A stretch of 64,000 bases of DNA from an uncultured Sphingomonadaceae bacterium (lineage in GTDB: Bacteria; Pseudomonadota; Alphaproteobacteria; Sphingomonadales; Sphingomonadaceae): positions 1,181,501 through 1,245,500 of the forward strand of contig CANLCX010000001.1 of the NCBI GenBank assembly GCA_947489315.1, written 5' to 3'. This document shows positions 1 through 64,000 of this stretch, piece by piece; the first letter of the stretch is position 1; every line of letters begins with the position of its first letter. The position numbers and the translations under genes are program-made. The notes below the pieces were generated by a model, which had not been told where the DNA came from, did not search any database, and was given only the letters and a program-made list of their open reading frames with translations.

Positions 1-16
1 TAAGAGAGATTTACCC

Positions 17-466
17 GTGAAGGCGAAGCATCAAAGACTGACATTGGCCGTACTGGCATTGGTCGCGCTCGTCGGCGCAGGCCTGCTTGCAACCTTTGCG
101 CTCCGGGATCAGGCCAATTATTTCTATACGCCATCGGACATCGTTGAGAAAAAGCCTGTTGCCGGGAAAGCCATCCGGTTGGGCGGTATGGTTGAAGAAG
201 GCTCCATTCGTCATGAAGAGGACGGGGTAACGGTTAATTTTATTGTGCATGATGGCACGGCAAAGCAAGCCGTTATGTACACGGGCATTACGCCAGATCT
301 ATTCGTCGAAGGATCCGGCGTTGTTGCGGATGGCAAGCTGACAAGCGACGGGATGTTTGTGGCGGACAACCTGCTCGCCAAACATGACGAAAACTATATT
401 CCGCGCGAGCTTGAAGGTATTGATATGACTGGCAATATGACGAAAACGGATACGCTGGTCGAATGA
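17..466 (+). CDS. ccmE: Cytochrome c maturation haem chaperone CcmE
   Basis: CcmE holds haem covalently in the periplasm and hands it to CcmF for attachment to apocytochrome c. The 149-residue protein has one N-terminal membrane anchor (about residues 8-29), then an OB-fold domain, and the haem-binding His123 within the family motif HxxxY (H123-D-E-N-Y127). The GTG start is preceded by the purine run AGAGAGA. The stop overlaps the ccmF start in an ATGA, so the two are translationally coupled. ccmA-D are expected just upstream, outside the window. Length and motif fit the family; confident. Confidence 0.95.
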   Translation: MKAKHQRLTLAVLALVALVGAGLLATFALRDQANYFYTPSDIVEKKPVAGKAIRLGGMVEEGSIRHEEDGVTVNFIVHDGTAKQAVMYTGITPDLFVEGSGVVADGKLTSDGMFVADNLLAKHDENYIPRELEGIDMTGNMTKTDTLVE

Positions 467-2400
467 TTGCAGAAACAGGCCTTATCGCGCTCTGGCTCGC
501 TGCCAGCATGGCGCTTTTGCAATTTGCATTATGTGCCATTGGCTTAGCGAAGGGGCAGGATGAGCTTTTCAAGGCGATCCGGCCAGTCGCCATCGCCCAA
601 GGCGTGCTGGTCGCTATATCGTTTTTGGTGCTGGTCTGGCTGTTCGTGCGTTCCGATATGTCGGTAAAGCTGGTCGTCGCCAACAGCGTTGCGATCAAGC
701 CGATGCTGTACAAGATTTCCGGCGCATGGGGCAATCATGAAGGATCCATGCTGTTGTGGATCGCCATCATGGGCGTCGCGGGTGCGTGTATCGGTATTTT
801 TGAGCGTAATTTGAAAGCAAAAACACTGGTTGCAACCTTGGGTGCGCAGGCGTTTATCAGCATCGGTTTCTATGCCTATCTGCTGATCGCGTCTAATCCT
901 TTTGAACGGATTTTCCCGGTTCCAGCGGATGGGCAGGGGCTTAACCCGCTGCTTCAAGACGTCGGTCTCGCGCTGCATCCGCCAACGCTATATATTGGCT
1001 ATGTTGGCCTATCCATTGCCTTTTCTTTTGCCGTGGGCGCGATGATTACGCGCGATGTCGGGCCGGAATTTGCCAAAGCCATGCGGCCCTGGGTGCTCGG
1101 CGCATGGGTGTTCCTGACGCTGGGTATCACGGCGGGCAGTTACTGGGCTTATTATGAACTGGGTTGGGGTGGCTGGTGGTTCTGGGATCCGGTGGAAAAT
1201 GCCTCGCTTATGCCTTGGCTGGCGGCTACCGCCTTGCTGCATTCGGTGACGGTCTTGGCGACGCGCGATGGCTTGCGGGCTTGGACCCTGATGCTCGCGG
1301 TTGTCGCTTTCTCGATGTCGATGATCGGCACGTTCTTGGTCCGCTCCGGCGTCCTCACCAGCGTCCATGCTTTTGCGGTTGATCCAGAACGCGGCAGTTT
1401 CATCCTCGCATTGCTTGCCATTTATATCGGCGGCGCGATGGCTTTGTTTGCGCTGCGCGTTGGTTCGGTCAAAGAGGGCTCCCAGTTTGAACCTATCAGC
1501 CGCGAAGGGGCGCTGGTAGCGAACAATCTTCTGCTTTCGGCGATTTTGGGTATTGTCTTTATCGGTACGCTTTATCCTTTGTTTGTCGAGGGAATGAGCG
1601 ATGAAATGATCTCGGTCGGGGCTCCCTATTTTAATCTTGCAACGGGTCCGATCGCATTGATTTTAGTCGCGATCATGGCGGCGGGGCCATTGTTGCGGTG
1701 GCGGCGCGACAGTGCGAAAGCCTTGCTGAACCGTATTTCGATTCCGGTCTTTTTGACCGCTGCAGCTCTGTTTGCGTTGGTGCTGTTTACCACATCAATG
1801 TCGGTGCTGCCCTTGATTGGCATGGCACTGGCTGCGGGTATTGCGGTGGCAAGCTTTGCCCCGTTATGGAAACGCAATTTGCGCCGCACCCCGATGCATA
1901 CTTACGGGATGATCATTGCTCATTTCGGTATTGCCGTTGCGCTGGTCGGGATGGCATCGGAAACCAGCTTTACCGAAGAAAAACTGGTGGCTGCGAAGCC
2001 AGGCGATGAGATCATGGTCAATGACTGGAAGATTAAATTTCACGCGATCGAACCGGTTGCTGGCCCGAACTGGACAGCCCTCGAAGCGCGGGTGACGGCA
2101 CAATATGGGGATGAGGCGATCCACGAGATTGCACCACAAAATCGGATGTTCGCGTCGGCCCAGATGCAAACTAGTGAGGCCGCCTTGCTAACCCGCTGGA
2201 ATGGACAACTTTATGTCGTACTGGGCGACAGCGATGAACAAGGTCGTTGGCAGCTACGTATTTGGTGGAAACCCTTTGTCACGCTGATCTGGTATGGCGG
2301 TGTGCTTATTGCATTGGGCGGCCTGTTGGCGATGATCGGGCGTCTGCGCCGCGCGGGCCGTCAGAAAAAGCAGAGAGCTTATGCAGAGGCGATGATATGA
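463..2400 (+). CDS. ccmF: Haem lyase subunit CcmF
   Basis: CcmF is the integral membrane component that joins haem from CcmE to the CXXCH motif of apocytochrome c. The 645-residue protein is hydrophobic throughout with many membrane helices. It carries the tryptophan-rich segment GWGGWWFWDPVENASLMPW (about residues 235-253) that binds haem in this family, and a periplasmic soluble section near the C-terminus. It overlaps ccmE upstream and ccmG downstream by ATGA junctions, the usual order in alphaproteobacteria. Full length for the family. Confidence 0.96.
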   Translation: MIAETGLIALWLAASMALLQFALCAIGLAKGQDELFKAIRPVAIAQGVLVAISFLVLVWLFVRSDMSVKLVVANSVAIKPMLYKISGAWGNHEGSMLLWIAIMGVAGACIGIFERNLKAKTLVATLGAQAFISIGFYAYLLIASNPFERIFPVPADGQGLNPLLQDVGLALHPPTLYIGYVGLSIAFSFAVGAMITRDVGPEFAKAMRPWVLGAWVFLTLGITAGSYWAYYELGWGGWWFWDPVENASLMPWLAATALLHSVTVLATRDGLRAWTLMLAVVAFSMSMIGTFLVRSGVLTSVHAFAVDPERGSFILALLAIYIGGAMALFALRVGSVKEGSQFEPISREGALVANNLLLSAILGIVFIGTLYPLFVEGMSDEMISVGAPYFNLATGPIALILVAIMAAGPLLRWRRDSAKALLNRISIPVFLTAAALFALVLFTTSMSVLPLIGMALAAGIAVASFAPLWKRNLRRTPMHTYGMIIAHFGIAVALVGMASETSFTEEKLVAAKPGDEIMVNDWKIKFHAIEPVAGPNWTALEARVTAQYGDEAIHEIAPQNRMFASAQMQTSEAALLTRWNGQLYVVLGDSDEQGRWQLRIWWKPFVTLIWYGGVLIALGGLLAMIGRLRRAGRQKKQRAYAEAMI

Positions 2401-2924
2401 ACCGCTGGCTTCTCTGGGTTCCGCTGGTTTTATTCGGCATCTTCTTCGCGGTTGTGGCGGCGGGCCTGATACGGCCCAAGGATAATATCATCGAATCGAA
2501 AATGGTCGGCAAACCGATTCCGGAATTTTCCCTGCCTGCAGCGATTGAACAGCGTCCGGCCTTGGCCACCACAGACCTTGCTACCGGCAAGCCGCAACTG
2601 CTCAATATTTTTGCAAGCTGGTGTGTGCCCTGTATCGCAGAGGCGCCGCAATTGTTGGAGCTGGAGCGGGCAGGCGTGCAGATTAACGGCATTGCCAGCC
2701 GAGACACGCCCGCGGATATCGCGAATTTCCTGAACCGCTGGGGCAATCCTTATGTTCGGATCGGAACCGATGTTCGCAGCATCGTGCAACTCGAACTCGG
2801 CTCATCCGGTGTCCCCGAAACATTCGTCATTGATGGCAAGGGCGTGATTGTGCACCAGCATATTGGTGATATCCGCAAGGAAGATGTCCCAGAGCTGCTT
2901 GAGATATTGGAGAAAGCGGGATGA
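2397..2924 (+). CDS. ccmG: Periplasmic thiol:disulfide oxidoreductase CcmG/DsbE
   Basis: CcmG is a membrane-anchored thioredoxin-fold protein that keeps the haem-binding cysteines of apocytochrome c reduced. The chosen start (ATG at 2397, overlapping the ccmF stop) gives 175 residues; the longer in-frame reading from 2247 lies inside ccmF and is rejected. Residues 1-23 form the membrane anchor. The active site is WCVPC, as expected, followed by a cis-proline region near GVPETF. The next gene, ccmH, overlaps its stop by ATGA. Confidence 0.94.
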   Translation: MNRWLLWVPLVLFGIFFAVVAAGLIRPKDNIIESKMVGKPIPEFSLPAAIEQRPALATTDLATGKPQLLNIFASWCVPCIAEAPQLLELERAGVQINGIASRDTPADIANFLNRWGNPYVRIGTDVRSIVQLELGSSGVPETFVIDGKGVIVHQHIGDIRKEDVPELLEILEKAG

Positions 2925-3358
2925 TCAGAATTTTGACGCTAATAGTCACGCTGCTGGCCTTGCCTTTTTCGGTGCCTTTGGCAGCCCAAAACGCGCTTCC
3001 GGCTTCTCCTTATGCGCATCAGCAACTGGATGATCCTGTGCAAGAGGAAAAAGCGCGCTCGTTGATGGAGGAACTGCGCTGCCTGAAATGTCAGAGCCAG
3101 TCGATTGCCGATAGCGATGCCCCGATGGCCGGCGACATGCGCAGCCAGGTGCGCGAACGCATCGCCGCCGGTGCGACACCGGAAGAGGTCCGTAGCTGGT
3201 TGATCGAACGCTATGGTGACTGGGTGACCTATAATCCGCCGGTAAATGCTGTCACGGGCCCGCTTTGGATCGCGCCGATTGTGCTTTTGATCCTCGCCAT
3301 ATGGCTCGCGCGCGGGCGTTTTCGTCGGCGGAAAAATAGCAAAAAGGACGCAAGTTGA
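2921..3358 (+). CDS. ccmH: Cytochrome c maturation protein CcmH (CcmL/CycL type)
   Basis: CcmH is a periplasmic thiol protein that works with CcmF and CcmG on apocytochrome c. The 145-residue protein has a signal sequence, the signature LRCLKCQSQSIADSDAP with the redox motif CxxC, and a C-terminal membrane anchor (about residues 112-132) followed by a basic tail. This is the short CcmH form; the TPR part (CcmI) is a separate gene immediately downstream, starting at the CcmH stop codon. Confidence 0.94.
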   Translation: MIRILTLIVTLLALPFSVPLAAQNALPASPYAHQQLDDPVQEEKARSLMEELRCLKCQSQSIADSDAPMAGDMRSQVRERIAAGATPEEVRSWLIERYGDWVTYNPPVNAVTGPLWIAPIVLLILAIWLARGRFRRRKNSKKDAS

Positions 3359-4011
3359 TGGGCTGGATCATATTGCTGATGATGATTTTGCTGCTTTTCG
3401 GCGTGCTTGTATTTGTCGGTAAGTTGCCGCGGACCGCTTATGAGTTAACCGGCGCTGCGCTTTTGCTCGGTGTTGCGGGCTATGCGTGGCAGGCAAATCC
3501 CGGAATGGCAGGGGTGTCCGTCGAACCTGCCGAAAAGGCGAATAGTTTTGACGAGAGCAATATCGAATCCCGTCAGGAAATGGGCGAGCGCTTTGGTAGC
3601 GCCCAGGAATGGCTGGTTTTTTCAGACGCGCTCAATCGCAGCGGCAAACACGGCTCAGCCGCCAATTATTTGCGTAATGGTGTTAAAGAGCATCCGAACA
3701 ATCCCGATCTATGGGTAGGCCTAGGCAATGCACTGGTTGTTCATGCCGATGGTGTGATAACGCCTGCTGCCCAATTTGCCTTTCAGCGCGCGGCTGATAT
3801 TTCGCCTGAACATCCAGGGCCGCCCTTCTTTCTGGGCATGGCTTACGCCCAATCTGGAAAAATTGATCAGGCGCGAGCGATATGGACAGAATTGTTAGAG
3901 CGCAGCCCGGAAGAAGCTCCGTGGCGCAAGGACCTCGAGTCGCGTTTGGCAACTATGGAGAGAATGCAGCCCACGCTGCCGAACCCGTCTCAAGATCCTA
4001 TTGAGGACTAA
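3358..4011 (+). CDS. ccmI: Cytochrome c biogenesis TPR protein (CcmI-like)
   Basis: CcmI-type proteins chaperone apocytochrome c to the haem lyase through TPR repeats. This protein has two N-terminal membrane segments (about residues 2-20 and 27-46) and a soluble part with TPR-like helices between about residues 80 and 200. The ATG at 3358 overlaps the ccmH stop by one base; a TTG at 3355 would add one residue. At 217 residues it is shorter than the roughly 400-residue CcmI of many species, so the repeat region is reduced. It closes the ccm operon. Confidence 0.85.
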   Translation: MGWIILLMMILLLFGVLVFVGKLPRTAYELTGAALLLGVAGYAWQANPGMAGVSVEPAEKANSFDESNIESRQEMGERFGSAQEWLVFSDALNRSGKHGSAANYLRNGVKEHPNNPDLWVGLGNALVVHADGVITPAAQFAFQRAADISPEHPGPPFFLGMAYAQSGKIDQARAIWTELLERSPEEAPWRKDLESRLATMERMQPTLPNPSQDPIED

Positions 4012-4158
4012 AAAGGCGTATATTACCAGTGGGTTGGCTGTAGTGCTTGCAGGCTTTGTTGCGTATGCGAAATGCTCATGCTAGTCGCGCGCGCTTGTTG
4101 AGGCAGATGTGCTATGACTTTGCTTTGACCCAATAGGGGACCGCCAAAACGGCAACCA

Positions 4159-6099
4159 ATGTCTGAATCGACGTCATCACCGAAACGGAAACGCAGTCGC
4201 GTGATCCAACCGCATGGCTCGCGCCAAGAGGGAAGTGCAGTAGCGAAACTCGCCGCTGGCGCGATCGGTATTGTATTTGGCGATATTGGGACCAGCCCGC
4301 TCTACGCCTTTCGTGAAACCTTTGTTGGCGCGCATCCATTAGAATTGGACAAGCTCCACGTACTCGGTGTGGTCAGTCTGATTTTCTGGTCGATGACGCT
4401 GGTCGTTGCCATTCAATATGTCACCATATTGATGCGAGCCGATAATAAAGGGCAGGGCGGTAGTTTGGCCGTGGTTGCGTTGCTATCGGGCGCGTTGCGA
4501 CGATCGAAATTTGGCTGGGTCGCTATATTATTGGGCGTTTTCGCGACCTCGCTATTTTACGGCGACAGTATGATTACGCCAGCCATCTCGGTGCTATCTG
4601 CCGTTGAAGGTCTGACCGTGGTGAATAGTGGTTTGCAGCCTATGGTTATTCCGATTGCCGTGGGATTGCTGGTCTTCCTGTTCGTGATCCAGTCGCGGGG
4701 AACCGCAAAAATCGGAGCATTATTTGCGCCCATCATGTTCGTTTATTTCGTTGTTATCGCGATTTTGGGGCTGACCCAAATTGTCCAGACGCCGGAAATA
4801 TTACTCGCACTCAACCCTTGGTATGCTTTTCAATTCTTCCTGATCGACGGTTTCAAGGCCTTTCTGGCTTTGGGTTCAGTTGTGTTGGCAGTCACCGGCT
4901 CTGCGGCTTTGTTCGCGGATATGGGACATTTTGGGCGCAAGCCCATGCGGATTGCCTGGTTCGGTTTCGTCATGCCAGCCCTGCTGTGCAACTATTTCGG
5001 ACAAGGCGCGATGATCATTGGCATGGATGAAGCCAGCGCAGCAGCTGCGATCCAGAACCCGTTTTTCTTGCTGGCACCTGAAATGCTTCGTCTGCCGCTC
5101 GTTATATTGGCTACCATGGCCACCTTCATTGCTAGTCAAGCCGTTATCTCCGGTGCGTTTTCGGTCACCCATCAGGCGATCCAACTCGGGTTTATCCCGC
5201 GTCTAACGGTCAAACATACCAGCGCGTCGGAAGCGGGTCAGATATATATTCCGGTTGTAAACTGGACGATCATGATTGCGGTGCTAATCCTCGTTCTCAC
5301 CTTCCAGAGCTCTAGTAGTTTGGCCTCGGCTTATGGTATTGCCGTTACCGGCGCGATGTTGATCGATACCTGTTTGCTTGCGGTTCTGGTCTTCACCATG
5401 TGGAAGTGGAAATGGTGGTATGCTGTGCCACTGCTGAGCTTGTTCTTCATTGTCGATGGCGCCTATTTTGCGGCCAACCTGACCAAGGTTCCGCAAGGCG
5501 GCTGGTTCCCGCTGATGGTTGGCGGTTTCGCCTTCCTGCTGCTGACGACCTGGGCCAAGGGCCGCAAGATCATGCGCGAAAATATGGCGGAAGCCGCGAT
5601 GCCGATCGAGATTTTCACCAAATCCGCCAAAAATAGTGCGACCCGCGTGCCCGGAACCGCCATTTTCATGGCGTCTAACTCGGTTGGCGTACCATCGGCG
5701 CTGCTTCACAATATCAAGCATAATAAGGTCATCCATGAACGTGTCGTCGTGTTAACGGTGAACATTGAAGATGTACCCTATGTCGAGTTTGAAGACCGGA
5801 TTGAGGTCAAGGATCTCGGCGATGGTTTCTATCGTCTGATTCTAAACTATGGCTTCATGCAGGAAACCGATGTTCCAGCGGCGCTGAAAAAGGTCAAAGA
5901 ATGCGGTATGGACTTTGACATGATGACGACCAGCTTCTTCCTGTCGCGGCAGACATTGTTGCCGTCTGAAAAGCCCAAGATGATGATCTGGCGCGAGAAA
6001 ATATTTGCGTGGATGCTGCGCAATGCCGCCACCGCGATGGAATTCTTCAAGCTTCCCAGCAACCGGGTGGTCGAACTCGGTAGTCAGATGGAAATTTGA
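4159..6099 (+). CDS. kup: Low-affinity potassium transporter Kup
   Basis: Kup (KUP/HAK/KT family) is an inner-membrane K+/H+ symporter. The 646-residue protein has the family signature [13 protein letters not shown] near residues 41-53, about twelve membrane helices, and a cytoplasmic C-terminal domain of around 170 residues. The first ~30 residues are polar and basic. It is preceded by a 147-base gap after ccmI with no obvious terminator and only a weak ribosome binding site. It converges on the methyltransferase at 6102 with just two bases between the stops. Confidence 0.94.
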
Positions 6100-6101
6100 C
6101 G

Positions 6102-6722
6102 CTAAGCCTGACGTTCAAATATCAGTTTTGTCCACTCAACGCCTGTAGCTTTATTGCTAGGTAGAATGGATTCGACCCGCTTATTGTAAATTGGCATAAG
6201 CTTGTATCGGGACGCTAGTTCAATCGTTTCTTCGGCTGAAACCGCAAACATCCGTCTGCCCTTTGGGACGGGACCATGCCTTAGTGAAATAAAAAGACGG
6301 GATCTTCTTTTTAAGAGGGTAGCTATGGAACGCATGGCAGTATCCCTTTGATTTTTGTCCAGATGCATCCAAACAGCGTTCATCAATATGAAATCGAATG
6401 GCTCATTTAAATTTCTGATTTTTTCTAGATCCGGTAAGCTGTCGTCCAACCATCTGATAGTTGGTGAGGGATGCAGCTGGATCGCTCCCTCCCGCAGTTC
6501 TTTTGTCGGTTCGGCAGCGACGACCTCGTGCCCTTTCGCATCGAACCATGCGGCATCTCTTCCTGTGCCTGACCCAATGTCCAATATTTTGCATGGCTCT
6601 GAAGGGAAATATATTATTGCCGTCGAATAGCTCTCTTCAAACGACAGCTTCTCATATTGCTCCAATAGAAAGGGGGCTTGGCTGGCATAGCCTTCCGTGC
6701 CGCTAATGAATTTGTTTTTCAT
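6102..6722 (-). CDS. Class I SAM-dependent methyltransferase, substrate unknown
   Basis: A 206-residue single-domain Rossmann methyltransferase. Motif I (ILDIGSGTGRDAAWF, about residues 45-59) and the acidic residue after strand 2 (VVAAEPT) for SAM binding are clear, as is the motif IV region FDFILMNAVWMHL. The substrate cannot be told from sequence; small-molecule methyltransferases of this type are common. It seems more AT-rich than its neighbours by eye and stands alone, converging on kup, which is compatible with later acquisition. Confidence 0.8.
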   Translation of the reverse strand: MKNKFISGTEGYASQAPFLLEQYEKLSFEESYSTAIIYFPSEPCKILDIGSGTGRDAAWFDAKGHEVVAAEPTKELREGAIQLHPSPTIRWLDDSLPDLEKIRNLNEPFDFILMNAVWMHLDKNQRDTAMRSIATLLKRRSRLFISLRHGPVPKGRRMFAVSAEETIELASRYKLMPIYNKRVESILPSNKATGVEWTKLIFERQA

Positions 6723-6863
6723 GCATACCAGTCTGTTGTGAAGCCTTGTATTTGTCTATCGTAAATTTATCGCTCGCAGGCGCAATATTTGGTGGCCTAA
6801 GCCAACCTGCTCCACTAGATAACGGATCAACGATTCTAACATTGATTGAAGGAAATCCTGTCC

Positions 6864-7316
6864 ATGCGCGTTGCAATTGCTTCTGATCACGCAGCGATAG
6901 AAATGAAAACCGCTTTGGTCGAGTGGCTTACCGAGGCTGGGCATGATGTGAGTGACTTGGGGCCAATGACAACAGATAGCGTTGACTATCCGGATTATGG
7001 GTACAAGCTGGCAAATGCTGTGGCCTCTGGCGATGCGGAACGCGGCGTAGCGCTTTGCGGCTCCGGTATCGGCATATCCATTGCGGTCAACCGCAATCCT
7101 GCCTGTCGCTGTGCTTTGGTTTCTGAAGGCCTTTCGGCAAAACTTGCTCGCGAACATAATGACGCGAATGTGATCGCGATGGGCGCGCGTTTGGTCGGAA
7201 TCGAAATAGCGAAAGATTGCCTGAATAATTTCTTGAACACAGAATTTGGCGGAGACCGGCATCAGCGCCGCGTCGATAAGCTTTCCGCCCCACAAATCGA
7301 AGGAGCAGCATCATGA
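6864..7316 (+). CDS. rpiB: Ribose-5-phosphate isomerase B
   Basis: RpiB interconverts ribose 5-phosphate and ribulose 5-phosphate in the pentose phosphate pathway. The protein starts [10 protein letters not shown], the conserved N-terminal strand and loop, so ATG 6864 is chosen over the TTG at 6846; a GAAGGAA Shine-Dalgarno lies at 6848-6854. The catalytic cysteine region [17 protein letters not shown] and the phosphate-binding end [11 protein letters not shown] are present. 150 residues is normal. It overlaps glyA by ATGA, giving a coupled rpiB-glyA pair. Confidence 0.94.
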
Positions 7317-8620
7317 GTAACGTCGCAGATATACAGGATATCCGCTCTACCGGATTTTTCGACTTTTCGGTTGATGAAGGTGATCCAGCGGTTGCGGGGG
7401 CGATCAACGCCGAAATGTCGCGTCAGCAGACGCAGATCGAGTTGATCGCGTCTGAGAACATCGTGTCCAAGGCTGTATTGCAGGCGCAGGGCTCGGTATT
7501 CACCAATAAATATGCAGAGGGCTATCCGGGCCGTCGCTATTATCAGGGCTGCGCGCCATCGGATGATGTCGAGACGCTAGCTATTGAACGCGCGAAACAG
7601 CTTTTCAATTGCGGCTTTGCCAATGTGCAACCGCATTCAGGCGCGCAGGCCAATGGCGCTGTGATGCTCGCATTGACCAAGCCGGGTGACACCATACTTG
7701 GCATGTCGCTGGATGCTGGCGGGCATTTGACCCATGGCGCAAAACCCGCCCAATCCGGCAAATGGTTCAATGCCATCCAATATGGCGTCAACGAAGATGA
7801 TCACTTGATCAACTACAAGGAAGTAGAAGCCTTAGCCAAAGAGCATCAGCCGAAACTGATCATTGCCGGTGGCTCGGCTTATCCGCGCCAGATTGATTTC
7901 GCGAAGTTCCGAGAAATTGCGGATGCCGTAGGGGCGATCTTCATGGTCGATATGGCGCATTTTGCTGGCTTGGTAGCCGCTGGCTATCATCCCAGTCCGC
8001 TTGACCATGCCGATGTCGTAACGACAACGACGCATAAGACGCTGCGCGGTCCGCGTGGCGGTATGGTGCTGACCAATGATGCAGCCATTGCGAAGAAGAT
8101 AAATTCGGCAGTTTTTCCTGGTCTACAGGGCGGTCCGTTGATGCATGTGATCGCGGCAAAAGCTGTTGCCTTTGGCGAAGCGTTGCGGCCTGAATTTGCG
8201 AGCTATTCGGCAGCCGTCATCGAAAATGCTAAAATATTGGCTGCGCGTCTGAAAGAACGTGGTGCTGATCTGGTCGCTGGCGGGACTGACACTCACCTTG
8301 CGCTTATTGACCTTTCTCCGCTCGGTATTACGGGCCGCGATGCAGATGAAGCCCTCGAGCGCGCTGGCATTACATGCAACAAGAACAGCATTCCCAATGA
8401 CCCGCAGCCGCCGATGAAAACCAGTGGTATTCGGGTCGGTTCACCGGCGGGAACGACACGGGGCTTTGGTCCTGCGGAATTCCAGATGATTGGCGATATG
8501 GTGGCTGATGTGTTGGATGGTCTGCGCGAAAAAGGCGAAGATGGTGATCCAGCCGTGGAAGCAGATGTTCGCGAACGCGTTCAAGCGCTTTGCAACCGTT
8601 TCCCGATTTACCCAGAATAA
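7313..8620 (+). CDS. glyA: Serine hydroxymethyltransferase
   Basis: GlyA is a PLP enzyme that converts serine and tetrahydrofolate to glycine and 5,10-methylene-tetrahydrofolate, the main source of one-carbon units. The 435-residue protein has the PLP-lysine motif [14 protein letters not shown] (about residues 237-250), the N-terminal [11 protein letters not shown] and the [13 protein letters not shown] loop. Full length. It is coupled to rpiB upstream and lies 15 bases before nrdR, a common alphaproteobacterial arrangement. Confidence 0.97.
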
Positions 8621-8635
8621 GCGAACGAACCTCTT

Positions 8636-9112
8636 ATGCGTTGCCCCTTTTGTGCTCATGATGATAGCCAGGTAAAAGATAGTCGTCCGACCGAAGATGG
8701 CACAACCATCCGTCGGCGTCGGCAATGCGAAGGCTGTGGCGCCCGGTTCACGACGTTTGAGCGGATCCAGCTCCGCGAGATCACCGTAGTGAAAAGCGAA
8801 GACCGTCGGGAGACATTTGACCGATCCAAGATTGATCTGTCAGTCTCTCTGGCTTGCCGGAAACGCGGGATCGCGCAGGAGCAGATGGACCAGTTGGTAT
8901 CCGGCATTCAACGCCAGTTGGAAACCAGCGGAGAAACTGAAATCCCATCGAAACGCATCGGTGAGATGGTGATGGACGGCCTGAAAGGGCTGGATAGCGT
9001 GGCGTATATCCGTTTTGCATCAGTCTATAAGGACTTTACCGAAGCGAAGGATTTTGAAGAATTTGCTGGTAGCGTGAAGGATGTTGCGATCAACGACGCC
9101 ACTAGCAAATGA
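8636..9112 (+). CDS. nrdR: Transcriptional repressor NrdR
   Basis: NrdR represses ribonucleotide reductase genes according to the ATP/dATP balance. The 158-residue protein begins with a zinc ribbon ([10 protein letters not shown] ... [12 protein letters not shown], four cysteines) followed by an ATP-cone domain from about residue 49. Full length. The stop overlaps the next start (ATGA at 9109-9112). No NrdR box or nrd gene is visible in the window, so its targets lie elsewhere. Confidence 0.96.
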
Positions 9113-9840
9113 GTACCGGTAAACCGATAATCGTTCTGGTAAAACCGCAACTTGGCGAGAATATTGGCAAAGCGGCCCGCGCGATGCTGAATTTTGGCCT
9201 GACCGAAATGCGGATTGTCGACCCTCGCGATGGTTGGCCCAATCCGTCGGCTGGTCCAACGGCCGCGGGTGCGGACAGCGTATTGGAAGAAGCGCAAGTT
9301 TTCGAAACCACGGCCGAGGCGGTGGCAGATTGCTCGCATGTTTACGCGACCACGGTACGCAAGCGCGGGATGACCAAAGAGGTGCTCACACCCGCCGAGG
9401 CTGCAGATGACATGGCATCGGCTAGCGGCAAGTGCGCGATATTATTTGGTCCTGAACGGTCCGGCCTGGAAGTGGTTGATGTCGAGCTGTCCCGCAAGAT
9501 CATTACGGTACCGATCAACCCGGAATTTGGGTCGCTCAATCTGGCGCAAGCTGTCATATTGGTGGCTTATGAACTTTCGAAAATGGACAGTGCCGGAACG
9601 GTGCAACCGACAATCGAGAAGAAAAAACAAGAGCCGGCCCCGCAAATCGAGCTAGATAGATTTTACGAACATCTGGAACAAGCGCTCGAAGGAACCGGAT
9701 ATTTCTACCCACCTGATCGAACACCGGCAACAAAGGTAACGCTGCGCAATATGATAACCAAGCCCGCCTGGACCAATGAAGAGGTTCAGACCTGGCGCGG
9801 TGTTCTCAGCTCTCTCGAAAAGCCATTTATCAAAAAATGA
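9109..9840 (+). CDS. trmJ: SPOUT-class RNA 2'-O-methyltransferase (TrmJ-like)
   Basis: A TrmH/SPOUT family methyltransferase, most like TrmJ, which methylates the ribose of tRNA position 32. SPOUT motifs are visible: an N-terminal [13 protein letters not shown], motif 2 [10 protein letters not shown] and motif 3 [22 protein letters not shown], which forms the SAM-binding knot. At 243 residues it matches TrmJ, with a short C-terminal helical extension. It is the last gene of rpiB-glyA-nrdR-trmJ and converges on chorismate mutase 12 bases later. The exact tRNA target is inferred from family only. Confidence 0.85.
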
Positions 9841-9852
9841 GTGTTTGAGCGA

Positions 9853-10182
9853 CTAGCTATCTCTCATTTGATCCCATTTTTCCAGTTCATAGCTGATCGA
9901 TGTTTCTATCAGCATTTCCCATATCGCGGCCATCGTCGGAACTGGAACGCCAGCGGTCGCGGCAAGCTGTTTGACATTCTCCAGCACTTGGGCTTTCCGG
10001 CCTTCATCGCGAACCGCCGTGCGATGCTGTTTGATGCGCGCTGCGGCGTCCATACAGGCAAAGCGTTGGGTTATTAGGGTGATAAGTTCGGCATCAATCC
10101 TGTCCACTTGTTTGCGAACATCGGACATGGTTTCCATCGGCGGAAGTGAGGTCGTTTCGGTCATATCTGCGCCTTTAGTCAT
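9853..10182 (-). CDS. Chorismate mutase (AroQ type)
   Basis: A small all-helical AroQ-fold chorismate mutase (chorismate to prephenate, for Phe and Tyr synthesis). After a short N-terminal extension the core runs VRKQVDRIDAELITLITQRF ... RIKQHR, with the arginine and lysine pattern of the active site, then ETSISYELEKWD. 109 residues if translation starts at 10182; an internal ATG at 10164 has a better-spaced AAAGG and would give 103. It is monofunctional, not fused to prephenate dehydratase. Pericyclic lyases of the PchB type share the fold and cannot be fully excluded. Confidence 0.8.
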   Translation of the reverse strand: MTKGADMTETTSLPPMETMSDVRKQVDRIDAELITLITQRFACMDAAARIKQHRTAVRDEGRKAQVLENVKQLAATAGVPVPTMAAIWEMLIETSISYELEKWDQMRDS

Positions 10183-10243
10183 TGCGACCGCTCAAGTCGA
10201 GTAAACATGGCTATTTTCGTGAGAATTATGACCCGATATCCAG

Positions 10244-10272
10244 TTGACAATCGGCTGTTTGATCGTCATAGG
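10244..10272 (+). promoter_or_regulatory. Candidate sigma-70-type promoter of rpsD
   Basis: A perfect -35 TTGACA lies at 10244-10249. Seventeen bases later is a weak -10 (CATAGG, 10267-10272), leaving a leader of about 100 bases before rpsD. The strong -35 and highly expressed downstream gene support it; the poor -10 keeps confidence modest. Confidence 0.4.
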
Positions 10273-10382
10273 CCGCGTCTTGCAATTGGCTCCGCACCCC
10301 GGTGAAGCGGTAGCCGCGTTAATCCTACGGATTTTCGGTGCATTCCGGGACGAATGTAAACAGCAAATTAGGAGTCATTAAT

Positions 10383-10997
10383 ATGACCAAACGTACGAGC
10401 TCGAAATATAAACTTGATCGCCGCATGGGCGAAAATATTTGGGGCCGCCCCAAATCACCTGTAAATCGTCGCGACTATGGTCCCGGCCAGCACGGTCAGC
10501 GCCGCAAAAGCAAGCTTTCCGACTATGGCATTCAGCTGCGCGCCAAGCAGAAGCTGAAAGGCTATTATGGCGACGTGACTGAAAAACAGTTCAAGCGTGC
10601 TTATAAAGAAGCTTCGAGCATGAAAGGCGATACCAGCCAGAACCTGATCGGTCTTCTTGAGCAACGTCTCGACATGGTCGTTTATCGCGCCAAATTCACA
10701 CCAACCATTTTCGCTGCTCGTCAGCTGGTGAGCCACGGTCATGTTCGCGTGAACGGTGTAAAATGTAATGTTGCTTCACGCAAAGTGCAGCCTGGTGATA
10801 TTGTTTCATTGAGCGAAAAAGCACAGCAAATGCTGTTGGTTATCGAAGCGCAGAGCCTTCCAGAGCGTGACATTCCAGAATATGTAACGCCAGACGGCAC
10901 CGACAAAGTCACCTATGTTCGCGTTCCAACGCTGGACGAAGTGCCTTATCCGGTCACAATGGAACCTAACCTGGTCGTCGAGTTTTACTCACGCTAA
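10383..10997 (+). CDS. rpsD: 30S ribosomal protein S4
   Basis: S4 is a primary 16S rRNA-binding protein that starts small-subunit assembly. The protein begins [21 protein letters not shown]; the upstream in-frame reading to 10338 is not part of it because an AGGAG lies at 10371-10375, eight bases before ATG 10383. The S4 RNA-binding domain is visible ([28 protein letters not shown]). 204 residues, as usual. It is a single-gene unit ending at a strong terminator. Confidence 0.97.
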
Positions 10998-11016
10998 TCG
11001 GTTCAACGATATATAC

Positions 11017-11050
11017 AAAAAAGGGCGGCCCGTTAGAGCCGCCCTTTTTT
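11017..11050. terminator. Bidirectional intrinsic terminator after rpsD
   Basis: GGGCGGC (11023-11029) pairs with GCCGCCC (11038-11044) around an 8-base loop. It is flanked by A6 on the left and T6 on the right, so it can end rpsD transcription and that of the converging S9 peptidase gene. Confidence 0.92.
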
Positions 11051-11066
11051 GTGTCTTGCGGCTGTT

Positions 11067-13025
11067 TTACTTAGGTAGGAATTCAGCAGATTTGCTTAGC
11101 ATTTCCGCTCTTACGGCTGAATTTCGAAGGCTGTGGGCTAGTTTCTCATACTCTATATAAGAGACTGATTTTCCTGCCGCTTTCAATTTGCGTTCCATCA
11201 GACGAGAGTGTTCGACCGCAACATTCTGATCATAATCTCCGTGAAACATAAGCACCGGTACTTTGATTTTGTCGATATTTTGTGCTGGCGATCCTGCATT
11301 CACGTGAGGCCCATTACCAACATAGTCACGCGTAGTAGCGCTACTATAGGTGTTTTTGGCATTGGTTTTGAGCGTGCCCAGATCAGTAACCGGAGCTATA
11401 GCGACCACTGATTTGAAGAGATCAGGTTCTAATACAGCAGATTGAAGCGCGGCATATCCACCATAAGACCAGCCCACAATCGAAAGGGCATCCGGCTTCG
11501 CTATCCCTTCTGAAATCAACCATTTTCCGGCATCGGTCACATCGCCGATAGATGTCCGCCATGACTGGAAGCCATTTTTCTTATACCATGCATCTCCATA
11601 TCCGGAAGAACCACGAAAATTGGGTTGGAGCACGGCGAAGCCTTGGCTGACAAAAAACTGAGATAGCCAATCGAAGCCCCATTCATCGCGACTTTCAGGG
11701 CCGCCGTGAGGCATGACAATTGCCGGTAGATTTTTTGCTTCCTGACCGACTGGTGTGGTCAGATATCCGGGTATCATCGTGCCGTCTGCCGCTGGATATG
11801 AAACAGGCTTCACTTCTGCGAGACCGACTTTTTCGACATAGGGGCGTATTCCCAATAACGGCTGCATCTTTTTAGTGGTGCGGTCAAATAGGTAATATTG
11901 ACCCGGATCTATATCCGAAGTCGCTCTGATCAGCAGTTTGGTTTCATCAAGACTGGCATCTACAAAACCGATAGCAATGTTGCTGCCCAATGCCTTTGAA
12001 AGGCTAGTTTTAAGTTTCTTCAAGTCTTCGTCAAAATAAATGCCGGTTCTTGTTTCTTCGGCATAGCTGGCTCCGACAATCCGGTTTTTCCTGCCGATGC
12101 GGATCAGTCCATCGACATCTACTTTGTCATGAGCAAAAATAACTTCCGATTCTGACGAGCCATCAAGCGCCATGGCTATCAGTGCTTTGCGCCCGTCTAC
12201 GGTTTGAAAACCAAAGGCCCGGTTGCTTTTCGGATCAACTGCATAGGGGTTGAAACCGGTCCTATTCGCGTAATTTAACTCGGCTAAACGGATCCAGTTC
12301 GAGTTGTTGCGATAGAAATATTTTATCTCACCGCTATTGCGTTCCGTACGCCCTAATTTGGTTCGCATGCCCATAATTCTGACATTGCCTTCGCCGTCCG
12401 TTATATATTCGACGGCTTCATCTTCCGGTTTTTCAATTCGCTTGGCTTTGCCTGTGATCGTATCCACCCGTTCAACAGCCAGTCCCCCGCCTTTGCCGCC
12501 AAATTTGTTCATTGTTCCGCGTTTTTCAAGAATATAACGCGTCATCAACACGGCATTGTCGTCTTCGGGCAACCAATCGATTATTTGGCCGCCATAGAGC
12601 GTAAAACCGACAGTATTCCGGGCTTGTCTTTTTGTAAGGAGTTTGGGGTTGCTTCCGTCAGCATTGACCGCAAATATATTTGAGAAACCGAATAAGTCGC
12701 CTGCATATTCGTCAACCCCACCAACTTGACATGCCAGTCTGGTGTTTGAAACCCAATTGCACCAATGCAGGCTTTCAGGCTCTCCAGAAGACGTCGTGAC
12801 CCGGACCGGCGAACCGCCTTGGGTTAGATCGATGGTGTAGAGATCGGTTTTTTTTCCGGAGGCCGGTGAGACAAATGCTATCTTACTTCCATCCGGAGAA
12901 AGGCTGATATTCAAAACACTGGGCATTGCTCCAAATAGTTTGGCTTGCTCATTGGCTGATGCGGTGATCGAAAAAGAAAATACGAGTATAGAGGCCGCAA
13001 AAAGCGGCTTGGTGAATTTTAGCAA
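11067..13025 (-). CDS. Secreted S9 family (prolyl oligopeptidase-like) peptidase
   Basis: A 652-residue serine peptidase of the S9 family, probably an acylaminoacyl- or dipeptidyl-peptidase acting in the periplasm. It has a signal peptide (cut near ASA-NEQ), a beta-propeller-like part of about 370 residues, then an alpha/beta-hydrolase domain. The catalytic triad is Ser in GWSYGGYAAL, Asp in FHGDYDQNV and His in YEKLAHSL. Translation starts at TTG (13025) after an AGGGGG sequence. It is transcribed away from the M28 peptidase and shares the rpsD terminator; substrate unknown. Confidence 0.88.
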   Translation of the reverse strand: MLKFTKPLFAASILVFSFSITASANEQAKLFGAMPSVLNISLSPDGSKIAFVSPASGKKTDLYTIDLTQGGSPVRVTTSSGEPESLHWCNWVSNTRLACQVGGVDEYAGDLFGFSNIFAVNADGSNPKLLTKRQARNTVGFTLYGGQIIDWLPEDDNAVLMTRYILEKRGTMNKFGGKGGGLAVERVDTITGKAKRIEKPEDEAVEYITDGEGNVRIMGMRTKLGRTERNSGEIKYFYRNNSNWIRLAELNYANRTGFNPYAVDPKSNRAFGFQTVDGRKALIAMALDGSSESEVIFAHDKVDVDGLIRIGRKNRIVGASYAEETRTGIYFDEDLKKLKTSLSKALGSNIAIGFVDASLDETKLLIRATSDIDPGQYYLFDRTTKKMQPLLGIRPYVEKVGLAEVKPVSYPAADGTMIPGYLTTPVGQEAKNLPAIVMPHGGPESRDEWGFDWLSQFFVSQGFAVLQPNFRGSSGYGDAWYKKNGFQSWRTSIGDVTDAGKWLISEGIAKPDALSIVGWSYGGYAALQSAVLEPDLFKSVVAIAPVTDLGTLKTNAKNTYSSATTRDYVGNGPHVNAGSPAQNIDKIKVPVLMFHGDYDQNVAVEHSRLMERKLKAAGKSVSYIEYEKLAHSLRNSAVRAEMLSKSAEFLPK

Positions 13026-13040
13026 TAATGCCCCCTGTTA

Positions 13041-13054
13041 TTACAATACTGTAA
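13041..13054. promoter_or_regulatory. Inverted repeat upstream of the S9 peptidase
   Basis: TTACA (13041-13045) and TGTAA (13050-13054) form a small dyad with a 4-base centre, 16 bases before the TTG start of the S9 peptidase in the divergent region. It could be an operator; the regulator is unknown and the site is short. Confidence 0.3.
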
Positions 13055-13213
13055 AACGAATAATCGGAACAATATCTAGAAGTCAAAATAGGAACGCAAG
13101 TGTAAATCCATATTGAAAAATATTTCACGCGTGCCGACGGCTTGCGCTTGGCATCCGTCTCTGTCACTAATCGCGGCATAGCCGAAAGGCACAGTTTGAT
13201 ATGAGGATCTGAA

Positions 13214-14890
13214 ATGCAAAAAAAATGGTTTGCTCTCGCACTAGTTCCGGCGCTGGCACTGACAGCTTGTAAGAAAGTGGACGACCCTGAAAATGGTGCG
13301 CCGTTGCCAGAGGTTGCTGCGCCGGAATTGTCACTTGATACGATGCGCGATATTACGCAGGAATTGTCTTCTGATGCCTATGAAGGTCGCGCACCGGGCA
13401 CAGCTGGCGAAGAAAAGACCTTGGCTCTCCTCACCAAAAAGTTTGCTGAAGCCGGCATTGAGCCGGGTAATGGTGATAGCTGGTTCCAAGATGTACCGCT
13501 GGTCGAAATTGAAGCCAAAAATGTTTCCGCTTTGACGGTTAAAGGCGGCACCGGTGATATGAGTTTCAAATATGGTCCTGAGATGGTCGTTACGTCCTAT
13601 CAGGAACAGCCGAAGATCGATGTTACTGATAGCGAACTCGTTTTCGTCGGCTATGGTATCAACGCGCCTGAGCGTGAGTGGAACGACTATGATGGCGTCG
13701 ATGTCAAAGGTAAAACCGTCGTCATATTGGTGAATGATCCGGATTTCGGAACTGAAAGCCTCGAAGGCGAATTTGGTGGCCGGGCAATGACCTATTATGG
13801 CCGTTGGACCTATAAATATGAAGAAGCCGCGCGTCAGGGCGCAGCCGCAGCGTTGATCATTCATGACACTGCTCCGGCGGCTTATGGCTGGAACGTGGTT
13901 GAGTCGAGTTGGAGCGGACCGCAATTTTATGCCCAATCTGCCAATGGCGGTGCCGATCAGACCAAAGCCAATGGTTGGGTGCAAAAGGATGTTGCAGCCA
14001 AGATTTTCGCTAGCGCCGGTCAGGATCTCGACGCGATGATGACGGCCGCAAGGAACAAGGCTTTTAAAGCGGTGCCTTTGGGCGTGACCGCTTCGATGTC
14101 GTTTGAAAATGACATTAGCAAGATGAACAGCAAAAACGTCATCGGGATGATCAAGGGCAAGACCCGTCCGGATGAATATGTTCTCTACACCGCGCATTGG
14201 GATCATTTGGGTCGCTGTAAACCAGCACCCGATGGTGATGATATTTGCAACGGCGCCGTCGATAATGCGACTGGAACCGCCGCATTAGTGGCTCTGGCCG
14301 AGGCGCATGTCAAAGCGGGCGCGCCGGATCGCAGCATCATCTTCCTGGCAGTTACTGCAGAGGAATCTGGTCTGCTCGGGTCTAAATATTATGCCGAAAA
14401 TCCAATCTACCCGCTGAGCAAGACTGTTGGCGGCGTAAATATGGATGCCTTTGGCATGGCTGGCCCGGCGAAAAATGTCGTCGTGGTTGGTAAAGGCAAA
14501 TCCCAGTTGGATCGCTATCTGGAAGGCGCGTTGACTGTCGATGGGCGCATTGCGGAAGCCGAGCCAACACCGGAAAAAGGTTTCTATTATCGCTCGGATC
14601 ATTTCAGCTTCGCCAAATTGGGTGTCCCGATGATCTATTTCGAAGGTGGTGAAGACCTTATCGAAGGTGGCCGCGAAGCCGGAGAAGCGATCAGTCAGGA
14701 CTATACCGAAAATAAGTACCATGGACCAAAGGATGAATTTGATCCGAACTGGAATTGGGATGGTGTCATGGGTGACCTGAAAGTCTATTATACGGTCGCA
14801 CGCATGCTGGCGATGACAGAAGATTGGCCGAACTGGAATGACGGCGATGAATTCCGCGACATTCGCGACAAGAGCCGCGCTGGAAGCTAG
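13214..14890 (+). CDS. M28 family zinc aminopeptidase, lipoprotein, with PA-like insert
   Basis: A 558-residue exported metallopeptidase. The signal ends in a lipobox (LTAC19), so it is likely membrane-anchored. A PA-type domain occupies about residues 130-280. All five zinc-ligand positions of M28 are readable: H328 in TAHWDH, D350 in VDNATG, the acidic pair E383-E384 in TAEESGLLGS, D411 in NMDAFG and H463 in SDHFSF. A C-x9-C insertion (C335, C345) after the first ligand may form a disulfide. GAGGA at 13204-13208 precedes ATG 13214. It lies 16 bases before aguA. Confidence 0.9.
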   Translation: MQKKWFALALVPALALTACKKVDDPENGAPLPEVAAPELSLDTMRDITQELSSDAYEGRAPGTAGEEKTLALLTKKFAEAGIEPGNGDSWFQDVPLVEIEAKNVSALTVKGGTGDMSFKYGPEMVVTSYQEQPKIDVTDSELVFVGYGINAPEREWNDYDGVDVKGKTVVILVNDPDFGTESLEGEFGGRAMTYYGRWTYKYEEAARQGAAAALIIHDTAPAAYGWNVVESSWSGPQFYAQSANGGADQTKANGWVQKDVAAKIFASAGQDLDAMMTAARNKAFKAVPLGVTASMSFENDISKMNSKNVIGMIKGKTRPDEYVLYTAHWDHLGRCKPAPDGDDICNGAVDNATGTAALVALAEAHVKAGAPDRSIIFLAVTAEESGLLGSKYYAENPIYPLSKTVGGVNMDAFGMAGPAKNVVVVGKGKSQLDRYLEGALTVDGRIAEAEPTPEKGFYYRSDHFSFAKLGVPMIYFEGGEDLIEGGREAGEAISQDYTENKYHGPKDEFDPNWNWDGVMGDLKVYYTVARMLAMTEDWPNWNDGDEFRDIRDKSRAGS

Positions 14891-14906
14891 GCGCTAACGC
14901 GCCCGA

Positions 14907-15890
14907 TTGACGGTGAGATGGCCAGCTGAATGGGAGCCGCATGAAGCGGTTTGGATCGGCTTTCCCGGCAATCCGCAGGAATGGCCGGAGCAATTGGCGG
15001 AGGCGCAGCATGAAGTTGCGGCCTTCGCCAATGCCATTTGCGACGATGGCGAAGGCGAACGGGTCATGCTTGTTTGTCGGGATCAGAAGGACGCCGATCG
15101 CGCAGTTCAGCTTGCCCACAATCATGTCGAAATTCAGGTCGAGCCTTTTGGGGATATTTGGTTGCGCGATACTGGTCCGATCATAACGGTTGCTGGTAAT
15201 GTTCGTAAGGCGCATGATTTCCGTTTCAATGGCTGGGGCCGAAAATTTCAAATGGCGGGTGATCAGGATATCGGTCAGCGCCTTGCTGCTTCAACTGAAA
15301 TTGCGATCACCCCGCATGATTGGGTATTGGAAGGCGGGGCGATCGATGGGGACGGCGCAGGCTATCTCGTCACCACGGAACAATGTGTGCTCAATGCCAA
15401 TCGCAATCGTGATCTGACAAAGGATCAGGCGAGTAAATATTTGAGACAGGCTCTGAATATCGAAAATATATGCTGGCTTGGAGATGGTCTGGAAGCGGAC
15501 CATACCGATGGCCATGTCGATAATCTTGCGCGCTTCGTGGCAGTGGGTACGGTCGTGATTCCGGAAGTCAGTGACGATGATGATCCGAATGGCGATATAT
15601 TCGACAATGCTGCCCGCCGCGCTACCACGGCTGGTTTGGATGTGGTTCGCATCCCGTCCGTCGGCAAATATGAAATTGACGGCAATATTGCGCCGGCAAG
15701 CTATATGAATTTCTACATCGGCAACACCGTTGTCGCTGTGCCACAATATGGAGCAAAAGCGGATGGTGCGGCAGTTGAAACGCTCGCGGAGCTATTCCCC
15801 GAGCGAAAGGTTGTAGGGCTACCCAGTAAGGCCTTACTGCGCGGCGGCGGTAGTTTCCACTGTATCTCGCAGCAAATCCCACAAAGATGA
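14907..15890 (+). CDS. aguA: Agmatine deiminase
   Basis: AguA hydrolyses agmatine to N-carbamoylputrescine and ammonia, the first step of the arginine-decarboxylase route to putrescine. Guanidine-modifying enzyme motifs are complete: WLRDTGPI, LEGGAIDGDG, the His region DHTDGHVDNLARF and the nucleophilic Cys in GGGSFHCISQQ near the C-terminus. The start is TTG 14907 or GTG 14913; neither has a strong ribosome site, and the gene directly follows the M28 stop. About 325 residues, slightly shorter than many AguA. The partner gene aguB lies about 4 kb downstream. Confidence 0.92.
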   Translation: MTVRWPAEWEPHEAVWIGFPGNPQEWPEQLAEAQHEVAAFANAICDDGEGERVMLVCRDQKDADRAVQLAHNHVEIQVEPFGDIWLRDTGPIITVAGNVRKAHDFRFNGWGRKFQMAGDQDIGQRLAASTEIAITPHDWVLEGGAIDGDGAGYLVTTEQCVLNANRNRDLTKDQASKYLRQALNIENICWLGDGLEADHTDGHVDNLARFVAVGTVVIPEVSDDDDPNGDIFDNAARRATTAGLDVVRIPSVGKYEIDGNIAPASYMNFYIGNTVVAVPQYGAKADGAAVETLAELFPERKVVGLPSKALLRGGGSFHCISQQIPQR

Positions 15891-15978
15891 CTTTCTGTAA
15901 CCTCTGCCAGTTTCAAGCGAACTATATTTGAGGGGAGCAAAATGCTAATCCCTTTTTATGTGATTTAGGGGATAAGTA

Positions 15979-17499
15979 ATGGCAGACGGAATTTTGAGCG
16001 TTTTGAGCACGCTCACCTATATTTTGGTTTTCCTGCTCGGTCTTGGTCTGGCCAGCGTAATTGTCCTGTTCATCATCGACGTGACCCAGAAGCAGGACGC
16101 CGTGCGGCGCAACTACCCAGTCATCGGCCGCTTCCGTCATTTGTTTAGCAGCTTGGGTGAATTTTTCCGGCAATATTTCTTTGCCATGGACCGAGAAGAA
16201 ATGCCGTTTAATCGGGCGGAACGGGAATGGGTTGGCCGCGCAGCGAAGGGTACAGGTAATACCATCGCCTTTGGCTCAACCAAGAATCTTGACCCTCCGG
16301 GAACGCCGATTTTTGTGAACTGTCCATTTCCAACACTGGAAAAAGATGCCGCTGAAACGGCGACATGCACATTGGGACCCTATTGCGAGAAACCCTATGA
16401 GGCAAAGTCACTGTTTAACGTTTCCGCGATGAGCTTTGGTGCGCTGTCTGTGCCTGCCGTCCGGGCGCTGTCTCATGGTGCCAAAATGGCGGGCTGTTGG
16501 ATGAATACTGGCGAGGGTGGACTGTCGCCTTATCATCTTGAAGGGGGGTGTGACATTGTCTTTCAGATCGGTACGGCCAAATATGGTGTCCGCAATGATG
16601 ATGGTAGTCTGAATGACGACAAACTGCGTGCCGTGGCGGATCATGAGCAGGTCCGGATGTTCGAAATCAAAATGTCGCAAGGAGCTAAGCCAGGCAAAGG
16701 CGGTATCTTGCCGGCGGAGAAAGTGACGGACGTTATCGCCAAAGTGCGCGGCATCCCGGAAGGTGAAGCATCGATTTCTCCCAATCGCCATCCCGAGATT
16801 AACAGTGTGGAAGACATGTTGGATTTTGTCGATCACGTCCGCAAGGTCACTGGCAAGCCAACCGGCATCAAGGCTGTTGTTGGCGCTTATGGCTGGCTGG
16901 AAAGCCTTTGCGAGGAAATTCACCGTCGCGGCATCGAAAGTGCCCCCGATTTTTTCACCCTTGATGGCGGTGATGGCGGGACGGGTGCCGCGCCGATGCC
17001 GCTGATGGACAATGTCGGTTTACAGCTGGATGAAAGCCTGCCGATGCTTTCAGATATTTTGCACAAATATGGCTTGCGACAGCGTGTCCGGATTATCGCA
17101 TCAGGCAAAAGGATTACGCCAAGTGAGGTCGCTTGGGCGCTATGTGCCGGCGCAGATTTCGTCAACAGCGCGCGCGGCTTCATGTTCTCTCTCGGTTGCA
17201 TTCAGGCGATGAAGTGCAACAAGAATACTTGTCCAACCGGGATTACCACGCATGACCCTCGTCTGCAGCGTGGACTGGATCCATCGGACAAGAAGGTCAA
17301 GGTCGCGAACTATTGCAAAAGCCTGGTCCATGAGGTCGAAGTTCTCGCCCATAGCTGCGGCGTGGATGAACCCCGTCAACTGGGCCGCAAACATGTCCGT
17401 ATAGTCCAGGATAACGGTAAGTCGGTTCCGCTCGACGAACTCTATCCGCGGCCGGAGGTTGTGAAGAATTTCAAGATGATAGAAGGTGTCTCTGGATAA
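15979..17499 (+). CDS. Membrane-anchored FMN-binding glutamate synthase-like protein
   Basis: A 506-residue protein with an N-terminal membrane helix (about residues 10-35) followed by the FMN/iron-sulfur synthase domain of glutamate synthase. Motifs include FNVSAMSFGALS, NTGEGGLSPYH, the FMN site DGGDGGTGAAP and a cysteine cluster GCIQAMKCNKNTCPTG resembling the 3Fe-4S site. The glutaminase domain and the beta subunit are both missing, so it is not a normal GOGAT. Such stand-alone proteins occur widely and their reaction is not settled. GGGGAT precedes the start. Confidence 0.88.
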   Translation: MADGILSVLSTLTYILVFLLGLGLASVIVLFIIDVTQKQDAVRRNYPVIGRFRHLFSSLGEFFRQYFFAMDREEMPFNRAEREWVGRAAKGTGNTIAFGSTKNLDPPGTPIFVNCPFPTLEKDAAETATCTLGPYCEKPYEAKSLFNVSAMSFGALSVPAVRALSHGAKMAGCWMNTGEGGLSPYHLEGGCDIVFQIGTAKYGVRNDDGSLNDDKLRAVADHEQVRMFEIKMSQGAKPGKGGILPAEKVTDVIAKVRGIPEGEASISPNRHPEINSVEDMLDFVDHVRKVTGKPTGIKAVVGAYGWLESLCEEIHRRGIESAPDFFTLDGGDGGTGAAPMPLMDNVGLQLDESLPMLSDILHKYGLRQRVRIIASGKRITPSEVAWALCAGADFVNSARGFMFSLGCIQAMKCNKNTCPTGITTHDPRLQRGLDPSDKKVKVANYCKSLVHEVEVLAHSCGVDEPRQLGRKHVRIVQDNGKSVPLDELYPRPEVVKNFKMIEGVSG

Positions 17500-17574
17500 A
17501 CTGCTTTGCATGACCGTGCAGGTCACTTATGTTCCGCGTTAGAGACAGATTCCCCACCTGAAAGGCCTATATTA

Positions 17575-18435
17575 ATGACCAAGAAGCTTATATTCGCTGG
17601 TGTCGCAACTGCATTATTGGCAGCGGCAGCGGTTCCCGCGCTGGCGAAACATCATGCAAAAGATGGCGCCATGCATAGTGATGCCGCCCTGATGGCGGCG
17701 ATCAACCATGAACGCCGTAAGGATGAAAAGGCGCGTGATGTCTATCGTAATCCCGCCGAAACTCTGGCCTTTTTTCAGGTAAAGCCGACGCATACCGTCG
17801 CAGAATATGGCCCTGGCGGTGGATGGTACACGCGAATATTGTTGCCCTATTTAAGCGCCAATGGAAAATATGTCGCGGTTAACGGGAATAGCGACAGCAC
17901 GAATTTTACCGATCGCGCGCGTGAAGGGCGCTCAAAAAGCTGGCCGGAACGTTTTCCGGATGCAGCATCCAAATGGACGGGTGTTGCCGCCGATAAAATT
18001 GCCGCCTTTGAAAGCGACGAAGTCTCGGACGAACTCAAGGGCAAAATTGACCGGATTGTGATCTTCCGTTCGCTGCATGGGATGCTGAATGGCAACCGCG
18101 CTGATTCCGAACTGCGTGCCTTGCGGGATATTCTTGCTGACGATGGTATGATCGGCGTGGTCCAACATCGCGCGAATGCGGATGCGCCTTATGCGATGTC
18201 TAAGGGGACCAAAGGTTATTTGAAGCAAAGCTCGGTCGTCGCTCTATTCGAATTGAACGGATTTGAACTGGTTGATTCATCGGAAATCAACGCCAACCCC
18301 AAAGATACAAAAGATTATGAGAAGGGCGTCTGGACACTTCCTCCAGTCTTGACCAACAAGGATGAAGACAGAGCGAAATATCAAGCTATTGGCGAATCCG
18401 ATCGCATGACCTTGCTGTTCAAGAAACGGCCTTAG
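17575..18435 (+). CDS. Exported methyltransferase-fold protein, first of a tandem pair
   Basis: A 286-residue protein with a clear signal peptide (cut after VPALA, mature start KHHAKDG) and a class I SAM-methyltransferase fold. Motif I reads AEYGPGGGWYTRIL at about residues 77-90. It belongs to a group of predicted methyltransferases found with signal peptides; a periplasmic SAM source is not known, so activity is uncertain. The conserved C-terminal segment GVWTLPP and ending DRMTLLFKK are shared with its neighbour. Start ATG 17575 is chosen for the signal peptide. Confidence 0.85.
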   Translation: MTKKLIFAGVATALLAAAAVPALAKHHAKDGAMHSDAALMAAINHERRKDEKARDVYRNPAETLAFFQVKPTHTVAEYGPGGGWYTRILLPYLSANGKYVAVNGNSDSTNFTDRAREGRSKSWPERFPDAASKWTGVAADKIAAFESDEVSDELKGKIDRIVIFRSLHGMLNGNRADSELRALRDILADDGMIGVVQHRANADAPYAMSKGTKGYLKQSSVVALFELNGFELVDSSEINANPKDTKDYEKGVWTLPPVLTNKDEDRAKYQAIGESDRMTLLFKKRP

Positions 18436-18491
18436 TCTGATTGGGTAGGGGGCAGCGGCTCTGGAACAATTGCGAATTGAAAGGAATGATG

Positions 18492-19346
18492 ATGAAGAAG
18501 GCATTGATTGTAATGGGAGCTTTAACGGCTCTCGGTGTAGCAGCTGTTGCACCCGTGTCCGCGAAACACCACGCAAAAGACGGAGCGCATAGCGAAACCA
18601 ACTTGCGCACCATCATCACGCATGAACGCCGCGCAGAAGACGCCGTGCGCGACAAATATCGCCACCCGAGCCAGACCATCAGTTTCTTCGGTATTGAACC
18701 CAACCATACGGTCGTAGAATATGTGCCCGGTGGTGGCTGGTATTCCAGAATTCTAGCGCCTTATGTAGCCGAGAAGGGCAAGTTTATCGGTTTGACCTTT
18801 GCGCCCGATCCCTTGCCTTTTGGCGATGAAGCCAAAGAGCGTATTCGCAACTTCCCAACCAAATTTCCGAATGATGTCGCCGAATGGACAGGTATGCCGG
18901 CGGCGAAATTTGCGGCCTACACCACCGACAAAGTTCCGGAAGAAGCCAACGGCACCGCAGATTTTGTTATCATTCCGCGGATGATGCATAATTTGATGCG
19001 TTGGAATCTGGCGGACAGCGAAATCAAGGTGATGCGCAATATGTTGAAAGATGATGGCATGGTTGGCATCATTCAGCACCGTGCAAAAGACGGTACCCCG
19101 TTTAGCTATGCCGATGGCAATAAAGGCTATTTGCGCACCGACACGGTTGTGAAATTCATGGAGGCCCATGGCTTTGAATTGGTCAATCAGGCAGAGATAA
19201 ATGCCAACCCAAAAGATACCGCGGACTATCCCAAAGGGGTTTGGACGTTGCCACCGCGCTATGCCGAAGGCGATGTCGACAAGGCGAAATATACGGCAAT
19301 CGGTGAGTCTGATCGCATGACATTGCTGTTCAAAAAGCTGCCTTAA
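18492..19346 (+). CDS. Exported methyltransferase-fold protein, second of a tandem pair
   Basis: A paralogue of the gene 56 bases upstream. It has a signal peptide cut near PVSA, again giving a mature N-terminus KHHAKDGA; motif I VEYVPGGGWYSRIL; and the shared blocks INANPKDTADYPKGVWTLPP and GESDRMTLLFKK. Three consecutive ATG codons (18486, 18489, 18492) are possible; AAGGA at 18481-18485 is best spaced for 18492, giving 284 residues. The pair looks like an old tandem duplication, since similarity is clear but the intervening sequence has diverged. Confidence 0.85.
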   Translation: MKKALIVMGALTALGVAAVAPVSAKHHAKDGAHSETNLRTIITHERRAEDAVRDKYRHPSQTISFFGIEPNHTVVEYVPGGGWYSRILAPYVAEKGKFIGLTFAPDPLPFGDEAKERIRNFPTKFPNDVAEWTGMPAAKFAAYTTDKVPEEANGTADFVIIPRMMHNLMRWNLADSEIKVMRNMLKDDGMVGIIQHRAKDGTPFSYADGNKGYLRTDTVVKFMEAHGFELVNQAEINANPKDTADYPKGVWTLPPRYAEGDVDKAKYTAIGESDRMTLLFKKLP

Positions 19347-19361
19347 TGGTCTTGGCCCACC

Positions 19362-19712
19362 ATGGGTGAATTCGCGGTCCGGGCTATAGTTTCGGGTGTG
19401 ATTGTTGCTATTGTTGCAATCATTGCCCGGCGCTATCCAGCCATGGGTGCGCTTGTGGCTTCGTTACCGCTCATTTCGATATTGGCGATGATTTGGTTGT
19501 GGCGGGATACGGGCGATACGCAATTGCTGGCTGGGCATGTCGAGGCGACATTCTTCTATGTCATTCCGAGCCTGCCGATGTTCCTTTTGATTCCTATGTT
19601 GTTGCGGCAGGGATTAAATTTCTGGGCATCGCTATCTGCTGGCATATTGCTGACGATATTTCTCTACCTTTTAACAATTCCGATTGCAGCGCGTTTCGGC
19701 ATCAAGCTATGA
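19362..19712 (+). CDS. DUF3147-like small membrane protein
   Basis: A 116-residue protein made of four hydrophobic segments (about residues 5-23, 29-47, 62-81 and 89-110), with the family-like pattern IARRYPAMGALVASLPLISILAMIWLW. DUF3147 proteins are small inner-membrane proteins of unknown function. It begins 15 bases after the second exported methyltransferase gene and ends just before aguB, so it is probably in the same transcript. Confidence 0.75.
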   Translation: MGEFAVRAIVSGVIVAIVAIIARRYPAMGALVASLPLISILAMIWLWRDTGDTQLLAGHVEATFFYVIPSLPMFLLIPMLLRQGLNFWASLSAGILLTIFLYLLTIPIAARFGIKL

Positions 19713-19719
19713 TGTGGGC

Positions 19720-20571
19720 ATGACAAAAGAGATCACCGTTGCGGCTTTACAATTGTCTTTGAACGGCAGCGAAGCAGAAAACATACAAGCCGTAAGCGAT
19801 CATATTGCGGAAGCGGCAGAGCAGGGCGCGCAGATCATATTGCCGCCGGAACTTTTTGCTGGACCCTATTTCTGCAAGACCGAAGATGAGGCATTGTTCG
19901 CGCTGGCGAAGCCGGTGGCGGAAAGTGTACCGGTTCAGGCAATGCAACAGCTCGCGAGGCAGATGGGCGTGGCAATTCCTGCTAGTTTCTTCGAACGCGA
20001 CGGCCAGCATTATTACAACAGCATTGCGATGATCGATCCTCAGGGCGAGATCATGGGCGTCTATCGCAAAAGCCATATTCCCGATGGTCCGGGCTATGAG
20101 GAGAAATTTTATTTTCGCCCCGGCAATAGCGGCTTCAAGACCTGGGATGTGTTCGGCACGACAATTGGTGTCGGGATATGCTGGGACCAATGGTATCCCG
20201 AAACAGCGCGGGCGATGGCTCTTATGGGCGCGGAGATTTTGTTCTATCCCACCGCCATTGGCTCAGAACCATATGACGCGGACCTCGACACCAGCCGGAT
20301 GTGGCGGCGCGCCATGCAGGGCCATGCTGTGAGCAACTGTATGCCAGTCGTCGCCAGCAATCGCATTGGCGAGGAAGAAGGGCAGGCCTTTTACGGGCAT
20401 AGCTTCATCGCCAATGAATGGGGTGATCTTGTAGTGGAACATGGCGCGGAGGACAGCGGCGTTTTGGTTGCGACTTTCGATCTGGAGCAGGCGCGCAAAC
20501 ATCGCGCAGGCATGGGTTTCTTTAGGGATCGCAGGCCGGAACTTTATGGGCGGTTGGTTGAGGATCGTTAG
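19720..20571 (+). CDS. aguB: N-carbamoylputrescine amidase
   Basis: AguB is a nitrilase-superfamily enzyme that cleaves N-carbamoylputrescine to putrescine, CO2 and ammonia, following AguA. The Glu-Lys-Cys triad is visible: E in LPPELFAGPYFC, K in YRKSHIPDGPGYEEKFYF and C in GVGICWDQWYPE. The GPGYEEKFYF block is typical of this subfamily rather than of beta-ureidopropionase. Start ATG 19720 gives 283 residues. The 3' end overlaps that of the converging uracil-DNA glycosylase by four bases. Confidence 0.93.
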   Translation: MTKEITVAALQLSLNGSEAENIQAVSDHIAEAAEQGAQIILPPELFAGPYFCKTEDEALFALAKPVAESVPVQAMQQLARQMGVAIPASFFERDGQHYYNSIAMIDPQGEIMGVYRKSHIPDGPGYEEKFYFRPGNSGFKTWDVFGTTIGVGICWDQWYPETARAMALMGAEILFYPTAIGSEPYDADLDTSRMWRRAMQGHAVSNCMPVVASNRIGEEEGQAFYGHSFIANEWGDLVVEHGAEDSGVLVATFDLEQARKHRAGMGFFRDRRPELYGRLVEDR

Positions 20572-21218
20572 CGGCGCGCCGACGCAGCTCCAAACACCTC
20601 TTCAAACATCTCCGCCGTCAATCGCTTGGTGTTCACATTATACCGACTGCAATGATAGCTATCGATCAAGATGCGATCTCCGGGCAAGCGATGCTCCGCG
20701 CCATGCGCGAATTTATGGCCTGCCAGCCTGCCGCCGGTCATACGGATGACGCTATCATGGGCGATTTTGCCGAGGGCCAGGATAACCTTCAGGTTGGGTA
20801 AGCCATCCAGCGCCTTGATCATATAGGGACGGCAATTGTTGATCTCTGCGCCATTCGGTTTGTTCTCCGGTGGCAGGCATTTGACGGCGTTGAGGATCAT
20901 TGTGCCGTTCAAGGTCACACCATCATCGACGCGGGATTGGAAGTTGCCGTTGGAGAGGCCGACCTTGTCCAGCGTTGCGAAAAGAAGATCGCCCGATGCG
21001 TCGCCGGTAAACGGCCTACCGGTCCGGTTCGCACCTTCCTTGCCCGGGGCCAGGCCGACAATGGCGAGCCATGCGTCGGGATCACCAAAGGCGGGGACAG
21101 GTGCGTTCCACCAGTCACTATGCTCTTTACGGAGCGATTTGCGCAAGCCCACTAGGCGCGGGCAACGGCGACAGTTTTTCGGGGCTTCGGCAAAGGGAAG
21201 GGGGCTATGATCGCTCAT
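20568..21218 (-). CDS. Type 5 uracil-DNA glycosylase (UDGb)
   Basis: Removes uracil and other deaminated bases from DNA. The family 5 active-site block GLAPGKEGANRTGRPFTGD is present (note the lack of the usual catalytic Asn/Asp after the proline, as expected for UDGb), as is the C-terminal HCSRYNVNTKRL. Four cysteines (C16 and C19, plus KCLPPENK and NNCRPY) fit a 4Fe-4S cluster. 216 residues. The only in-frame start, ATG at 21218, sits inside a strong hairpin described separately; C16 must be included, so no downstream start works. Confidence 0.9.
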   Translation of the reverse strand: MSDHSPLPFAEAPKNCRRCPRLVGLRKSLRKEHSDWWNAPVPAFGDPDAWLAIVGLAPGKEGANRTGRPFTGDASGDLLFATLDKVGLSNGNFQSRVDDGVTLNGTMILNAVKCLPPENKPNGAEINNCRPYMIKALDGLPNLKVILALGKIAHDSVIRMTGGRLAGHKFAHGAEHRLPGDRILIDSYHCSRYNVNTKRLTAEMFEEVFGAASARR

Positions 21219-21225
21219 AGCCCCC
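21200..21225 (-). promoter_or_regulatory. Perfect 11-bp hairpin containing the start codon of the uracil-DNA glycosylase
   Basis: GGGGGCTATGA (21200-21210) and TCATAGCCCCC (21215-21225) are perfect inverted repeats around a 4-base loop. In the mRNA (minus strand) the loop is GCGA, a stable GNRA tetraloop, and the AUG at 21218-21216 is paired in the 5' arm together with the only G-rich sequence that could act as ribosome binding site. There is no T-run, so it does not look like a terminator for the upstream DUF3597 gene. Confidence 0.75.
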
Positions 21226-21269
21226 GCCTAAAATCATTTGGACATGACGTCCAGTAAAGGACTGAAAAA

Positions 21270-21635
21270 TCAGTCTTTCAATTCTGCCGGCACGATGCCG
21301 CCATTGGCAGCAATTTCCGACATAACGCGCTTGTGTAGAGCGATATTATCTTCTGCGGATCCGGCATAGCTGGCATTGCCCAGCTCTTGAGCCAGCGCCT
21401 TGCGGTTTTCATAGCTTGCGTCAATTTGGACCAGTTTCATCAAGTCAACAATGGATGATTGCCAGTTCAGCTTGTCTGATCCCGGTATGCTGTTGAGCCG
21501 CGCGGTAACGTCGACTTCGGTAATGGCTGCGCGTGCCGCTGGGGCCGCGTCTGCTGTAGGGGCTGCTGCCGCTGGTTCAGCTGCCTTGGCTTCGCCGCCG
21601 AAAATTGCGCTTTTGATTTTTCCAAATATGCTCAT
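21270..21635 (-). CDS. DUF3597 domain protein
   Basis: A 121-residue soluble protein with an N-terminal MSIFGKIKSAIFG, an Ala/Pro-rich linker (about residues 18-41) and the DUF3597 domain containing KLNWQSSIVDLMKLVQIDASYENRKALAQELG. The start at 21635 has a GAGGAG eight bases upstream; the longer frame to 21704 lacks one. Function unknown. Two small inverted repeats (21239-21253 and 21257-21278) overlap or follow its stop. It lies upstream of, and in the same direction as, the uracil-DNA glycosylase. Confidence 0.8.
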   Translation of the reverse strand: MSIFGKIKSAIFGGEAKAAEPAAAAPTADAAPAARAAITEVDVTARLNSIPGSDKLNWQSSIVDLMKLVQIDASYENRKALAQELGNASYAGSAEDNIALHKRVMSEIAANGGIVPAELKD

Positions 21636-21841
21636 GATGTGCTCCTCATTGTTTGCTTTGGGGCATGTTAAACTGCCCTTGGGTTCTTCTTCGGTGTTAC
21701 GCACAGTGGAGTCAAATGCCCGATGACGATTTTCGGCCCTTCCTTGCTATCCACGAGTGTAAACAATGGTAAAGCTTTCCCACGGAGCGTTTTAAGCCAT
21801 AAAATCTGCTAGGGTGCTGCAAATAACAAGAATCAATAATC

Positions 21842-21856
21842 TACCCTGCGGGGGTA
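21842..21856 (+). promoter_or_regulatory. Short hairpin just before the DUF937 gene's ribosome site
   Basis: TACCC (21842-21846) pairs with GGGTA (21852-21856) across a 5-base loop, directly upstream of AAAAGGAGA, the ribosome binding site of the DUF937 gene. It could modulate initiation; the stem is only five pairs. Confidence 0.3.
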
Positions 21857-21870
21857 AAAGGAGACGGGTG

Positions 21871-22449
21871 ATGAGTATTTTGGAGATTTTGCAGCAGTCT
21901 GGTGGCATTGAGACAATGGCACGCGAACTGGGTGTGAATGAGAGCGTTGCTCAAGCCGGAGCAGCAGCGCTGCTTCCCTCAATATTGGGCGGTTTCAAGA
22001 AAACGACCCAAGCGCAGCCAAGCGGTCTGGAAGGACTGGGTGGTCTGCTCGGTCAATTGGGCGGTGGCGGGCTGCTTGATAGTGTGCTCGGCTCTCAGCC
22101 TACACCGGTGAATCAGGGCAATGAAATCCTCGGTCAGATATTTGGATCGAAAGAAGTCAGCCGCACGGTTGCCGCAGGAGCAGAGCAACAAACCGGGATC
22201 AGCAGCGATTTGCTCAAAAAAATGCTTCCCGTCGTTGCGATGATGGTTGCCGGCTATATGGCAAAACAGGGTGGTGATGACTCCGGTAGCAGCGGTGGCG
22301 GCCTCGGCGGCCTTATCGGCGGCCTGTTGGGCGGCGGTTCGAAAGCATCCTCAGGAGGCCTCGGCGGATTGGCATCTTTGCTCGATCTCGATGGTGACGG
22401 AAACCCGCTCGACGATATTATTGGTATGGCTGGAAAATTGACGCGTTAA
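21871..22449 (+). CDS. DUF937 (YidB-like) protein
   Basis: A 192-residue protein. Residues 1-60 match the DUF937 pattern (MSILEILQQSGGIETMAREL and AAALLPSILGGFKKT), which is a helical domain. The middle is Gly-rich (about residues 135-170), and the C-terminus carries an EF-hand-like loop DLDGDGNPLDDI. AAAAGGAGACGG precedes ATG 21871. Function is unknown; DUF937 has been noted as a fold resembling YidB. The adjacent downstream gene ends in a nearly identical DxDGDGNPLxDI tail, so the two probably work together. Confidence 0.82.
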   Translation: MSILEILQQSGGIETMARELGVNESVAQAGAAALLPSILGGFKKTTQAQPSGLEGLGGLLGQLGGGGLLDSVLGSQPTPVNQGNEILGQIFGSKEVSRTVAAGAEQQTGISSDLLKKMLPVVAMMVAGYMAKQGGDDSGSSGGGLGGLIGGLLGGGSKASSGGLGGLASLLDLDGDGNPLDDIIGMAGKLTR

Positions 22450-22476
22450 AATGTTCACCAACTAAAGGAGATAAAA

Positions 22477-22857
22477 ATGGGACTATTAGATAGTGCTCTA
22501 GGCATGTTGCCAGATAGCGTAAATTTGGACTCGCTCGCAGAGAAAGTCGGCATGTCAGCCGAGGAACTGAAATCTGGCGGAGAAGCTTTATTTTCTAAGC
22601 TACAAGATGGCAGCGTTGACAAGGCTACGGCGATTAAAGAAGCGGCTGCTGAAGCTGGCGTCGATGCAGAAAAACTCAAAGGCTTGATGCCTGCGATGGC
22701 CGAAAAAGCCGGTTTGGATGGCGAAGGCGGACTGATGGAAAAACTCGGCGGCGACGACGGGATTCTCGGCAAAGTTGGCGGTTTTCTAGACCGCGATGGC
22801 GACGGCAATCCGCTGAACGACATTACGAATATGGCCAAGGGTTTCTTCAAGAAATAG
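22477..22857 (+). CDS. Small Ala/Gly/Lys-rich protein with DxDGDGNPLxDI tail
   Basis: A 126-residue acidic helical protein of unknown function, with no signal peptide or membrane segment. The first 60 residues (MGLLDSALGMLPDSVNLDSL...) are predicted helical and loosely resemble a small DUF937 domain. The C-terminus DRDGDGNPLNDITNMAKGF repeats the tail of the gene 27 bases upstream. It has one of the best ribosome sites in the window (AAAGGAGAT), suggesting strong expression. The DGDG loop could bind calcium. Confidence 0.7.
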   Translation: MGLLDSALGMLPDSVNLDSLAEKVGMSAEELKSGGEALFSKLQDGSVDKATAIKEAAAEAGVDAEKLKGLMPAMAEKAGLDGEGGLMEKLGGDDGILGKVGGFLDRDGDGNPLNDITNMAKGFFKK

Positions 22858-22884
22858 GCCCGGCCAGATCTGGAAAAAGCGGTT

Positions 22885-23343
22885 CTAGTCCTCCGACGCT
22901 TCAAGTTGGAGGACGCCGCCTTTGACGGCTGCAACACGTGCTGTAGCGCCTTTCTTCATATCCGGTCCGGTTGCCGGCCATTCGCCGTCAGCAACCTTCG
23001 CACGGCCACCAGTTGGGCTAATCGCTTCGACCACTGTAACGGTTTGACCCACTAGTCGCGCTGAACGATCATTGAGCAGTGGATCCTCGCTTTCGACCTT
23101 ATTCGTAAGATACCAGCGACGGCCGAAGAAAACCGATGCGAGTGAAAGCAACCCGAACAGCGTGAATTGACCGGCCACGGTGATGTCGATGAACATCGCA
23201 ACAAATCCGGTGACCGCAGCGGCGGCAGCGAGCCAGATCAGGAATACGCCAGGTACCAATATCTCTCCGATACCCAATAGCAGCGCGATTATCAGCCAGT
23301 GATAATGCGATTCCAGTGACATTATCTGTTCAATGATATCCAT
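22885..23343 (-). CDS. NfeD family membrane protein
   Basis: A 152-residue short-form NfeD protein: two or three N-terminal membrane helices (about residues 15-75) followed by an OB-fold domain with LVGQTVTVVEAISPTGGRAKVADGEWPA. NfeD proteins pair with SPFH (stomatin-like) proteins in membrane quality control or lipid domains. Here it starts 11 bases after the SPFH gene, confirming the pair. No protease domain is present (short class). Confidence 0.9.
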   Translation of the reverse strand: MDIIEQIMSLESHYHWLIIALLLGIGEILVPGVFLIWLAAAAAVTGFVAMFIDITVAGQFTLFGLLSLASVFFGRRWYLTNKVESEDPLLNDRSARLVGQTVTVVEAISPTGGRAKVADGEWPATGPDMKKGATARVAAVKGGVLQLEASED

Positions 23344-23354
23344 ATTCGCTCGCC

Positions 23355-24317
23355 TTATTGTTCAAACGGACCTTTGCGGCGGGGTGGTGGTGGCGTAATC
23401 GCGCCGCCATTTTCGCCGAGTGCTTCTTTGGCTAGCTCACCGATACCGCCCAGGGTGCCGATAAGTTGTGTCGCTTCGACGGGGAACAGGATCGTTTTAG
23501 CATTGGGTGAGGTCGCGAATTTCTCGACCGCTTTGACATAATCCTGCGCGATGAAATAGTTGACCGCTTGGGCATTGCCACCGGCAATAGCATCGGAAAC
23601 CATCTGGGTTGCTTTGGCTTCCGCTTCTGCTTCACGCTCGCGGGCTTCTGCATCTCGAAAAGCGGCCTCCTTGCGACCTTCTGCTTGCAAAATTTGTCCT
23701 TGCTTCTCGCCTTCCGAGCGAAGGATTTCAGAAGCACGCGCGCCTTCGGCATCAAGGATGTTGGCGCGTTTTTCGCGTTCTGCCTTCATCTGGCGGGCCA
23801 TGGCGTTGATAATATCTTGTGGCGGCCGGATGTCTTTAATTTCCACGCGGGTAATCTTAATCCCCCAAGGTGTCGTCGCATCATCGATGACGGTCAGCAG
23901 ACGTCCGTTAATCTCGTCGCGCTTGGACAAGGTTTCATCGAGATCCATGGAACCCATCACGGTACGCAGGTTGGTGGTCACGAGGTTGAGGATGGCGTTA
24001 TAAAGATCATTAACCTCATAGGCTGCCTTTGGCGCATCCAGAACTTGAAAGAAGACCACGCCGTCGGTGGAGATCATCGCATTATCTTTGGTAATGATTT
24101 CCTGACCCGGAATATCGAGTACCTGCTCCATCATGTTGACCTTGCGGCCTACGCGATAGAAAAATGCAGGGAAGAAGTTAAAGCCAGGCCTTGCGATGCT
24201 GGTGAATCGACCAAAATATTCGATCGTATATTGATAACCCTGACGAACAATCTTGATGCTCGCGCCAAGATATATGATCACCAAAAGGAAAAAGAAAAAT
24301 GCTGCCGTGAGTTCCAT
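23355..24317 (-). CDS. SPFH/Band 7 (paraslipin, QmcA-like) protein
   Basis: A 320-residue membrane-anchored SPFH protein: N-terminal membrane helix (about residues 2-22), a band 7 domain beginning [19 protein letters not shown], and a long coiled coil rich in Ala, Glu, Arg and Lys (about residues 180-245) that mediates oligomer assembly. The partner NfeD follows in the same transcript. Proteins of this type form large rings around membrane proteases or define membrane microdomains. Confidence 0.92.
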
Positions 24318-24421
24318 CTGCTACGCCCTCCAACTTTATGTCTGAATATCATTGATTATTTGCGGTATAATGCCAAGGAAAAAGCGAATATTTCCCTCAA
24401 GAACAAGGTTATCATATTCTC

Positions 24422-25924
24422 ATGCGTTTTTGTTTCACCGTTGCCGCCGTGTTTTGTTCATTTTCGATAGCGGCCCAAGCGGAGGATATTTCAGAAACGG
24501 ATCTGCGCGCGCATATTGAAATATTGGCCAGCGATGATTTTGGTGGCCGGAAGCCCGGTACCGAAGGAGAAAACAAGACCCTCCAATATATCGCAACCGA
24601 ATGGATGCAGGCAGGCTTGGTTCCTGCGACCGGATCCTCATCCTGGTATGCGCCCGTGGCATTGGTTGACCGGACGCCTTTGCAACAGACGGTGAGTTTT
24701 ACGCGCTTTAAAGGTGAACGCGAAAAGACTATTCGGATTGACGAGGAGCAGATCATCCTTCGCTCTGCCATGCAGTCGGGCCGGTCGACCAATGTTCCCA
24801 TCGTGCATGTTGGTTATGGCAACCAGAGCGCCGATGTTTTGGCGGAAGCTGTGTCGACCAAATTGGTTTTCATGTTCTTGCGATCGCCAACCGGAGCTGA
24901 GGGTTTTCCCAGTTATCGCGAGCGCAAAGCCAAGATTATTGCCGCTGGAGCATGGGGTGTGATCTCAATTGCGAGCAGCGAAACGCGGTTTAACCGCCTG
25001 GCCAGACGCTATCGCGGCACCAGCACCAGTCTGGACAGCGAAGGGCAACATGCCGGTCTGGAGGGCATCATGAGTAAAGCGGTTGCCAACAAGTTGCTGC
25101 GCAAAGTCGGCATAGATTACGAGCAATTGGCAAAGGACGCATCATCGGAAGATTTTGCTCCCGTGGAAACCGGCGTCTATGCTGATCTATCGGCTGAGAC
25201 CCGGGTCCGGTCCTATCAATCCCATAATGTCATCGGTAAAATTGCCGGGCGCAAACCGGGCAGCGGTGCTGTGCTGTTTATGGGCCATTGGGACCATTTG
25301 GGCGAATGCCGCCGGGCTCCGGACGCGGATCGCATCTGCAATGGCGCCGTCGATAATGCCAGTGGCATCGCCCTGCTCACGGAAGTCGCAAAAAGGCTCG
25401 TCCGCGCGCAACCCGATCGCGACATATATTTTCTCGCGACAACCGCAGAGGAAAGCGGTTTGCTGGGCGCGAGAGCCTTTGTCGAAAGTCCCGGCGTTCC
25501 ATTGGATGATCTGGTTGCGGTGTTCAACGCCGATACTGTGGCGCTGGCACCAGACGGCAAATTAATCGCGGTAGTTGGCAGAGGGGAAACTGATCTGGAT
25601 CCCGATATTGAGAAAGTTGCAGAGGCGGAAAACCGGGAGATTGACAAAACGGACAAGGCCAATGTCTTTTTAAAGCGTCAGGATGGCTATGTCTTCCTGG
25701 AAAAAGATATTCCTGCCTTCATGATCACCAGCGCCTTTTCGGATCAGGAGCGGCTCGATAGCTATCTAAACAGCCGATATCATGACGTCCGCGATGAACT
25801 GGATGAAGAGCTGTTGCTTGGCGGCGCAGCCGATGATGCCAATTTTCATGTCGCGCTGGGCCGTTATTTCGGAAGCACGGACAGTTTTCCTTCAAAACCC
25901 AGTCCGATTAGTGCTGGCGAATAG
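24422..25924 (+). CDS. M28 family peptidase with a degenerate metal site
   Basis: A 500-residue exported protein (signal cut near AQA-EDI) related to the M28 gene at 13214. Four of five metal ligands are readable: H289 in MGHWDH, D311 in VDNASG, E343-E344 in TAEESGLLGA and D371 in FNAD. The position normally SDH near the C-terminus reads RQDGYVF, so the fifth ligand His is replaced by Gly422. It shares the C-x9-C insertion (C296, C306) with its relative. Either another residue (for example H454 in YHDVRDEL) supplies the ligand or the enzyme is altered. Confidence 0.85.
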   Translation: MRFCFTVAAVFCSFSIAAQAEDISETDLRAHIEILASDDFGGRKPGTEGENKTLQYIATEWMQAGLVPATGSSSWYAPVALVDRTPLQQTVSFTRFKGEREKTIRIDEEQIILRSAMQSGRSTNVPIVHVGYGNQSADVLAEAVSTKLVFMFLRSPTGAEGFPSYRERKAKIIAAGAWGVISIASSETRFNRLARRYRGTSTSLDSEGQHAGLEGIMSKAVANKLLRKVGIDYEQLAKDASSEDFAPVETGVYADLSAETRVRSYQSHNVIGKIAGRKPGSGAVLFMGHWDHLGECRRAPDADRICNGAVDNASGIALLTEVAKRLVRAQPDRDIYFLATTAEESGLLGARAFVESPGVPLDDLVAVFNADTVALAPDGKLIAVVGRGETDLDPDIEKVAEAENREIDKTDKANVFLKRQDGYVFLEKDIPAFMITSAFSDQERLDSYLNSRYHDVRDELDEELLLGGAADDANFHVALGRYFGSTDSFPSKPSPISAGE

Positions 25925-25965
25925 TTCCAGAACTGATTACATGGGCCGCCACAGAATCAATTTAG

Positions 25966-27453
<1,488 letters not shown>

Positions 27454-27459
27454 ATCCTG

Positions 27460-27475
27460 TATCAAAGGTTTGATA
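27460..27475. repeat. Inverted repeat after guaB
   Basis: TATCAAA (27460-27466) and TTTGATA (27469-27475) form a perfect 7-bp dyad separated by GG, seven bases after the guaB stop and eight bases before the next ATG. There is no T-run, so it is not a convincing terminator; an operator is possible. Confidence 0.35.
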
Positions 27476-27483
27476 TCAACATT

Positions 27484-27756
27484 ATGATCGAAGTTTTTGC
27501 ACCTTATTTGCTGATATTCTTGGTCTGGAATGATCTCGACGCTGAAGAGACGATGAGCGTTTCCCAAGATCTTTTTATCAGCGAACAAGTCTGCATGGCT
27601 GCCGGGACCGAGCGTCTGGAGATGATTGAAGCCAATCGTCAACTGAGATTGGAAAAATTCAAGGCCGAGCAAATCAAAACCGAGGCGGCCAAGTTTTTCT
27701 GTGTGCGTCAGCCAAGAGATATTCAAAAGTACAGCCCCTTACTGGATGATAATTGA
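27484..27756 (+). CDS. Hypothetical small protein coupled to the RsmB-like gene
   Basis: A 90-residue protein I do not recognise. Residues 1-16 are hydrophobic (signal or anchor); the rest is charged with a helical stretch (ERLEMIEANRQLRLEKFKAEQ), and two cysteines (C37, C73). The stop overlaps the TTG start of the following methyltransferase (TTGA), consistent with coupled translation. The ribosome site is poor. It could be a small exported protein; a spurious frame is less likely because of the coupling. Confidence 0.6.
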   Translation: MIEVFAPYLLIFLVWNDLDAEETMSVSQDLFISEQVCMAAGTERLEMIEANRQLRLEKFKAEQIKTEAAKFFCVRQPRDIQKYSPLLDDN

Positions 27757-28931
27757 CCCCATCGGCACGCCTGCAAGCGGCCATCGAGCTGCTTGATGAA
27801 ATCATTGTCGCTGCGCGGGACAATGGCGCATCGGCGGATAATATCGCCAAGAAATTCTTCAAGGCGCGCCGCTATGCCGGCTCGAAAGATCGCCGGGCCG
27901 TGCGGGAACATGTCTATGCGGCGATCCGGCGCTTTGGTGACCGGCCGGAAAACGGGCGGGCTGCGATGGTGGGCTTGGCTGAAGAGCAAACGGAATTGCG
28001 CGATTTGTTCGATGGCTCTACTTATGGGCCAGCGCTGCTCAAAGAAGGTGAAGAGAAGGCTGCGGGCGAAAATATACCCGGCTGGCTCTTGAGCAGATTT
28101 GCTCACTCGATTGATGATAACGAGCAGACGGCCTTATTCGATCGTGCGCCGTTGGACATCAGGCTCAATCCAAAAAAGGCCGATTCTAAGGCGATCGCTT
28201 TGGCATGGCCAGAAGTTGAAACGCTGCCTTTGCCCCATGGCTATCGTTTGCCAACCGGGACCAGTGTCGAAAATAGCGAGGCCTATAATAGTGGCCAGAT
28301 CGAAATCCAGGATATGGGCAGCCAGGCCATTGTTGCGGCTTGCTTGCCCCGAGCGCCGAAACTGGTTTTGGATATGTGCGCGGGCGCTGGCGGTAAGACA
28401 CTCGGCCTGGCCGCTCAGTTGCCCGAAGATACCCGCATTATCGCCGCGGATACGGATCGAGGACGTTTGAGCCGCATCGAACCGCGTTTGCGCCGGTCTA
28501 GCACGCGCAATGTAGAGACCGTGCTTCTTTCCCCTAACAAAGAGATTGAAGCGCTCGGTCCGTTCAAGAACCAATGCGACCTGGTTCTGGTCGATGCGCC
28601 TTGCACGGGAACCGGAACATGGCGCCGCAACCCGGAATTGCGCTGGCGGATGACGCCTAAGCGGCTTGAGCAAACGGCACAGTTGCAGGCGCGTTTGCTA
28701 GAGTTGGCGAGCAATATGGTCGCTCCCGGCGGACGCTTGGTTTACGCCGTTTGTTCCCTGCTCGACGCGGAAGGTGGTGATCAAGCAGAGCTTTTCTTGA
28801 AAAACCACCCGGATTGGCGGGATATAGAGGTTGATTTGCCGATTGGACGGCCATATCGTAAAGGAACTCTACTCACCCCGTATCATGACGGAACAGATGG
28901 CTTTTATTTTACCTGCCTTGAAAAATTGTGA
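27753..28931 (+). CDS. RsmB/NOP2-family RNA cytosine-5 methyltransferase
   Basis: Methylates C5 of a cytosine in RNA, probably 16S rRNA (RsmB type) from gene family. An N-terminal NusB-like helical part (about residues 1-130) precedes the methyltransferase domain with DMCAGAGGKTLGLAA (SAM), VDAPCTGTGTWRRNPELRWR (first catalytic Cys) and YAVCSLL (second Cys). 392 residues. It starts at TTG overlapping the previous stop. The target base is inferred. Confidence 0.88.
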   Translation: MTPSARLQAAIELLDEIIVAARDNGASADNIAKKFFKARRYAGSKDRRAVREHVYAAIRRFGDRPENGRAAMVGLAEEQTELRDLFDGSTYGPALLKEGEEKAAGENIPGWLLSRFAHSIDDNEQTALFDRAPLDIRLNPKKADSKAIALAWPEVETLPLPHGYRLPTGTSVENSEAYNSGQIEIQDMGSQAIVAACLPRAPKLVLDMCAGAGGKTLGLAAQLPEDTRIIAADTDRGRLSRIEPRLRRSSTRNVETVLLSPNKEIEALGPFKNQCDLVLVDAPCTGTGTWRRNPELRWRMTPKRLEQTAQLQARLLELASNMVAPGGRLVYAVCSLLDAEGGDQAELFLKNHPDWRDIEVDLPIGRPYRKGTLLTPYHDGTDGFYFTCLEKL

Positions 28932-29015
28932 TAGCAAATCATGACGGGCACCGACATGTTCACCGAACGTGCAGGTGGCCCTGCTAAAAAGCCTGAGTCT
29001 TTATTGGAGCTAATT

Positions 29016-29549
29016 ATGCGTTTTTCACCCGCCGCGATTGCGATGTCCCTGGTTTTGGCCACTGTTTCCAGTGCTAGTTTCGGTCAATCAGCCGATATAG
29101 AAATCAAGGCTCGTTCGGTCGCTTATATGGATCGCGGCGAAGCAGCACAAAAACAAGGCAATCTTGAGCTGGCGACGGACCTATATGAGACAGCTTTGGC
29201 AGTTGATCCGCGCAACGGGTCGGCGTTTATCGCTCTGGCCCAGATCGCAAGGGTACAGAAACTGCCGGGTAAAGCCATTCGCTTCTATCGCGAGGCTCTG
29301 ATCCTTGATCCCAATAATCTCGATGCATTGGCAGGGCAGGGCGAAGCACTGGTTCAGCGCGGCGCTGTTGAAAAAGCGAAAATCAATCTGTCGCGTATCG
29401 AAACTTTGTGCCGAACCCGTTGTTCGCAAACAACGCAGCTGTCATCTGTCATCAAGGAATCGGAAAAAACGCCAGTATTGTCAGCTCAGGCGGTAACGCC
29501 CAAACCAAAAGTGGGCGACGAAAAAGAAGACGAAGTTGCGCCTAACTAA
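29016..29549 (+). CDS. Exported TPR protein
   Basis: A 177-residue protein with a signal peptide (cut near ASFGQ-SAD) and two or three TPR repeats: [21 protein letters not shown] and [21 protein letters not shown], then [21 protein letters not shown]. The C-terminus is charged and probably disordered. ATG 29016 has TTGGAG upstream; the longer frame from 28941 would place the signal internally. TPR proteins scaffold complexes; partner unknown. It converges on a DUF481 gene. Confidence 0.8.
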
Positions 29550-29577
29550 GCCGATTCAAAAGTCGAAAACTCCTAAA

Positions 29578-30528
29578 TCAAAAATCATACACTAATGTCG
29601 CGCGGCTGAGCGTATCGGTTTTCTGACGGCCTTCTGGTGGATTGGTTTCATGCTCGATTACATAAGAAAAACGGGCTTTTAGCTTGCCATAAATCTTAGC
29701 ATCAAGCCCCGTAGTGGCGGTGATGGTGTTGGTGCCAGATGAGAATATCACGTTGGCGCTGGTCAGGCTTTGCGCATCGGATGCTAAGGTCGCGCCGGCT
29801 CCCTGGGTCAGTTTGAGATTTTTTGCAATTTGCCACCCCAGATCAAGTCCGATTAGGCCCGCGAGACTGCTATCCGATCCGCCATCGGTAAATTCGGTGA
29901 GCCGCCAGGCGGGACCGGCTTTCAAATTCAGCTTAACGTCTTTCTCATTGATAACCGTATAACCGATCCCGCCGGATACAGTGTACCGGGAAGAAAAGCC
30001 CTGAAACTCGTCCCGGTCATATTGGGCCAAGCCATAGAAGAAGAGCCGGTCATCGATCTTATATTCGGGTTCCAGAGCCGCTGCATATTGCTCTCTGCTG
30101 GTCACGCCATTGCTACGCTGATAATCGGCACGCGCGCGAAAGTTCAGGCGCCATTTGACCGCATCCTTCGCGAGCCTGATGCCGCCGCTTAAGCCAACAT
30201 TGCTGGAATTTCCGGTATTGCGAAAGCCGCCCAGTTCGCCTTCACCCGTCCAGTTTTCAAAAAAAGGCGCTTCCATCTGTTCTTGTTTTTTGACCGCCGC
30301 GAGTTGTGTTTTCTTTGCGGTATATACCGCCAGCATAGCGTCGATTTCCGCCACATCATCAGGATTTGTGAGTTTGGCGAACTTGAATACCGACTGGACC
30401 TCTGCATCTTTGCCAGATTCTGTGGCAGCATCTATCATCGCTTTGACAGGTTCGGGAAGGGCCGCGTGGGCTGGTGAAACAAGGCTTATCGCGGTCAGTG
30501 GAAATGACCAAACTATCTTATACAACAT
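29578..30528 (-). CDS. DUF481 outer-membrane beta-barrel protein
   Basis: A 316-residue protein with a signal peptide (cut after AHA), a helical charged stretch (about residues 30-85) and a barrel of alternating beta strands from about residue 90, ending in a terminal Phe (ATLVYDF), the mark of outer-membrane barrels. DUF481 proteins are exported proteins of unknown role, some salt-induced. The helical N-terminal segment is an addition to the simple DUF481 layout. Confidence 0.82.
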   Translation of the reverse strand: MLYKIVWSFPLTAISLVSPAHAALPEPVKAMIDAATESGKDAEVQSVFKFAKLTNPDDVAEIDAMLAVYTAKKTQLAAVKKQEQMEAPFFENWTGEGELGGFRNTGNSSNVGLSGGIRLAKDAVKWRLNFRARADYQRSNGVTSREQYAAALEPEYKIDDRLFFYGLAQYDRDEFQGFSSRYTVSGGIGYTVINEKDVKLNLKAGPAWRLTEFTDGGSDSSLAGLIGLDLGWQIAKNLKLTQGAGATLASDAQSLTSANVIFSSGTNTITATTGLDAKIYGKLKARFSYVIEHETNPPEGRQKTDTLSRATLVYDF

Positions 30529-30559
30529 ACTCTAATCCTGTGACTATCCTGTTTCACAT

Positions 30560-31048
30560 TCAGATTAGTGGTCCAAATTCCTTCAATATTGCGCGGTATA
30601 GATCTTTTTTAAACGGTACGATCATATCCGGCAAATCTGTTGGGTCGGCCCACTTCCAATCCGAAAACTCTGCGTGGTCAGTGGCAATATTGACATGACT
30701 ATCTTCGCCTGTAAACCGCATCAGAAACCAGGATTGGCGCTGGCCGCGATATTTTCCTTTCCAGATTTTACCCAATAATTCATCCGGTAGATCATAATAA
30801 TGTTCTTCCGCACTGCGCGCAATTATCTGTACATGATTCGCTGTGATTCCAGTTTCTTCTTCCAGCTCCCGGATTGCGGCAACTTCGCTATCCTCACCAT
30901 CATCAATCCCGCCTTGTGGCATTTGCCACGCATCAGGATGAGCGCTGTCTTTGGCGTCCAATCGCTGGCCGACGAAAATTTTGCCATTTTTGTCTGCAAG
31001 CATGATGCCTGCACAGGGACGGTAAGGAAGGTCGCTAAAATCGTTCAT
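30560..31048 (-). CDS. rppH: RNA pyrophosphohydrolase
   Basis: RppH removes pyrophosphate from the 5' end of mRNA and so triggers RNase E decay. The 162-residue protein carries the Nudix box GGIDDGEDSEVAAIREL followed by EEETGI, and the RppH-type start YRPCAGIMLADKNGKIFVGQR with the PQGGID loop. The start codon overlaps the stop of the esterase gene (ATGA at 31045-31048), so the two are co-translated. Confidence 0.93.
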   Translation of the reverse strand: MNDFSDLPYRPCAGIMLADKNGKIFVGQRLDAKDSAHPDAWQMPQGGIDDGEDSEVAAIRELEEETGITANHVQIIARSAEEHYYDLPDELLGKIWKGKYRGQRQSWFLMRFTGEDSHVNIATDHAEFSDWKWADPTDLPDMIVPFKKDLYRAILKEFGPLI

Positions 31049-31989
31049 AGAGCCGCCAAGGTTGCTTTCAGCGCGTTGCAGATGCCATCAACGTCCTGTT
31101 GTGAAGAGGGGATGCCTTTGCGCAGGCAGATCAGGCCATGGATATTGCCTTTGGCTTCGGCAAAGGCCACCGACACACCTGCTTCGATCAATTTGGCGGC
31201 ATAGGCGCGGCCTTGGTCGCGTAATGGGTCCAGACCGCCGGTAATGATAACGGTTGGCGGACTACTGGCGAGATCACCATGGATCGGATCGCAGCGCACA
31301 TCGCCCGCGACGCCAGCATAATGTTTATTGAAATAGTCCATCGAGTCTTTGGTTAGAAGAAAACCTTCTGCAAACTCGTCCATGGAACCGCCCGCTGCGG
31401 TACTATCCACGACGGGATAGATGGGGACCTGTGCAATGACCGGCACCGCCGCCGGGCTTTTGGCCAAATCCTGTGCCACCACAATCGCCAGGTTTCCGCC
31501 TGCGCTGTCGCCACAGGGGATCAGGCCATCTATTTCAATGCCCAGCGCGCTGGCGGCATTTTCGGCTATCCACCGCGTCGCTGCTTCACAATCGTCGGGA
31601 GCAGCCGGGAAGGGCGCTTCTGGCGCGAGCCGATAGTCCACCGCGATCAACGGCAAATCCATCTGCGCTGCCATTTCGGTGCAATAGGGATGGTGGCTTT
31701 CCAGATCACCGATAACAAAACCGCCGCCATGATAGAATATGATCGCAGGTCCTTTTTCGCGGGTCTCTCTTTTGTCGTAATAGCGCAGCTTGATATCACC
31801 AGCAGGCCCCGGACAGGTCAAGTCCTTGATAACCGCCAGCTCGGTGGGCTCTGCATCGGCTATAGCGCGCATGCCAATATAGACTTCACGTGCGGCGGCC
31901 GGTTCCATTTGATCCATCGGAACCGCTACTGCTGCTTCCAACATAGCGAGCATCGCCTGGGTATCTGGTCGCACAAAAGCCGTCGTCAT
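31045..31989 (-). CDS. Alpha/beta-hydrolase esterase (hormone-sensitive lipase family)
   Basis: A 314-residue cytoplasmic carboxylesterase of family IV. The oxyanion motif FYHGGGFVIGDLESH and the nucleophile motif PCGDSAGGNLAIV are clear; the Asp (GGLDPLRDQG) and His (NIHGLI) complete the triad. Physiological substrate unknown; short acyl esters are typical of the family. It is coupled to rppH downstream and transcribed away from korA. Confidence 0.9.
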   Translation of the reverse strand: MTTAFVRPDTQAMLAMLEAAVAVPMDQMEPAAAREVYIGMRAIADAEPTELAVIKDLTCPGPAGDIKLRYYDKRETREKGPAIIFYHGGGFVIGDLESHHPYCTEMAAQMDLPLIAVDYRLAPEAPFPAAPDDCEAATRWIAENAASALGIEIDGLIPCGDSAGGNLAIVVAQDLAKSPAAVPVIAQVPIYPVVDSTAAGGSMDEFAEGFLLTKDSMDYFNKHYAGVAGDVRCDPIHGDLASSPPTVIITGGLDPLRDQGRAYAAKLIEAGVSVAFAEAKGNIHGLICLRKGIPSSQQDVDGICNALKATLAAL

Positions 31990-32189
31990 CCTGTAATCTC
32001 CGTATCATTGCATATTGATTTGCTACTTATCTTTAGGCGAGTAGATCAGCCGGGGTTCACTAGGCAAGGTGTAATCCGCATCTCTCGTTTCAAACAAAAA
32101 CTTTATCCCTAGTAGTTTTTATGGTTTGAAGCAGAGGGGAGAAGTGCTTTACCGCATCTTCTACAGAGTGATGGGTACGGAAATTATAT

Positions 32190-34079
32190 ATGGCTACGGC
32201 GCTTAAACAGGACGATAACAGCAGCAACCAACCAGAAAGTGCGGAAAATGTCGTCGTTCGCTTCGCTGGTGATAGCGGCGATGGCATGCAACTCACCGGT
32301 GGGCAATTTACCTTGTCCACGGCATTGGCAGGCAGCGACCTTGCGACTTTCCCTGATTTCCCTGCGGAAATCCGCGCGCCGCAGGGCACCTTATTCGGTG
32401 TTTCCGCTTTCCAGATTAATTTTGGCAGCCGTGCGATTGAAACGGCGGGCGACGAACCTGATGTTTTAATTGCGATGAACCCAGCAGCGCTGAAAACCAA
32501 TGTTGACGCTTTGCGTGATGGTGGTTTGATCATCGCGGACGCTGGCGAGTTCGGGAAACGCAATCTCGACAAGGCCAAATATGAGAATAATCCGTTGGAA
32601 GACGGGTCTTTGGCTAAGTGGCAGCTGCTCAAGCTGGATATCTCTGCGTTGACACTGGAAGCGGTGAAGCCGTTTGGACTGGGGAATAAAGAAGCCCTGC
32701 GTAGTAAAAACATGTGGACGCTGGGCCTTGCGCTTTGGATGTTTGAGCGCGAACGGCAACCAATTATCGACTGGCTTAATACGAAGTTTGCGAAACTGCC
32801 CGATGTGGCGGCTGCAAATATAGCGGCGCTCAATGCCGGTCATGCTTATGGCGAGACGGCTGAGCTTTCCGGCGACGGCCTTGGCGGCGGTCATTTAACC
32901 ACTCGCAAAGTGGGTGCCGCGCCTTCCGCCCCTGGTGAATATCGTACGGTGACGGGCGCCGAAGCTTTGTCGCTTGGTCTTGTGGCTGGTGCGCAGCTGG
33001 CCGACGTTCCGATGTTCTTTGGCGGTTATCCGATTACGCCTGCTTCTGCGATCCTTCATCACTTGTCGCGGCTCAAAGAATTTGATGTAACAACATTTCA
33101 AGCCGAAGATGAAATCGCGGCTATCGCGGCGGCCATTGGTGCCAGCTATGCTGGTAAACTCGGCATTACCTCATCATCGGGGCCAGGTATTGCGCTGAAA
33201 GGCGAAGCCATGGGCTTGGCTATCATGACCGAGCTTCCGCTTGTCATTATCAATTCACAGCGCGGCGGACCTTCGACAGGCCTTCCCACCAAGACCGAGC
33301 AATCCGATCTCTATCAGGCGGTTTATGGCCGCAATGGCGATGCGCCGATGCCGGTCATCGCGGCTCGGTCACCCAGTGATGCATTTGAGTGCGCGATTGA
33401 AGCGGTGCGGATTGCTGTGCAATATATGACGCCAGTCATGCTGTTGACCGATGGCTATATTGCCAATGCAGCAGAGCCATGGAAAATCCCCGATGTTGCG
33501 TCGCTGGAGCCATTTCCAGTCACCTATCTCGACAAAATGCCGGAAGGCGGTTTGAAGCCCTATAGCCGCGATGAAAAATTCGCGCGGCCATGGATTAAAC
33601 CGGGGACGCCGGAATTGATGCACCGGATTGGCGGCATCGAAAAAGGCATTGATACCGGTCATATTGATTATGGTTCGGCCAATCACCAGAAAATGACCGA
33701 AATTCGGCGTGACAAGGTATTGGGCGTCGCGGACAGCATCCCCGATCAGGATGTCGCGTTGGGCAATGCGGGCGGCAAGCTGGCTGTTGTCGGTTGGGGC
33801 TCAACCTATGGCCCGATCCATCAAGCGGTGCGCCGTGCGGTGGAGGCGGGCAAAGATGTGGCCCATATCCATATCCGTAACATCTGGCCGATGCCAAAAA
33901 ATCTCGGGGACTTGCTGAAAAGCTATGACCGCGTGATTGTGCCAGAGATGAACACCGGTCAGCTAAAAACCCTATTGCGCGATCAATATCTGGTCGACGC
34001 GAAACCGATCAACAAAGTATCGGGCCAGCCATTTACCATTGCCGAAATTGATGCGGCGATTGAGGAGAATCTCTCATGA
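32190..34079 (+). CDS. korA: 2-oxoacid:ferredoxin oxidoreductase, fused gamma-alpha subunit
   Basis: With KorB it oxidatively decarboxylates a 2-oxoacid (probably 2-oxoglutarate) to acyl-CoA while reducing ferredoxin. Residues about 20-200 are the gamma domain (VVRFAGDSGDGMQLTGGQF), and the remaining ~400 residues the alpha subunit pyrimidine-binding and domain II parts (FFGGYPITPASAILHHLSRL). This two-gene KorAB layout is typical of aerobes. It overlaps korB by ATGA. Substrate by family inference. Confidence 0.9.
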   Translation: MATALKQDDNSSNQPESAENVVVRFAGDSGDGMQLTGGQFTLSTALAGSDLATFPDFPAEIRAPQGTLFGVSAFQINFGSRAIETAGDEPDVLIAMNPAALKTNVDALRDGGLIIADAGEFGKRNLDKAKYENNPLEDGSLAKWQLLKLDISALTLEAVKPFGLGNKEALRSKNMWTLGLALWMFERERQPIIDWLNTKFAKLPDVAAANIAALNAGHAYGETAELSGDGLGGGHLTTRKVGAAPSAPGEYRTVTGAEALSLGLVAGAQLADVPMFFGGYPITPASAILHHLSRLKEFDVTTFQAEDEIAAIAAAIGASYAGKLGITSSSGPGIALKGEAMGLAIMTELPLVIINSQRGGPSTGLPTKTEQSDLYQAVYGRNGDAPMPVIAARSPSDAFECAIEAVRIAVQYMTPVMLLTDGYIANAAEPWKIPDVASLEPFPVTYLDKMPEGGLKPYSRDEKFARPWIKPGTPELMHRIGGIEKGIDTGHIDYGSANHQKMTEIRRDKVLGVADSIPDQDVALGNAGGKLAVVGWGSTYGPIHQAVRRAVEAGKDVAHIHIRNIWPMPKNLGDLLKSYDRVIVPEMNTGQLKTLLRDQYLVDAKPINKVSGQPFTIAEIDAAIEENLS

Positions 34080-35104
34080 ACGAGATGACAAAAATCACGA
34101 CGCTGAAAGACTGGGAAACTGATCAGGAAGTGCGTTGGTGCCCGGGTTGCGGTGACTATGCGATCCTGAAAGCGGTTCAACGGACCATGCCGGAACTGGG
34201 TGTGCGTCCGGAAGATACCTTGTTTATCAGTGGGATTGGCTGTTCTTCTCGCTTTCCTTATTATATGGAAACCTACGGTTTTCACACCATTCATGGCCGT
34301 GCGCCTGCGGTAGCAACTGGCGCGAAACTGGCCAATCCGGATCTGGATGTCTGGATCATCACTGGCGACGGTGATGCGCTTTCCATCGGCGGCAATCACA
34401 CGATGCATTTGTTGCGGCGTAATCTGGATTGCCAGATCATGCTGTTCAACAATGAAATTTACGGCCTGACCAAAGGGCAATATTCGCCGACATCGCGGGT
34501 GGGAACAAATACACCTTCCACGCCTTATGGTTCGGTCGATCGTCCTGCTAGTCCTTGTGCTTTTGCATTGGGTTCCGGCGCACGGTTCATTGCCCGCGGC
34601 ATAGACATACACAAAGACCTGACCAATGTCCTGAAAGCGGCGCACGCTCATAAAGGTGCGGCCTTTATCGAGATTTTTCAAAACTGTATCGTCTATAACA
34701 AAGACGTGTTCGATGAATTTGCGGCAAAGAAAACAGCCGCATCGACACAGTTGTTGCTCGCCAATGGTGAGCCGATGCTGTTTGAAAAAGGGGCTAAGGG
34801 CATCGCAATGGACCGCGAAACCTTGTCGCTGAAAGTGGTCGATGTTGTTGATGGTGACTGGCAAGCGGCCAAAGTGATTGTCCATGATGTGACCAATCGC
34901 TCGGTGGCGCATATGCTGATCGAAATGCCCTTTGGTGAATTTCCGATGGCCATTGGTGTGCTCTATGACGATCCGCGTCCGACTTTTGAAGCGGCGGTGG
35001 TTGAGCAAAATGCGAAGGCGGCAGAAGGCAAGAAGCCTGATTTGCAAGCGCTCCTCAACAAAGGCCAGACATGGACCGTAACCGAGGACGGGCCGGAACT
35101 TTAG
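34076..35104 (+). CDS. korB: 2-oxoacid:ferredoxin oxidoreductase, beta subunit
   Basis: The beta subunit binds thiamine diphosphate (GDGDALSIGGNHTMHLLRRN at about residues 98-117, ending in LFNNEIYG) and one 4Fe-4S cluster. The cysteine ligands are visible at C22 and C25 (WCPGCGDY), C56 (GIGCSSRF) and C204 (FQNCIVYN). 342 residues, normal. No ferredoxin gene lies next to it. A long reverse-strand frame over this gene is a codon-usage shadow. Confidence 0.92.
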   Translation: MNEMTKITTLKDWETDQEVRWCPGCGDYAILKAVQRTMPELGVRPEDTLFISGIGCSSRFPYYMETYGFHTIHGRAPAVATGAKLANPDLDVWIITGDGDALSIGGNHTMHLLRRNLDCQIMLFNNEIYGLTKGQYSPTSRVGTNTPSTPYGSVDRPASPCAFALGSGARFIARGIDIHKDLTNVLKAAHAHKGAAFIEIFQNCIVYNKDVFDEFAAKKTAASTQLLLANGEPMLFEKGAKGIAMDRETLSLKVVDVVDGDWQAAKVIVHDVTNRSVAHMLIEMPFGEFPMAIGVLYDDPRPTFEAAVVEQNAKAAEGKKPDLQALLNKGQTWTVTEDGPEL

Positions 35105-35147
35105 CGGCCTTTTCCAGCACTTGATGCTTGCAATGTAGGATTTGCTT

Positions 35148-35163
35148 TGCCAGCATGCTGGCA
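35148..35163. repeat. 16-bp palindrome downstream of korB
   Basis: TGCCAGCATGCTGGCA is a perfect palindrome 44 bases after the korB stop. It is followed by AGGGCTTCAGTCCCT, which can also fold. No T-run follows, so a Rho-independent terminator is unlikely; it may protect the 3' end of the mRNA or bind a protein. Confidence 0.35.
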
Positions 35164-35312
35164 GGGCTTCAGTCCCTTTCGTCACGCTATGGGGTGAGGC
35201 GATTCTGAACGGAAATTTCGTCGCTCATATGAAACAGTTCAACCGAAGATGACCCCCATTTTGCGTGTAAAGTGTATAATTTCTCGGTCCGGTTTAGACG
35301 GCTGCCGCTCGC

Positions 35313-36380
35313 ATGGATAATCTGACTCATAGTCTTGCCGGGGCCGTTCTCGGTCAGCTTGGTTTGAAGAAGAAAACCGGCCTTGGCATGGCGACATTAA
35401 TTATTGCCGCCAATATTCCCGATATAGATGCCTTCGCGACACTGCTTGATGGCGTGCAGCATCTCGCCATCCGCCGCGGGATAACCCATGGTCCGATCGC
35501 GATGGTGGTACTGCCATTATTGCTGACCGGCATCATGATCTGGTTCGATCGCTGGCAGACCAAGCGCGGCAAACGGCCAGCAGGTCGCTTGCCGATTCAC
35601 AAGGGTTGGCTGCTGGCGCTCGCCTATATTGGGTGTTTGAGCCATCCGGCATTGGATTGGCTGAACAGCTATGGCGTAAGATTGCTGGAACCTTTTTCAT
35701 CGCAATGGTTTTACGGAGACAGCATCTTCATCATCGATATCTGGATTTGGGCGGCGCTAATTGCCGGTGTCTGGATTTCACGGCGGCGCGAGAAAAAGGG
35801 TCGGGATGATTGGCAGCGGCCGGCTTGGGTGAGCTTTACCGTTATTTGTGCGTATATTTTCGCCAATGGGCTGATTACGAGAGATGCTGAATCCAGAGCT
35901 TTCACGATGGTTGAAAATGTTTGGGAAATCAAACCGGCGTCAGTTGTAGCAAACCCGATTCCTATTCAGTTTTGGGAACGAGAAATTCTTTGGCGCAGTG
36001 CCGAAATTGATGGCGGTGGCGTTTTTTATGGCTCCGGCGACTATAGTATAGCACGGGGGCCAAGATTACTTTGGACGCCAAGAGGGATCGATTATCGGGG
36101 TCCGGTTATGTTGACTAAACGTAATCCAAGCGCGAACCTCAAGTTTTACAGCGACGTCAGTTGGACAAAGCATCCCTATCTTCTGAAAATTCAGAAAAGG
36201 GATAAAGATTTTGAGGCATTCCTATTTTGGTCACGCATGCCAGTGGTGCGGCCTGACAAGGAAGGTGGAAAAATAATGATGATTGTTTCCGACCAACGTT
36301 TCATGGATCCATTAGTTGGGGACCGCTTTACTGTTAAAACAGAAGTTCCCGAAAATTCGCTAGATTACTGGGAACGTTAG
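35313..36380 (+). CDS. YbcI/DUF457-type inner-membrane metal-dependent hydrolase-like protein
   Basis: A 355-residue membrane protein. The N-terminus MDNLTHSLAGAVLGQLGLKKK and the metal-binding-like blocks ANIPDIDAF, RRGITHGPIAM and CLSHPALDWLNSYG are typical of the LexA-regulated YbcI/DUF457 family. About five membrane helices are in the first 200 residues; the last ~150 are soluble. Its reaction is unknown. A TATAAT at 35275-35280 lies upstream without a good -35. Confidence 0.82.
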   Translation: MDNLTHSLAGAVLGQLGLKKKTGLGMATLIIAANIPDIDAFATLLDGVQHLAIRRGITHGPIAMVVLPLLLTGIMIWFDRWQTKRGKRPAGRLPIHKGWLLALAYIGCLSHPALDWLNSYGVRLLEPFSSQWFYGDSIFIIDIWIWAALIAGVWISRRREKKGRDDWQRPAWVSFTVICAYIFANGLITRDAESRAFTMVENVWEIKPASVVANPIPIQFWEREILWRSAEIDGGGVFYGSGDYSIARGPRLLWTPRGIDYRGPVMLTKRNPSANLKFYSDVSWTKHPYLLKIQKRDKDFEAFLFWSRMPVVRPDKEGGKIMMIVSDQRFMDPLVGDRFTVKTEVPENSLDYWER

Positions 36381-36396
36381 GTGGTCGATTAAAAAA

Positions 36397-37788
36397 ATGA
36401 CCGCCCCCACCATAATCTGGTTCCGCCGCGATTTGCGCCTTGATGATCAAGCCGCTGTTGTCGCTGCCGCCGAGCAAGGGCCGGTCATTCCGGTCTATAT
36501 ACTCGACGATGAAACGCCCAAGCATCGCAAAATGGGCGGGGCATCGCGCTGGTGGTTGCACCATAGTTTGAATTCTTTGGATGCCGACTTGCAGGCTAAG
36601 GGATCGCAGTTAATTTTACGCCGGGGCAAAGCGGCTGATATTTTGGCAGAACTCGCTGCGGAACATGGCGTAGCAGAAATCCACGCGCTGCATCATCATG
36701 AACCATGGTGGCTCAATGCGCAGAAGGATTTGCGCACCAAATTGGATGGCAGCGCCGAGCTGGTTCTGCACCACGGCAATTATCTGCTCCCGCCCGGGAC
36801 GTTAAAAACCGGCAGTGGTGGTCCTTATAAAATCTACACGCCGTTCTGGAAATCGCTGCGTGAGCGTATGCCTCCCGCAGAACCTATGGCTGTGCCGGAA
36901 CACATCGCAGCGCCCGATGCTTGGCCGGACGGCGACGCTCTGGATGACTGGCACTTGCTGCCCACCAAGCCGGACTGGGCCAAAGGATTTACAGACTATT
37001 GGGCTCCCGGCGAGCAAGGCGCGCAGGACAATCTCGAAGCCTTTATCGATAAAGCGGTGCAATATGATGAAGGCCGAAATCTGCCGTCAGAGCAATTGGT
37101 ATCGCGCCTGTCTCCGCATCTGCATTTCGGGGAAATCAGCCCTACGACAATCTGGAACCGGATTGCCGGGCAGGGCGCTAAGGTGGAGACCTATCTCAAA
37201 GAGATCGTCTGGCGGGACTATGCCCAGAATGTCATCCAGCAATTTCCGCAATATGGCGGTGAAAGCTATCGCGAAAAATTCCGCGAATTTCCATGGCGCG
37301 ATATGGCGGATCCAAAGGTTCGCAAGGATTATGACGCCTGGTGCCATGGTCAGACCGGCTATCCGATTGTTGATGCTGGTATGCGGGAATTATGGGCGAC
37401 AGGATGGATGCATAACCGCGTGCGGATGATTGCGGCCAGTTTCCTGATCAAGCATCTGCTGATCGACTGGCGCGAAGGCGAGCAATGGTTTTGGGATACT
37501 CTTGTTGATGCCGATTTTGCGTCGAACAGCGTCAACTGGCAGTGGACCTCAGGCACCGGAGTCGACAGCAATATGTTCGTCCGCATCATGGCACCGCTCA
37601 CCCAATCCGAGAAATTCAACGCTGGTGATTATATCCGTAAATGGGTGCCGGAACTGGCGGATGTCAGCGATCCGTACATCCATGATCCGGAGGAAAGCGG
37701 CGCTAAACCGCCCAGCTATCGCTCAAAGATCATAGCGCACAAAGAGGCGCGCGCGCGGGCGCTGGATGCCTATGCGCAAGTGAAATGA
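36397..37788 (+). CDS. phrB: Deoxyribodipyrimidine photolyase
   Basis: Repairs UV-induced cyclobutane pyrimidine dimers using light. The 463-residue class I enzyme has an N-terminal antenna domain (TIIWFRRDLRLDDQAAVVAA) and the FAD domain with LSPHLHFGEISP, EIVWRDYAQN and the tryptophan-rich NSVNWQWTSGTGVDSN. Nothing suggests a cryptochrome. It begins 16 bases after the YbcI-like gene, has a weak ribosome site, and is followed by an SDR and a cyclopropane synthase. Confidence 0.94.
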   Translation: MTAPTIIWFRRDLRLDDQAAVVAAAEQGPVIPVYILDDETPKHRKMGGASRWWLHHSLNSLDADLQAKGSQLILRRGKAADILAELAAEHGVAEIHALHHHEPWWLNAQKDLRTKLDGSAELVLHHGNYLLPPGTLKTGSGGPYKIYTPFWKSLRERMPPAEPMAVPEHIAAPDAWPDGDALDDWHLLPTKPDWAKGFTDYWAPGEQGAQDNLEAFIDKAVQYDEGRNLPSEQLVSRLSPHLHFGEISPTTIWNRIAGQGAKVETYLKEIVWRDYAQNVIQQFPQYGGESYREKFREFPWRDMADPKVRKDYDAWCHGQTGYPIVDAGMRELWATGWMHNRVRMIAASFLIKHLLIDWREGEQWFWDTLVDADFASNSVNWQWTSGTGVDSNMFVRIMAPLTQSEKFNAGDYIRKWVPELADVSDPYIHDPEESGAKPPSYRSKIIAHKEARARALDAYAQVK

Positions 37789-37802
37789 GAGAAAGGATTG
37801 AA

Positions 37803-37865
37803 ATGGCTGAGATATTTGCTTATCCATCCAACCATTCAAAAAGAGGATATCAGGTCGATGAATAA
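37803..37865 (+). CDS. Possible 20-residue peptide between phrB and the SDR gene
   Basis: An ATG at 37803, preceded by AAAGGATT, opens a 20-residue frame (MAEIFAYPSNHSKRGYQVDE). It starts 14 bases after phrB. It may be a leader peptide, a gene remnant or chance; there is no coding-bias evidence at this length. Confidence 0.2.
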   Translation: MAEIFAYPSNHSKRGYQVDE

Positions 37866-37899
37866 GTAGGTCGCCTTCGGGCAAAATCAAAATAGAGCC

Positions 37900-37920
37900 A
37901 TTCAGTCCTTTGGGCTGAAT
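37900..37920 (+). other. Small stem-loop before the SDR gene
   Basis: ATTCAG (37900-37905) pairs with CTGAAT (37915-37920) around a 9-base loop in the 161-base gap between phrB and the SDR gene. It is followed by ATTTTGACACC, giving a T-rich but short tail; a weak terminator for phrB is possible. Confidence 0.3.
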
Positions 37921-37949
37921 ATTTTGACACCTAATATTCAGGATCTTTT

Positions 37950-38732
37950 ATGCACAGATTATCACAGAAATTTTGCGTTATCACCGGTGCCGCGCGCGGC
38001 ATTGGCAAAGCGATTGCCAAGGCCTTTATCGATGAGGGGGCGACCGTCCTGCTGACCGATAGCGATGCCGATACATTAAAGCAGGCGGGTCAGGAGCTGC
38101 AAAGCGAGACTTTTTTCCTTGATGTGGAAAAGGAAGCGGACTGGGACCGTCTTGCCGAACTGCATCCTGCGGCGGATGTCGTCGTCAACAATGCCGGTAT
38201 CACCGGATTTGAAGCAGGCCTTGCGCCGCATGACCCCGAAAACGCATCGCTGGAAGATTGGCGGGCGGTACACCGGGTTAATCTCGACGGCACATTCATG
38301 GGCTGTCGCTATGCCATCCGCGCCATGAAAGACAAAGGCACCGGCTCGATCATCAATATATCCTCGCGCTCTGGCATGGTGGGCATTCCAGGGGCTGCGG
38401 CCTATGCCTCATCCAAGGCGGCGATTCGCAACCATAGCAAATCTGTTGCGCTTTATTGTGCGCAATCAGGATGGAGCATCCGCTGCAATTCCATCCACCC
38501 GGCCGCCATCATGACGCCGATGTGGGAGCCGATGCTGGGCGAAGGTGAACAGCGAGAGGAGGCAATAGCGGCATTGGTCAAAGACACACCGCTGCAACGC
38601 TTTGGTGAGGCCGAAGAAGTGGCAGCGGTGGCTGTGCTGCTGGCTTCGGACGAGGCGAGCTATATCACAGGCACGGAGATGACCATCGACGGCGGTATAT
38701 TGGCCGGTTCGGCTGCGGCTCCCGGGTCTTAG
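37950..38732 (+). CDS. Short-chain dehydrogenase/reductase
   Basis: A 260-residue classical SDR using NAD(P). Motifs: cofactor loop [17 protein letters not shown], catalytic Ser in IINISSRSG and Tyr-x3-Lys in [11 protein letters not shown], then the C-terminal substrate part. An acidic residue after strand 2 (LLTDSDAD) suggests NAD rather than NADP. Substrate unknown. It is preceded by AGGATCTTTT and lies between photolyase and cyclopropane synthase. Confidence 0.88.
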
Positions 38733-38798
38733 AGTAATGGCCATGAATAGGGATAGTTCCGCATTGCCAAGCAGTTACCACTGGTCCATATTTGCATC

Positions 38799-40055
38799 AT
38801 GAATGCGGAGGCACCAAAACGAGGCAAGCACCTGCTCGATGCGCGCAAGCGCTTCGGGTCAGGGGGCGGATTGTTTGCGCGCCTGACCGCGCCGGGATTT
38901 CACCGGATATTGGACCGGATCGACGCGGGTCTCAATCATGGCACGTTTGAGGGAAAATTGCCCGATGGCACCACCCGCATTGTCGGTGGTCGGGGCGAGG
39001 GACCGATGGCAGAGATTACACTTCACAGCTGGACTGCCTTGCTCCGTCTGGTCAATAGCGGTTCTGTTGGTTGGTATCGCGCCTGGGAATTGGGCGAGTG
39101 GGAGAGTCCGGATTTGGTTCCGGTATTCGATCTGTTTACGCGCAATCGAGCTGGGCTCAAGGACATCGGCCGCGCCGCTGGCATCTTCCGGATGATCGCA
39201 AAATTGCGCCATTCTCGTCGACATAATGACAAGGTGCGCGCGCGGCAGAATATCCAATATCACTATGACCTAGGCAATGACTTTTATCGGCTGTGGCTCG
39301 ACGAAAGCATGAGCTATTCGAGTGCACTTTTTGAAGATACTGCTGGAAAAGCCAAGACGTTGGAAGAGGCGCAGGCCAAAAAAGTTGCCGCCATAGCGAA
39401 TCGATTAGGCACCAAGCCGGGTCAAAAAGTTTTGGAGATCGGATGCGGTTGGGGATATCTGTCTGGAACACTGGCGCGGGAACATGAGCTGGATGTAACC
39501 GGTATCTCTTTGTCGGACGAACAAACCGAATGGGCGCGAGAACATCACGCGGAGGCAAATTTCCTCATCCAGGATTATCGCGATGTCGCGGGTCAATATG
39601 ATGCCATTGCCAGCGTAGAAATGGTCGAAGCAGTTGGTCAAAAATATTGGCCGGATTTCCTGGATTGTGTTTCACGAAATTTGAAACCCGGCGGACGAGC
39701 CGCCATCCAGTATATCAGTATTGCCGACGATATTTTTGAGCAATATGCGGCCAGCGCAGACTTTATTCAGACTTATATATTCCCGGGTGGCATGCTGCTT
39801 TCCGAAAGCCGTTTTCGCGCGCTAGCCGAAGAACGCGGGCTAGCCTGGTCGGATCAACATGATTTTGGCCCAGACTATGCTGAGACATTGCGGCTCTGGC
39901 GCGAACGTTTTGATGCCGTTGTGGAGCAAGGTAAGCTACCGGCCGGCTTTGACGAGCATTTTGTTCGGCTCTGGCGTTACTATCTGACTTATTGTGAAGG
40001 TGGTTTCACTGGTGGCGGCATTAATGTCTCGCAAGTGACTTTGATAAAAAAATAG
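38799..40055 (+). CDS. cfa: Cyclopropane-fatty-acyl-phospholipid synthase
   Basis: Transfers a methylene from SAM to unsaturated acyl chains of membrane phospholipids. The 418-residue protein has an N-terminal lipid-binding domain and the catalytic methyltransferase domain beginning NIQYHYDLGNDFYRLWLDESMSYS, motif I VLEIGCGWGYLSGTLA and the bicarbonate/active-site part SIADDIFEQY. A little longer than the 382-residue E. coli enzyme. It follows the photolyase-SDR genes. Confidence 0.93.
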   Translation: MNAEAPKRGKHLLDARKRFGSGGGLFARLTAPGFHRILDRIDAGLNHGTFEGKLPDGTTRIVGGRGEGPMAEITLHSWTALLRLVNSGSVGWYRAWELGEWESPDLVPVFDLFTRNRAGLKDIGRAAGIFRMIAKLRHSRRHNDKVRARQNIQYHYDLGNDFYRLWLDESMSYSSALFEDTAGKAKTLEEAQAKKVAAIANRLGTKPGQKVLEIGCGWGYLSGTLAREHELDVTGISLSDEQTEWAREHHAEANFLIQDYRDVAGQYDAIASVEMVEAVGQKYWPDFLDCVSRNLKPGGRAAIQYISIADDIFEQYAASADFIQTYIFPGGMLLSESRFRALAEERGLAWSDQHDFGPDYAETLRLWRERFDAVVEQGKLPAGFDEHFVRLWRYYLTYCEGGFTGGGINVSQVTLIKK

Positions 40056-40072
40056 AAAAACAGGAGTGGATC

Positions 40073-41308
40073 ATGGGTTTAGGAAGAAAGCTGACGCTTG
40101 CGATGACGGGCGTTGGTCTGTGTCTGGCATTGCCGGGTTGTGAGAAGGTCAAAGAAGTCGCAGCGGATGCTGCTGGACTGCCGACAGATAAAAATATCCT
40201 GTTCTGGACTGATGATCAGCGCAACAAAGCCTTTCGGATGATGGATACGCTTGTCCCATCGAATACCATTGCTGCCGGCGCGGAAGCAAAGGTTCTGGAG
40301 CAAGGCGAAGCGCTCCCTAAAGAGTTCGAGGTGGACGGTAAGATGCTATCTGTCGATCAATATATGGCTGATCAGCGTACCGCCGGCATTGTGATATTGC
40401 AGGACGGGAAAATCCGGCTCGAAGAATATGGGATGGATTTTGAAAAGGATGATCGCTGGACGTCTTTCTCGGTTGCCAAATCATTGGTCTCCACCATGGT
40501 TGGCGCGGCGATTAAAGACGGTGCGATCAAATCCATCGATGATCCGCTGACAGATTATATTCCTGAGCTTGAAGGCAGCGGATATGATGGGGTTACCGTA
40601 CAGCAACTATTGACCATGACATCAGGCGTTCAATGGAATGAGGATTATGCTGATCCCAAATCCGATGTCGCGCTGTTCAACAGCACCAAGACGGTAGACG
40701 GTGTCGATCCGATCATCGTTTATATGAAGACGCTGAAGAATGAAGCGGAGCCGGGCACGCGCTGGCAATATAATACCGGTGAAACCAATTTAATCGGCGT
40801 GCTGGTGGCAAAGGCGACCGGCAAAACCATTTCCGAATATCTCTCCGAGAAAGTCTGGGCGCCTTATGGCATGTCACAGGATGGGGAGTGGCTGCTAAAC
40901 GAGGGTGGCAAGGAAATTGGCGGTTGCTGTATCTCTGCTACTGTCAGGGACTATGCGCTCTTTGGTCAATTCGCGATGAATGGCGGCATGATTGGGGGCG
41001 AGTCGATCGTCCCTGATGGATGGTTTTCCAAGGCTGGCACGAAACAGGCCGATATTGGCGTTCTAGGCCGCGGCTATGGCTATCAATGGTGGACATTTGA
41101 TGATGGCAGTTTCGCCGGTCAGGGAATTTTCGGGCAGGGGATATTTATTGATCCCGCACGCAAACTGGTGATCGCGAGCAACGGCAATTGGCCCAGCGCT
41201 ACGCCGGATGCGCAGAAAGACCAGCGCATTGCCTTTTTCAATGCGGTCAAAACATATTTGGATTCAGAGAATGGAGGAGCGACGGAAGCTAGCGACGCCG
41301 TTAATTAA
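40073..41308 (+). CDS. Serine beta-lactamase-fold lipoprotein (esterase/hydrolase)
   Basis: A 411-residue penicillin-binding-protein-like hydrolase, probably an esterase or amide hydrolase of the 6-aminohexanoate-dimer hydrolase/class C type rather than a true beta-lactamase. The lipobox LPGC23 predicts membrane anchoring. The active site SxxK is SVAKS in WTSFSVAKSLVSTMVGAAI; WQYNTGETN provides the tyrosine motif. AGGAG lies before ATG 40073. It begins 17 bases after cfa and overlaps the converging SDR by eight bases. Confidence 0.85.
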   Translation: MGLGRKLTLAMTGVGLCLALPGCEKVKEVAADAAGLPTDKNILFWTDDQRNKAFRMMDTLVPSNTIAAGAEAKVLEQGEALPKEFEVDGKMLSVDQYMADQRTAGIVILQDGKIRLEEYGMDFEKDDRWTSFSVAKSLVSTMVGAAIKDGAIKSIDDPLTDYIPELEGSGYDGVTVQQLLTMTSGVQWNEDYADPKSDVALFNSTKTVDGVDPIIVYMKTLKNEAEPGTRWQYNTGETNLIGVLVAKATGKTISEYLSEKVWAPYGMSQDGEWLLNEGGKEIGGCCISATVRDYALFGQFAMNGGMIGGESIVPDGWFSKAGTKQADIGVLGRGYGYQWWTFDDGSFAGQGIFGQGIFIDPARKLVIASNGNWPSATPDAQKDQRIAFFNAVKTYLDSENGGATEASDAVN

Positions 41309-42002
41309 TGTCGAAGCTCTCGCCGGTTTCAAAGTCGCTAGCGAGAATTTCAACCATGCGGTTGGCTACAACTTCTGGTGATTTCACCGACTGTGGATCT
41401 TCGCCAGGATAGGCTCGGGCCCGCATCTCGGTGCGGGTACGGCCCGGGTTGATGATGGCGGTGCGCAATTTACCAAGATTGCGCATCTCTTCGCCATAGC
41501 TGATGACCAGTGTTTCTAGAGCCGCTTTTGATGCGCCATAGGCACCCCAAAAGGGTCGGGGAGACCGGCCAACACTGCTTGTTATGGCCAGCAGGCGCGC
41601 ATCGCTGCTCTTGCGCATCATAGGGTCAAATCCGGCAATTAACGCCTGTTGAGCGATTAGATTGAGGGTCAAAATGCTGTTAAATTCCTTGCCATCAATA
41701 GCTGGAACTGGTGTCAATGTTCCGAGCATAGCGGCATTTAACACCATGATATCCAGCGCGTCCCAACGACCTGAGATAGCTTGGGCAAGTCGGCCGATAC
41801 TGTCGCCATCGGTCAGATCAAGCGGAGCAATGGTCGCGTTTCCACCGGCTTGATGAATGGTCTCTTCAACCGTTTCCAAATCTTTGGCGGTGCGGGCAGT
41901 CAATATGACATGCGCACCCTTCGCGGCCAGAGCAATCGCCGTAGCCGCGCCAATGCCACGGCTTGCGCCGGTGACTAGCGCCAATTGGTTCTCAAAGCTC
42001 AT
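41301..42002 (-). CDS. Short-chain dehydrogenase downstream of purF
   Basis: A 233-residue SDR: cofactor loop TGASRGIGAATAIAL, NAAMLGTLTPV, Ser in LLAITSSVGRSP and YGASKAALETLVISYG with the catalytic Tyr and Lys. The Arg in ILTARTAKDL suggests NADP(H). It starts 14 bases downstream of purF and is likely co-transcribed. ATG 42002 is chosen over TTG 42008. Substrate unknown; nothing ties it to purine synthesis except position. Confidence 0.88.
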   Translation of the reverse strand: MSFENQLALVTGASRGIGAATAIALAAKGAHVILTARTAKDLETVEETIHQAGGNATIAPLDLTDGDSIGRLAQAISGRWDALDIMVLNAAMLGTLTPVPAIDGKEFNSILTLNLIAQQALIAGFDPMMRKSSDARLLAITSSVGRSPRPFWGAYGASKAALETLVISYGEEMRNLGKLRTAIINPGRTRTEMRARAYPGEDPQSVKSPEVVANRMVEILASDFETGESFDIN

Positions 42003-42016
42003 TGGCAAACTCTCAC

Positions 42017-43510
42017 TTATCCAGCTTGTCCGGCCAGTATCGGTGTTTCTTTGGCTGCCACCTTCTCATTCAGCAATGTCAGCTGATCCGGTTGCTGCTC
42101 ACCTTCCTGATCGGTTAGCGATGTGGGATAGGAACCTGTGAAGCAGGCATCGCAATATTGTGGTTGAATATCATGCCGCGCATCTTCTCCAACAGCACGA
42201 TAAAGGCCATCAATCGAGATGAAGGACAAGCTGTCTGCTTGAATATATTCGCACATTTGTTCGACGGATTTCAATGCTGCGAGTAGCTTCTCACGCTTGG
42301 GTGTATTCACTCCGTAGAAACAACTGTGCATCGTCGGCGGGCTAGCGATACGCATATGGACTTCTGCCGCACCCGCTTCGCGCATCATTTGAACGATTTT
42401 CAGGCTGGTCGTGCCGCGTACGATACTGTCATCTATCAGCACAATTTTCTTACCGTTTACCAGCGGCCTGTTGGCATTATGCTTGAGCTTCACACCGAGA
42501 TGGCGGACACCGTCACCTGGTTGAATAAACGTCCGCCCGACATAATGAGAGCGGATAATTCCGAGTTCAAATGGAATGCCTGACTGTTCCGCATAACCAA
42601 TGGCGGCAGGTGTCCCGCTATCAGGAACTGGAATAACATAGTCAGCATTAACAGGGTTTTCGATCGCCAGCTGGGCACCAATTTCTTTGCGCACGCTGTA
42701 AATTGATGATCCATCGACAATAGAATCTGGTCTTGAGAAATAGACATGTTCAAAAATACACGGACGGGCGTTTGATTCCCCAAATGGCCGATGTGAGCGC
42801 ATCTCGCCATTAGAAACGACGATCAACTCTCCGGCTTCGACACTCCGAATATATTCGGCGCCGACGAGATCAAGGGCGACTGTTTCTGATGCGAAGACAT
42901 AAGCATCGCCGATTTTGCCAATAACAAGCGGACGTATCCCCAGTGGATCGCGGCAAGCGATCATGCCGTCTGGCGTCATGCAAATGAGCGAATAGGCACC
43001 TTCTACCTTGCGCAAGGCATCGATAAATTTATCCAGAAGGGTGCGATATTTTGATGTCGCCAGCAAATGGATGATTACCTCAGTATCGCTTGTAGACTGA
43101 AATATTGAACCGTTCTGAACCAACTCATGCCGGAGTTTCAGCGCGTTTGATATGTTGCCGTTATGGGCGATAGCAAAACCGCCGGAAGCGAGGTCTGCTT
43201 CTAGCGGTTGAATGTTTCGCAATGTTCCAGCGCCCGTCGTTGAATAGCGCACATGGCCGCAGGCGTAATCACCGCGCAGCTTATCCATGACTTCCCGGCT
43301 ATCAAAATTGCCTGCCACAGGACCAAGCGCACGGTGGCTGTAAAACTCGCGGCCGTTACGGCAGGTTATTCCTGCCGCTTCCTGTCCGCGATGTTGCAGA
43401 GCATGGAGGCCTAGCGCAACCATCGCCGCCGCGTCTTCTATACCAGCGACACCGAAAACGCCGCATTCTTCACGTAGCTTGTCATCTTCAAACGGGTGGG
43501 TTGTAAGCAT
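42017..43510 (-). CDS. purF: Amidophosphoribosyltransferase
   Basis: PurF makes phosphoribosylamine from PRPP and glutamine, the first step of purine synthesis. From ATG 43510 the protein is 497 residues: a short propeptide ends at the catalytic Cys16 (REECGVFGVAG), which becomes the N-terminal nucleophile of the glutaminase domain after processing. The PRPP-binding loop VLIDDSIVRGTTSLK is clear. The longer frame to 43723 lacks support, since AAGGTG precedes 43510. Confidence 0.95.
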   Translation of the reverse strand: MLTTHPFEDDKLREECGVFGVAGIEDAAAMVALGLHALQHRGQEAAGITCRNGREFYSHRALGPVAGNFDSREVMDKLRGDYACGHVRYSTTGAGTLRNIQPLEADLASGGFAIAHNGNISNALKLRHELVQNGSIFQSTSDTEVIIHLLATSKYRTLLDKFIDALRKVEGAYSLICMTPDGMIACRDPLGIRPLVIGKIGDAYVFASETVALDLVGAEYIRSVEAGELIVVSNGEMRSHRPFGESNARPCIFEHVYFSRPDSIVDGSSIYSVRKEIGAQLAIENPVNADYVIPVPDSGTPAAIGYAEQSGIPFELGIIRSHYVGRTFIQPGDGVRHLGVKLKHNANRPLVNGKKIVLIDDSIVRGTTSLKIVQMMREAGAAEVHMRIASPPTMHSCFYGVNTPKREKLLAALKSVEQMCEYIQADSLSFISIDGLYRAVGEDARHDIQPQYCDACFTGSYPTSLTDQEGEQQPDQLTLLNEKVAAKETPILAGQAG

Positions 43511-43708
43511 ATCGCACCTTGTTTGCTGCCCAAAATATAGACGCCCAAATAGCGCCAGTGGGGAGATGGCAGGGATATAGATTTGATTCCCCGGTTTGTC
43601 TTCCCCCTTGGTAACAAAAACATCATATTTATCTGTTCCGGACGAGCTCAATTGCAGAAAAGCCGGTTTTGCGTTGCACGGCGGGCTTGAGCACCCTAAT
43701 TCAACAGT

Positions 43709-44083
43709 ATGACAAATAGCCAAAAAATTGACCGTGAGACCGGATCGCAGATTAATCCCAAATATGACTCGAACGGTTTGATAGCCGCCGTGGTTACGGA
43801 TGATTCGTCAGGCGATGTTCTGATGGTCGCCTTTATGGATTCTGAGGCTCTTAGAATGACGCTGGAAACTGGTGTTGCTCATTTCTATTCCCGGAGTCGT
43901 CAGGCACTTTGGAAAAAGGGTGAGACTTCGGGTAACATTTTGAATGTTGTCGAGGTCCGTATTGATTGTGACCAAGATGCGTTGTGGGTCAAAGCAAAGC
44001 CAGCCGGACCGACCTGCCATACAGGAGCAACAAGCTGTTTCTATCGCAAAATTGAACATGGTCAATTGGAGCCTATCGGGTGA
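43709..44083 (+). CDS. hisI: Phosphoribosyl-AMP cyclohydrolase
   Basis: HisI opens the adenine ring of phosphoribosyl-AMP in histidine synthesis. The 124-residue protein has [20 protein letters not shown], the [17 protein letters not shown] block and the zinc Cys sites [11 protein letters not shown] and [13 protein letters not shown]. It is monofunctional (no HisE). The 198-base region between it and the divergent purF must hold both promoters. It overlaps the next gene by four bases. Confidence 0.95.
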
Positions 44084-44610
44084 AAAAAATATGTGTGCTG
44101 CTGATCGCGTTTTCGCTGGTATCTTGTGATCAATCTAGCAACGAAACGAGTGATGTTGTCGAGGCCGAGCAGTTATCATCGCTGGAGCAGGCTGCAATAG
44201 AGGCAGGCGTAATTCCTGACGCTAGAAATGTTAGCCTTTCGGGAGCGTTTGAAAGGCGAAGCGACCTCGGTGAGGATCGTTTTTGCGCTGTTGGCAATGA
44301 CGAGGGAGGGTATCAGGTCGGACTGCTCGCTGTGTTTGGCCCCGATAGCAAATGTGAAGGTTTAGGTTCTGCTGAGCGAAATGGCGAAATCGTTCAAATT
44401 ACCTTGGATAGCGAACAAAAATGTAGCTTTAGGGCCAGTTTTGACGGCGTTGCTTTGAAGTTGCCAGGTAATTTGCCGGCGGCTTGTGAAAGCTATTGTA
44501 CGCCACGTGCAGGGTTTGGCGGCGTCAGCTTCAACTTAGTCGGTGAGGGGGATGCAGTGGCGCGATCTACCCGCGGTCGCGAGATAGAAAATTTGTGTCC
44601 CGGCGGTTAA
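44080..44610 (+). CDS. Hypothetical lipoprotein
   Basis: A 176-residue protein starting at GTG 44080 within the hisI stop (GTGA overlap). A lipoprotein signal ends in LVSC16, then a linker. The domain from about residue 45 contains six or more cysteines (for example RFCAVG, SKCEGLG, KCSFRA and ACESYC), probably in disulfides. I do not recognise the family. Coupling to hisI is probably just operon position. Confidence 0.7.
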
Positions 44611-44641
44611 TATTGACGTTTACGTTAGCGTAAGCTACATA
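44611..44641 (+). promoter_or_regulatory. MerR-type operator within a stretched promoter
   Basis: A -35 TTGACG (44613-44618) is followed after 16-17 bases by CTACAT/TACATA. Between them lies the dyad TTACG-TTAG-CGTAA (44620-44633), inside the spacer as MerR regulators require. It directly precedes the MerR gene at 44648, suggesting autoregulation, perhaps with the acyl-CoA dehydrogenase gene in the same transcript. Confidence 0.6.
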
Positions 44642-44647
44642 GAGTGT

Positions 44648-45085
44648 ATGTCGAATCCACTCAATCATGCTGAGATTGATACTCCTGACCTGCAAAATCG
44701 CGAAACCTTTACGATTTCCGATTTATCTGAAGAGTTTGGTGTTACCGCTCGTGCACTTCGTTTCTATGAGGATGAAGGACTGATTGCGCCACATCGCAAA
44801 GGTCTGTCGCGCATCTATACAAAGAGAGACCGGGCTCGTCTTGCCTGGATTATGCGTGCGAAAAATGTTGGTTTTAGTCTGATAGAAATTCGTGAGATGA
44901 TAGATCTATACGACTTAGGCGACGGACGAGTGACGCAAATGAACGTCACGCTCGATAAATGTCAAGAGAAGGTCGATCTTCTCAAAAAGCAACGGAGCGA
45001 CATCGATAGTTCAATCACCGAACTTACGGAATTTATCAAGATTGTGCAGGACGCTGTAACAGCCGCCAAAGCACAACAACATTAG
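44648..45085 (+). CDS. MerR family transcriptional regulator
   Basis: A 145-residue regulator. The winged-helix DNA-binding part ([26 protein letters not shown], then [14 protein letters not shown]-like residues) is followed by a coiled coil (about residues 95-140, [19 protein letters not shown]). No heavy-metal cysteines beyond one Cys. Such MerR proteins sit next to acyl-CoA dehydrogenase genes in alphaproteobacteria and control fatty- or branched-chain acid degradation (LiuR-like), which is the likely role here. Confidence 0.88.
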
Positions 45086-45094
45086 CGGATAGTC

Positions 45095-45110
45095 TGCCAA
45101 TTTATTGGCA
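45095..45110. promoter_or_regulatory. Inverted repeat between the MerR and acyl-CoA dehydrogenase genes
   Basis: TGCCAAT (45095-45101) and ATTGGCA (45104-45110) form a perfect 7-bp dyad with a TT centre, 30 bases before the dehydrogenase start. It differs from the MerR dyad, so it could be another operator or an RNA hairpin. Confidence 0.35.
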
Positions 45111-45140
45111 ATAATCCAATTTAAGAGAAAGATATAGATA

Positions 45141-46943
45141 ATGCCAAGTTATCAAGCGCCAGTTCGCGACACCCAATTTATAATCAACAATGTTCTAAAC
45201 GTGGAACGCTTTTCCAATTTGCCCGGTTTCGAAAATGCAACGCCGGAAATGATTGATGCCATTTTGACTGAGGGAAGCAAATTTATTGAAAATGTGCTGT
45301 TTCCCCTTAATCAAGTTGGCGACCTGGAAGGTTGTACGCGCCATGAAGATGGGAGCGTAACGACGCCGACCGGCTTTAAGGACGCCTATAAACAATATCG
45401 CGAAGCGGGTTGGGGGACATTGTCCGGGCCAGAAGAATTTGGCGGACAAGGCTTGCCGCACATCGTTTCGATGGCGTTTGAGGAATATATGGCAAGTGGT
45501 AACATGGCCTTTGCAATGTATCCCGGCCTGACCCATGGCGCGATTTCATCCATTCTTGCCAAAGGCAGCGACGAACAGAAAGCCAAGTTCGTACCTAAAA
45601 TGCTGTCGGGTGAATGGACGGGCACCATGAACCTGACCGAACCGCATTGCGGCACCGATCTGGGGCTCATCAGAACCAAGGCTGAGCCGAATACCGACGG
45701 CTCTCATTCTATCACAGGTACGAAGATATTCATCTCGTCCGGTGAACATGACATGGCTGAAAACATAATCCATCTGGTGCTCGCAAAGACGCCAGATGCA
45801 CCAGATAGTGTGAAAGGCATTTCCCTGTTTATCGTTCCCAAAACCATCGTCAATGAAGACGGTTCGCTGGGAGATAGCAATGCGGTTTCCTGTGGTTCGA
45901 TTGAGCATAAAATGGGGATACATGGAAACTCCACATGCGTCATGAACTATGACGGGGCGACCGGTTATCTGGTCGGCGAAGAGAATAAGGGCCTGGCAGC
46001 GATGTTCATCATGATGAACGTAGCGCGGCTAGGTGTTGGTCAACAGGGGCTTGGCATTGCCGAAGTCGCTTATCAAAATGCCGTTCACTATGCCAATGAT
46101 CGCCGTCAAGGTCGGGCGCTGACAGGTCCGGAAGATCTGGAAGAAAAAGCGGACACATTATTTGTACATCCTGATGTTCGCCGGATGTTGCTCGATGCAA
46201 AAGCCTTTACGGAAGGTATGCGCGCTTTGTGCCTGTGGGGCGCTCTGCAAGCTGATCTAATTCATAAAGCGCAGACCGAAGAAGAGCGTCAGTTGGCAGA
46301 CGATCTGCTGTCGCTCCTAACGCCTGTTATCAAAGGCTATGGTACCGATAAAGGCTATGAAATCGCGACAAATGCGCAGCAAGTCTATGGCGGTCATGGT
46401 TATATTGCCGAGTGGGGCATGGAACAATATGTGCGGGATGCGCGTATCGCCATGATCTATGAGGGTACGAACGGTATCCAAGCGATGGACTTGGTTGGCC
46501 GGAAACTGGCGCAAAATGGTGGCCGTGGCGTTCAGGCGCTGTTTGCCGTTATTGCGAAGGAAGTTGAAGAAGCCAAGGCTGATGACAAGCTGAAAGGCTT
46601 CGCTGAGGGTCTCGAAAAAGCCAATGGCGAACTGCAAAAGGCGACCATGTGGTTCATGCAGAACGCGATGGCTAATCCGAACAATGCTGGAGCCGGTGCG
46701 CATCACTATATGCACATCATGGGCATTGTTGCTCTCGGCTTGATGTGGCTGCGGATGGCGAAGGCCGCTTCTGAGGCATTGGCCAATGGTGACGATAATC
46801 CAGCATTTTATGAAACGAAGCTGGTGACCGCCAAATATTTCTCCGAGCGTTTCTTCCCGGATGCAGGTTCTCTGCGGCGCAAGATTGAAGGCGGTAGTGA
46901 AGCGATCATGGCGCTCGAACCTGAAATGTTTGCCGTCGCTTAG
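45141..46943 (+). CDS. Acyl-CoA dehydrogenase with extra C-terminal domain
   Basis: A 600-residue flavoenzyme that introduces a double bond into an acyl-CoA, passing electrons to ETF. The size and C-terminal domain match the DmdC/FadE-like branch. Landmarks: [19 protein letters not shown] (FAD/substrate), GVKIFISSG-like [11 protein letters not shown], and the catalytic-glutamate region [14 protein letters not shown]. The substrate (straight-chain, branched or methylmercaptopropionyl-CoA) cannot be fixed from sequence. The adjacent MerR regulator suggests induction by its substrate class. Confidence 0.9.
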
Positions 46944-47027
46944 GTCTACTGACGCCTCACGGCAGATAGTGGCTAGGGTGCGATAGTCGCCAAAATCCGC
47001 CGAAAAGTCTCATTTTTAACTCGCTTA

Positions 47028-47058
47028 ACCGCTGCCTTCTTGATTGGAGGGCGGCGGT
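47028..47058 (+). other. 12-bp hairpin in the leader of the calcium-repeat protein
   Basis: ACCGCTGCCTTC (47028-47039) pairs with GAGGGCGGCGGT (47047-47058) over a 7-base loop, with two G-U wobbles on the RNA. It lies 38 bases before the AGGAG of the gene at 47110. With no T-run it is not a clear terminator; a translational or mRNA-stability role is possible. Confidence 0.5.
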
Positions 47059-47109
47059 CGCACATTGCTGTAAACGACAGGGGAATGATCTGCATTAGGA
47101 GTAGATGCT

Positions 47110-47388
47110 ATGCATTCCAAAAAAACTTTAAGCCCGATGCGGAGGATGACTCCCTATCTTGTAACCGTTGGTGTTGGCTTCACCATGGCGACTGGCGCAA
47201 TTGCTGCCCAAGATACCCAGGAAGAACCGATGGAATCGGAAATTCCTGCGCCGACCATTGATACCGATGGCGATGGCACCATGGATGCTTGGGACCGCAG
47301 CGGCGACGGACAACCCGATGCTTGGGATACCGACGGTGACGGCAAGCCGGACCTGCTTGACGATGATGGCGATGGTAAACCCGATTAA
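47110..47388 (+). CDS. Small exported protein with thrombospondin type-3-like calcium repeats
   Basis: A 92-residue protein. A signal peptide (cut near AIAA-QDT) is followed by an acidic linker and three to four DxDGDG-type loops (DTDGDGTMDAWD, RSGDGQPDAWD, DTDGDGKPDLLD and DDDGDGKPD), spaced about 11-13 residues like calcium-binding TSP type-3 or EF-hand-like repeats. The mature protein is only about 55 residues, nearly all repeat. AGGAG lies 8 bases before ATG. It ends 18 bases before a strong terminator. Function unknown. Confidence 0.75.
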   Translation: MHSKKTLSPMRRMTPYLVTVGVGFTMATGAIAAQDTQEEPMESEIPAPTIDTDGDGTMDAWDRSGDGQPDAWDTDGDGKPDLLDDDGDGKPD

Positions 47389-47405
47389 CGCCACATTGTC
47401 TAAAG

Positions 47406-47441
47406 GCGCCGGGCTGGGTCGCACTTGCCCGGCGCTTTTTT
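47406..47441. terminator. Intrinsic terminator after the calcium-repeat gene
   Basis: GCGCCGGGC (47406-47414) and GCCCGGCGC (47427-47435) form a perfect 9-bp stem with a 12-base loop, followed by T6. It ends the gene at 47110. The converging DLH gene's stop lies at 47442. Confidence 0.93.
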
Positions 47442-48155
47442 CTAAAAAAGCTCTTCGAACATGCTGAGCATGGCAGCTTTGCTTTGCTGATCTGCGGATT
47501 TATTATAACCGACGGCATCGAGCGGCTTTCCGTCGCTTGCCGGGTCGGTAAAGCCATGCACCACACCGGTATAAGTATGCATATGACAATCCGCTCCGGC
47601 GAAATCCATTTCCTCGAGAAACGCGCGTACCTGCTTTGGCGGGACCAAGGGATCTGCGCGTCCATGACAGACCAATATCCGGGCTTTGATCGCTCCCCTT
47701 TTGGCGGGCAGAGGCGTCGCCAACAGTCCGTGAAAACTGACGACCAAGGCTAGATCCTCACCGCCGCGTGCCATTTCCAGAACAATCTCGCCGCCCATAC
47801 AATAACCAATTGCTGCAATGCGATGGTTGGCAAGCTTTGAACGTTTCCTCAGCTCATCCAAGGCACAGCGAAAACGTGCGCGATAATTTTCGGGATCCGC
47901 TCTTAGAGCATTGGCCATGGTTGAAGCCATCCGGTGATCGGTTATCTCCCCCTGACCGTAGAGATCGCACACCATTGCCGAATAGCCCTGAGCTGCGAGC
48001 CATCGCGCACGGTCCATCATAATCTTGTTGGGGCCGGCAATAGTCGGAACGATCAATATGCCCGCACGAGGATAACGGCTCGGTTGGGCCATATAGCCTA
48101 CGAGTTCCAGGTCACCATGTTTATAGGTGAAGGTATTGACTTCGATTGAACTCAT
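47442..48155 (-). CDS. Dienelactone hydrolase family protein
   Basis: A 237-residue alpha/beta hydrolase of the DLH family. The nucleophile is the Cys in [14 protein letters not shown]; the Asp ([11 protein letters not shown]) and His (GVVHGFTD) are present. Family members hydrolyse dienelactone in aromatic degradation, but many act on other esters; no other aromatic genes are nearby. Its start overlaps the cysK stop (ATGA 48152-48155), so it is the last gene of MFS-cysK-DLH. Confidence 0.88.
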
Positions 48156-49072
48156 TCTTCGGGCAAAAACTCCGGCACCGAAAGATATCGTTCGCCAGTA
48201 TCATAATTAAAGCCAAGCACATTGGCACCATCACCGAGTTCAGGCAGTTTTTGCGCAATGGCTGCCATGGTCGCGCCAGAACTTATGCCGACCAACATGC
48301 CTTCTTCCTTTGCGGCGCGGAGCGCCATCGCTTTGGCATCAGCCGGCTCGACTTGAATCGCTCCATCAATGCTTTGCGTATGAAGATTACCGGGAATGAA
48401 ACCAGCACCAATGCCCTGAATCGGATGTGGCCCAGGTTGCCCGCCGCTGATCACAGGTGATCCAGCAGGCTCTACGGCATAGACTTTCAGGCCGCTCCAT
48501 TCCTGTTTCAGCACTTCGGCAACGCCGGTAATATGGCCGCCCGTGCCAACACCGGTGATAATCGCATCGAGCGGTTTATCTTTGAAATCGGCCAATATTT
48601 CTTGTGCCGTCGTGCGTTTATGCACTTCAAAATTGGCTGGATTTTCAAACTGCTGCGGCATCCACGCGCCCGGCGTGGCGTCGATTAATTCCTGGGCGCG
48701 TTCAATGGCGCCTTTCATCCCTTTTTCTTTGGGGCTGAGATCAAAGCTCGCGCCATAAGCCAGCATCAAGCGGCGGCGTTCCAAAGACATGGATTCTGGC
48801 ATCACCAAAATCAGCTTATAGCCTTTGACCGCGGCGACCATGGCAAGCCCGACGCCGGTATTGCCCGATGTCGGCTCAATGATCGTGCCGCCTGGCTTGA
48901 GCGCGCCGGATTTTTCGGCATCTTCAATCATCGCCAGCGCGATCCGGTCTTTAATCGATCCACCAGGATTGGACCGTTCGGACTTAATCCAGACATTCGC
49001 ATCACCAAATAGGCGCTGCATTTTGATATGGGGCGTGTTCCCAATCGTATCGAGAATAGTATGGGCGATCAT
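48152..49072 (-). CDS. cysK: Cysteine synthase A
   Basis: Makes cysteine from O-acetylserine and sulfide with PLP. The PLP lysine lies in [17 protein letters not shown], the phosphate loop is [14 protein letters not shown] and the C-terminal region has [11 protein letters not shown] 49072 with AGGAG upstream gives 306 residues; the longer frame to 49105 is not supported. It lies between the MFS gene and DLH on one transcript. Confidence 0.94.
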
Positions 49073-49091
49073 TGCTCTGTTCTCCTGAATT

Positions 49092-50318
49092 TCAATCTTT
49101 AGCACTAGTGTTTGATTTGTCTTCTATTTTTCTATCCGTTTCCAAATCTGGCGGCGGATCAAAAGTTTTGGCGGCTCCCAGTTGAGGAAACAGCCGTGAC
49201 CACATTCCAGTGACCACTATAGCACCCGCGCCGCCAGCGACAATGGCTGCGATAGGACCAAATAACACAGCTAGCCCGCCAGACAGGGCATCGCCCAATT
49301 CGTTGGATGCGCTGATTGTCATCTGGCTAACGGCATTGACTCGGCCGCGCCGGTCATCGGGCGTGTGTAGCTGGATCAGCGAGCTGCGGACATAGACACC
49401 GAACATGTCGGCAGCCCCGCATAAAGCCAGACAGGCCATCGAGAGGGGCAGGGATGTGCTCAGACCAAAACCGATCGTACCGACCCCGAAAACGGCCATG
49501 GCAATCAGCATCATATTGCCGACGTTGCGGGACAGGGGGGCAAAGGAAAAGATACCGGCGACTATGACTGCGCCGACAGCAGGTGACGCTGCTAGCAACG
49601 ACAGGCCAATTTCACCGGCGCCCAAAATGTCTTTCGCAAAAACCGGAATCATCGCCGTCGCACCGGCGAGGAACATGACCAACAGGTCGAGCGTGATGGC
49701 CCCGAGCACAAGTTTGTTGGTCCAGACATAGGACATGCCGTCCATCACTTGACGGATGGGGCCCTTCGTCCGGTCAATCGCACTTCGAGCAACGGGCCCG
49801 ATCATGAAGATGGATAGCATCGCCAGCGTATAGAGCGCGGTGCAAACGAAATAGGGCAATGCCGGTGCGACTTTGTAAAGCGGTCCCGCCATGCCGGGTC
49901 CGGCGATCACGCCGACCTGCCAAGCGATAGTGGACAGCGCAATGGCGCGGGGAAGGGATTCTTTGGGAACCAGATTAGGCGCCAATGATGTTATCGCTGG
50001 TCCCAAAAAGGCCCGGCAGATGCCCAAGAGGACCGAAATAATATAAATCGCCCACAGGCTGATGTTGCCGCTTACGGTCAATAGTCCGAGCACTAAGGCA
50101 ATCGCGGCCTGCGCGCCGAGCACAACACGGGCAATCCAGCGGCGATCCAAATGATCTGCCACCCATCCAACCAATGGAGTCAGAATAAAAAGCGGCACAA
50201 ATTGCAAAAGGCCCAGCAGACCCAATATGCCAGCAGACGCCCCAACACCCATATCTTCGCGGGCAAGATTATAGGCCTGCCAGCCGAGGATCAGCATCAT
50301 CGCATAAAGTGCGAACAT
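49092..50318 (-). CDS. MFS_3-type (EntS-like) exporter with unclear start
   Basis: A 408-residue permease from the first ATG (50318), with about eleven membrane helices; residues such as [30 protein letters not shown] are typical of EntS-like efflux proteins. The family usually begins about 20-30 residues earlier. Reading upstream in frame gives PHPFAIANYRYLWFSRLSA, a good match to that N-terminus, yet no ATG, GTG or TTG lies between the in-frame stop at 50427 and 50318. The 5' end is therefore uncertain. It precedes cysK by 19 bases. Confidence 0.8.
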
Positions 50319-50590
50319 CGCGGAGAGCCGCGAAAACCATAAATAGCGGTAATTGGCTATGGCAAAGGGATGAGGCGCGGTTTGTTCGATGGTGTTTGAA
50401 TTTTCTATTTGGATAAGATTTGTCGGTTAACTCTAAGCAGGTCTCTCTCTTCAGGACAGCAAATTTTTATTTATCTCGGGATGAATATCATTGGGGCTGT
50501 GACGCTTTTGGTGGTTGATAGAAAAGGGACAAATGATACGCAAAACGGGGTTGAAATTCTGTTGAACCGTTTGTTTTGAGCGATGAAGCG

Positions 50591-51004
50591 TTAGTCTCTG
50601 TTGTGCGCCGCCAAGGAGGCGAGCAACAGCCGGTTGTCATATCGCCGGATTTCGCCGCGCATCAGGCCACCGTAAAAATAAGGCACGGTATAGCCTTCAA
50701 TGGCGCGGGTGATCGCGTGATCGTCAGCATTGCCGTGCCCCATCTCTAGCGCCATATCCCAAGCAGCGGCAAAACTCTCCGCGCCTTTGCGCTCCCGCAA
50801 TTTATAGGCCGAAGTCCGGCTCATACCGACCGCCTTGGCAGCGGCCGAGACCACACCGATCCGCGACAGGTGATAGATAAATTTGCGCTGGCGATTGGGC
50901 GTCCAACCGCCATAGCGCTTCGCGGCAAAAGGAACAGGGGTGAAGGCGATCTGGTCGTCTTCACTGGCGATGGGCGCTGTGCGCGCTGGGGATATATCAG
51001 TCAT
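50591..51004 (-). CDS. Helix-turn-helix protein of unknown function, LexA box upstream
   Basis: A 137-residue protein. Residues about 33-75 form a probable HTH (WTPNRQRKFIYHLSRIGVV ... SAAAKAVGMSRTSAYKLRER), similar to homologous small proteins seen in sphingomonads and to terminase-like HTH units, then a short domain with GLMRGEIRRYDNRLLLASL. There is no catalytic motif. A GAAC-N7-GAAC box lies 37-51 bases upstream of the start, suggesting DNA-damage control. Confidence 0.7.
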   Translation of the reverse strand: MTDISPARTAPIASEDDQIAFTPVPFAAKRYGGWTPNRQRKFIYHLSRIGVVSAAAKAVGMSRTSAYKLRERKGAESFAAAWDMALEMGHGNADDHAITRAIEGYTVPYFYGGLMRGEIRRYDNRLLLASLAAHNRD

Positions 51005-51040
51005 GGATCCAATATGTCATAGCGCTGTGCTTGTAGGAAA

Positions 51041-51055
51041 GAACAAAATAAGAAC
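51041..51055. promoter_or_regulatory. LexA-type box upstream of the HTH gene
   Basis: GAAC (51041-51044), seven bases, GAAC (51052-51055) matches the alphaproteobacterial LexA box GAACN7GAAC (equivalently GTTCN7GTTC on the other strand), here with the A/T-rich centre AAAATAA. It lies 37 bases before the HTH gene start on the minus strand and 184 bases before the L,D-transpeptidase start on the plus strand. Confidence 0.7.
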
Positions 51056-51239
51056 TTTTCATTTTCCGAGAGATATTTTCTCACTCTGTACGACCGGACA
51101 GCGGCGCGGCTTCAGGGCTTTAACGCTGCTTTTTAATCTTTGTCGATTCCCCGTCTCTAAGCGGCACAGGTCCAATTGCGCGTTGGTCGGACGCTCCGGT
51201 TCTTGGTAAATAAGATCTTAAGAAATGGAGCTGATCGAT

Positions 51240-51923
51240 ATGACAAAGCAAATTATGATGCGGATGAGCGCTGGAATACTCGTTGTCGCTGGTTTTGCTG
51301 TTCTGGGTCTGATGACCTTGGCTCTAATCCGCCTTGTCGCGGGCGAACCGGAGACCGCTGTGCCAATGGCAGAGATGCAGCAACAACTAATCCCGACGGC
51401 TATTTCCGCCACACCGGAATTGATCGAGCCGGTTCCTGTAGAGCCGATTGTTTCAGATTCTCCCTTTATTGTAAAACGCATCCTGCAAATCGATGAGCCG
51501 TTTGTACATGGCTATTATAAGTGGGATGATGCAGACGTGCCCGATGGCGAAATTGTCATTACGGTCGATCTCAAGGCGGAATCCATGTCGGTCTTTCGCG
51601 ATGGTTATGAAATTGGAGCAGCAGTGATCAAATTTGGTGACGCGTTGAAGCCTACACCCACGGGCGTTTTTCCGATCACGCAGAAGAGCAAAGATCATAT
51701 CTCCAACATCTATGATGTGCCGATGCCCTATATGTTGCGGCTGACCAATGATGGCATCGCCATTCACGCTGCGGAAGTAAAATGGGGCTATGGGACCCGG
51801 GGTTGTATCGGTGTGCCAGAAGAATTTGCGCGGTTGTTGTTTGAGCAGGTTAAGCTGGGTGACCGGGTGATCGTCACCAATGGCAAAAGGCTCGGTCTCG
51901 GCGAGGCGATCGTGGCGGGGTGA
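51240..51923 (+). CDS. L,D-transpeptidase (YkuD) family protein
   Basis: A 227-residue exported protein (membrane anchor at about residues 9-31) with a YkuD domain, which cross-links or modifies peptidoglycan. The catalytic block reads GIAIHAAEVKWGYGTRGCIG: the Cys is present but the usual S-H-G-C is T-R-G-C, with Arg for His. ATG 51240 is chosen since GGAG lies 9 bases upstream; the frame may extend to 51225. It converges on the GMC gene with a 6-base gap. Confidence 0.82.
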   Translation: MTKQIMMRMSAGILVVAGFAVLGLMTLALIRLVAGEPETAVPMAEMQQQLIPTAISATPELIEPVPVEPIVSDSPFIVKRILQIDEPFVHGYYKWDDADVPDGEIVITVDLKAESMSVFRDGYEIGAAVIKFGDALKPTPTGVFPITQKSKDHISNIYDVPMPYMLRLTNDGIAIHAAEVKWGYGTRGCIGVPEEFARLLFEQVKLGDRVIVTNGKRLGLGEAIVAG

Positions 51924-51929
51924 TTCCGG

Positions 51930-53546
51930 TCAGGCTTTGACCATCGACAGCTGCTTTGTCGCCTTGGCATTTTGATCCGCGAGATGATCCGCAAGTTTAA
52001 GGCTGAGGGCCATGATGCCCAAGGTAGGATTGGCCCACCCTGATGTGGCAAAAACCGAACTGCCAGCGACATAGAGGTTGTTCATACCATGAACCCGGCA
52101 ATCCGCGTCGACAACGCCGGTGCGCGGCGATGCGGACATGCGGGTTGTGCCCATATGATGATAGCCACCCTTCGCGTGGGCCGAGATAAGCGGATCAGTG
52201 GTCCAAAGCGTTGCGGCATCGTCGAGCCAAGGCGCCGGATCGAACCGGCCGATACCCATATGTTCCAGCTGGGTGGCAAATTCCTGCATCACAACTTTGA
52301 CGCTATGTTTGTCTAGCTCACAAAAGCGCCAGTCGAGTTCAGTGAGAGGCATGCCCAGCGCATCGCGTTCCTTGGCCAGTTTTACGCGGCTATCGGGATT
52401 AGGGGCCTGTTCCGCGCGAATAATGGCGGCTAAATCCCAGCCCATGGCCGCCAGTGCCCGGGGGCGCAGGGGGCCGGCCATTTCATTAAAGCGCGTGGTC
52501 GCTTTTTTGACATTCAACCAAAGGGATCGATTTTTCTTGGTCGGCGCAAGCGCATGTTTGAGGCCATTATAGGCTTTAACGGGCGCGACCATATTGGCCT
52601 CTGGTTTCTGACGCGCGGCTAGCGTGAAGGCGCTGTTCAATATGCCTTCGCGTTCTTGCATGACCCTTGATGGCCGGACCAGCGGAGCGTGCACATAGCC
52701 CTTATGGTCTCGCATGCGGCCGTGGAGCATTTTGAGCAACTGCCAGAACCGCCCCTTGGCCATGCGTCCGCCGCGGGCATGGGGGTGCTCCATGAAATAG
52801 CGACCGACCTGATCATGGCCATTGCCAATGTTGGAGGCGAGCATCAGTCGGGCATTGTCGATACCACCGGCCGCCAGAATATATTGTTTGGCAGTTATAT
52901 CTGCACTGCGGCCTGAAATATCGCTGACCGATAAGCCGCGGACTTGATTGCTGCCATTCTCTGCATCAATGGCCGTGACCGTTGCATGCAAAAGGATTTG
53001 AACGGTTTTGCTATCCACCAGATCTTTGCATGTGCGCAGCGTGAAACATTCCGTTTGCGGAGTAAACTGCCAGAAATCGGTGGCGAGGCTATCGCTTGCA
53101 AAGTTGGGGGCTGTGCGGCCGAGATGCGGCCAAAGTTCTTCCGGTGATTGCCGCATAGGCAAGCCAAGCAGCATGCGCGCATCGTTATAATAGGGCCGCA
53201 GGTCGGCGAAGGAAATGGGCCAACCACTATGCGGAACCCAGTCGCGGCGTTCGAGATCTATCGGGTTAAATTCGGCGCAGCGCCCGCCCCAGATTGCTGT
53301 TGTGCCGCCAAAGAAGCGCAATCGGGAATCAGCGAGCGGATAATATTCATGGCCCGTCGAAGGACCATCAGCCAATGTCTGAATATCAGCCTCAAAATCT
53401 ACACCGCCGCTTTCCAGCAGCAATATTCGCAATCCTGAGTCCTTCAGTCGCCGCGCCAGCGTAATGCCTGCTGCGCCTGCGCCGACTATGCATATATCTG
53501 TTTCAAACCGAGTCAAAGGGTCGGATGCCCTCAGGTCATTAATCAC
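51930..53546 (-). CDS. GMC family FAD-dependent oxidoreductase
   Basis: A 538-residue flavoprotein. The FAD loop DICIVGAGAAGITLARRL and the dinucleotide continuation LLLESGG are at the N-terminus, and the C-terminal block has HHMGTTRMSASPRTGVVDAD and the active-site-like GWANPTLGIMALSLKLADHL. GMC enzymes oxidise alcohols or sugars; the substrate is unknown. A promoter with an adjoining palindrome lies directly upstream. Confidence 0.9.
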   Translation of the reverse strand: MINDLRASDPLTRFETDICIVGAGAAGITLARRLKDSGLRILLLESGGVDFEADIQTLADGPSTGHEYYPLADSRLRFFGGTTAIWGGRCAEFNPIDLERRDWVPHSGWPISFADLRPYYNDARMLLGLPMRQSPEELWPHLGRTAPNFASDSLATDFWQFTPQTECFTLRTCKDLVDSKTVQILLHATVTAIDAENGSNQVRGLSVSDISGRSADITAKQYILAAGGIDNARLMLASNIGNGHDQVGRYFMEHPHARGGRMAKGRFWQLLKMLHGRMRDHKGYVHAPLVRPSRVMQEREGILNSAFTLAARQKPEANMVAPVKAYNGLKHALAPTKKNRSLWLNVKKATTRFNEMAGPLRPRALAAMGWDLAAIIRAEQAPNPDSRVKLAKERDALGMPLTELDWRFCELDKHSVKVVMQEFATQLEHMGIGRFDPAPWLDDAATLWTTDPLISAHAKGGYHHMGTTRMSASPRTGVVDADCRVHGMNNLYVAGSSVFATSGWANPTLGIMALSLKLADHLADQNAKATKQLSMVKA

Positions 53547-53606
53547 TAGCTTGCCTTTAACAACAAAACTCGCGCATCCCGTACGCGTAACGACCCTACC
53601 GGGTAA

Positions 53607-53636
53607 ATTATATCATTTTGATCAAGCGAAGCACAA
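53607..53636 (-). promoter_or_regulatory. Promoter of the GMC oxidoreductase
   Basis: On the minus strand, TTGTGC (53636-53631) is followed after 18 bases by a perfect TATAAT (53612-53607), 60 bases before the GMC start at 53546. The -10 is consensus; the -35 is fair. Confidence 0.55.
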
Positions 53637-53638
53637 TA

Positions 53639-53654
53639 GCCAAATGCATTTGGC
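53639..53654. promoter_or_regulatory. 16-bp palindrome next to the GMC promoter
   Basis: GCCAAATGCATTTGGC is a perfect palindrome ending two bases from the -35 of the GMC promoter, in the upstream position of a typical activator site. The regulator is not visible nearby. Confidence 0.5.
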
Positions 53655-53688
53655 CGAAAATGTTAAATCCTTTTTCTCTCTGAAAAGC

Positions 53689-55953
53689 TCAGGCCACCTC
53701 GACAAAGCTATCGAGCACTCGCTTCTGGCCGCTTTTTTCAAACTCTATTTCAAGCTTATTGCCTTCTTTTTCGATAACTTCGCCATAGCCAAATTTGGTA
53801 TGAAAGACGCGCATGCCTAAGGTAATATCATCACGGCCCTTATTGCCCAGCGAAACAGCACTGCGCCGGGCTTCCTTGATATTTTTGGGCGTGCTGTCGA
53901 AGTTGCCTGTGTTGCGTGCGCGTTTCCATCCCGGTCCTCGCGTCGTCCCGCGAGCACTGTCAGCAAAGGGATCTGATCGTTCCGACCAGTTTGCGCGCCA
54001 CAGGCTTTCGCCGCCCATCATGCTCGATTCTTCTTCAATATGCTCTGGCGGCAACTCACCGATGAAGCGGGAGGGAATAGAACTGGTCCATTGCCCGTAA
54101 ATCCGTCGGTTGGCCGCATGGAAGATAGTGCATTTTTTCTTCGCCCGCGTGATCGCGACATAGGCGAGGCGGCGTTCTTCCTCCAGCGATGCAAGCCCGC
54201 CTTCGTCTAGACTACGCTGGGACGGGAAAACGCCTTCTTCCCATCCGACACAAAAGACATGGTCATATTCCAGGCCCTTTGCCCCATGCATGGTCATGAT
54301 CGTGACCTTGGCTTCATCGCTCGCGGCATCATTGTCCATCACCAGCGATACATGTTCGAGGAAATCGCCGAGCGTTTCATATTCCTCCATCGCGCGGGTC
54401 AATTCGGTCAGGTTTTCAAGCCGTCCAGCCGCTTCCGGGGTACGGTCGGCCTGCAACATGGTGGTATAGCCGCATTCATCGAGCACGATCCGCGCCACTT
54501 CTGCATGGGACATTTCGTCGGCATGGGTGCGCCATCTTGCAAAACTGCGCATAAGCTCCGACAATGTGGTTCTTGCCCGTGTTGGCAATTCATCCGTATC
54601 GCAAATACTCAGCGCGGCTGCGGCCAGCGGAATGCCTTGCGCTCGGGCCAGCCGGTGGACTTTTTCCACAGTTTTATCCCCAAGGCCGCGCTTGGGCACA
54701 TTGACGATCCGTTCAAAGGCAAGATCATCGGCAGGCTGGGCTATCACACGGAGATAGGCGAGGGCGTCGCGAATTTCTGCGCGCTCGTAGAAACGAAAGC
54801 CGCCGATAATCTTATACGGCATACCGATGGAGATAAACCGGTCCTCAAACTCGCGTGTTTGAAATTGGGCGCGGACCAGGATTGCCATATCATTCAGCGA
54901 GACGCCCTTAATTTGCAGGCTCTCCATCTCTTCACCGGTGCGCCGCGCTTCTTCGGGGCCGTCCCAGACGCCAGTGACCTGCACCTTGTCGCCCTCTTGC
55001 TCTTCGGTCCATAAGGTCTTGCCGAGGCGACCACTATTATTGGAAATCAGCTCGGAAGCAGCCGCCAAAATATGGGGCGTGGAGCGATAATTCTGTTCCA
55101 GCTTGACGACCTTGGCATCCGGAAAATCTTTCTCGAAGCGCAAGATATTGGCGACCTCCGCTCCGCGCCAACTATAGATGGATTGGTCATCATCGCCGAC
55201 ACAGCAAATATTTTTGCGCTCTTGGGCGAGCAACCGCAGCCAGAGATATTGGCTGCTATTCGTATCCTGATATTCGTCGACGAGTATATATTTGAAGCGC
55301 TCCTGATAGAGCTTCAATATTTCGCGATCAGTCTTAAGCAGGTTGAGGATGTGCAGCAACAGGTCGCCAAAATCGCAGGCATTAAGAACCTTTAGCCGTG
55401 CCTGATAGGCGGCATAAAATTCTTGACCGCGGCCATTGGCATAGCGCTCATTCTCATTGGCATCGAGGTCTGCGGGGTTGAGGCCGCGATTTTTCCATTG
55501 ATCGATCAACCCGGCCAGCGCTCTTGCAGGCCAGCGCTTTTCATCCAGTTCTTCGGCCTGAATCAATTGTTTCAGCAGGCGCAGTTGGTCGTCCGTATCA
55601 AGTATGGTGAAATTGCTCTGCAGCCCAACCAGTTCCGCATGGCGTCGGAGCATTTTCGCGCCGATACTGTGAAAGGTGCCAAGCCATGGCATGCCTTCAA
55701 CGGCGTCACCGACAATCGATCCAATTCGTTCCTTCATCTCGCGCGCGGCTTTGTTGGTAAAGGTTACGGCGAGAATTTCGGATGGCCATGCTTTGCGCGA
55801 ATAGACAAGATGCGCCAGTCGCCGGGTGAGGGCAGCGGTTTTCCCGGTCCCGGCTCCAGCGAGAACCAGTACGGGCCCTTCGGTCGTGAGTACGGCATCG
55901 CGTTGCGGTGCGTTGAGTCCGCGCACATAAGGCGGATCGTTTTCAGCGGACAT
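53689..55953 (-). CDS. uvrD: UvrD/PcrA-type ATP-dependent DNA helicase
   Basis: A superfamily 1A 3'-5' helicase for nucleotide excision and mismatch repair and fork repair. The 754-residue protein has all motifs: Q/Walker A (LNAPQRDAVL, GAGTGKTAALTRRL), II DEYQDTN, III VGDDDQSIYSWRGA, IV EQNYRST, V TMHGAKGLEYDHVF, VI LAYVAITRAKK, and the PcrA-like Tudor C-terminus. ATG 55953 starts MSAENDPPYVRGLN; the longer frame from 56076 is not needed. A LexA box sits 23 bases upstream. Confidence 0.95.
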   Translation of the reverse strand: MSAENDPPYVRGLNAPQRDAVLTTEGPVLVLAGAGTGKTAALTRRLAHLVYSRKAWPSEILAVTFTNKAAREMKERIGSIVGDAVEGMPWLGTFHSIGAKMLRRHAELVGLQSNFTILDTDDQLRLLKQLIQAEELDEKRWPARALAGLIDQWKNRGLNPADLDANENERYANGRGQEFYAAYQARLKVLNACDFGDLLLHILNLLKTDREILKLYQERFKYILVDEYQDTNSSQYLWLRLLAQERKNICCVGDDDQSIYSWRGAEVANILRFEKDFPDAKVVKLEQNYRSTPHILAAASELISNNSGRLGKTLWTEEQEGDKVQVTGVWDGPEEARRTGEEMESLQIKGVSLNDMAILVRAQFQTREFEDRFISIGMPYKIIGGFRFYERAEIRDALAYLRVIAQPADDLAFERIVNVPKRGLGDKTVEKVHRLARAQGIPLAAAALSICDTDELPTRARTTLSELMRSFARWRTHADEMSHAEVARIVLDECGYTTMLQADRTPEAAGRLENLTELTRAMEEYETLGDFLEHVSLVMDNDAASDEAKVTIMTMHGAKGLEYDHVFCVGWEEGVFPSQRSLDEGGLASLEEERRLAYVAITRAKKKCTIFHAANRRIYGQWTSSIPSRFIGELPPEHIEEESSMMGGESLWRANWSERSDPFADSARGTTRGPGWKRARNTGNFDSTPKNIKEARRSAVSLGNKGRDDITLGMRVFHTKFGYGEVIEKEGNKLEIEFEKSGQKRVLDSFVEVA

Positions 55954-55975
55954 GTTTACAGGGTTGGACACAGGT

Positions 55976-55990
55976 GAACAGTTAGGGAAC
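55976..55990. promoter_or_regulatory. LexA-type box upstream of uvrD
   Basis: GAAC (55976-55979), seven bases, GAAC (55987-55990) fits the alphaproteobacterial LexA box, 23 bases upstream of the uvrD start. On the minus strand it overlaps a plausible -10 (TAACTG) with a TTGCCG -35 17 bases upstream, as expected for repression. Confidence 0.72.
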
Positions 55991-56111
55991 ATCCGCAGCG
56001 GCGGCAAGACTAATATCATTTTAGACATGACCCAAGGTGCAGGTTGTTTTTGATGTTGCGGTGCACCATATTCCAATCATAAGAGAAATGATCCTCCGAT
56101 GGGAATGTAAG

Positions 56112-56237
56112 ATGAGCAGACGTCTAATGTTGAGCGCAATCATAGCTACCGCCATGATGGTAACCACTACCGCCTATTCGCACATGCAAAATGATAGCAG
56201 TGAGACGGCGACAGCTTATGAGACCGCTAACAGCTAA
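56112..56237 (+). CDS. Possible 41-residue exported peptide
   Basis: A short frame with basic start MSRRLMLSAIIATAMMVTTTAYS that resembles a signal peptide, leaving a ~18-residue polar tail. It lies between the divergent uvrD gene and the end of rsmD, with a weak ribosome site. Real small exported proteins of this kind exist, but chance is also possible. Confidence 0.35.
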   Translation: MSRRLMLSAIIATAMMVTTTAYSHMQNDSSETATAYETANS

Positions 56238-56245
56238 ACGCGCAA

Positions 56246-56782
56246 TTATGTGGGACGCAGGATATGCAGTCTCGCCTTGCCGCTATCGCGCTGGCTCTCC
56301 AATTCAAATCCTTTAACGGACACTTCCTCTTTGCGAGACGTCTCGATAGCAATCCAGCTGGAGGGTGCGAACCATCCATGGCGGCCAAGTTTTGATAGAG
56401 CCACAGCACCGGCGCCAGTTTCATATGGCGGATCCATCAGGATTACATCATAAGGTTTGCGTGCCACGCCAAGGGCCAGCACGGAGCCGATGCGTATGTC
56501 CGCATCGGCACTCAGCGTTTCGATATTTTTTTCTAATGCTTTGAGAGCGTCACGGTCTTGCTCAACAAAGGTGCAATGGGCTGCGCCGCGCGACAATGCT
56601 TCGAGCCCCAGCGCCCCAGAACCGGAAAACAAATCCAGCACCTGCAAGTCTGCAAAATCGCCGAGACGGCTGGTCAGCATGGAAAACAACCGCTCGCGCG
56701 TGCGGTCAGCGGTTGGACGGGTGGTTTCACCCTTGGGCGCAACAATTTTGCGGCCACGCCATTCCCCTGCGATTATGCGCAT
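56246..56782 (-). CDS. rsmD: 16S rRNA guanine-966 N2-methyltransferase
   Basis: RsmD methylates G966 of 16S rRNA. The 178-residue protein has MRIIAGEWRGRKI at the N-terminus, SAM motif I LDLFSGSGALGLEALSRGA and the catalytic DPPY in ILMDPPYETG. It lies downstream of the pseudouridine synthase gene on the same strand, separated by a repeat element at 56785-56901. Confidence 0.93.
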   Translation of the reverse strand: MRIIAGEWRGRKIVAPKGETTRPTADRTRERLFSMLTSRLGDFADLQVLDLFSGSGALGLEALSRGAAHCTFVEQDRDALKALEKNIETLSADADIRIGSVLALGVARKPYDVILMDPPYETGAGAVALSKLGRHGWFAPSSWIAIETSRKEEVSVKGFELESQRDSGKARLHILRPT

Positions 56783-56784
56783 AT

Positions 56785-56901
56785 TATAAGCCCCTCTCTT
56801 TCAAGGGAGGGGGAAGGGGTGGGTGCGATATCGCAGATATCGCTCGCGCAGCGATCAGAGTCCTCCACCCCAACCCCTCCTCTGAAGAGGAGGGGCTTAT
56901 A
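56785..56901. repeat. Palindromic repeat element (117 bp) with 12-bp terminal inverted repeats
   Basis: The ends TATAAGCCCCTC (56785-56796) and GAGGGGCTTATA (56890-56901) are perfect 12-bp inverted repeats. Each half holds a hairpin (right: CCCCTCCTC-TGAA-GAGGAGGGG) followed by a G-rich tail. The core carries the palindrome GCGATATCGC (56825-56834). The left tail, 56805-56823, fits a G-quadruplex consensus (G3+ runs, loops of 1, 2 and 1). It resembles a MITE or a paired REP unit, located between rluB and rsmD. Confidence 0.72.
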
Positions 56902-56912
56902 GTGATTGATCC

Positions 56913-57737
56913 TCACTTAAGGGTCTTTCGAAACTGCACCAGATCATGCTGTCGCACGACTTCAATTTCGCCTTTTTGCAAGTCACCCAACACAAATGGC
57001 CCATAGCGGGTGCGGATGAGGCGGGATACTTCCAAGCCGAAATGCTCCAATACCCGCCGTACTTCACGGTTTTTTCCTTCAGTCAGGGTCATTTCAATCC
57101 ATTGATTGCGGCCCGTGCGGCGCTCCAGATTGGCGGTGATCGGTCCATAATGCATGCCTTCTATCGTGATACCACGATAAAGGTCTTCCAATTGATTTTG
57201 CGAAATCTCTCCAAAAGTGCGGGCGCGATAGGTGCGTTCAATGCCGGTTTTGGGAAGCTCCATCTCGCGCTTAAACTCGCCATCTGTGGTCATTAACAAC
57301 AAGCCTTCGGTATTCATATCCAACCGGCCAATGGGCATGACCCGTTCCATTTCCGGAAGCACGTCATAGATGGTTTTCTTGCCAGAAAAATCGCGCTCGG
57401 CGGTCAGATAGCCATTGGGCTTGTGGAAACGGTACAATTTGGCTGGAGAAGGCTCTGCCACAGGTTTGCCGTCTACGGTGATCCCGGTGAGATTTTTCAG
57501 CAGCAACGATGGATGGTCGACGGTCACGCCGTTGAGAGCGATCCGTTCCTCGCCAATCATGCGCTCAATTTCGCGGCGCGAGGCAACGCCTGCGCGCGCT
57601 AGTAATTTGGCAATGCGCTGCCCTTCGCGGACTTGGGCCTCTGGTGGTTTGGCCTTGGCAGGTTCTTGCTTTGCTCCGCGTGTGGGCTTGGCTTTATAGA
57701 TCTTGCCCGATTCTTTGCCTGATTCGTTGTCTGTCAT
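56913..57737 (-). CDS. rluB: RsuA/RluB family pseudouridine synthase
   Basis: Makes pseudouridine in rRNA, probably 23S (RluB-like). An N-terminal charged tail of about 30 residues precedes an S4-like RNA-binding domain (RIAKLLARAGVASRREIERMI) and the catalytic domain, with the Asp in GRLDMNTEGLLLMT. ATG 57737 (MTDNESGKE) is chosen; ATG 57749 is also possible. 274 residues. The exact rRNA site is inferred. Confidence 0.9.
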   Translation of the reverse strand: MTDNESGKESGKIYKAKPTRGAKQEPAKAKPPEAQVREGQRIAKLLARAGVASRREIERMIGEERIALNGVTVDHPSLLLKNLTGITVDGKPVAEPSPAKLYRFHKPNGYLTAERDFSGKKTIYDVLPEMERVMPIGRLDMNTEGLLLMTTDGEFKREMELPKTGIERTYRARTFGEISQNQLEDLYRGITIEGMHYGPITANLERRTGRNQWIEMTLTEGKNREVRRVLEHFGLEVSRLIRTRYGPFVLGDLQKGEIEVVRQHDLVQFRKTLK

Positions 57738-57836
57738 GATTTTGCGCATGGCGGAAAAAAAACTTTGCCGCAATCTGTAACCTACTAGATGGTGCTCGCG
57801 AATGACAGGATAGTTACTTGTTAGGAAGGTGTCACG

Positions 57837-58622
57837 ATGCGTCATATTATATTGCCGGCAATGGTCGCAGCTACTGCATTTGCAGGCTTTATGGGTGCGC
57901 AAATCGCCCAATCATCAAGCGATGCCTCCGCGCAAGTAACGACACCCGCGAAAAGCTTTGGCGACGAAACGGTTTCCCCCAATCCGATCGTTGTCGAACT
58001 GTTCACCAGTCAGGGATGCTCATCTTGTCCTCCTGCGGATATGCTAGCTTCCCGGCTAGCCAAAGATAGCTCCCTGCTGGTGATTTCGCGGCCTGTTACC
58101 TATTGGGACCGCCTGGGCTGGAAAGACACGCTGGCAAGGAAAGAAAATACGCAGCTGCAACGAACCTATGCCAGCAAAGGCAAGACCGGTTCTGGGGTAT
58201 ATACACCCCAAATGGTGGTCAATGGCGGCGGCGGTGCCGTCGGTTCGCGAGAAAGTGATATCCGGTCACTGGTCCGGTTAGCGAAAAACCATGCTGGTCC
58301 CGTCATCGAAACCAATCGCGATGATAGCGGCTATGTCACGGTCACCATTAAAGGCCAATCCCGCTATATGGCCGGTGTTTCGCTGCTGGCGCTGAGTTCC
58401 TCAGAAACCGTGCAGGTCGGTCGGGGCGAAAATGGCGGACGCAAGTTACATTATACCAACGTCGTCAAAAGCGAACGTAACCTTGGCAGCTGGGATGGCA
58501 CATCCATGCGGTTCAAGCTTTCGGGTGAAGACTTGAATGTTGCGGGCGCCGATAAATATGCGATTATTGTTCAACGACCAGGCTCAGGCCCGATTGTGGG
58601 CGCCAAGCTCCTCGATATTTAG
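57837..58622 (+). CDS. DUF1223 thioredoxin-like exported protein
   Basis: A 261-residue exported protein (signal near AFAGFMGAQ). The domain begins VVELFTSQGCSSCPPADMLA, a thioredoxin-like motif with C-S-S-C, followed by SRPVTYWDRLGWKDTLA, both signatures of DUF1223. It probably has redox or metal-binding function outside the cytoplasm; not established. It is transcribed away from rluB. Confidence 0.9.
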   Translation: MRHIILPAMVAATAFAGFMGAQIAQSSSDASAQVTTPAKSFGDETVSPNPIVVELFTSQGCSSCPPADMLASRLAKDSSLLVISRPVTYWDRLGWKDTLARKENTQLQRTYASKGKTGSGVYTPQMVVNGGGGAVGSRESDIRSLVRLAKNHAGPVIETNRDDSGYVTVTIKGQSRYMAGVSLLALSSSETVQVGRGENGGRKLHYTNVVKSERNLGSWDGTSMRFKLSGEDLNVAGADKYAIIVQRPGSGPIVGAKLLDI

Positions 58623-58696
58623 GCATATCTGAAAATCTGACTGGCATTCGAAACATTTGCCGCTAGTGTTTCTCTCAGTTTGAGGGAGAGTATGGC

Positions 58697-60388
58697 GTGA
58701 GTGAAGCGGCCCAAGCAGAAGATAAGCCGGGATTTAAAAAATTGATTGCATCGCTGGGTCAAAGAAAGACCGGCATGATGTTCATTTTCGGTTTTTCCGC
58801 AGGATTGCCTTATTCGCTGTTGCTTGGAACGCTTTACGCTTGGCTTTCCGACGCACAAGTTGACCTCGAAACCATGGGCGTTTTCTCGCTTATCGGCCTC
58901 GCTTACGCGTTTAAATTTCTTTGGTCTCCGGTTGTGGATCGGGTGAAAATTCCTGGTCTTCATCGATTAGGACGCCGCAAAAGCTGGCTGATTCCGGCGC
59001 AACTGTTGCTTGGGATCATTCTTTTAACATTGTCCGTTCTCAACCCTCAATCTTCGATTGGCTGGTTTTCATTGCTCGCCGGGATGGGCGCTTTTGCTTC
59101 TGCGACACAGGATGTTGTGATTGATGCTTGGCGCGTGGACGTTGCAGATGAAGTTGCAACGCTTGATATGTTGTCGACTGTTTATCAATTGGGATATCGA
59201 ATTGCGGCGTTGGTGGGCGGTGCTTTGGCTCTGTTCCTCGCAGACGCGTATAGCTGGCCGCTCGTCTACGCGTTGATGGGGGGAACGATGTTAGTTATTT
59301 CTATCGCGACTTTCTTCGCGCCGGATACTATTGCGTCAGATGGTCCCGATGGAGACAATGCTTTGCGCATGGCAGGGCAGCTTGACCCAAAAATACGCAC
59401 ATATGGCTTGGCCATCGTCGGATTATTGTGGGCATGGGCCCTTGTCAGAGTAGGCGTATTCATGGTGCGATCGCTAGGCTCTGATCCTGAATTACGCCCA
59501 GATTCGGTTGAATTTATTCAATTTAACGGACCCTTGATTGTCATCGCGACCGTGATAATTCCCGCCATAATTGCAGCGGTTTTGGAATATTGGCGTCGCA
59601 ACGGAAAATATGTTTTGCAGACAGATACCAAGCGCGAAACGACTTTTGATGCCGTTCTCGATCATGGCTACCGTGCTTTGGTTCTTCCTCTTGCCGATAT
59701 AATGGGGCGGCTTGGTTGGGCGGCTATATTGGTTTTGGCGTTGATCCTATCCTATCGGATTACCGACAATATCTGGGGCAGCTTTGCCTACCCATTTTAT
59801 CTTGGGGAACTTGAATATACAAAAAGCGAAGTCGCTGTGGCTTCCAAATTTTTTGGCGTGGGTATGACGATGTTGGGTATCGCGCTAGGCGGTGTTTCTT
59901 TCGTCTATTTCGGTCGGATGGCGACGCTGACAATTGGCGCAGCAACTGCAGCGGCTAGTAATTTATTATATGCCAATCTGGCAGCCGGGGGAGCGGCGAT
60001 CGCTACTTTTTCCAAAGTAACGGGATTCACATGGCTAGTAGGTCTATTCGGTGCTGATGAACGGATGGCAAAGCTGATGTTGGCGATTACAGGAGAAAAT
60101 CTGGCGGGCGGTTTGGCTGGCGCTGCTTTTGTCGCTTATCTGTCGTCGATCACGAGCAAGCAATATAGTGCTGTGCAATATGCTCTTTTATCATCGCTGA
60201 CCTTTCTGATCGGAACGCTGGGGAGAGGAGCGCTTGGCGAGATGATTGAACGCAATGGTTACTATCAGATATTCCTGTTTACAGCGGCGCTTGGCGTTGC
60301 TGCGATTATATTATGCATATTTGAATGGGTCCGCAGTAATCGATATGCGGCACAAGAGAAGCAGGCTAATCTGGCGACTGCTGATTAG
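58697..60388 (+). CDS. AmpG-like MFS permease
   Basis: A 563-residue membrane transporter of the AmpG branch, which imports muropeptides during peptidoglycan recycling. Signatures: GFSAGLPYSLLLGTLYAWLSD, KFLWSPVVDRV and ATQDVVIDAWRVD. Twelve or more helices are visible. GTG 58697 follows GAGGGAGAG. The 3' end overlaps folC by 23 bases on the opposite strand. Confidence 0.88.
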   Translation: MSEAAQAEDKPGFKKLIASLGQRKTGMMFIFGFSAGLPYSLLLGTLYAWLSDAQVDLETMGVFSLIGLAYAFKFLWSPVVDRVKIPGLHRLGRRKSWLIPAQLLLGIILLTLSVLNPQSSIGWFSLLAGMGAFASATQDVVIDAWRVDVADEVATLDMLSTVYQLGYRIAALVGGALALFLADAYSWPLVYALMGGTMLVISIATFFAPDTIASDGPDGDNALRMAGQLDPKIRTYGLAIVGLLWAWALVRVGVFMVRSLGSDPELRPDSVEFIQFNGPLIVIATVIIPAIIAAVLEYWRRNGKYVLQTDTKRETTFDAVLDHGYRALVLPLADIMGRLGWAAILVLALILSYRITDNIWGSFAYPFYLGELEYTKSEVAVASKFFGVGMTMLGIALGGVSFVYFGRMATLTIGAATAAASNLLYANLAAGGAAIATFSKVTGFTWLVGLFGADERMAKLMLAITGENLAGGLAGAAFVAYLSSITSKQYSAVQYALLSSLTFLIGTLGRGALGEMIERNGYYQIFLFTAALGVAAIILCIFEWVRSNRYAAQEKQANLATAD

Positions 60389-61688
60389 CCAATAGAACCG
60401 TTCCGGCGAGATAGAGAGAGCCGACAACCAACACAGTTTCCGGCCCTCGCGTTGTTACATTTTTCAAAGCCGCTGCAACATCAGGAACGCTCGACACAGC
60501 TGCCGTTGCCTGCCCAAAATCATCTGCGCTATGTGTGGTGTGACCCGCGATAGGCACCACTGTGGTGCTCGCAATTTTCGGTGCGAGCGGCGCGATGATT
60601 GCAGCGGGGTCTTTGTTGGCAAGCATCCCTATGATTAAATGGATGGACTGATCCGCATAACCGCTAAAATGCGCTGCCAGTGCTTCGCCTGCGTTCACAT
60701 TATGCCCACCGTCTAGCCACAATTCAGCTTCCTCTGGTAGAATATCTCGCAATGGGCCGTGCGACAGTTTCTGTAAACGGGCGGGCCACTTCGCCCATCC
60801 CATGGCTGCCCGGAAGGCCGATTCGGAAATCTGCACAATATCCTGATGCCGCAGCATAGCGATGGCAAGGGCGGCATTATCGGCTTGATGCGCACCGGGC
60901 AGGGCGGGGAGGGGGACAGCCAATTTCCCTGCATCATCGCGGTAGTGGAGCTGATCTTCGTAAATCGCAGCATCCCAAACATCGCCGCGCGGTAAATGTT
61001 GCGCACCGGTAATGGCGGCATGACCGGATATCGCGTCAGCCATATCGGTTCGATATTTTTGCGTGAGCAAAGGCGAGCCCGCTTTAGCAATGCCGGCTTT
61101 TTCCCAGGCGATACGGACCATAGGATCGGTTGGCGTGCCTTCCTCCGGGGACAATAGAAACTCTTTATGATCAATACCCAGCGCGGCTATTCCAGTCGCC
61201 ACTGGTTGCGGCACAATATTGGTCGCATCCAACCGGCCGCCCAATCCGACCTCCAATATGCAGGCATCGGCTGGTGTTTCGGCAAAGGCGAGCATGGCTG
61301 CAGCCGTTGTGGCTTCAAAAAAGCTGGGGTTGATATCTTCGTTGCAATCCAGAACGCGTGCCAGCAATTCGGCAAGATATTCGTCCTCAATCAGGGAACC
61401 AGCAAGCCTGATCCGCTCATTAAATCGCACCAGATGCGGGCTTGAATAGACATGGGCTTTCAGGCCCTCCGCCTCAATCGCCGCGCGCAAAAAGGCGCAG
61501 GTTGAGCCTTTGCCGTTGGTACCGGCGACATGAAAAACCGGTGGCAGTTTCAGATGCGGATTGCCGAGGCGCTCCATGACAATGCTGATGCGCTCCAGCC
61601 CCAGCACATCGCGTCCGGGGGAAAGCAACGAGAGCCGGTTGAGTTGTTCCTGTACCGCCGGGTGATCAGAGCGTGCGCCGTCTGCCAT
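60366..61688 (-). CDS. folC: Bifunctional dihydrofolate/folylpolyglutamate synthase
   Basis: Adds glutamate to dihydropteroate and folates. The ATP-binding P-loop GTNGKGSTCAFLRAA is near residue 58, and the family segments SPHLVRFNERIRLAG and LEVGLGGRLDATNI follow. 440 residues. It is the last gene of the trpB-trpA-accD-folC order typical of alphaproteobacteria. A repeat element at 61697-61791 fills the gap to accD. Confidence 0.95.
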   Translation of the reverse strand: MADGARSDHPAVQEQLNRLSLLSPGRDVLGLERISIVMERLGNPHLKLPPVFHVAGTNGKGSTCAFLRAAIEAEGLKAHVYSSPHLVRFNERIRLAGSLIEDEYLAELLARVLDCNEDINPSFFEATTAAAMLAFAETPADACILEVGLGGRLDATNIVPQPVATGIAALGIDHKEFLLSPEEGTPTDPMVRIAWEKAGIAKAGSPLLTQKYRTDMADAISGHAAITGAQHLPRGDVWDAAIYEDQLHYRDDAGKLAVPLPALPGAHQADNAALAIAMLRHQDIVQISESAFRAAMGWAKWPARLQKLSHGPLRDILPEEAELWLDGGHNVNAGEALAAHFSGYADQSIHLIIGMLANKDPAAIIAPLAPKIASTTVVPIAGHTTHSADDFGQATAAVSSVPDVAAALKNVTTRGPETVLVVGSLYLAGTVLLANQQSPD

Positions 61689-61696
61689 GACTAAAA

Positions 61697-61791
61697 GCCC
61701 CTCCTTTTTAAGGGAGGGGTTGGGGTGGGTCGCGAGCAGAGCGAGCGCCTAGCGCTGCCCCACCCCCGGCCCCTCCCCTGAAGGGGAGGGG
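61697..61791. repeat. Paired hairpin/G-tract repeat between accD and folC
   Basis: Two inverted half-units of the same family as 56785-56901. The right one holds CCCCTCCCC-TGAA-GGGGAGGGG (61770-61791, perfect 9-bp arms). G-tracts fit G-quadruplex consensus on both strands: 61712-61729 on plus (loops 1, 2, 1) and 61758-61778 on minus. It sits inside the operon, eight bases before the folC start, and could lower folC expression. Confidence 0.72.
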
Positions 61792-61800
61792 TGAAGGGGA

Positions 61801-62655
61801 TCATGCAGCGGTTTTCCAGGCCATGAGATAGCCCATGATCTGGGCCAATTGGGCGCGCAGTTCTTTGCGATGCACAACCATGTCAATCATGCCATGTTCC
61901 AGCAGATATTCCGCTGTCTGAAATCCTTCGGGGAGCTTTTCCCTGATGGTATTCTCAATCACGCGTTGGCCAGCAAAACCGATCAGTGCACCGGGCTCCG
62001 AAATTTGAACATCGCCGAGCATCGCATAGCTAGCCGTAACGCCACCGGTCGTTGGATCGGTTAGCACAACAATGAACGGCAATCCCGCCTCGCGCAGCAT
62101 CGAAATAGCGACAGTGGTTTTGGGCATTTGCATCAGCGACAAAATGCCTTCCTGCATCCGCGCGCCGCCGGCAGCGGTGAAAATAATATAGGGGCATTGC
62201 TGCTCCAACGCCCGGTTCGCGCCATCGACAAAAGCCTGACCCACGGCCAGACCCATGGAACCGCCCATGAAGGCAAAATCCTGAACGCCGACAACGCAGG
62301 GCATATTGTCGATTGTGCCAGTGACGGTAATCAAAGCGTCTTGCTCTTCAGTCTTGGCCCGCGCGGCCTTCAGACGATCGCTATATTTCTTTTGATCTTT
62401 GAATTTGAGCGGATCTTCCTGAACCGCTGTGAAAGGAATGATCTTCCAGCTATTCTCATCCATAATCTGTTCAAATCGGATCATCGGCCCGATACGGCCA
62501 TGATGCTCGCATTTCGGGCAGATATGCATATTGTCCTCATATTCCTTGAGGAACACCATGGCTTCGCATTTCTTGCATTTGTGCCAGAGGTTATCCGGCG
62601 TTTCCTTTTTGGTGATCGAGGCGATCTTGTTACGGACATTGCTAAGCCAAGACAT
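61801..62655 (-). CDS. accD: Acetyl-CoA carboxylase carboxyltransferase subunit beta
   Basis: With AccA it transfers CO2 from biotin to acetyl-CoA to make malonyl-CoA. The 284-residue protein has the zinc finger CKKCEAMVF ... [10 protein letters not shown] and the carboxyltransferase fold ([42 protein letters not shown]). Full length. Follows trpA by 19 bases. Confidence 0.96.
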
Positions 62656-62674
62656 GCGTCAATTCCCCAGATTT

Positions 62675-63463
62675 TTATCGTGCGCTTCTGATAGCATCAG
62701 AAAGTGATTTTACATAGGCCTTCACATGCGGCGGCGCACCCGCGCCATGTTCCGCGATGATTTCGACAATGGCGGACCCAACAACAACACCATCTGCAAC
62801 GTGCGCGATATCGGCGGCTTGTTCCGGTGTGCGAACACCAAAGCCCACCGCGACCGGTAAGTCTGTTCCGGCTTTCAAGCGCGTGACTGCTTCTTGGATG
62901 CTGGCTTGAGCGGCTTGCTGCAGGCCGGTAATACCCGCGACGGACACATAATAGAGAAAGCCAGAGGCATTTTTCAATATGTCTGGCAGGCGCGCCGCGT
63001 CCGTCGTCGGGGTAGCGAGGCGGATGACAGCGACATCTTTGGCACGCAAACTATCGCCCAAGCTATCATCTTCCTCAACCGGAATATCGACGCAGATCAC
63101 GCCATCTACGCCCGCATCAACACAAGCATCGGCGAACCAGTCGGCCCCGCGGATGGTCATCGGATTGGCATAGCCCATCAGGACAAGCGGAACCGTGGGA
63201 TGGCGCTGGCGAAAAGCGGTGGCAATGTTCAGTAAATCGGCAGTTTTTGTGCCAGCGTTCAGGCTGCGGATATTCGCGGCCTGAATGGCGGGGCCATCGG
63301 CCATCGGGTCGGTGAAAGGCATGCCGAGTTCGATGATATCCGCACCGCCTTCGACAAGCGCGTCAAGGATGGCTCCGGTGTCGGCAGCACTTGGATCGCC
63401 GCCGGTGACGAAGGCGACGAGGGCTGCGCGGTCGGATGGGAAGGCTTTTGAAAGGCGGGTCAT
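62675..63463 (-). CDS. trpA: Tryptophan synthase alpha subunit
   Basis: Cleaves indole-3-glycerol phosphate to indole and passes it to TrpB. The 262-residue protein has LGMPFTDPMADGPAIQAANIR, with the catalytic Glu and Asp (IIELGMPFTDPMADG), and GFGVRTPEQ for phosphate binding. Its ATG overlaps the stop of DUF559 (ATGA), while trpB is displaced further upstream by that gene. Confidence 0.96.
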   Translation of the reverse strand: MTRLSKAFPSDRAALVAFVTGGDPSAADTGAILDALVEGGADIIELGMPFTDPMADGPAIQAANIRSLNAGTKTADLLNIATAFRQRHPTVPLVLMGYANPMTIRGADWFADACVDAGVDGVICVDIPVEEDDSLGDSLRAKDVAVIRLATPTTDAARLPDILKNASGFLYYVSVAGITGLQQAAQASIQEAVTRLKAGTDLPVAVGFGVRTPEQAADIAHVADGVVVGSAIVEIIAEHGAGAPPHVKAYVKSLSDAIRSAR

Positions 63464-63843
63464 AAAGCCCTCTCCCCTTCAGGGGAGAGGGTTGGGAGAG
63501 GGGAAGTCTCGATTATCCCGCTTAACCGCTCCAAAGCACCATCCAAATTTCGCATAATTTCCAAGTTGGTAAATCTTATCACGCTATAACCTTGCTGTTT
63601 CAAATAATCCGTCCTTTTCAGGTCATAGTCTTTCATTTTATCGTGCGTATCGCCGTCAATTTCAATCACTATCATCGGTTCACGGGACGCAAAGTCGGCA
63701 ATGTAAGGGCCGATGACTTTCTGCTTGCGAAACTTTACGCCACTTAGTCTCTTGGCTCTGAGTTCCAGCCACAATTTGGTTTCGGGTTCTGTCGGCTGGC
63801 GCCGCATTTCCTTTGCATATTCGGTTAGGCGAGGGTCACGCAT
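63460..63843 (-). CDS. DUF559 (PD-(D/E)XK nuclease-like) gene in a repeat-bounded cassette
   Basis: A 127-residue DUF559 protein, related to very-short-patch repair-like endonucleases. The core has RRQPTEPETKLWLELRA, KFRKQKVIGPYIADFASR and the putative catalytic VIEIDGDTHD. The last residues PLPTLSPEGERAL arise from the flanking repeat, and the TGA overlaps the trpA ATG. Its Shine-Dalgarno (GAGGGG, seven bases before ATG) is the tail of the other repeat copy. It interrupts the conserved trpB-trpA junction, so it is probably an insertion. Confidence 0.8.
   Translation of the reverse strand: MRDPRLTEYAKEMRRQPTEPETKLWLELRAKRLSGVKFRKQKVIGPYIADFASREPMIVIEIDGDTHDKMKDYDLKRTDYLKQQGYSVIRFTNLEIMRNLDGALERLSGIIETSPLPTLSPEGERAL
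63466..63503 (+). repeat. 38-bp terminal inverted repeat, trpA side of the DUF559 cassette
   Basis: Contains the 10-bp palindrome CCCTCTCCCC-TTCA-GGGGAGAGGG (63468-63491) plus a tail with further G-tracts. It is perfectly complementary to 63851-63888. Four G-runs on the plus strand (63482-63503) fit a G-quadruplex. It overlaps the last codons of DUF559, so the coding end and the repeat are one sequence. Confidence 0.85.
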
Positions 63844-63850
63844 TTAATTC

Positions 63851-63888
63851 CCCCTCTCCCAACCCTCTCCCCTGAAGGGGAGAGGGCT
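63851..63888 (-). repeat. 38-bp terminal inverted repeat, trpB side of the DUF559 cassette
   Basis: The inverted copy of 63466-63503, identical over all 38 bases. On the minus strand it lies 8-45 bases upstream of the DUF559 ATG, and its G-rich end serves as ribosome binding site. The trpB stop is 9 bases beyond its outer end. Confidence 0.85.
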
Positions 63889-63896
63889 ATTTGGTT

Positions 63897-64000
63897 TCAT
63901 ATCTCGGTCCCCAAAGCCTCGGCAACCGTGAAAATATCCTTATCTCCGCGACCGCAGAGATTGGCGAGTATGATCTGATCTTTGTTCATTTTCACTGCTT
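63897..64000 (-). CDS. trpB: Tryptophan synthase beta subunit (C-terminal end, partial)
   Basis: Only the last 33 codons lie in the window. They end [20 protein letters not shown] followed by EALGTEI, the conserved TrpB C-terminus with the GRGDKD loop. TrpB makes tryptophan from indole and serine with PLP. The rest, and trpF expected upstream, is beyond the window edge. Its stop is close to the DUF559 cassette. Confidence 0.93.

Follow-up and report, generated by a model that had tools for sequence, protein, structure and literature searches.

A DUF559 gene between inverted palindromes at the trpB-trpA junction of a Sphingomonadaceae bacterium: a candidate mobile element of operon junctions

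The gene and its repeats between trpB and trpA

Why a single DUF559 gene, enclosed by two inverted copies of one repeat, should lie between trpB and trpA is the question raised by this locus, found in a stretch of 64,000 nucleotides from an uncultured Sphingomonadaceae bacterium (the window). An exact 38-bp inverted repeat had been described here in an initial annotation, and this was confirmed: the copies at 63466-63503 and 63851-63888 have 0 mismatches, and the window contains no third copy even when 3 mismatches are allowed (100 shuffled sequences give a mean of 0.00). By ungapped extension the arms reach 43 nt at 95% complementarity. Either arm contains a 24-nt palindrome (63468-63491 and 63863-63886) of the form CCCTCTCCCC-loop-GGGGAGAGGG, which folds into a 10-11-bp hairpin, and a G-rich half-site, TTGGGAGAGGGG, adjoins the palindrome on the gene side. 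As a 36-base core pattern allowing up to 3 mismatches, the window locus is the sole occurrence in its own genome.

The enclosed reading frame (63460..63843, minus strand) encodes a protein of 127 aa whose only family match is DUF559/MTES_1575 (PF04480, E 1.3e-35; 122 bits vs a curated cut-off of 20.6). Genes of this kind are also called YcjD, MTES_1575 or endonuclease domain-containing protein. The left end, upstream of the gene (63851..63888, minus strand), comprises the palindrome at 63863-63886 and its gene-side half-site, as delimited by sequence and hairpin fold, and makes a G-rich, Shine-Dalgarno-like tract, GAGAGGGGG (63850..63858, minus strand), that stops about 6 nt short of the DUF559 start codon, in agreement with the initial reading. 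The right end is the inverted copy (63466..63503, plus strand), with the palindrome at 63468-63491 and a half-site. It encodes PLPTLSPEGERA at the C-terminus of the protein (...PLPTLSPEGERAL), and the DUF559 TGA overlaps the ATG of trpA (62675..63463, minus strand; PF00290); both of these earlier observations were read again in the sequence. Immediately ahead of the trpA ATG comes the right palindrome's G-arm, GGGGAGAGGGCTTT (63464..63477, minus strand), which is probably the ribosome-binding site of trpA; the right-end G-arm likewise lies just upstream of the next start codon at dnaG and ligA. Beyond the left end is the 3' end of trpB (63897..64000, minus strand), cut by the window edge, with its TGA located at about 63897-63899 from junction comparison.

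Altogether, the window copy is probably, with real room for doubt, a two-ended palindromic element whose sole gene encodes a DUF559 nuclease, of the Vsr/EDxHD-type PD-(D/E)XK fold, that would act on the ends of the element or on its empty site.

Occupied and empty sites

Three full-length DUF559 genes are present in the own genome, each between two codirectional genes, at trpB-trpA (the window), pdhB-lpdA (L001) and prfA-prmC (L003); a fourth match is partial and lies within a long other frame. The other two genes also have flanking inverted repeats (19 nt at 89%; 39 nt at 85%). The prfA-prmC insert joins the beginning of prmC in frame, giving an open frame of 439 aa that reads DUF559-linker-PrmC and in which Pfam detects DUF559 and then PrmC_N. 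The in-frame DUF559-PrmC fusion, through translated palindromes, occupies L003:1390-2706 (plus strand) and is also seen at L073/L163 (G006); in the own genome, PrmC could alternatively start from an ATG that lies inside the frame, beyond the right palindrome. The earlier proposal of a unit with a translation start of its own, ending so that the gene behind it remains translated, fits trpA, dnaG and ligA by sequence; at prmC the arrangement takes the form of an in-frame fusion.

Outside the trp copy, the 24-nt palindrome recurs in the own genome only once, as a gene-less inverted pair that lies in frame within pheS (L009:887-2095, minus strand), in an insert of tens of codons. Its palindromes match those of the trp copy at 24/24 and 23/24 positions, and the PheS domains are still detected by family search. 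The insert is found in one of 20 pheS loci, that of the own genome, and is absent from all 19 relatives examined, as read by eye. In having inverted ends like those of the gene-bearing trp element, it resembles a MITE in the one genome checked. Palindromic DNA in frame within essential genes is known from Rickettsia palindromic elements and in-gene REPs (touched on in PMC3733652); the pheS insert shares this in-frame placement with both and differs from them in that its sibling copies hold a nuclease gene.

In relatives, site labels (dnaG, yqeY, ligA, recN, lpdA, pdhB, prfA, sufB/C, carA/B, purL, trpB) were read from protein sequences, and the family search covered only TrpA, PrmC, PheS, GIY-YIG and DUF559 among neighbour and site identities. 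At trpB-trpA, five of the 30 loci (L039-L068) are clean, four with an ATGA overlap and one with a 2-bp gap. DUF559 with palindromes is present in three (G000, G027, G013), and palindromic DNA without an intact DUF559 gene in three more (G021, G007, G025), of which G021 retains the DUF559 start. The other 19 loci hold other small inserts, mostly differing between species. Several of these fit seamlessly between two ATGA overlaps, the recN-ligA junction being similar, and both junctions appear to be small-gene hot spots. At prfA-prmC, 26 of the 30 loci are empty, two hold DUF559 (G000, G006) and one is unparsed (G011); in G017 (L171) the spacer is 36 bp longer and contains AACCCC...GGGGCTT, bits of both ends, and is probably the remnant of an element since lost.

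The dnaG and ligA loci were nearly all selected for absence of DUF559. The 20 at dnaG, picked as lacking it, comprise seven clean junctions (4-10 bp), six with a GIY-YIG gene and seven with other inserts or unparsed, and DUF559 occupies the same junction in seven other genomes. The 20 at ligA include three clean junctions, two with DUF559 taken as controls, two in which palindromes are paired without a gene (G028, G025) and 13 others. Empty alleles are thus seen in relatives at all four junctions (trpB-trpA, prfA-prmC, dnaG and ligA), and the DUF559 gene, being absent from trpB-trpA of relatives, is not fixed at that site. Of the target duplications suggested as a further check, no clear case was seen: at trpBA, TATGA flanks both sides, but the two genes demand it too, and at dnaG, ligA and prmC no common duplication was seen by eye; none is consistent beyond the gene-required ATGA.

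Ends and palindromes beyond the window

The search for other copies of gene plus repeat, also suggested at the outset, found them in several phyla, beyond sphingomonads. Among relatives, 91 DUF559 matches were obtained in 60 genomes and 60 loci were used, leaving out short, broken and contig-edge matches and some full-length ones; their flank repeat scores reach 105.5, against a control maximum of 16 in 144 random placements. Eighty loci from named genomes are alike, including bins of Nitrospira, Spirochaetes, Chloroflexi, Desulfobacterota and Cyanobacteria. Without L202, which is mostly N around the gene and has a false score, the inverted repeat scores at least 16 in 65/79 and both hairpins are present in 59/79. 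When the loci with enough flank among these 79 and the 60 from relatives were combined, strong flanking inverted repeats (score at least 16) were found at 103 of 133 DUF559 genes vs 2 of 328 other ORFs at the same loci. L202 was also omitted from this test, from the protein-end correlation and from the end-pair matching test given below; L189 (= G023) and L256 (= G044) were dropped from the latter two, and are counted twice in the 103/133, 141-locus, 226-end and codirectionality counts.

A chance repeat is ruled out by the shuffles and the same-locus ORF controls. Hairpins of this size can end or stabilise transcripts, and could accordingly be paired terminators, not mobile in origin; besides the same controls, the gene-less in-frame insertion in pheS and the absence of a terminator T-run beside the window-copy repeats speak against this, and we regard any origin of the repeats in chance or termination as practically negligible.

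The ends have a recurrent anatomy, built on a C-rich/G-rich palindrome that forms a hairpin. The palindrome type occurs on both sides of the gene in 98 of 141 loci, on one side in 30 and on neither in 13. Among 226 ends, 115 have a half-site on the gene side alone, 18 on the outer side alone, 1 on both sides and 92 on neither; a G-rich half-site signal is found in 50 of 2080 random stretches; a G-quadruplex motif is present in 94/226 ends vs 10/2080 random stretches. An outer-side half-site accompanies a palindrome in 17/141 loci, which from its position suggests a gene-less pair adjoining the DUF559 gene, not an end of the gene's own. The left and right ends of one element match each other with a mean score of 22.9, the best of 5000 shuffles giving 13.8 (97 loci), and the two palindromes are identical in 22/97. 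Both neighbours are codirectional with the gene in only 33/60 loci; operon placement is thus common, not universal. The right repeat is open to reading in 74/110 cases for the DUF559 frame and in 132/220 for the other two frames; since those frames offer almost as much open reading, read-through as a designed feature of the gene's frame is not supported.

In a Rickettsiaceae locus of 34% GC (L262), a perfect 56-bp inverted repeat surrounds DUF559, and its ends follow the same plan of palindrome, inner hairpin and G-rich half-site in an AT-rich genome. Eight DUF559 genes with one recurrent, purL-type neighbour have inverted repeats of a different sequence and form a separate subfamily (L090, L093, L097, L104, L108, L112, L113, L122).

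Palindrome numbers follow the gene. Of 198 genomes of the phylum in which the pattern CCCTCTCCN{2,12}GGAGAGGG was counted, 56 have DUF559 at E<=1e-10 and 142 do not; at least 5 palindromes are present in 33 of the former and in 9 of the latter (p 8.8e-15). The association persists when 93 genomes are compared inside their 11 families, where none of 20000 permutations equals the observed value. Among 24 genomes of the same order outside the own family, at least 10 palindromes are found in 6/7 with DUF559 (E<=1e-10) and in 0/17 others. The reversed pattern gives 0-3 counts per genome. There are exceptions on both sides: 23 of the 56 genomes with DUF559 have fewer than 5 palindromes, ten of them none of the pattern, and the own genome has only three, while the nine with at least 5 but no DUF559 match at E<=1e-10 are G077, G085, G108, G111, G113, G144, G202, G206 and G232. 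Of these nine, G085 and G206 do give weak matches to the family. Four palindrome-rich genomes, G113 (64), G232 (82), G202 (31) and G108 (26), have no DUF559 match; either the gene was lost from them or their palindromes have a different driver. Five genomes (G050, G044, G214, G087, G067) contain gene-less inverted pairs, in which some 70-170 bp separate the palindromes and GGTGAGG/CCTCACC-like half-sites lie on the inner sides. In G087 such a pair directly adjoins the DUF559 3' end, and a second end of the gene was not found on its 5' side.

This arrangement resembles that of RAYTs, for which two inverted REPs around the gene, a REP number that follows the gene and fast evolution have been described (Nunvar et al., PMC2817692). 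The likeness between DUF559 elements and REPtrons or REPINs (PMC2817692, PMC3733652) extends to a small gene enclosed by a pair of inverted palindromic repeats, to repeat numbers that follow gene presence, with exceptions, to gene-less inverted pairs, and to a gene evolving faster than its neighbours: at the trpBA, dnaG, ligA and prmC sites, median protein identity is 0.67-0.75 for DUF559 vs 0.88-0.95 for the neighbours. The gap is smaller at the lpdA sites and reversed in the purL group (DUF559 0.82 vs neighbour 0.50), in which the neighbours are probably different genes. The differences are that REPtrons have an HUH tyrosine transposase where a PD-(D/E)XK-fold nuclease is found here, that the DUF559 repeat is of CCCTCTCCC/CCCCTCC type with a G-rich half-site and, in the window copy, lacks a GTAG tag, and that the ends of DUF559 elements, unlike those of REPtrons, are in many cases translated or placed inside operons. 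Because its gene does not encode the transposase, the DUF559 element is REPtron-like but not a REPtron.

The same architecture could be produced if RAYT/IS200-type transposases moved the palindromes, with DUF559 as a passenger between two REP-like repeats. Among 60 genomes searched for Y1_Tnp, the RAYT family, it was matched in 15 of the 42 with any DUF559 match, including the own genome (one match, 2.9e-9). However, no Y1_Tnp match was found in the other 27, which include four palindrome-rich genomes (G044, G049, G050, G054; 50-61 palindromes), and GTAG or CTAC is found in only 26/226 ends including flanks, the GTAG tag being absent from the 38-bp repeat of the window. Movement by such transposases is therefore disfavoured and very improbable.

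Lineages, the nuclease and its possible mode of spread

In a tree of 61 DUF559 proteins from within the order (the 60 relatives' loci and the window copy, with few alignment columns), copies group by site, with 12 label changes where the minimum is 9 and the shuffled mean is 41. Lineages from either side of lpdA are mixed. The copies of G033 (dnaG) and G041 (carAB) look, from their sequences, like separate arrivals at used sites, which the well-supported branches do not force. Since lineages mostly stay at their site, jumps between sites in the order would be rare or old, and frequent hopping is not supported by the tree. These elements thus appear, on sequence comparison, to be old within the order, often lost, perhaps re-spread between alleles, and rarely jumping. 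What had been proposed as a small mobile unit can be called mobile or formerly mobile because of the four empty junctions, the gene-less copies and the presence of the package in several phyla; the site-bound lineages speak against recent hopping. The idea is partly to largely supported, and extends beyond sphingomonads.

The nuclease itself looks, from its codons, to be under purifying selection: median dN/dS is 0.06-0.12 in six computable site groups, with dS saturated in all trpBA pairs, 8/15 dnaG pairs and 3/28 ligA pairs. Columns invariant in 49 sequences include D50, E61, D63, G64 and H67. Protein similarity and end similarity correlate weakly, at a Spearman coefficient of 0.21 that none of 2000 permutations reach (best 0.2007). 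The predicted structure of the 127-aa protein (pLDDT 85.8) has one domain and a low-confidence tail. It matches NGO0050 (3hrl, E 1e-7), which is also the only PDB entry found by sequence search at E<=0.01, the homing endonuclease I-Bth0305I (3r3p, E 8e-4, TM 0.64/0.81) and, weakly, Vsr (1cw0/1vsr, E 0.12-0.16). As a defence gene, DUF559 was rejected, there being no PADLOC match, and so were plasmids or phages as its main home (tblastn matches in 39/72,556 plasmid and 5/50,697 phage records, all below 60% identity).

Purifying selection and old site-bound lineages are also what a vertically inherited housekeeping gene would show, one with a Vsr-like role in mismatch repair around which mobile palindromes with another driver have collected or served as operon spacers; gene-less pairs adjoining DUF559 genes at some loci fit as well. 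Vsr-like action is reported for Caulobacter VsrA, which contains a DUF559 domain (PMC12907096). Compared with Vsr and VsrA as described there, the window-copy protein is alike in its related fold and differs in being encoded between repeats. Yet junctions of close relatives are empty, palindromes pair around DUF559 and almost never around neighbouring ORFs, and the left and right ends match each other, and we consider the housekeeping reading improbable.

More can be said for a free-standing homing endonuclease that cuts a specific empty operon junction and is copied in by repair through flanking homology, with palindromes that are passive and serve translation or mRNA stability. DUF559 lineages are faithful to their sites, their presence is patchy alongside empty alleles, and the structural model points to an EDxHD homing-endonuclease-like fold; six genomes in which GIY-YIG genes occupy the dnaG junction (Pfam on one) add to this. 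I-Bth0305I, an EDxHD enzyme, is alike in its catalytic fold, according to the model match, and in patchy, site-bound presence (PMC3943268). By contrast with that enzyme, the window-copy DUF559 protein is a single domain of 127 aa, has no EDxHD-type extended DNA-binding region beyond the catalytic domain, and is encoded outside an intron and between palindromic ends. Simple homing leaves unexplained why the two ends of an element match, why palindromes and DUF559 are associated genome-wide and why gene-less pairs have like ends. It is rather unlikely on this evidence.

The reading that we prefer is a palindromic element on whose ends or empty site its own nuclease acts. The nuclease would recognise the folded palindrome and half-site ends, or the empty site, and break the DNA; repair would then copy the element in, after the fashion of homing endonucleases, and gene-less pairs could be carried along. 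We infer that the nuclease moves the element. The element would survive in tight operons because its G-arms act as ribosome-binding sites for DUF559 and the next gene, and because the overlap of the DUF559 stop with the next start would keep the operon translated. A more ambitious proposal, which we hold as tentative and somewhat short of probable, is that a lone Vsr/EDxHD nuclease, without a strand-transfer enzyme, recognises the hairpin and G-rich ends and spreads itself and its gene-less relatives by break repair; that ends bearing ribosome-binding sites allow it to live and be translated in essential operons; and that GIY-YIG with another palindrome does likewise, a recurring invention and a new class of transposable element.

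DUF559 is listed in Pfam as of unknown function, and the short GC-rich palindromes scattered in bacterial genomes often have no known driver; linking the two gives both a testable role. If the link is true, REP/REPIN biology would extend from HUH transposases to homing-type nucleases, odd protein tails like PLPTLSPEGERA and in-frame inserts would be explained, and selfish DNA would be seen to settle in essential operons without breaking them. The recurrence of the gene-plus-hairpin package in many bacteria suggests self-spreading DNA of a little-known kind; in open-licence PMC articles, searched for the name DUF559 and judged by title and the start of the abstract, no paper on repeat-bounded DUF559 was found.

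GIY-YIG is another homing-type nuclease family, and the six relatives with such a gene at the dnaG junction are represented by L300, L301, L304, L305, L307 and L308. The L301 protein, the sole one of the six scanned, matches PF01541 (E 7e-19). Whether these genes are a second pairing of palindrome and nuclease is a question that they raise: they are bounded by a different palindromic repeat, of CCGTTCGTGTCGAGCGAAGTCGAGACAC type, and in the five loci read through, the TGA of the GIY-YIG gene overlaps the dnaG start.
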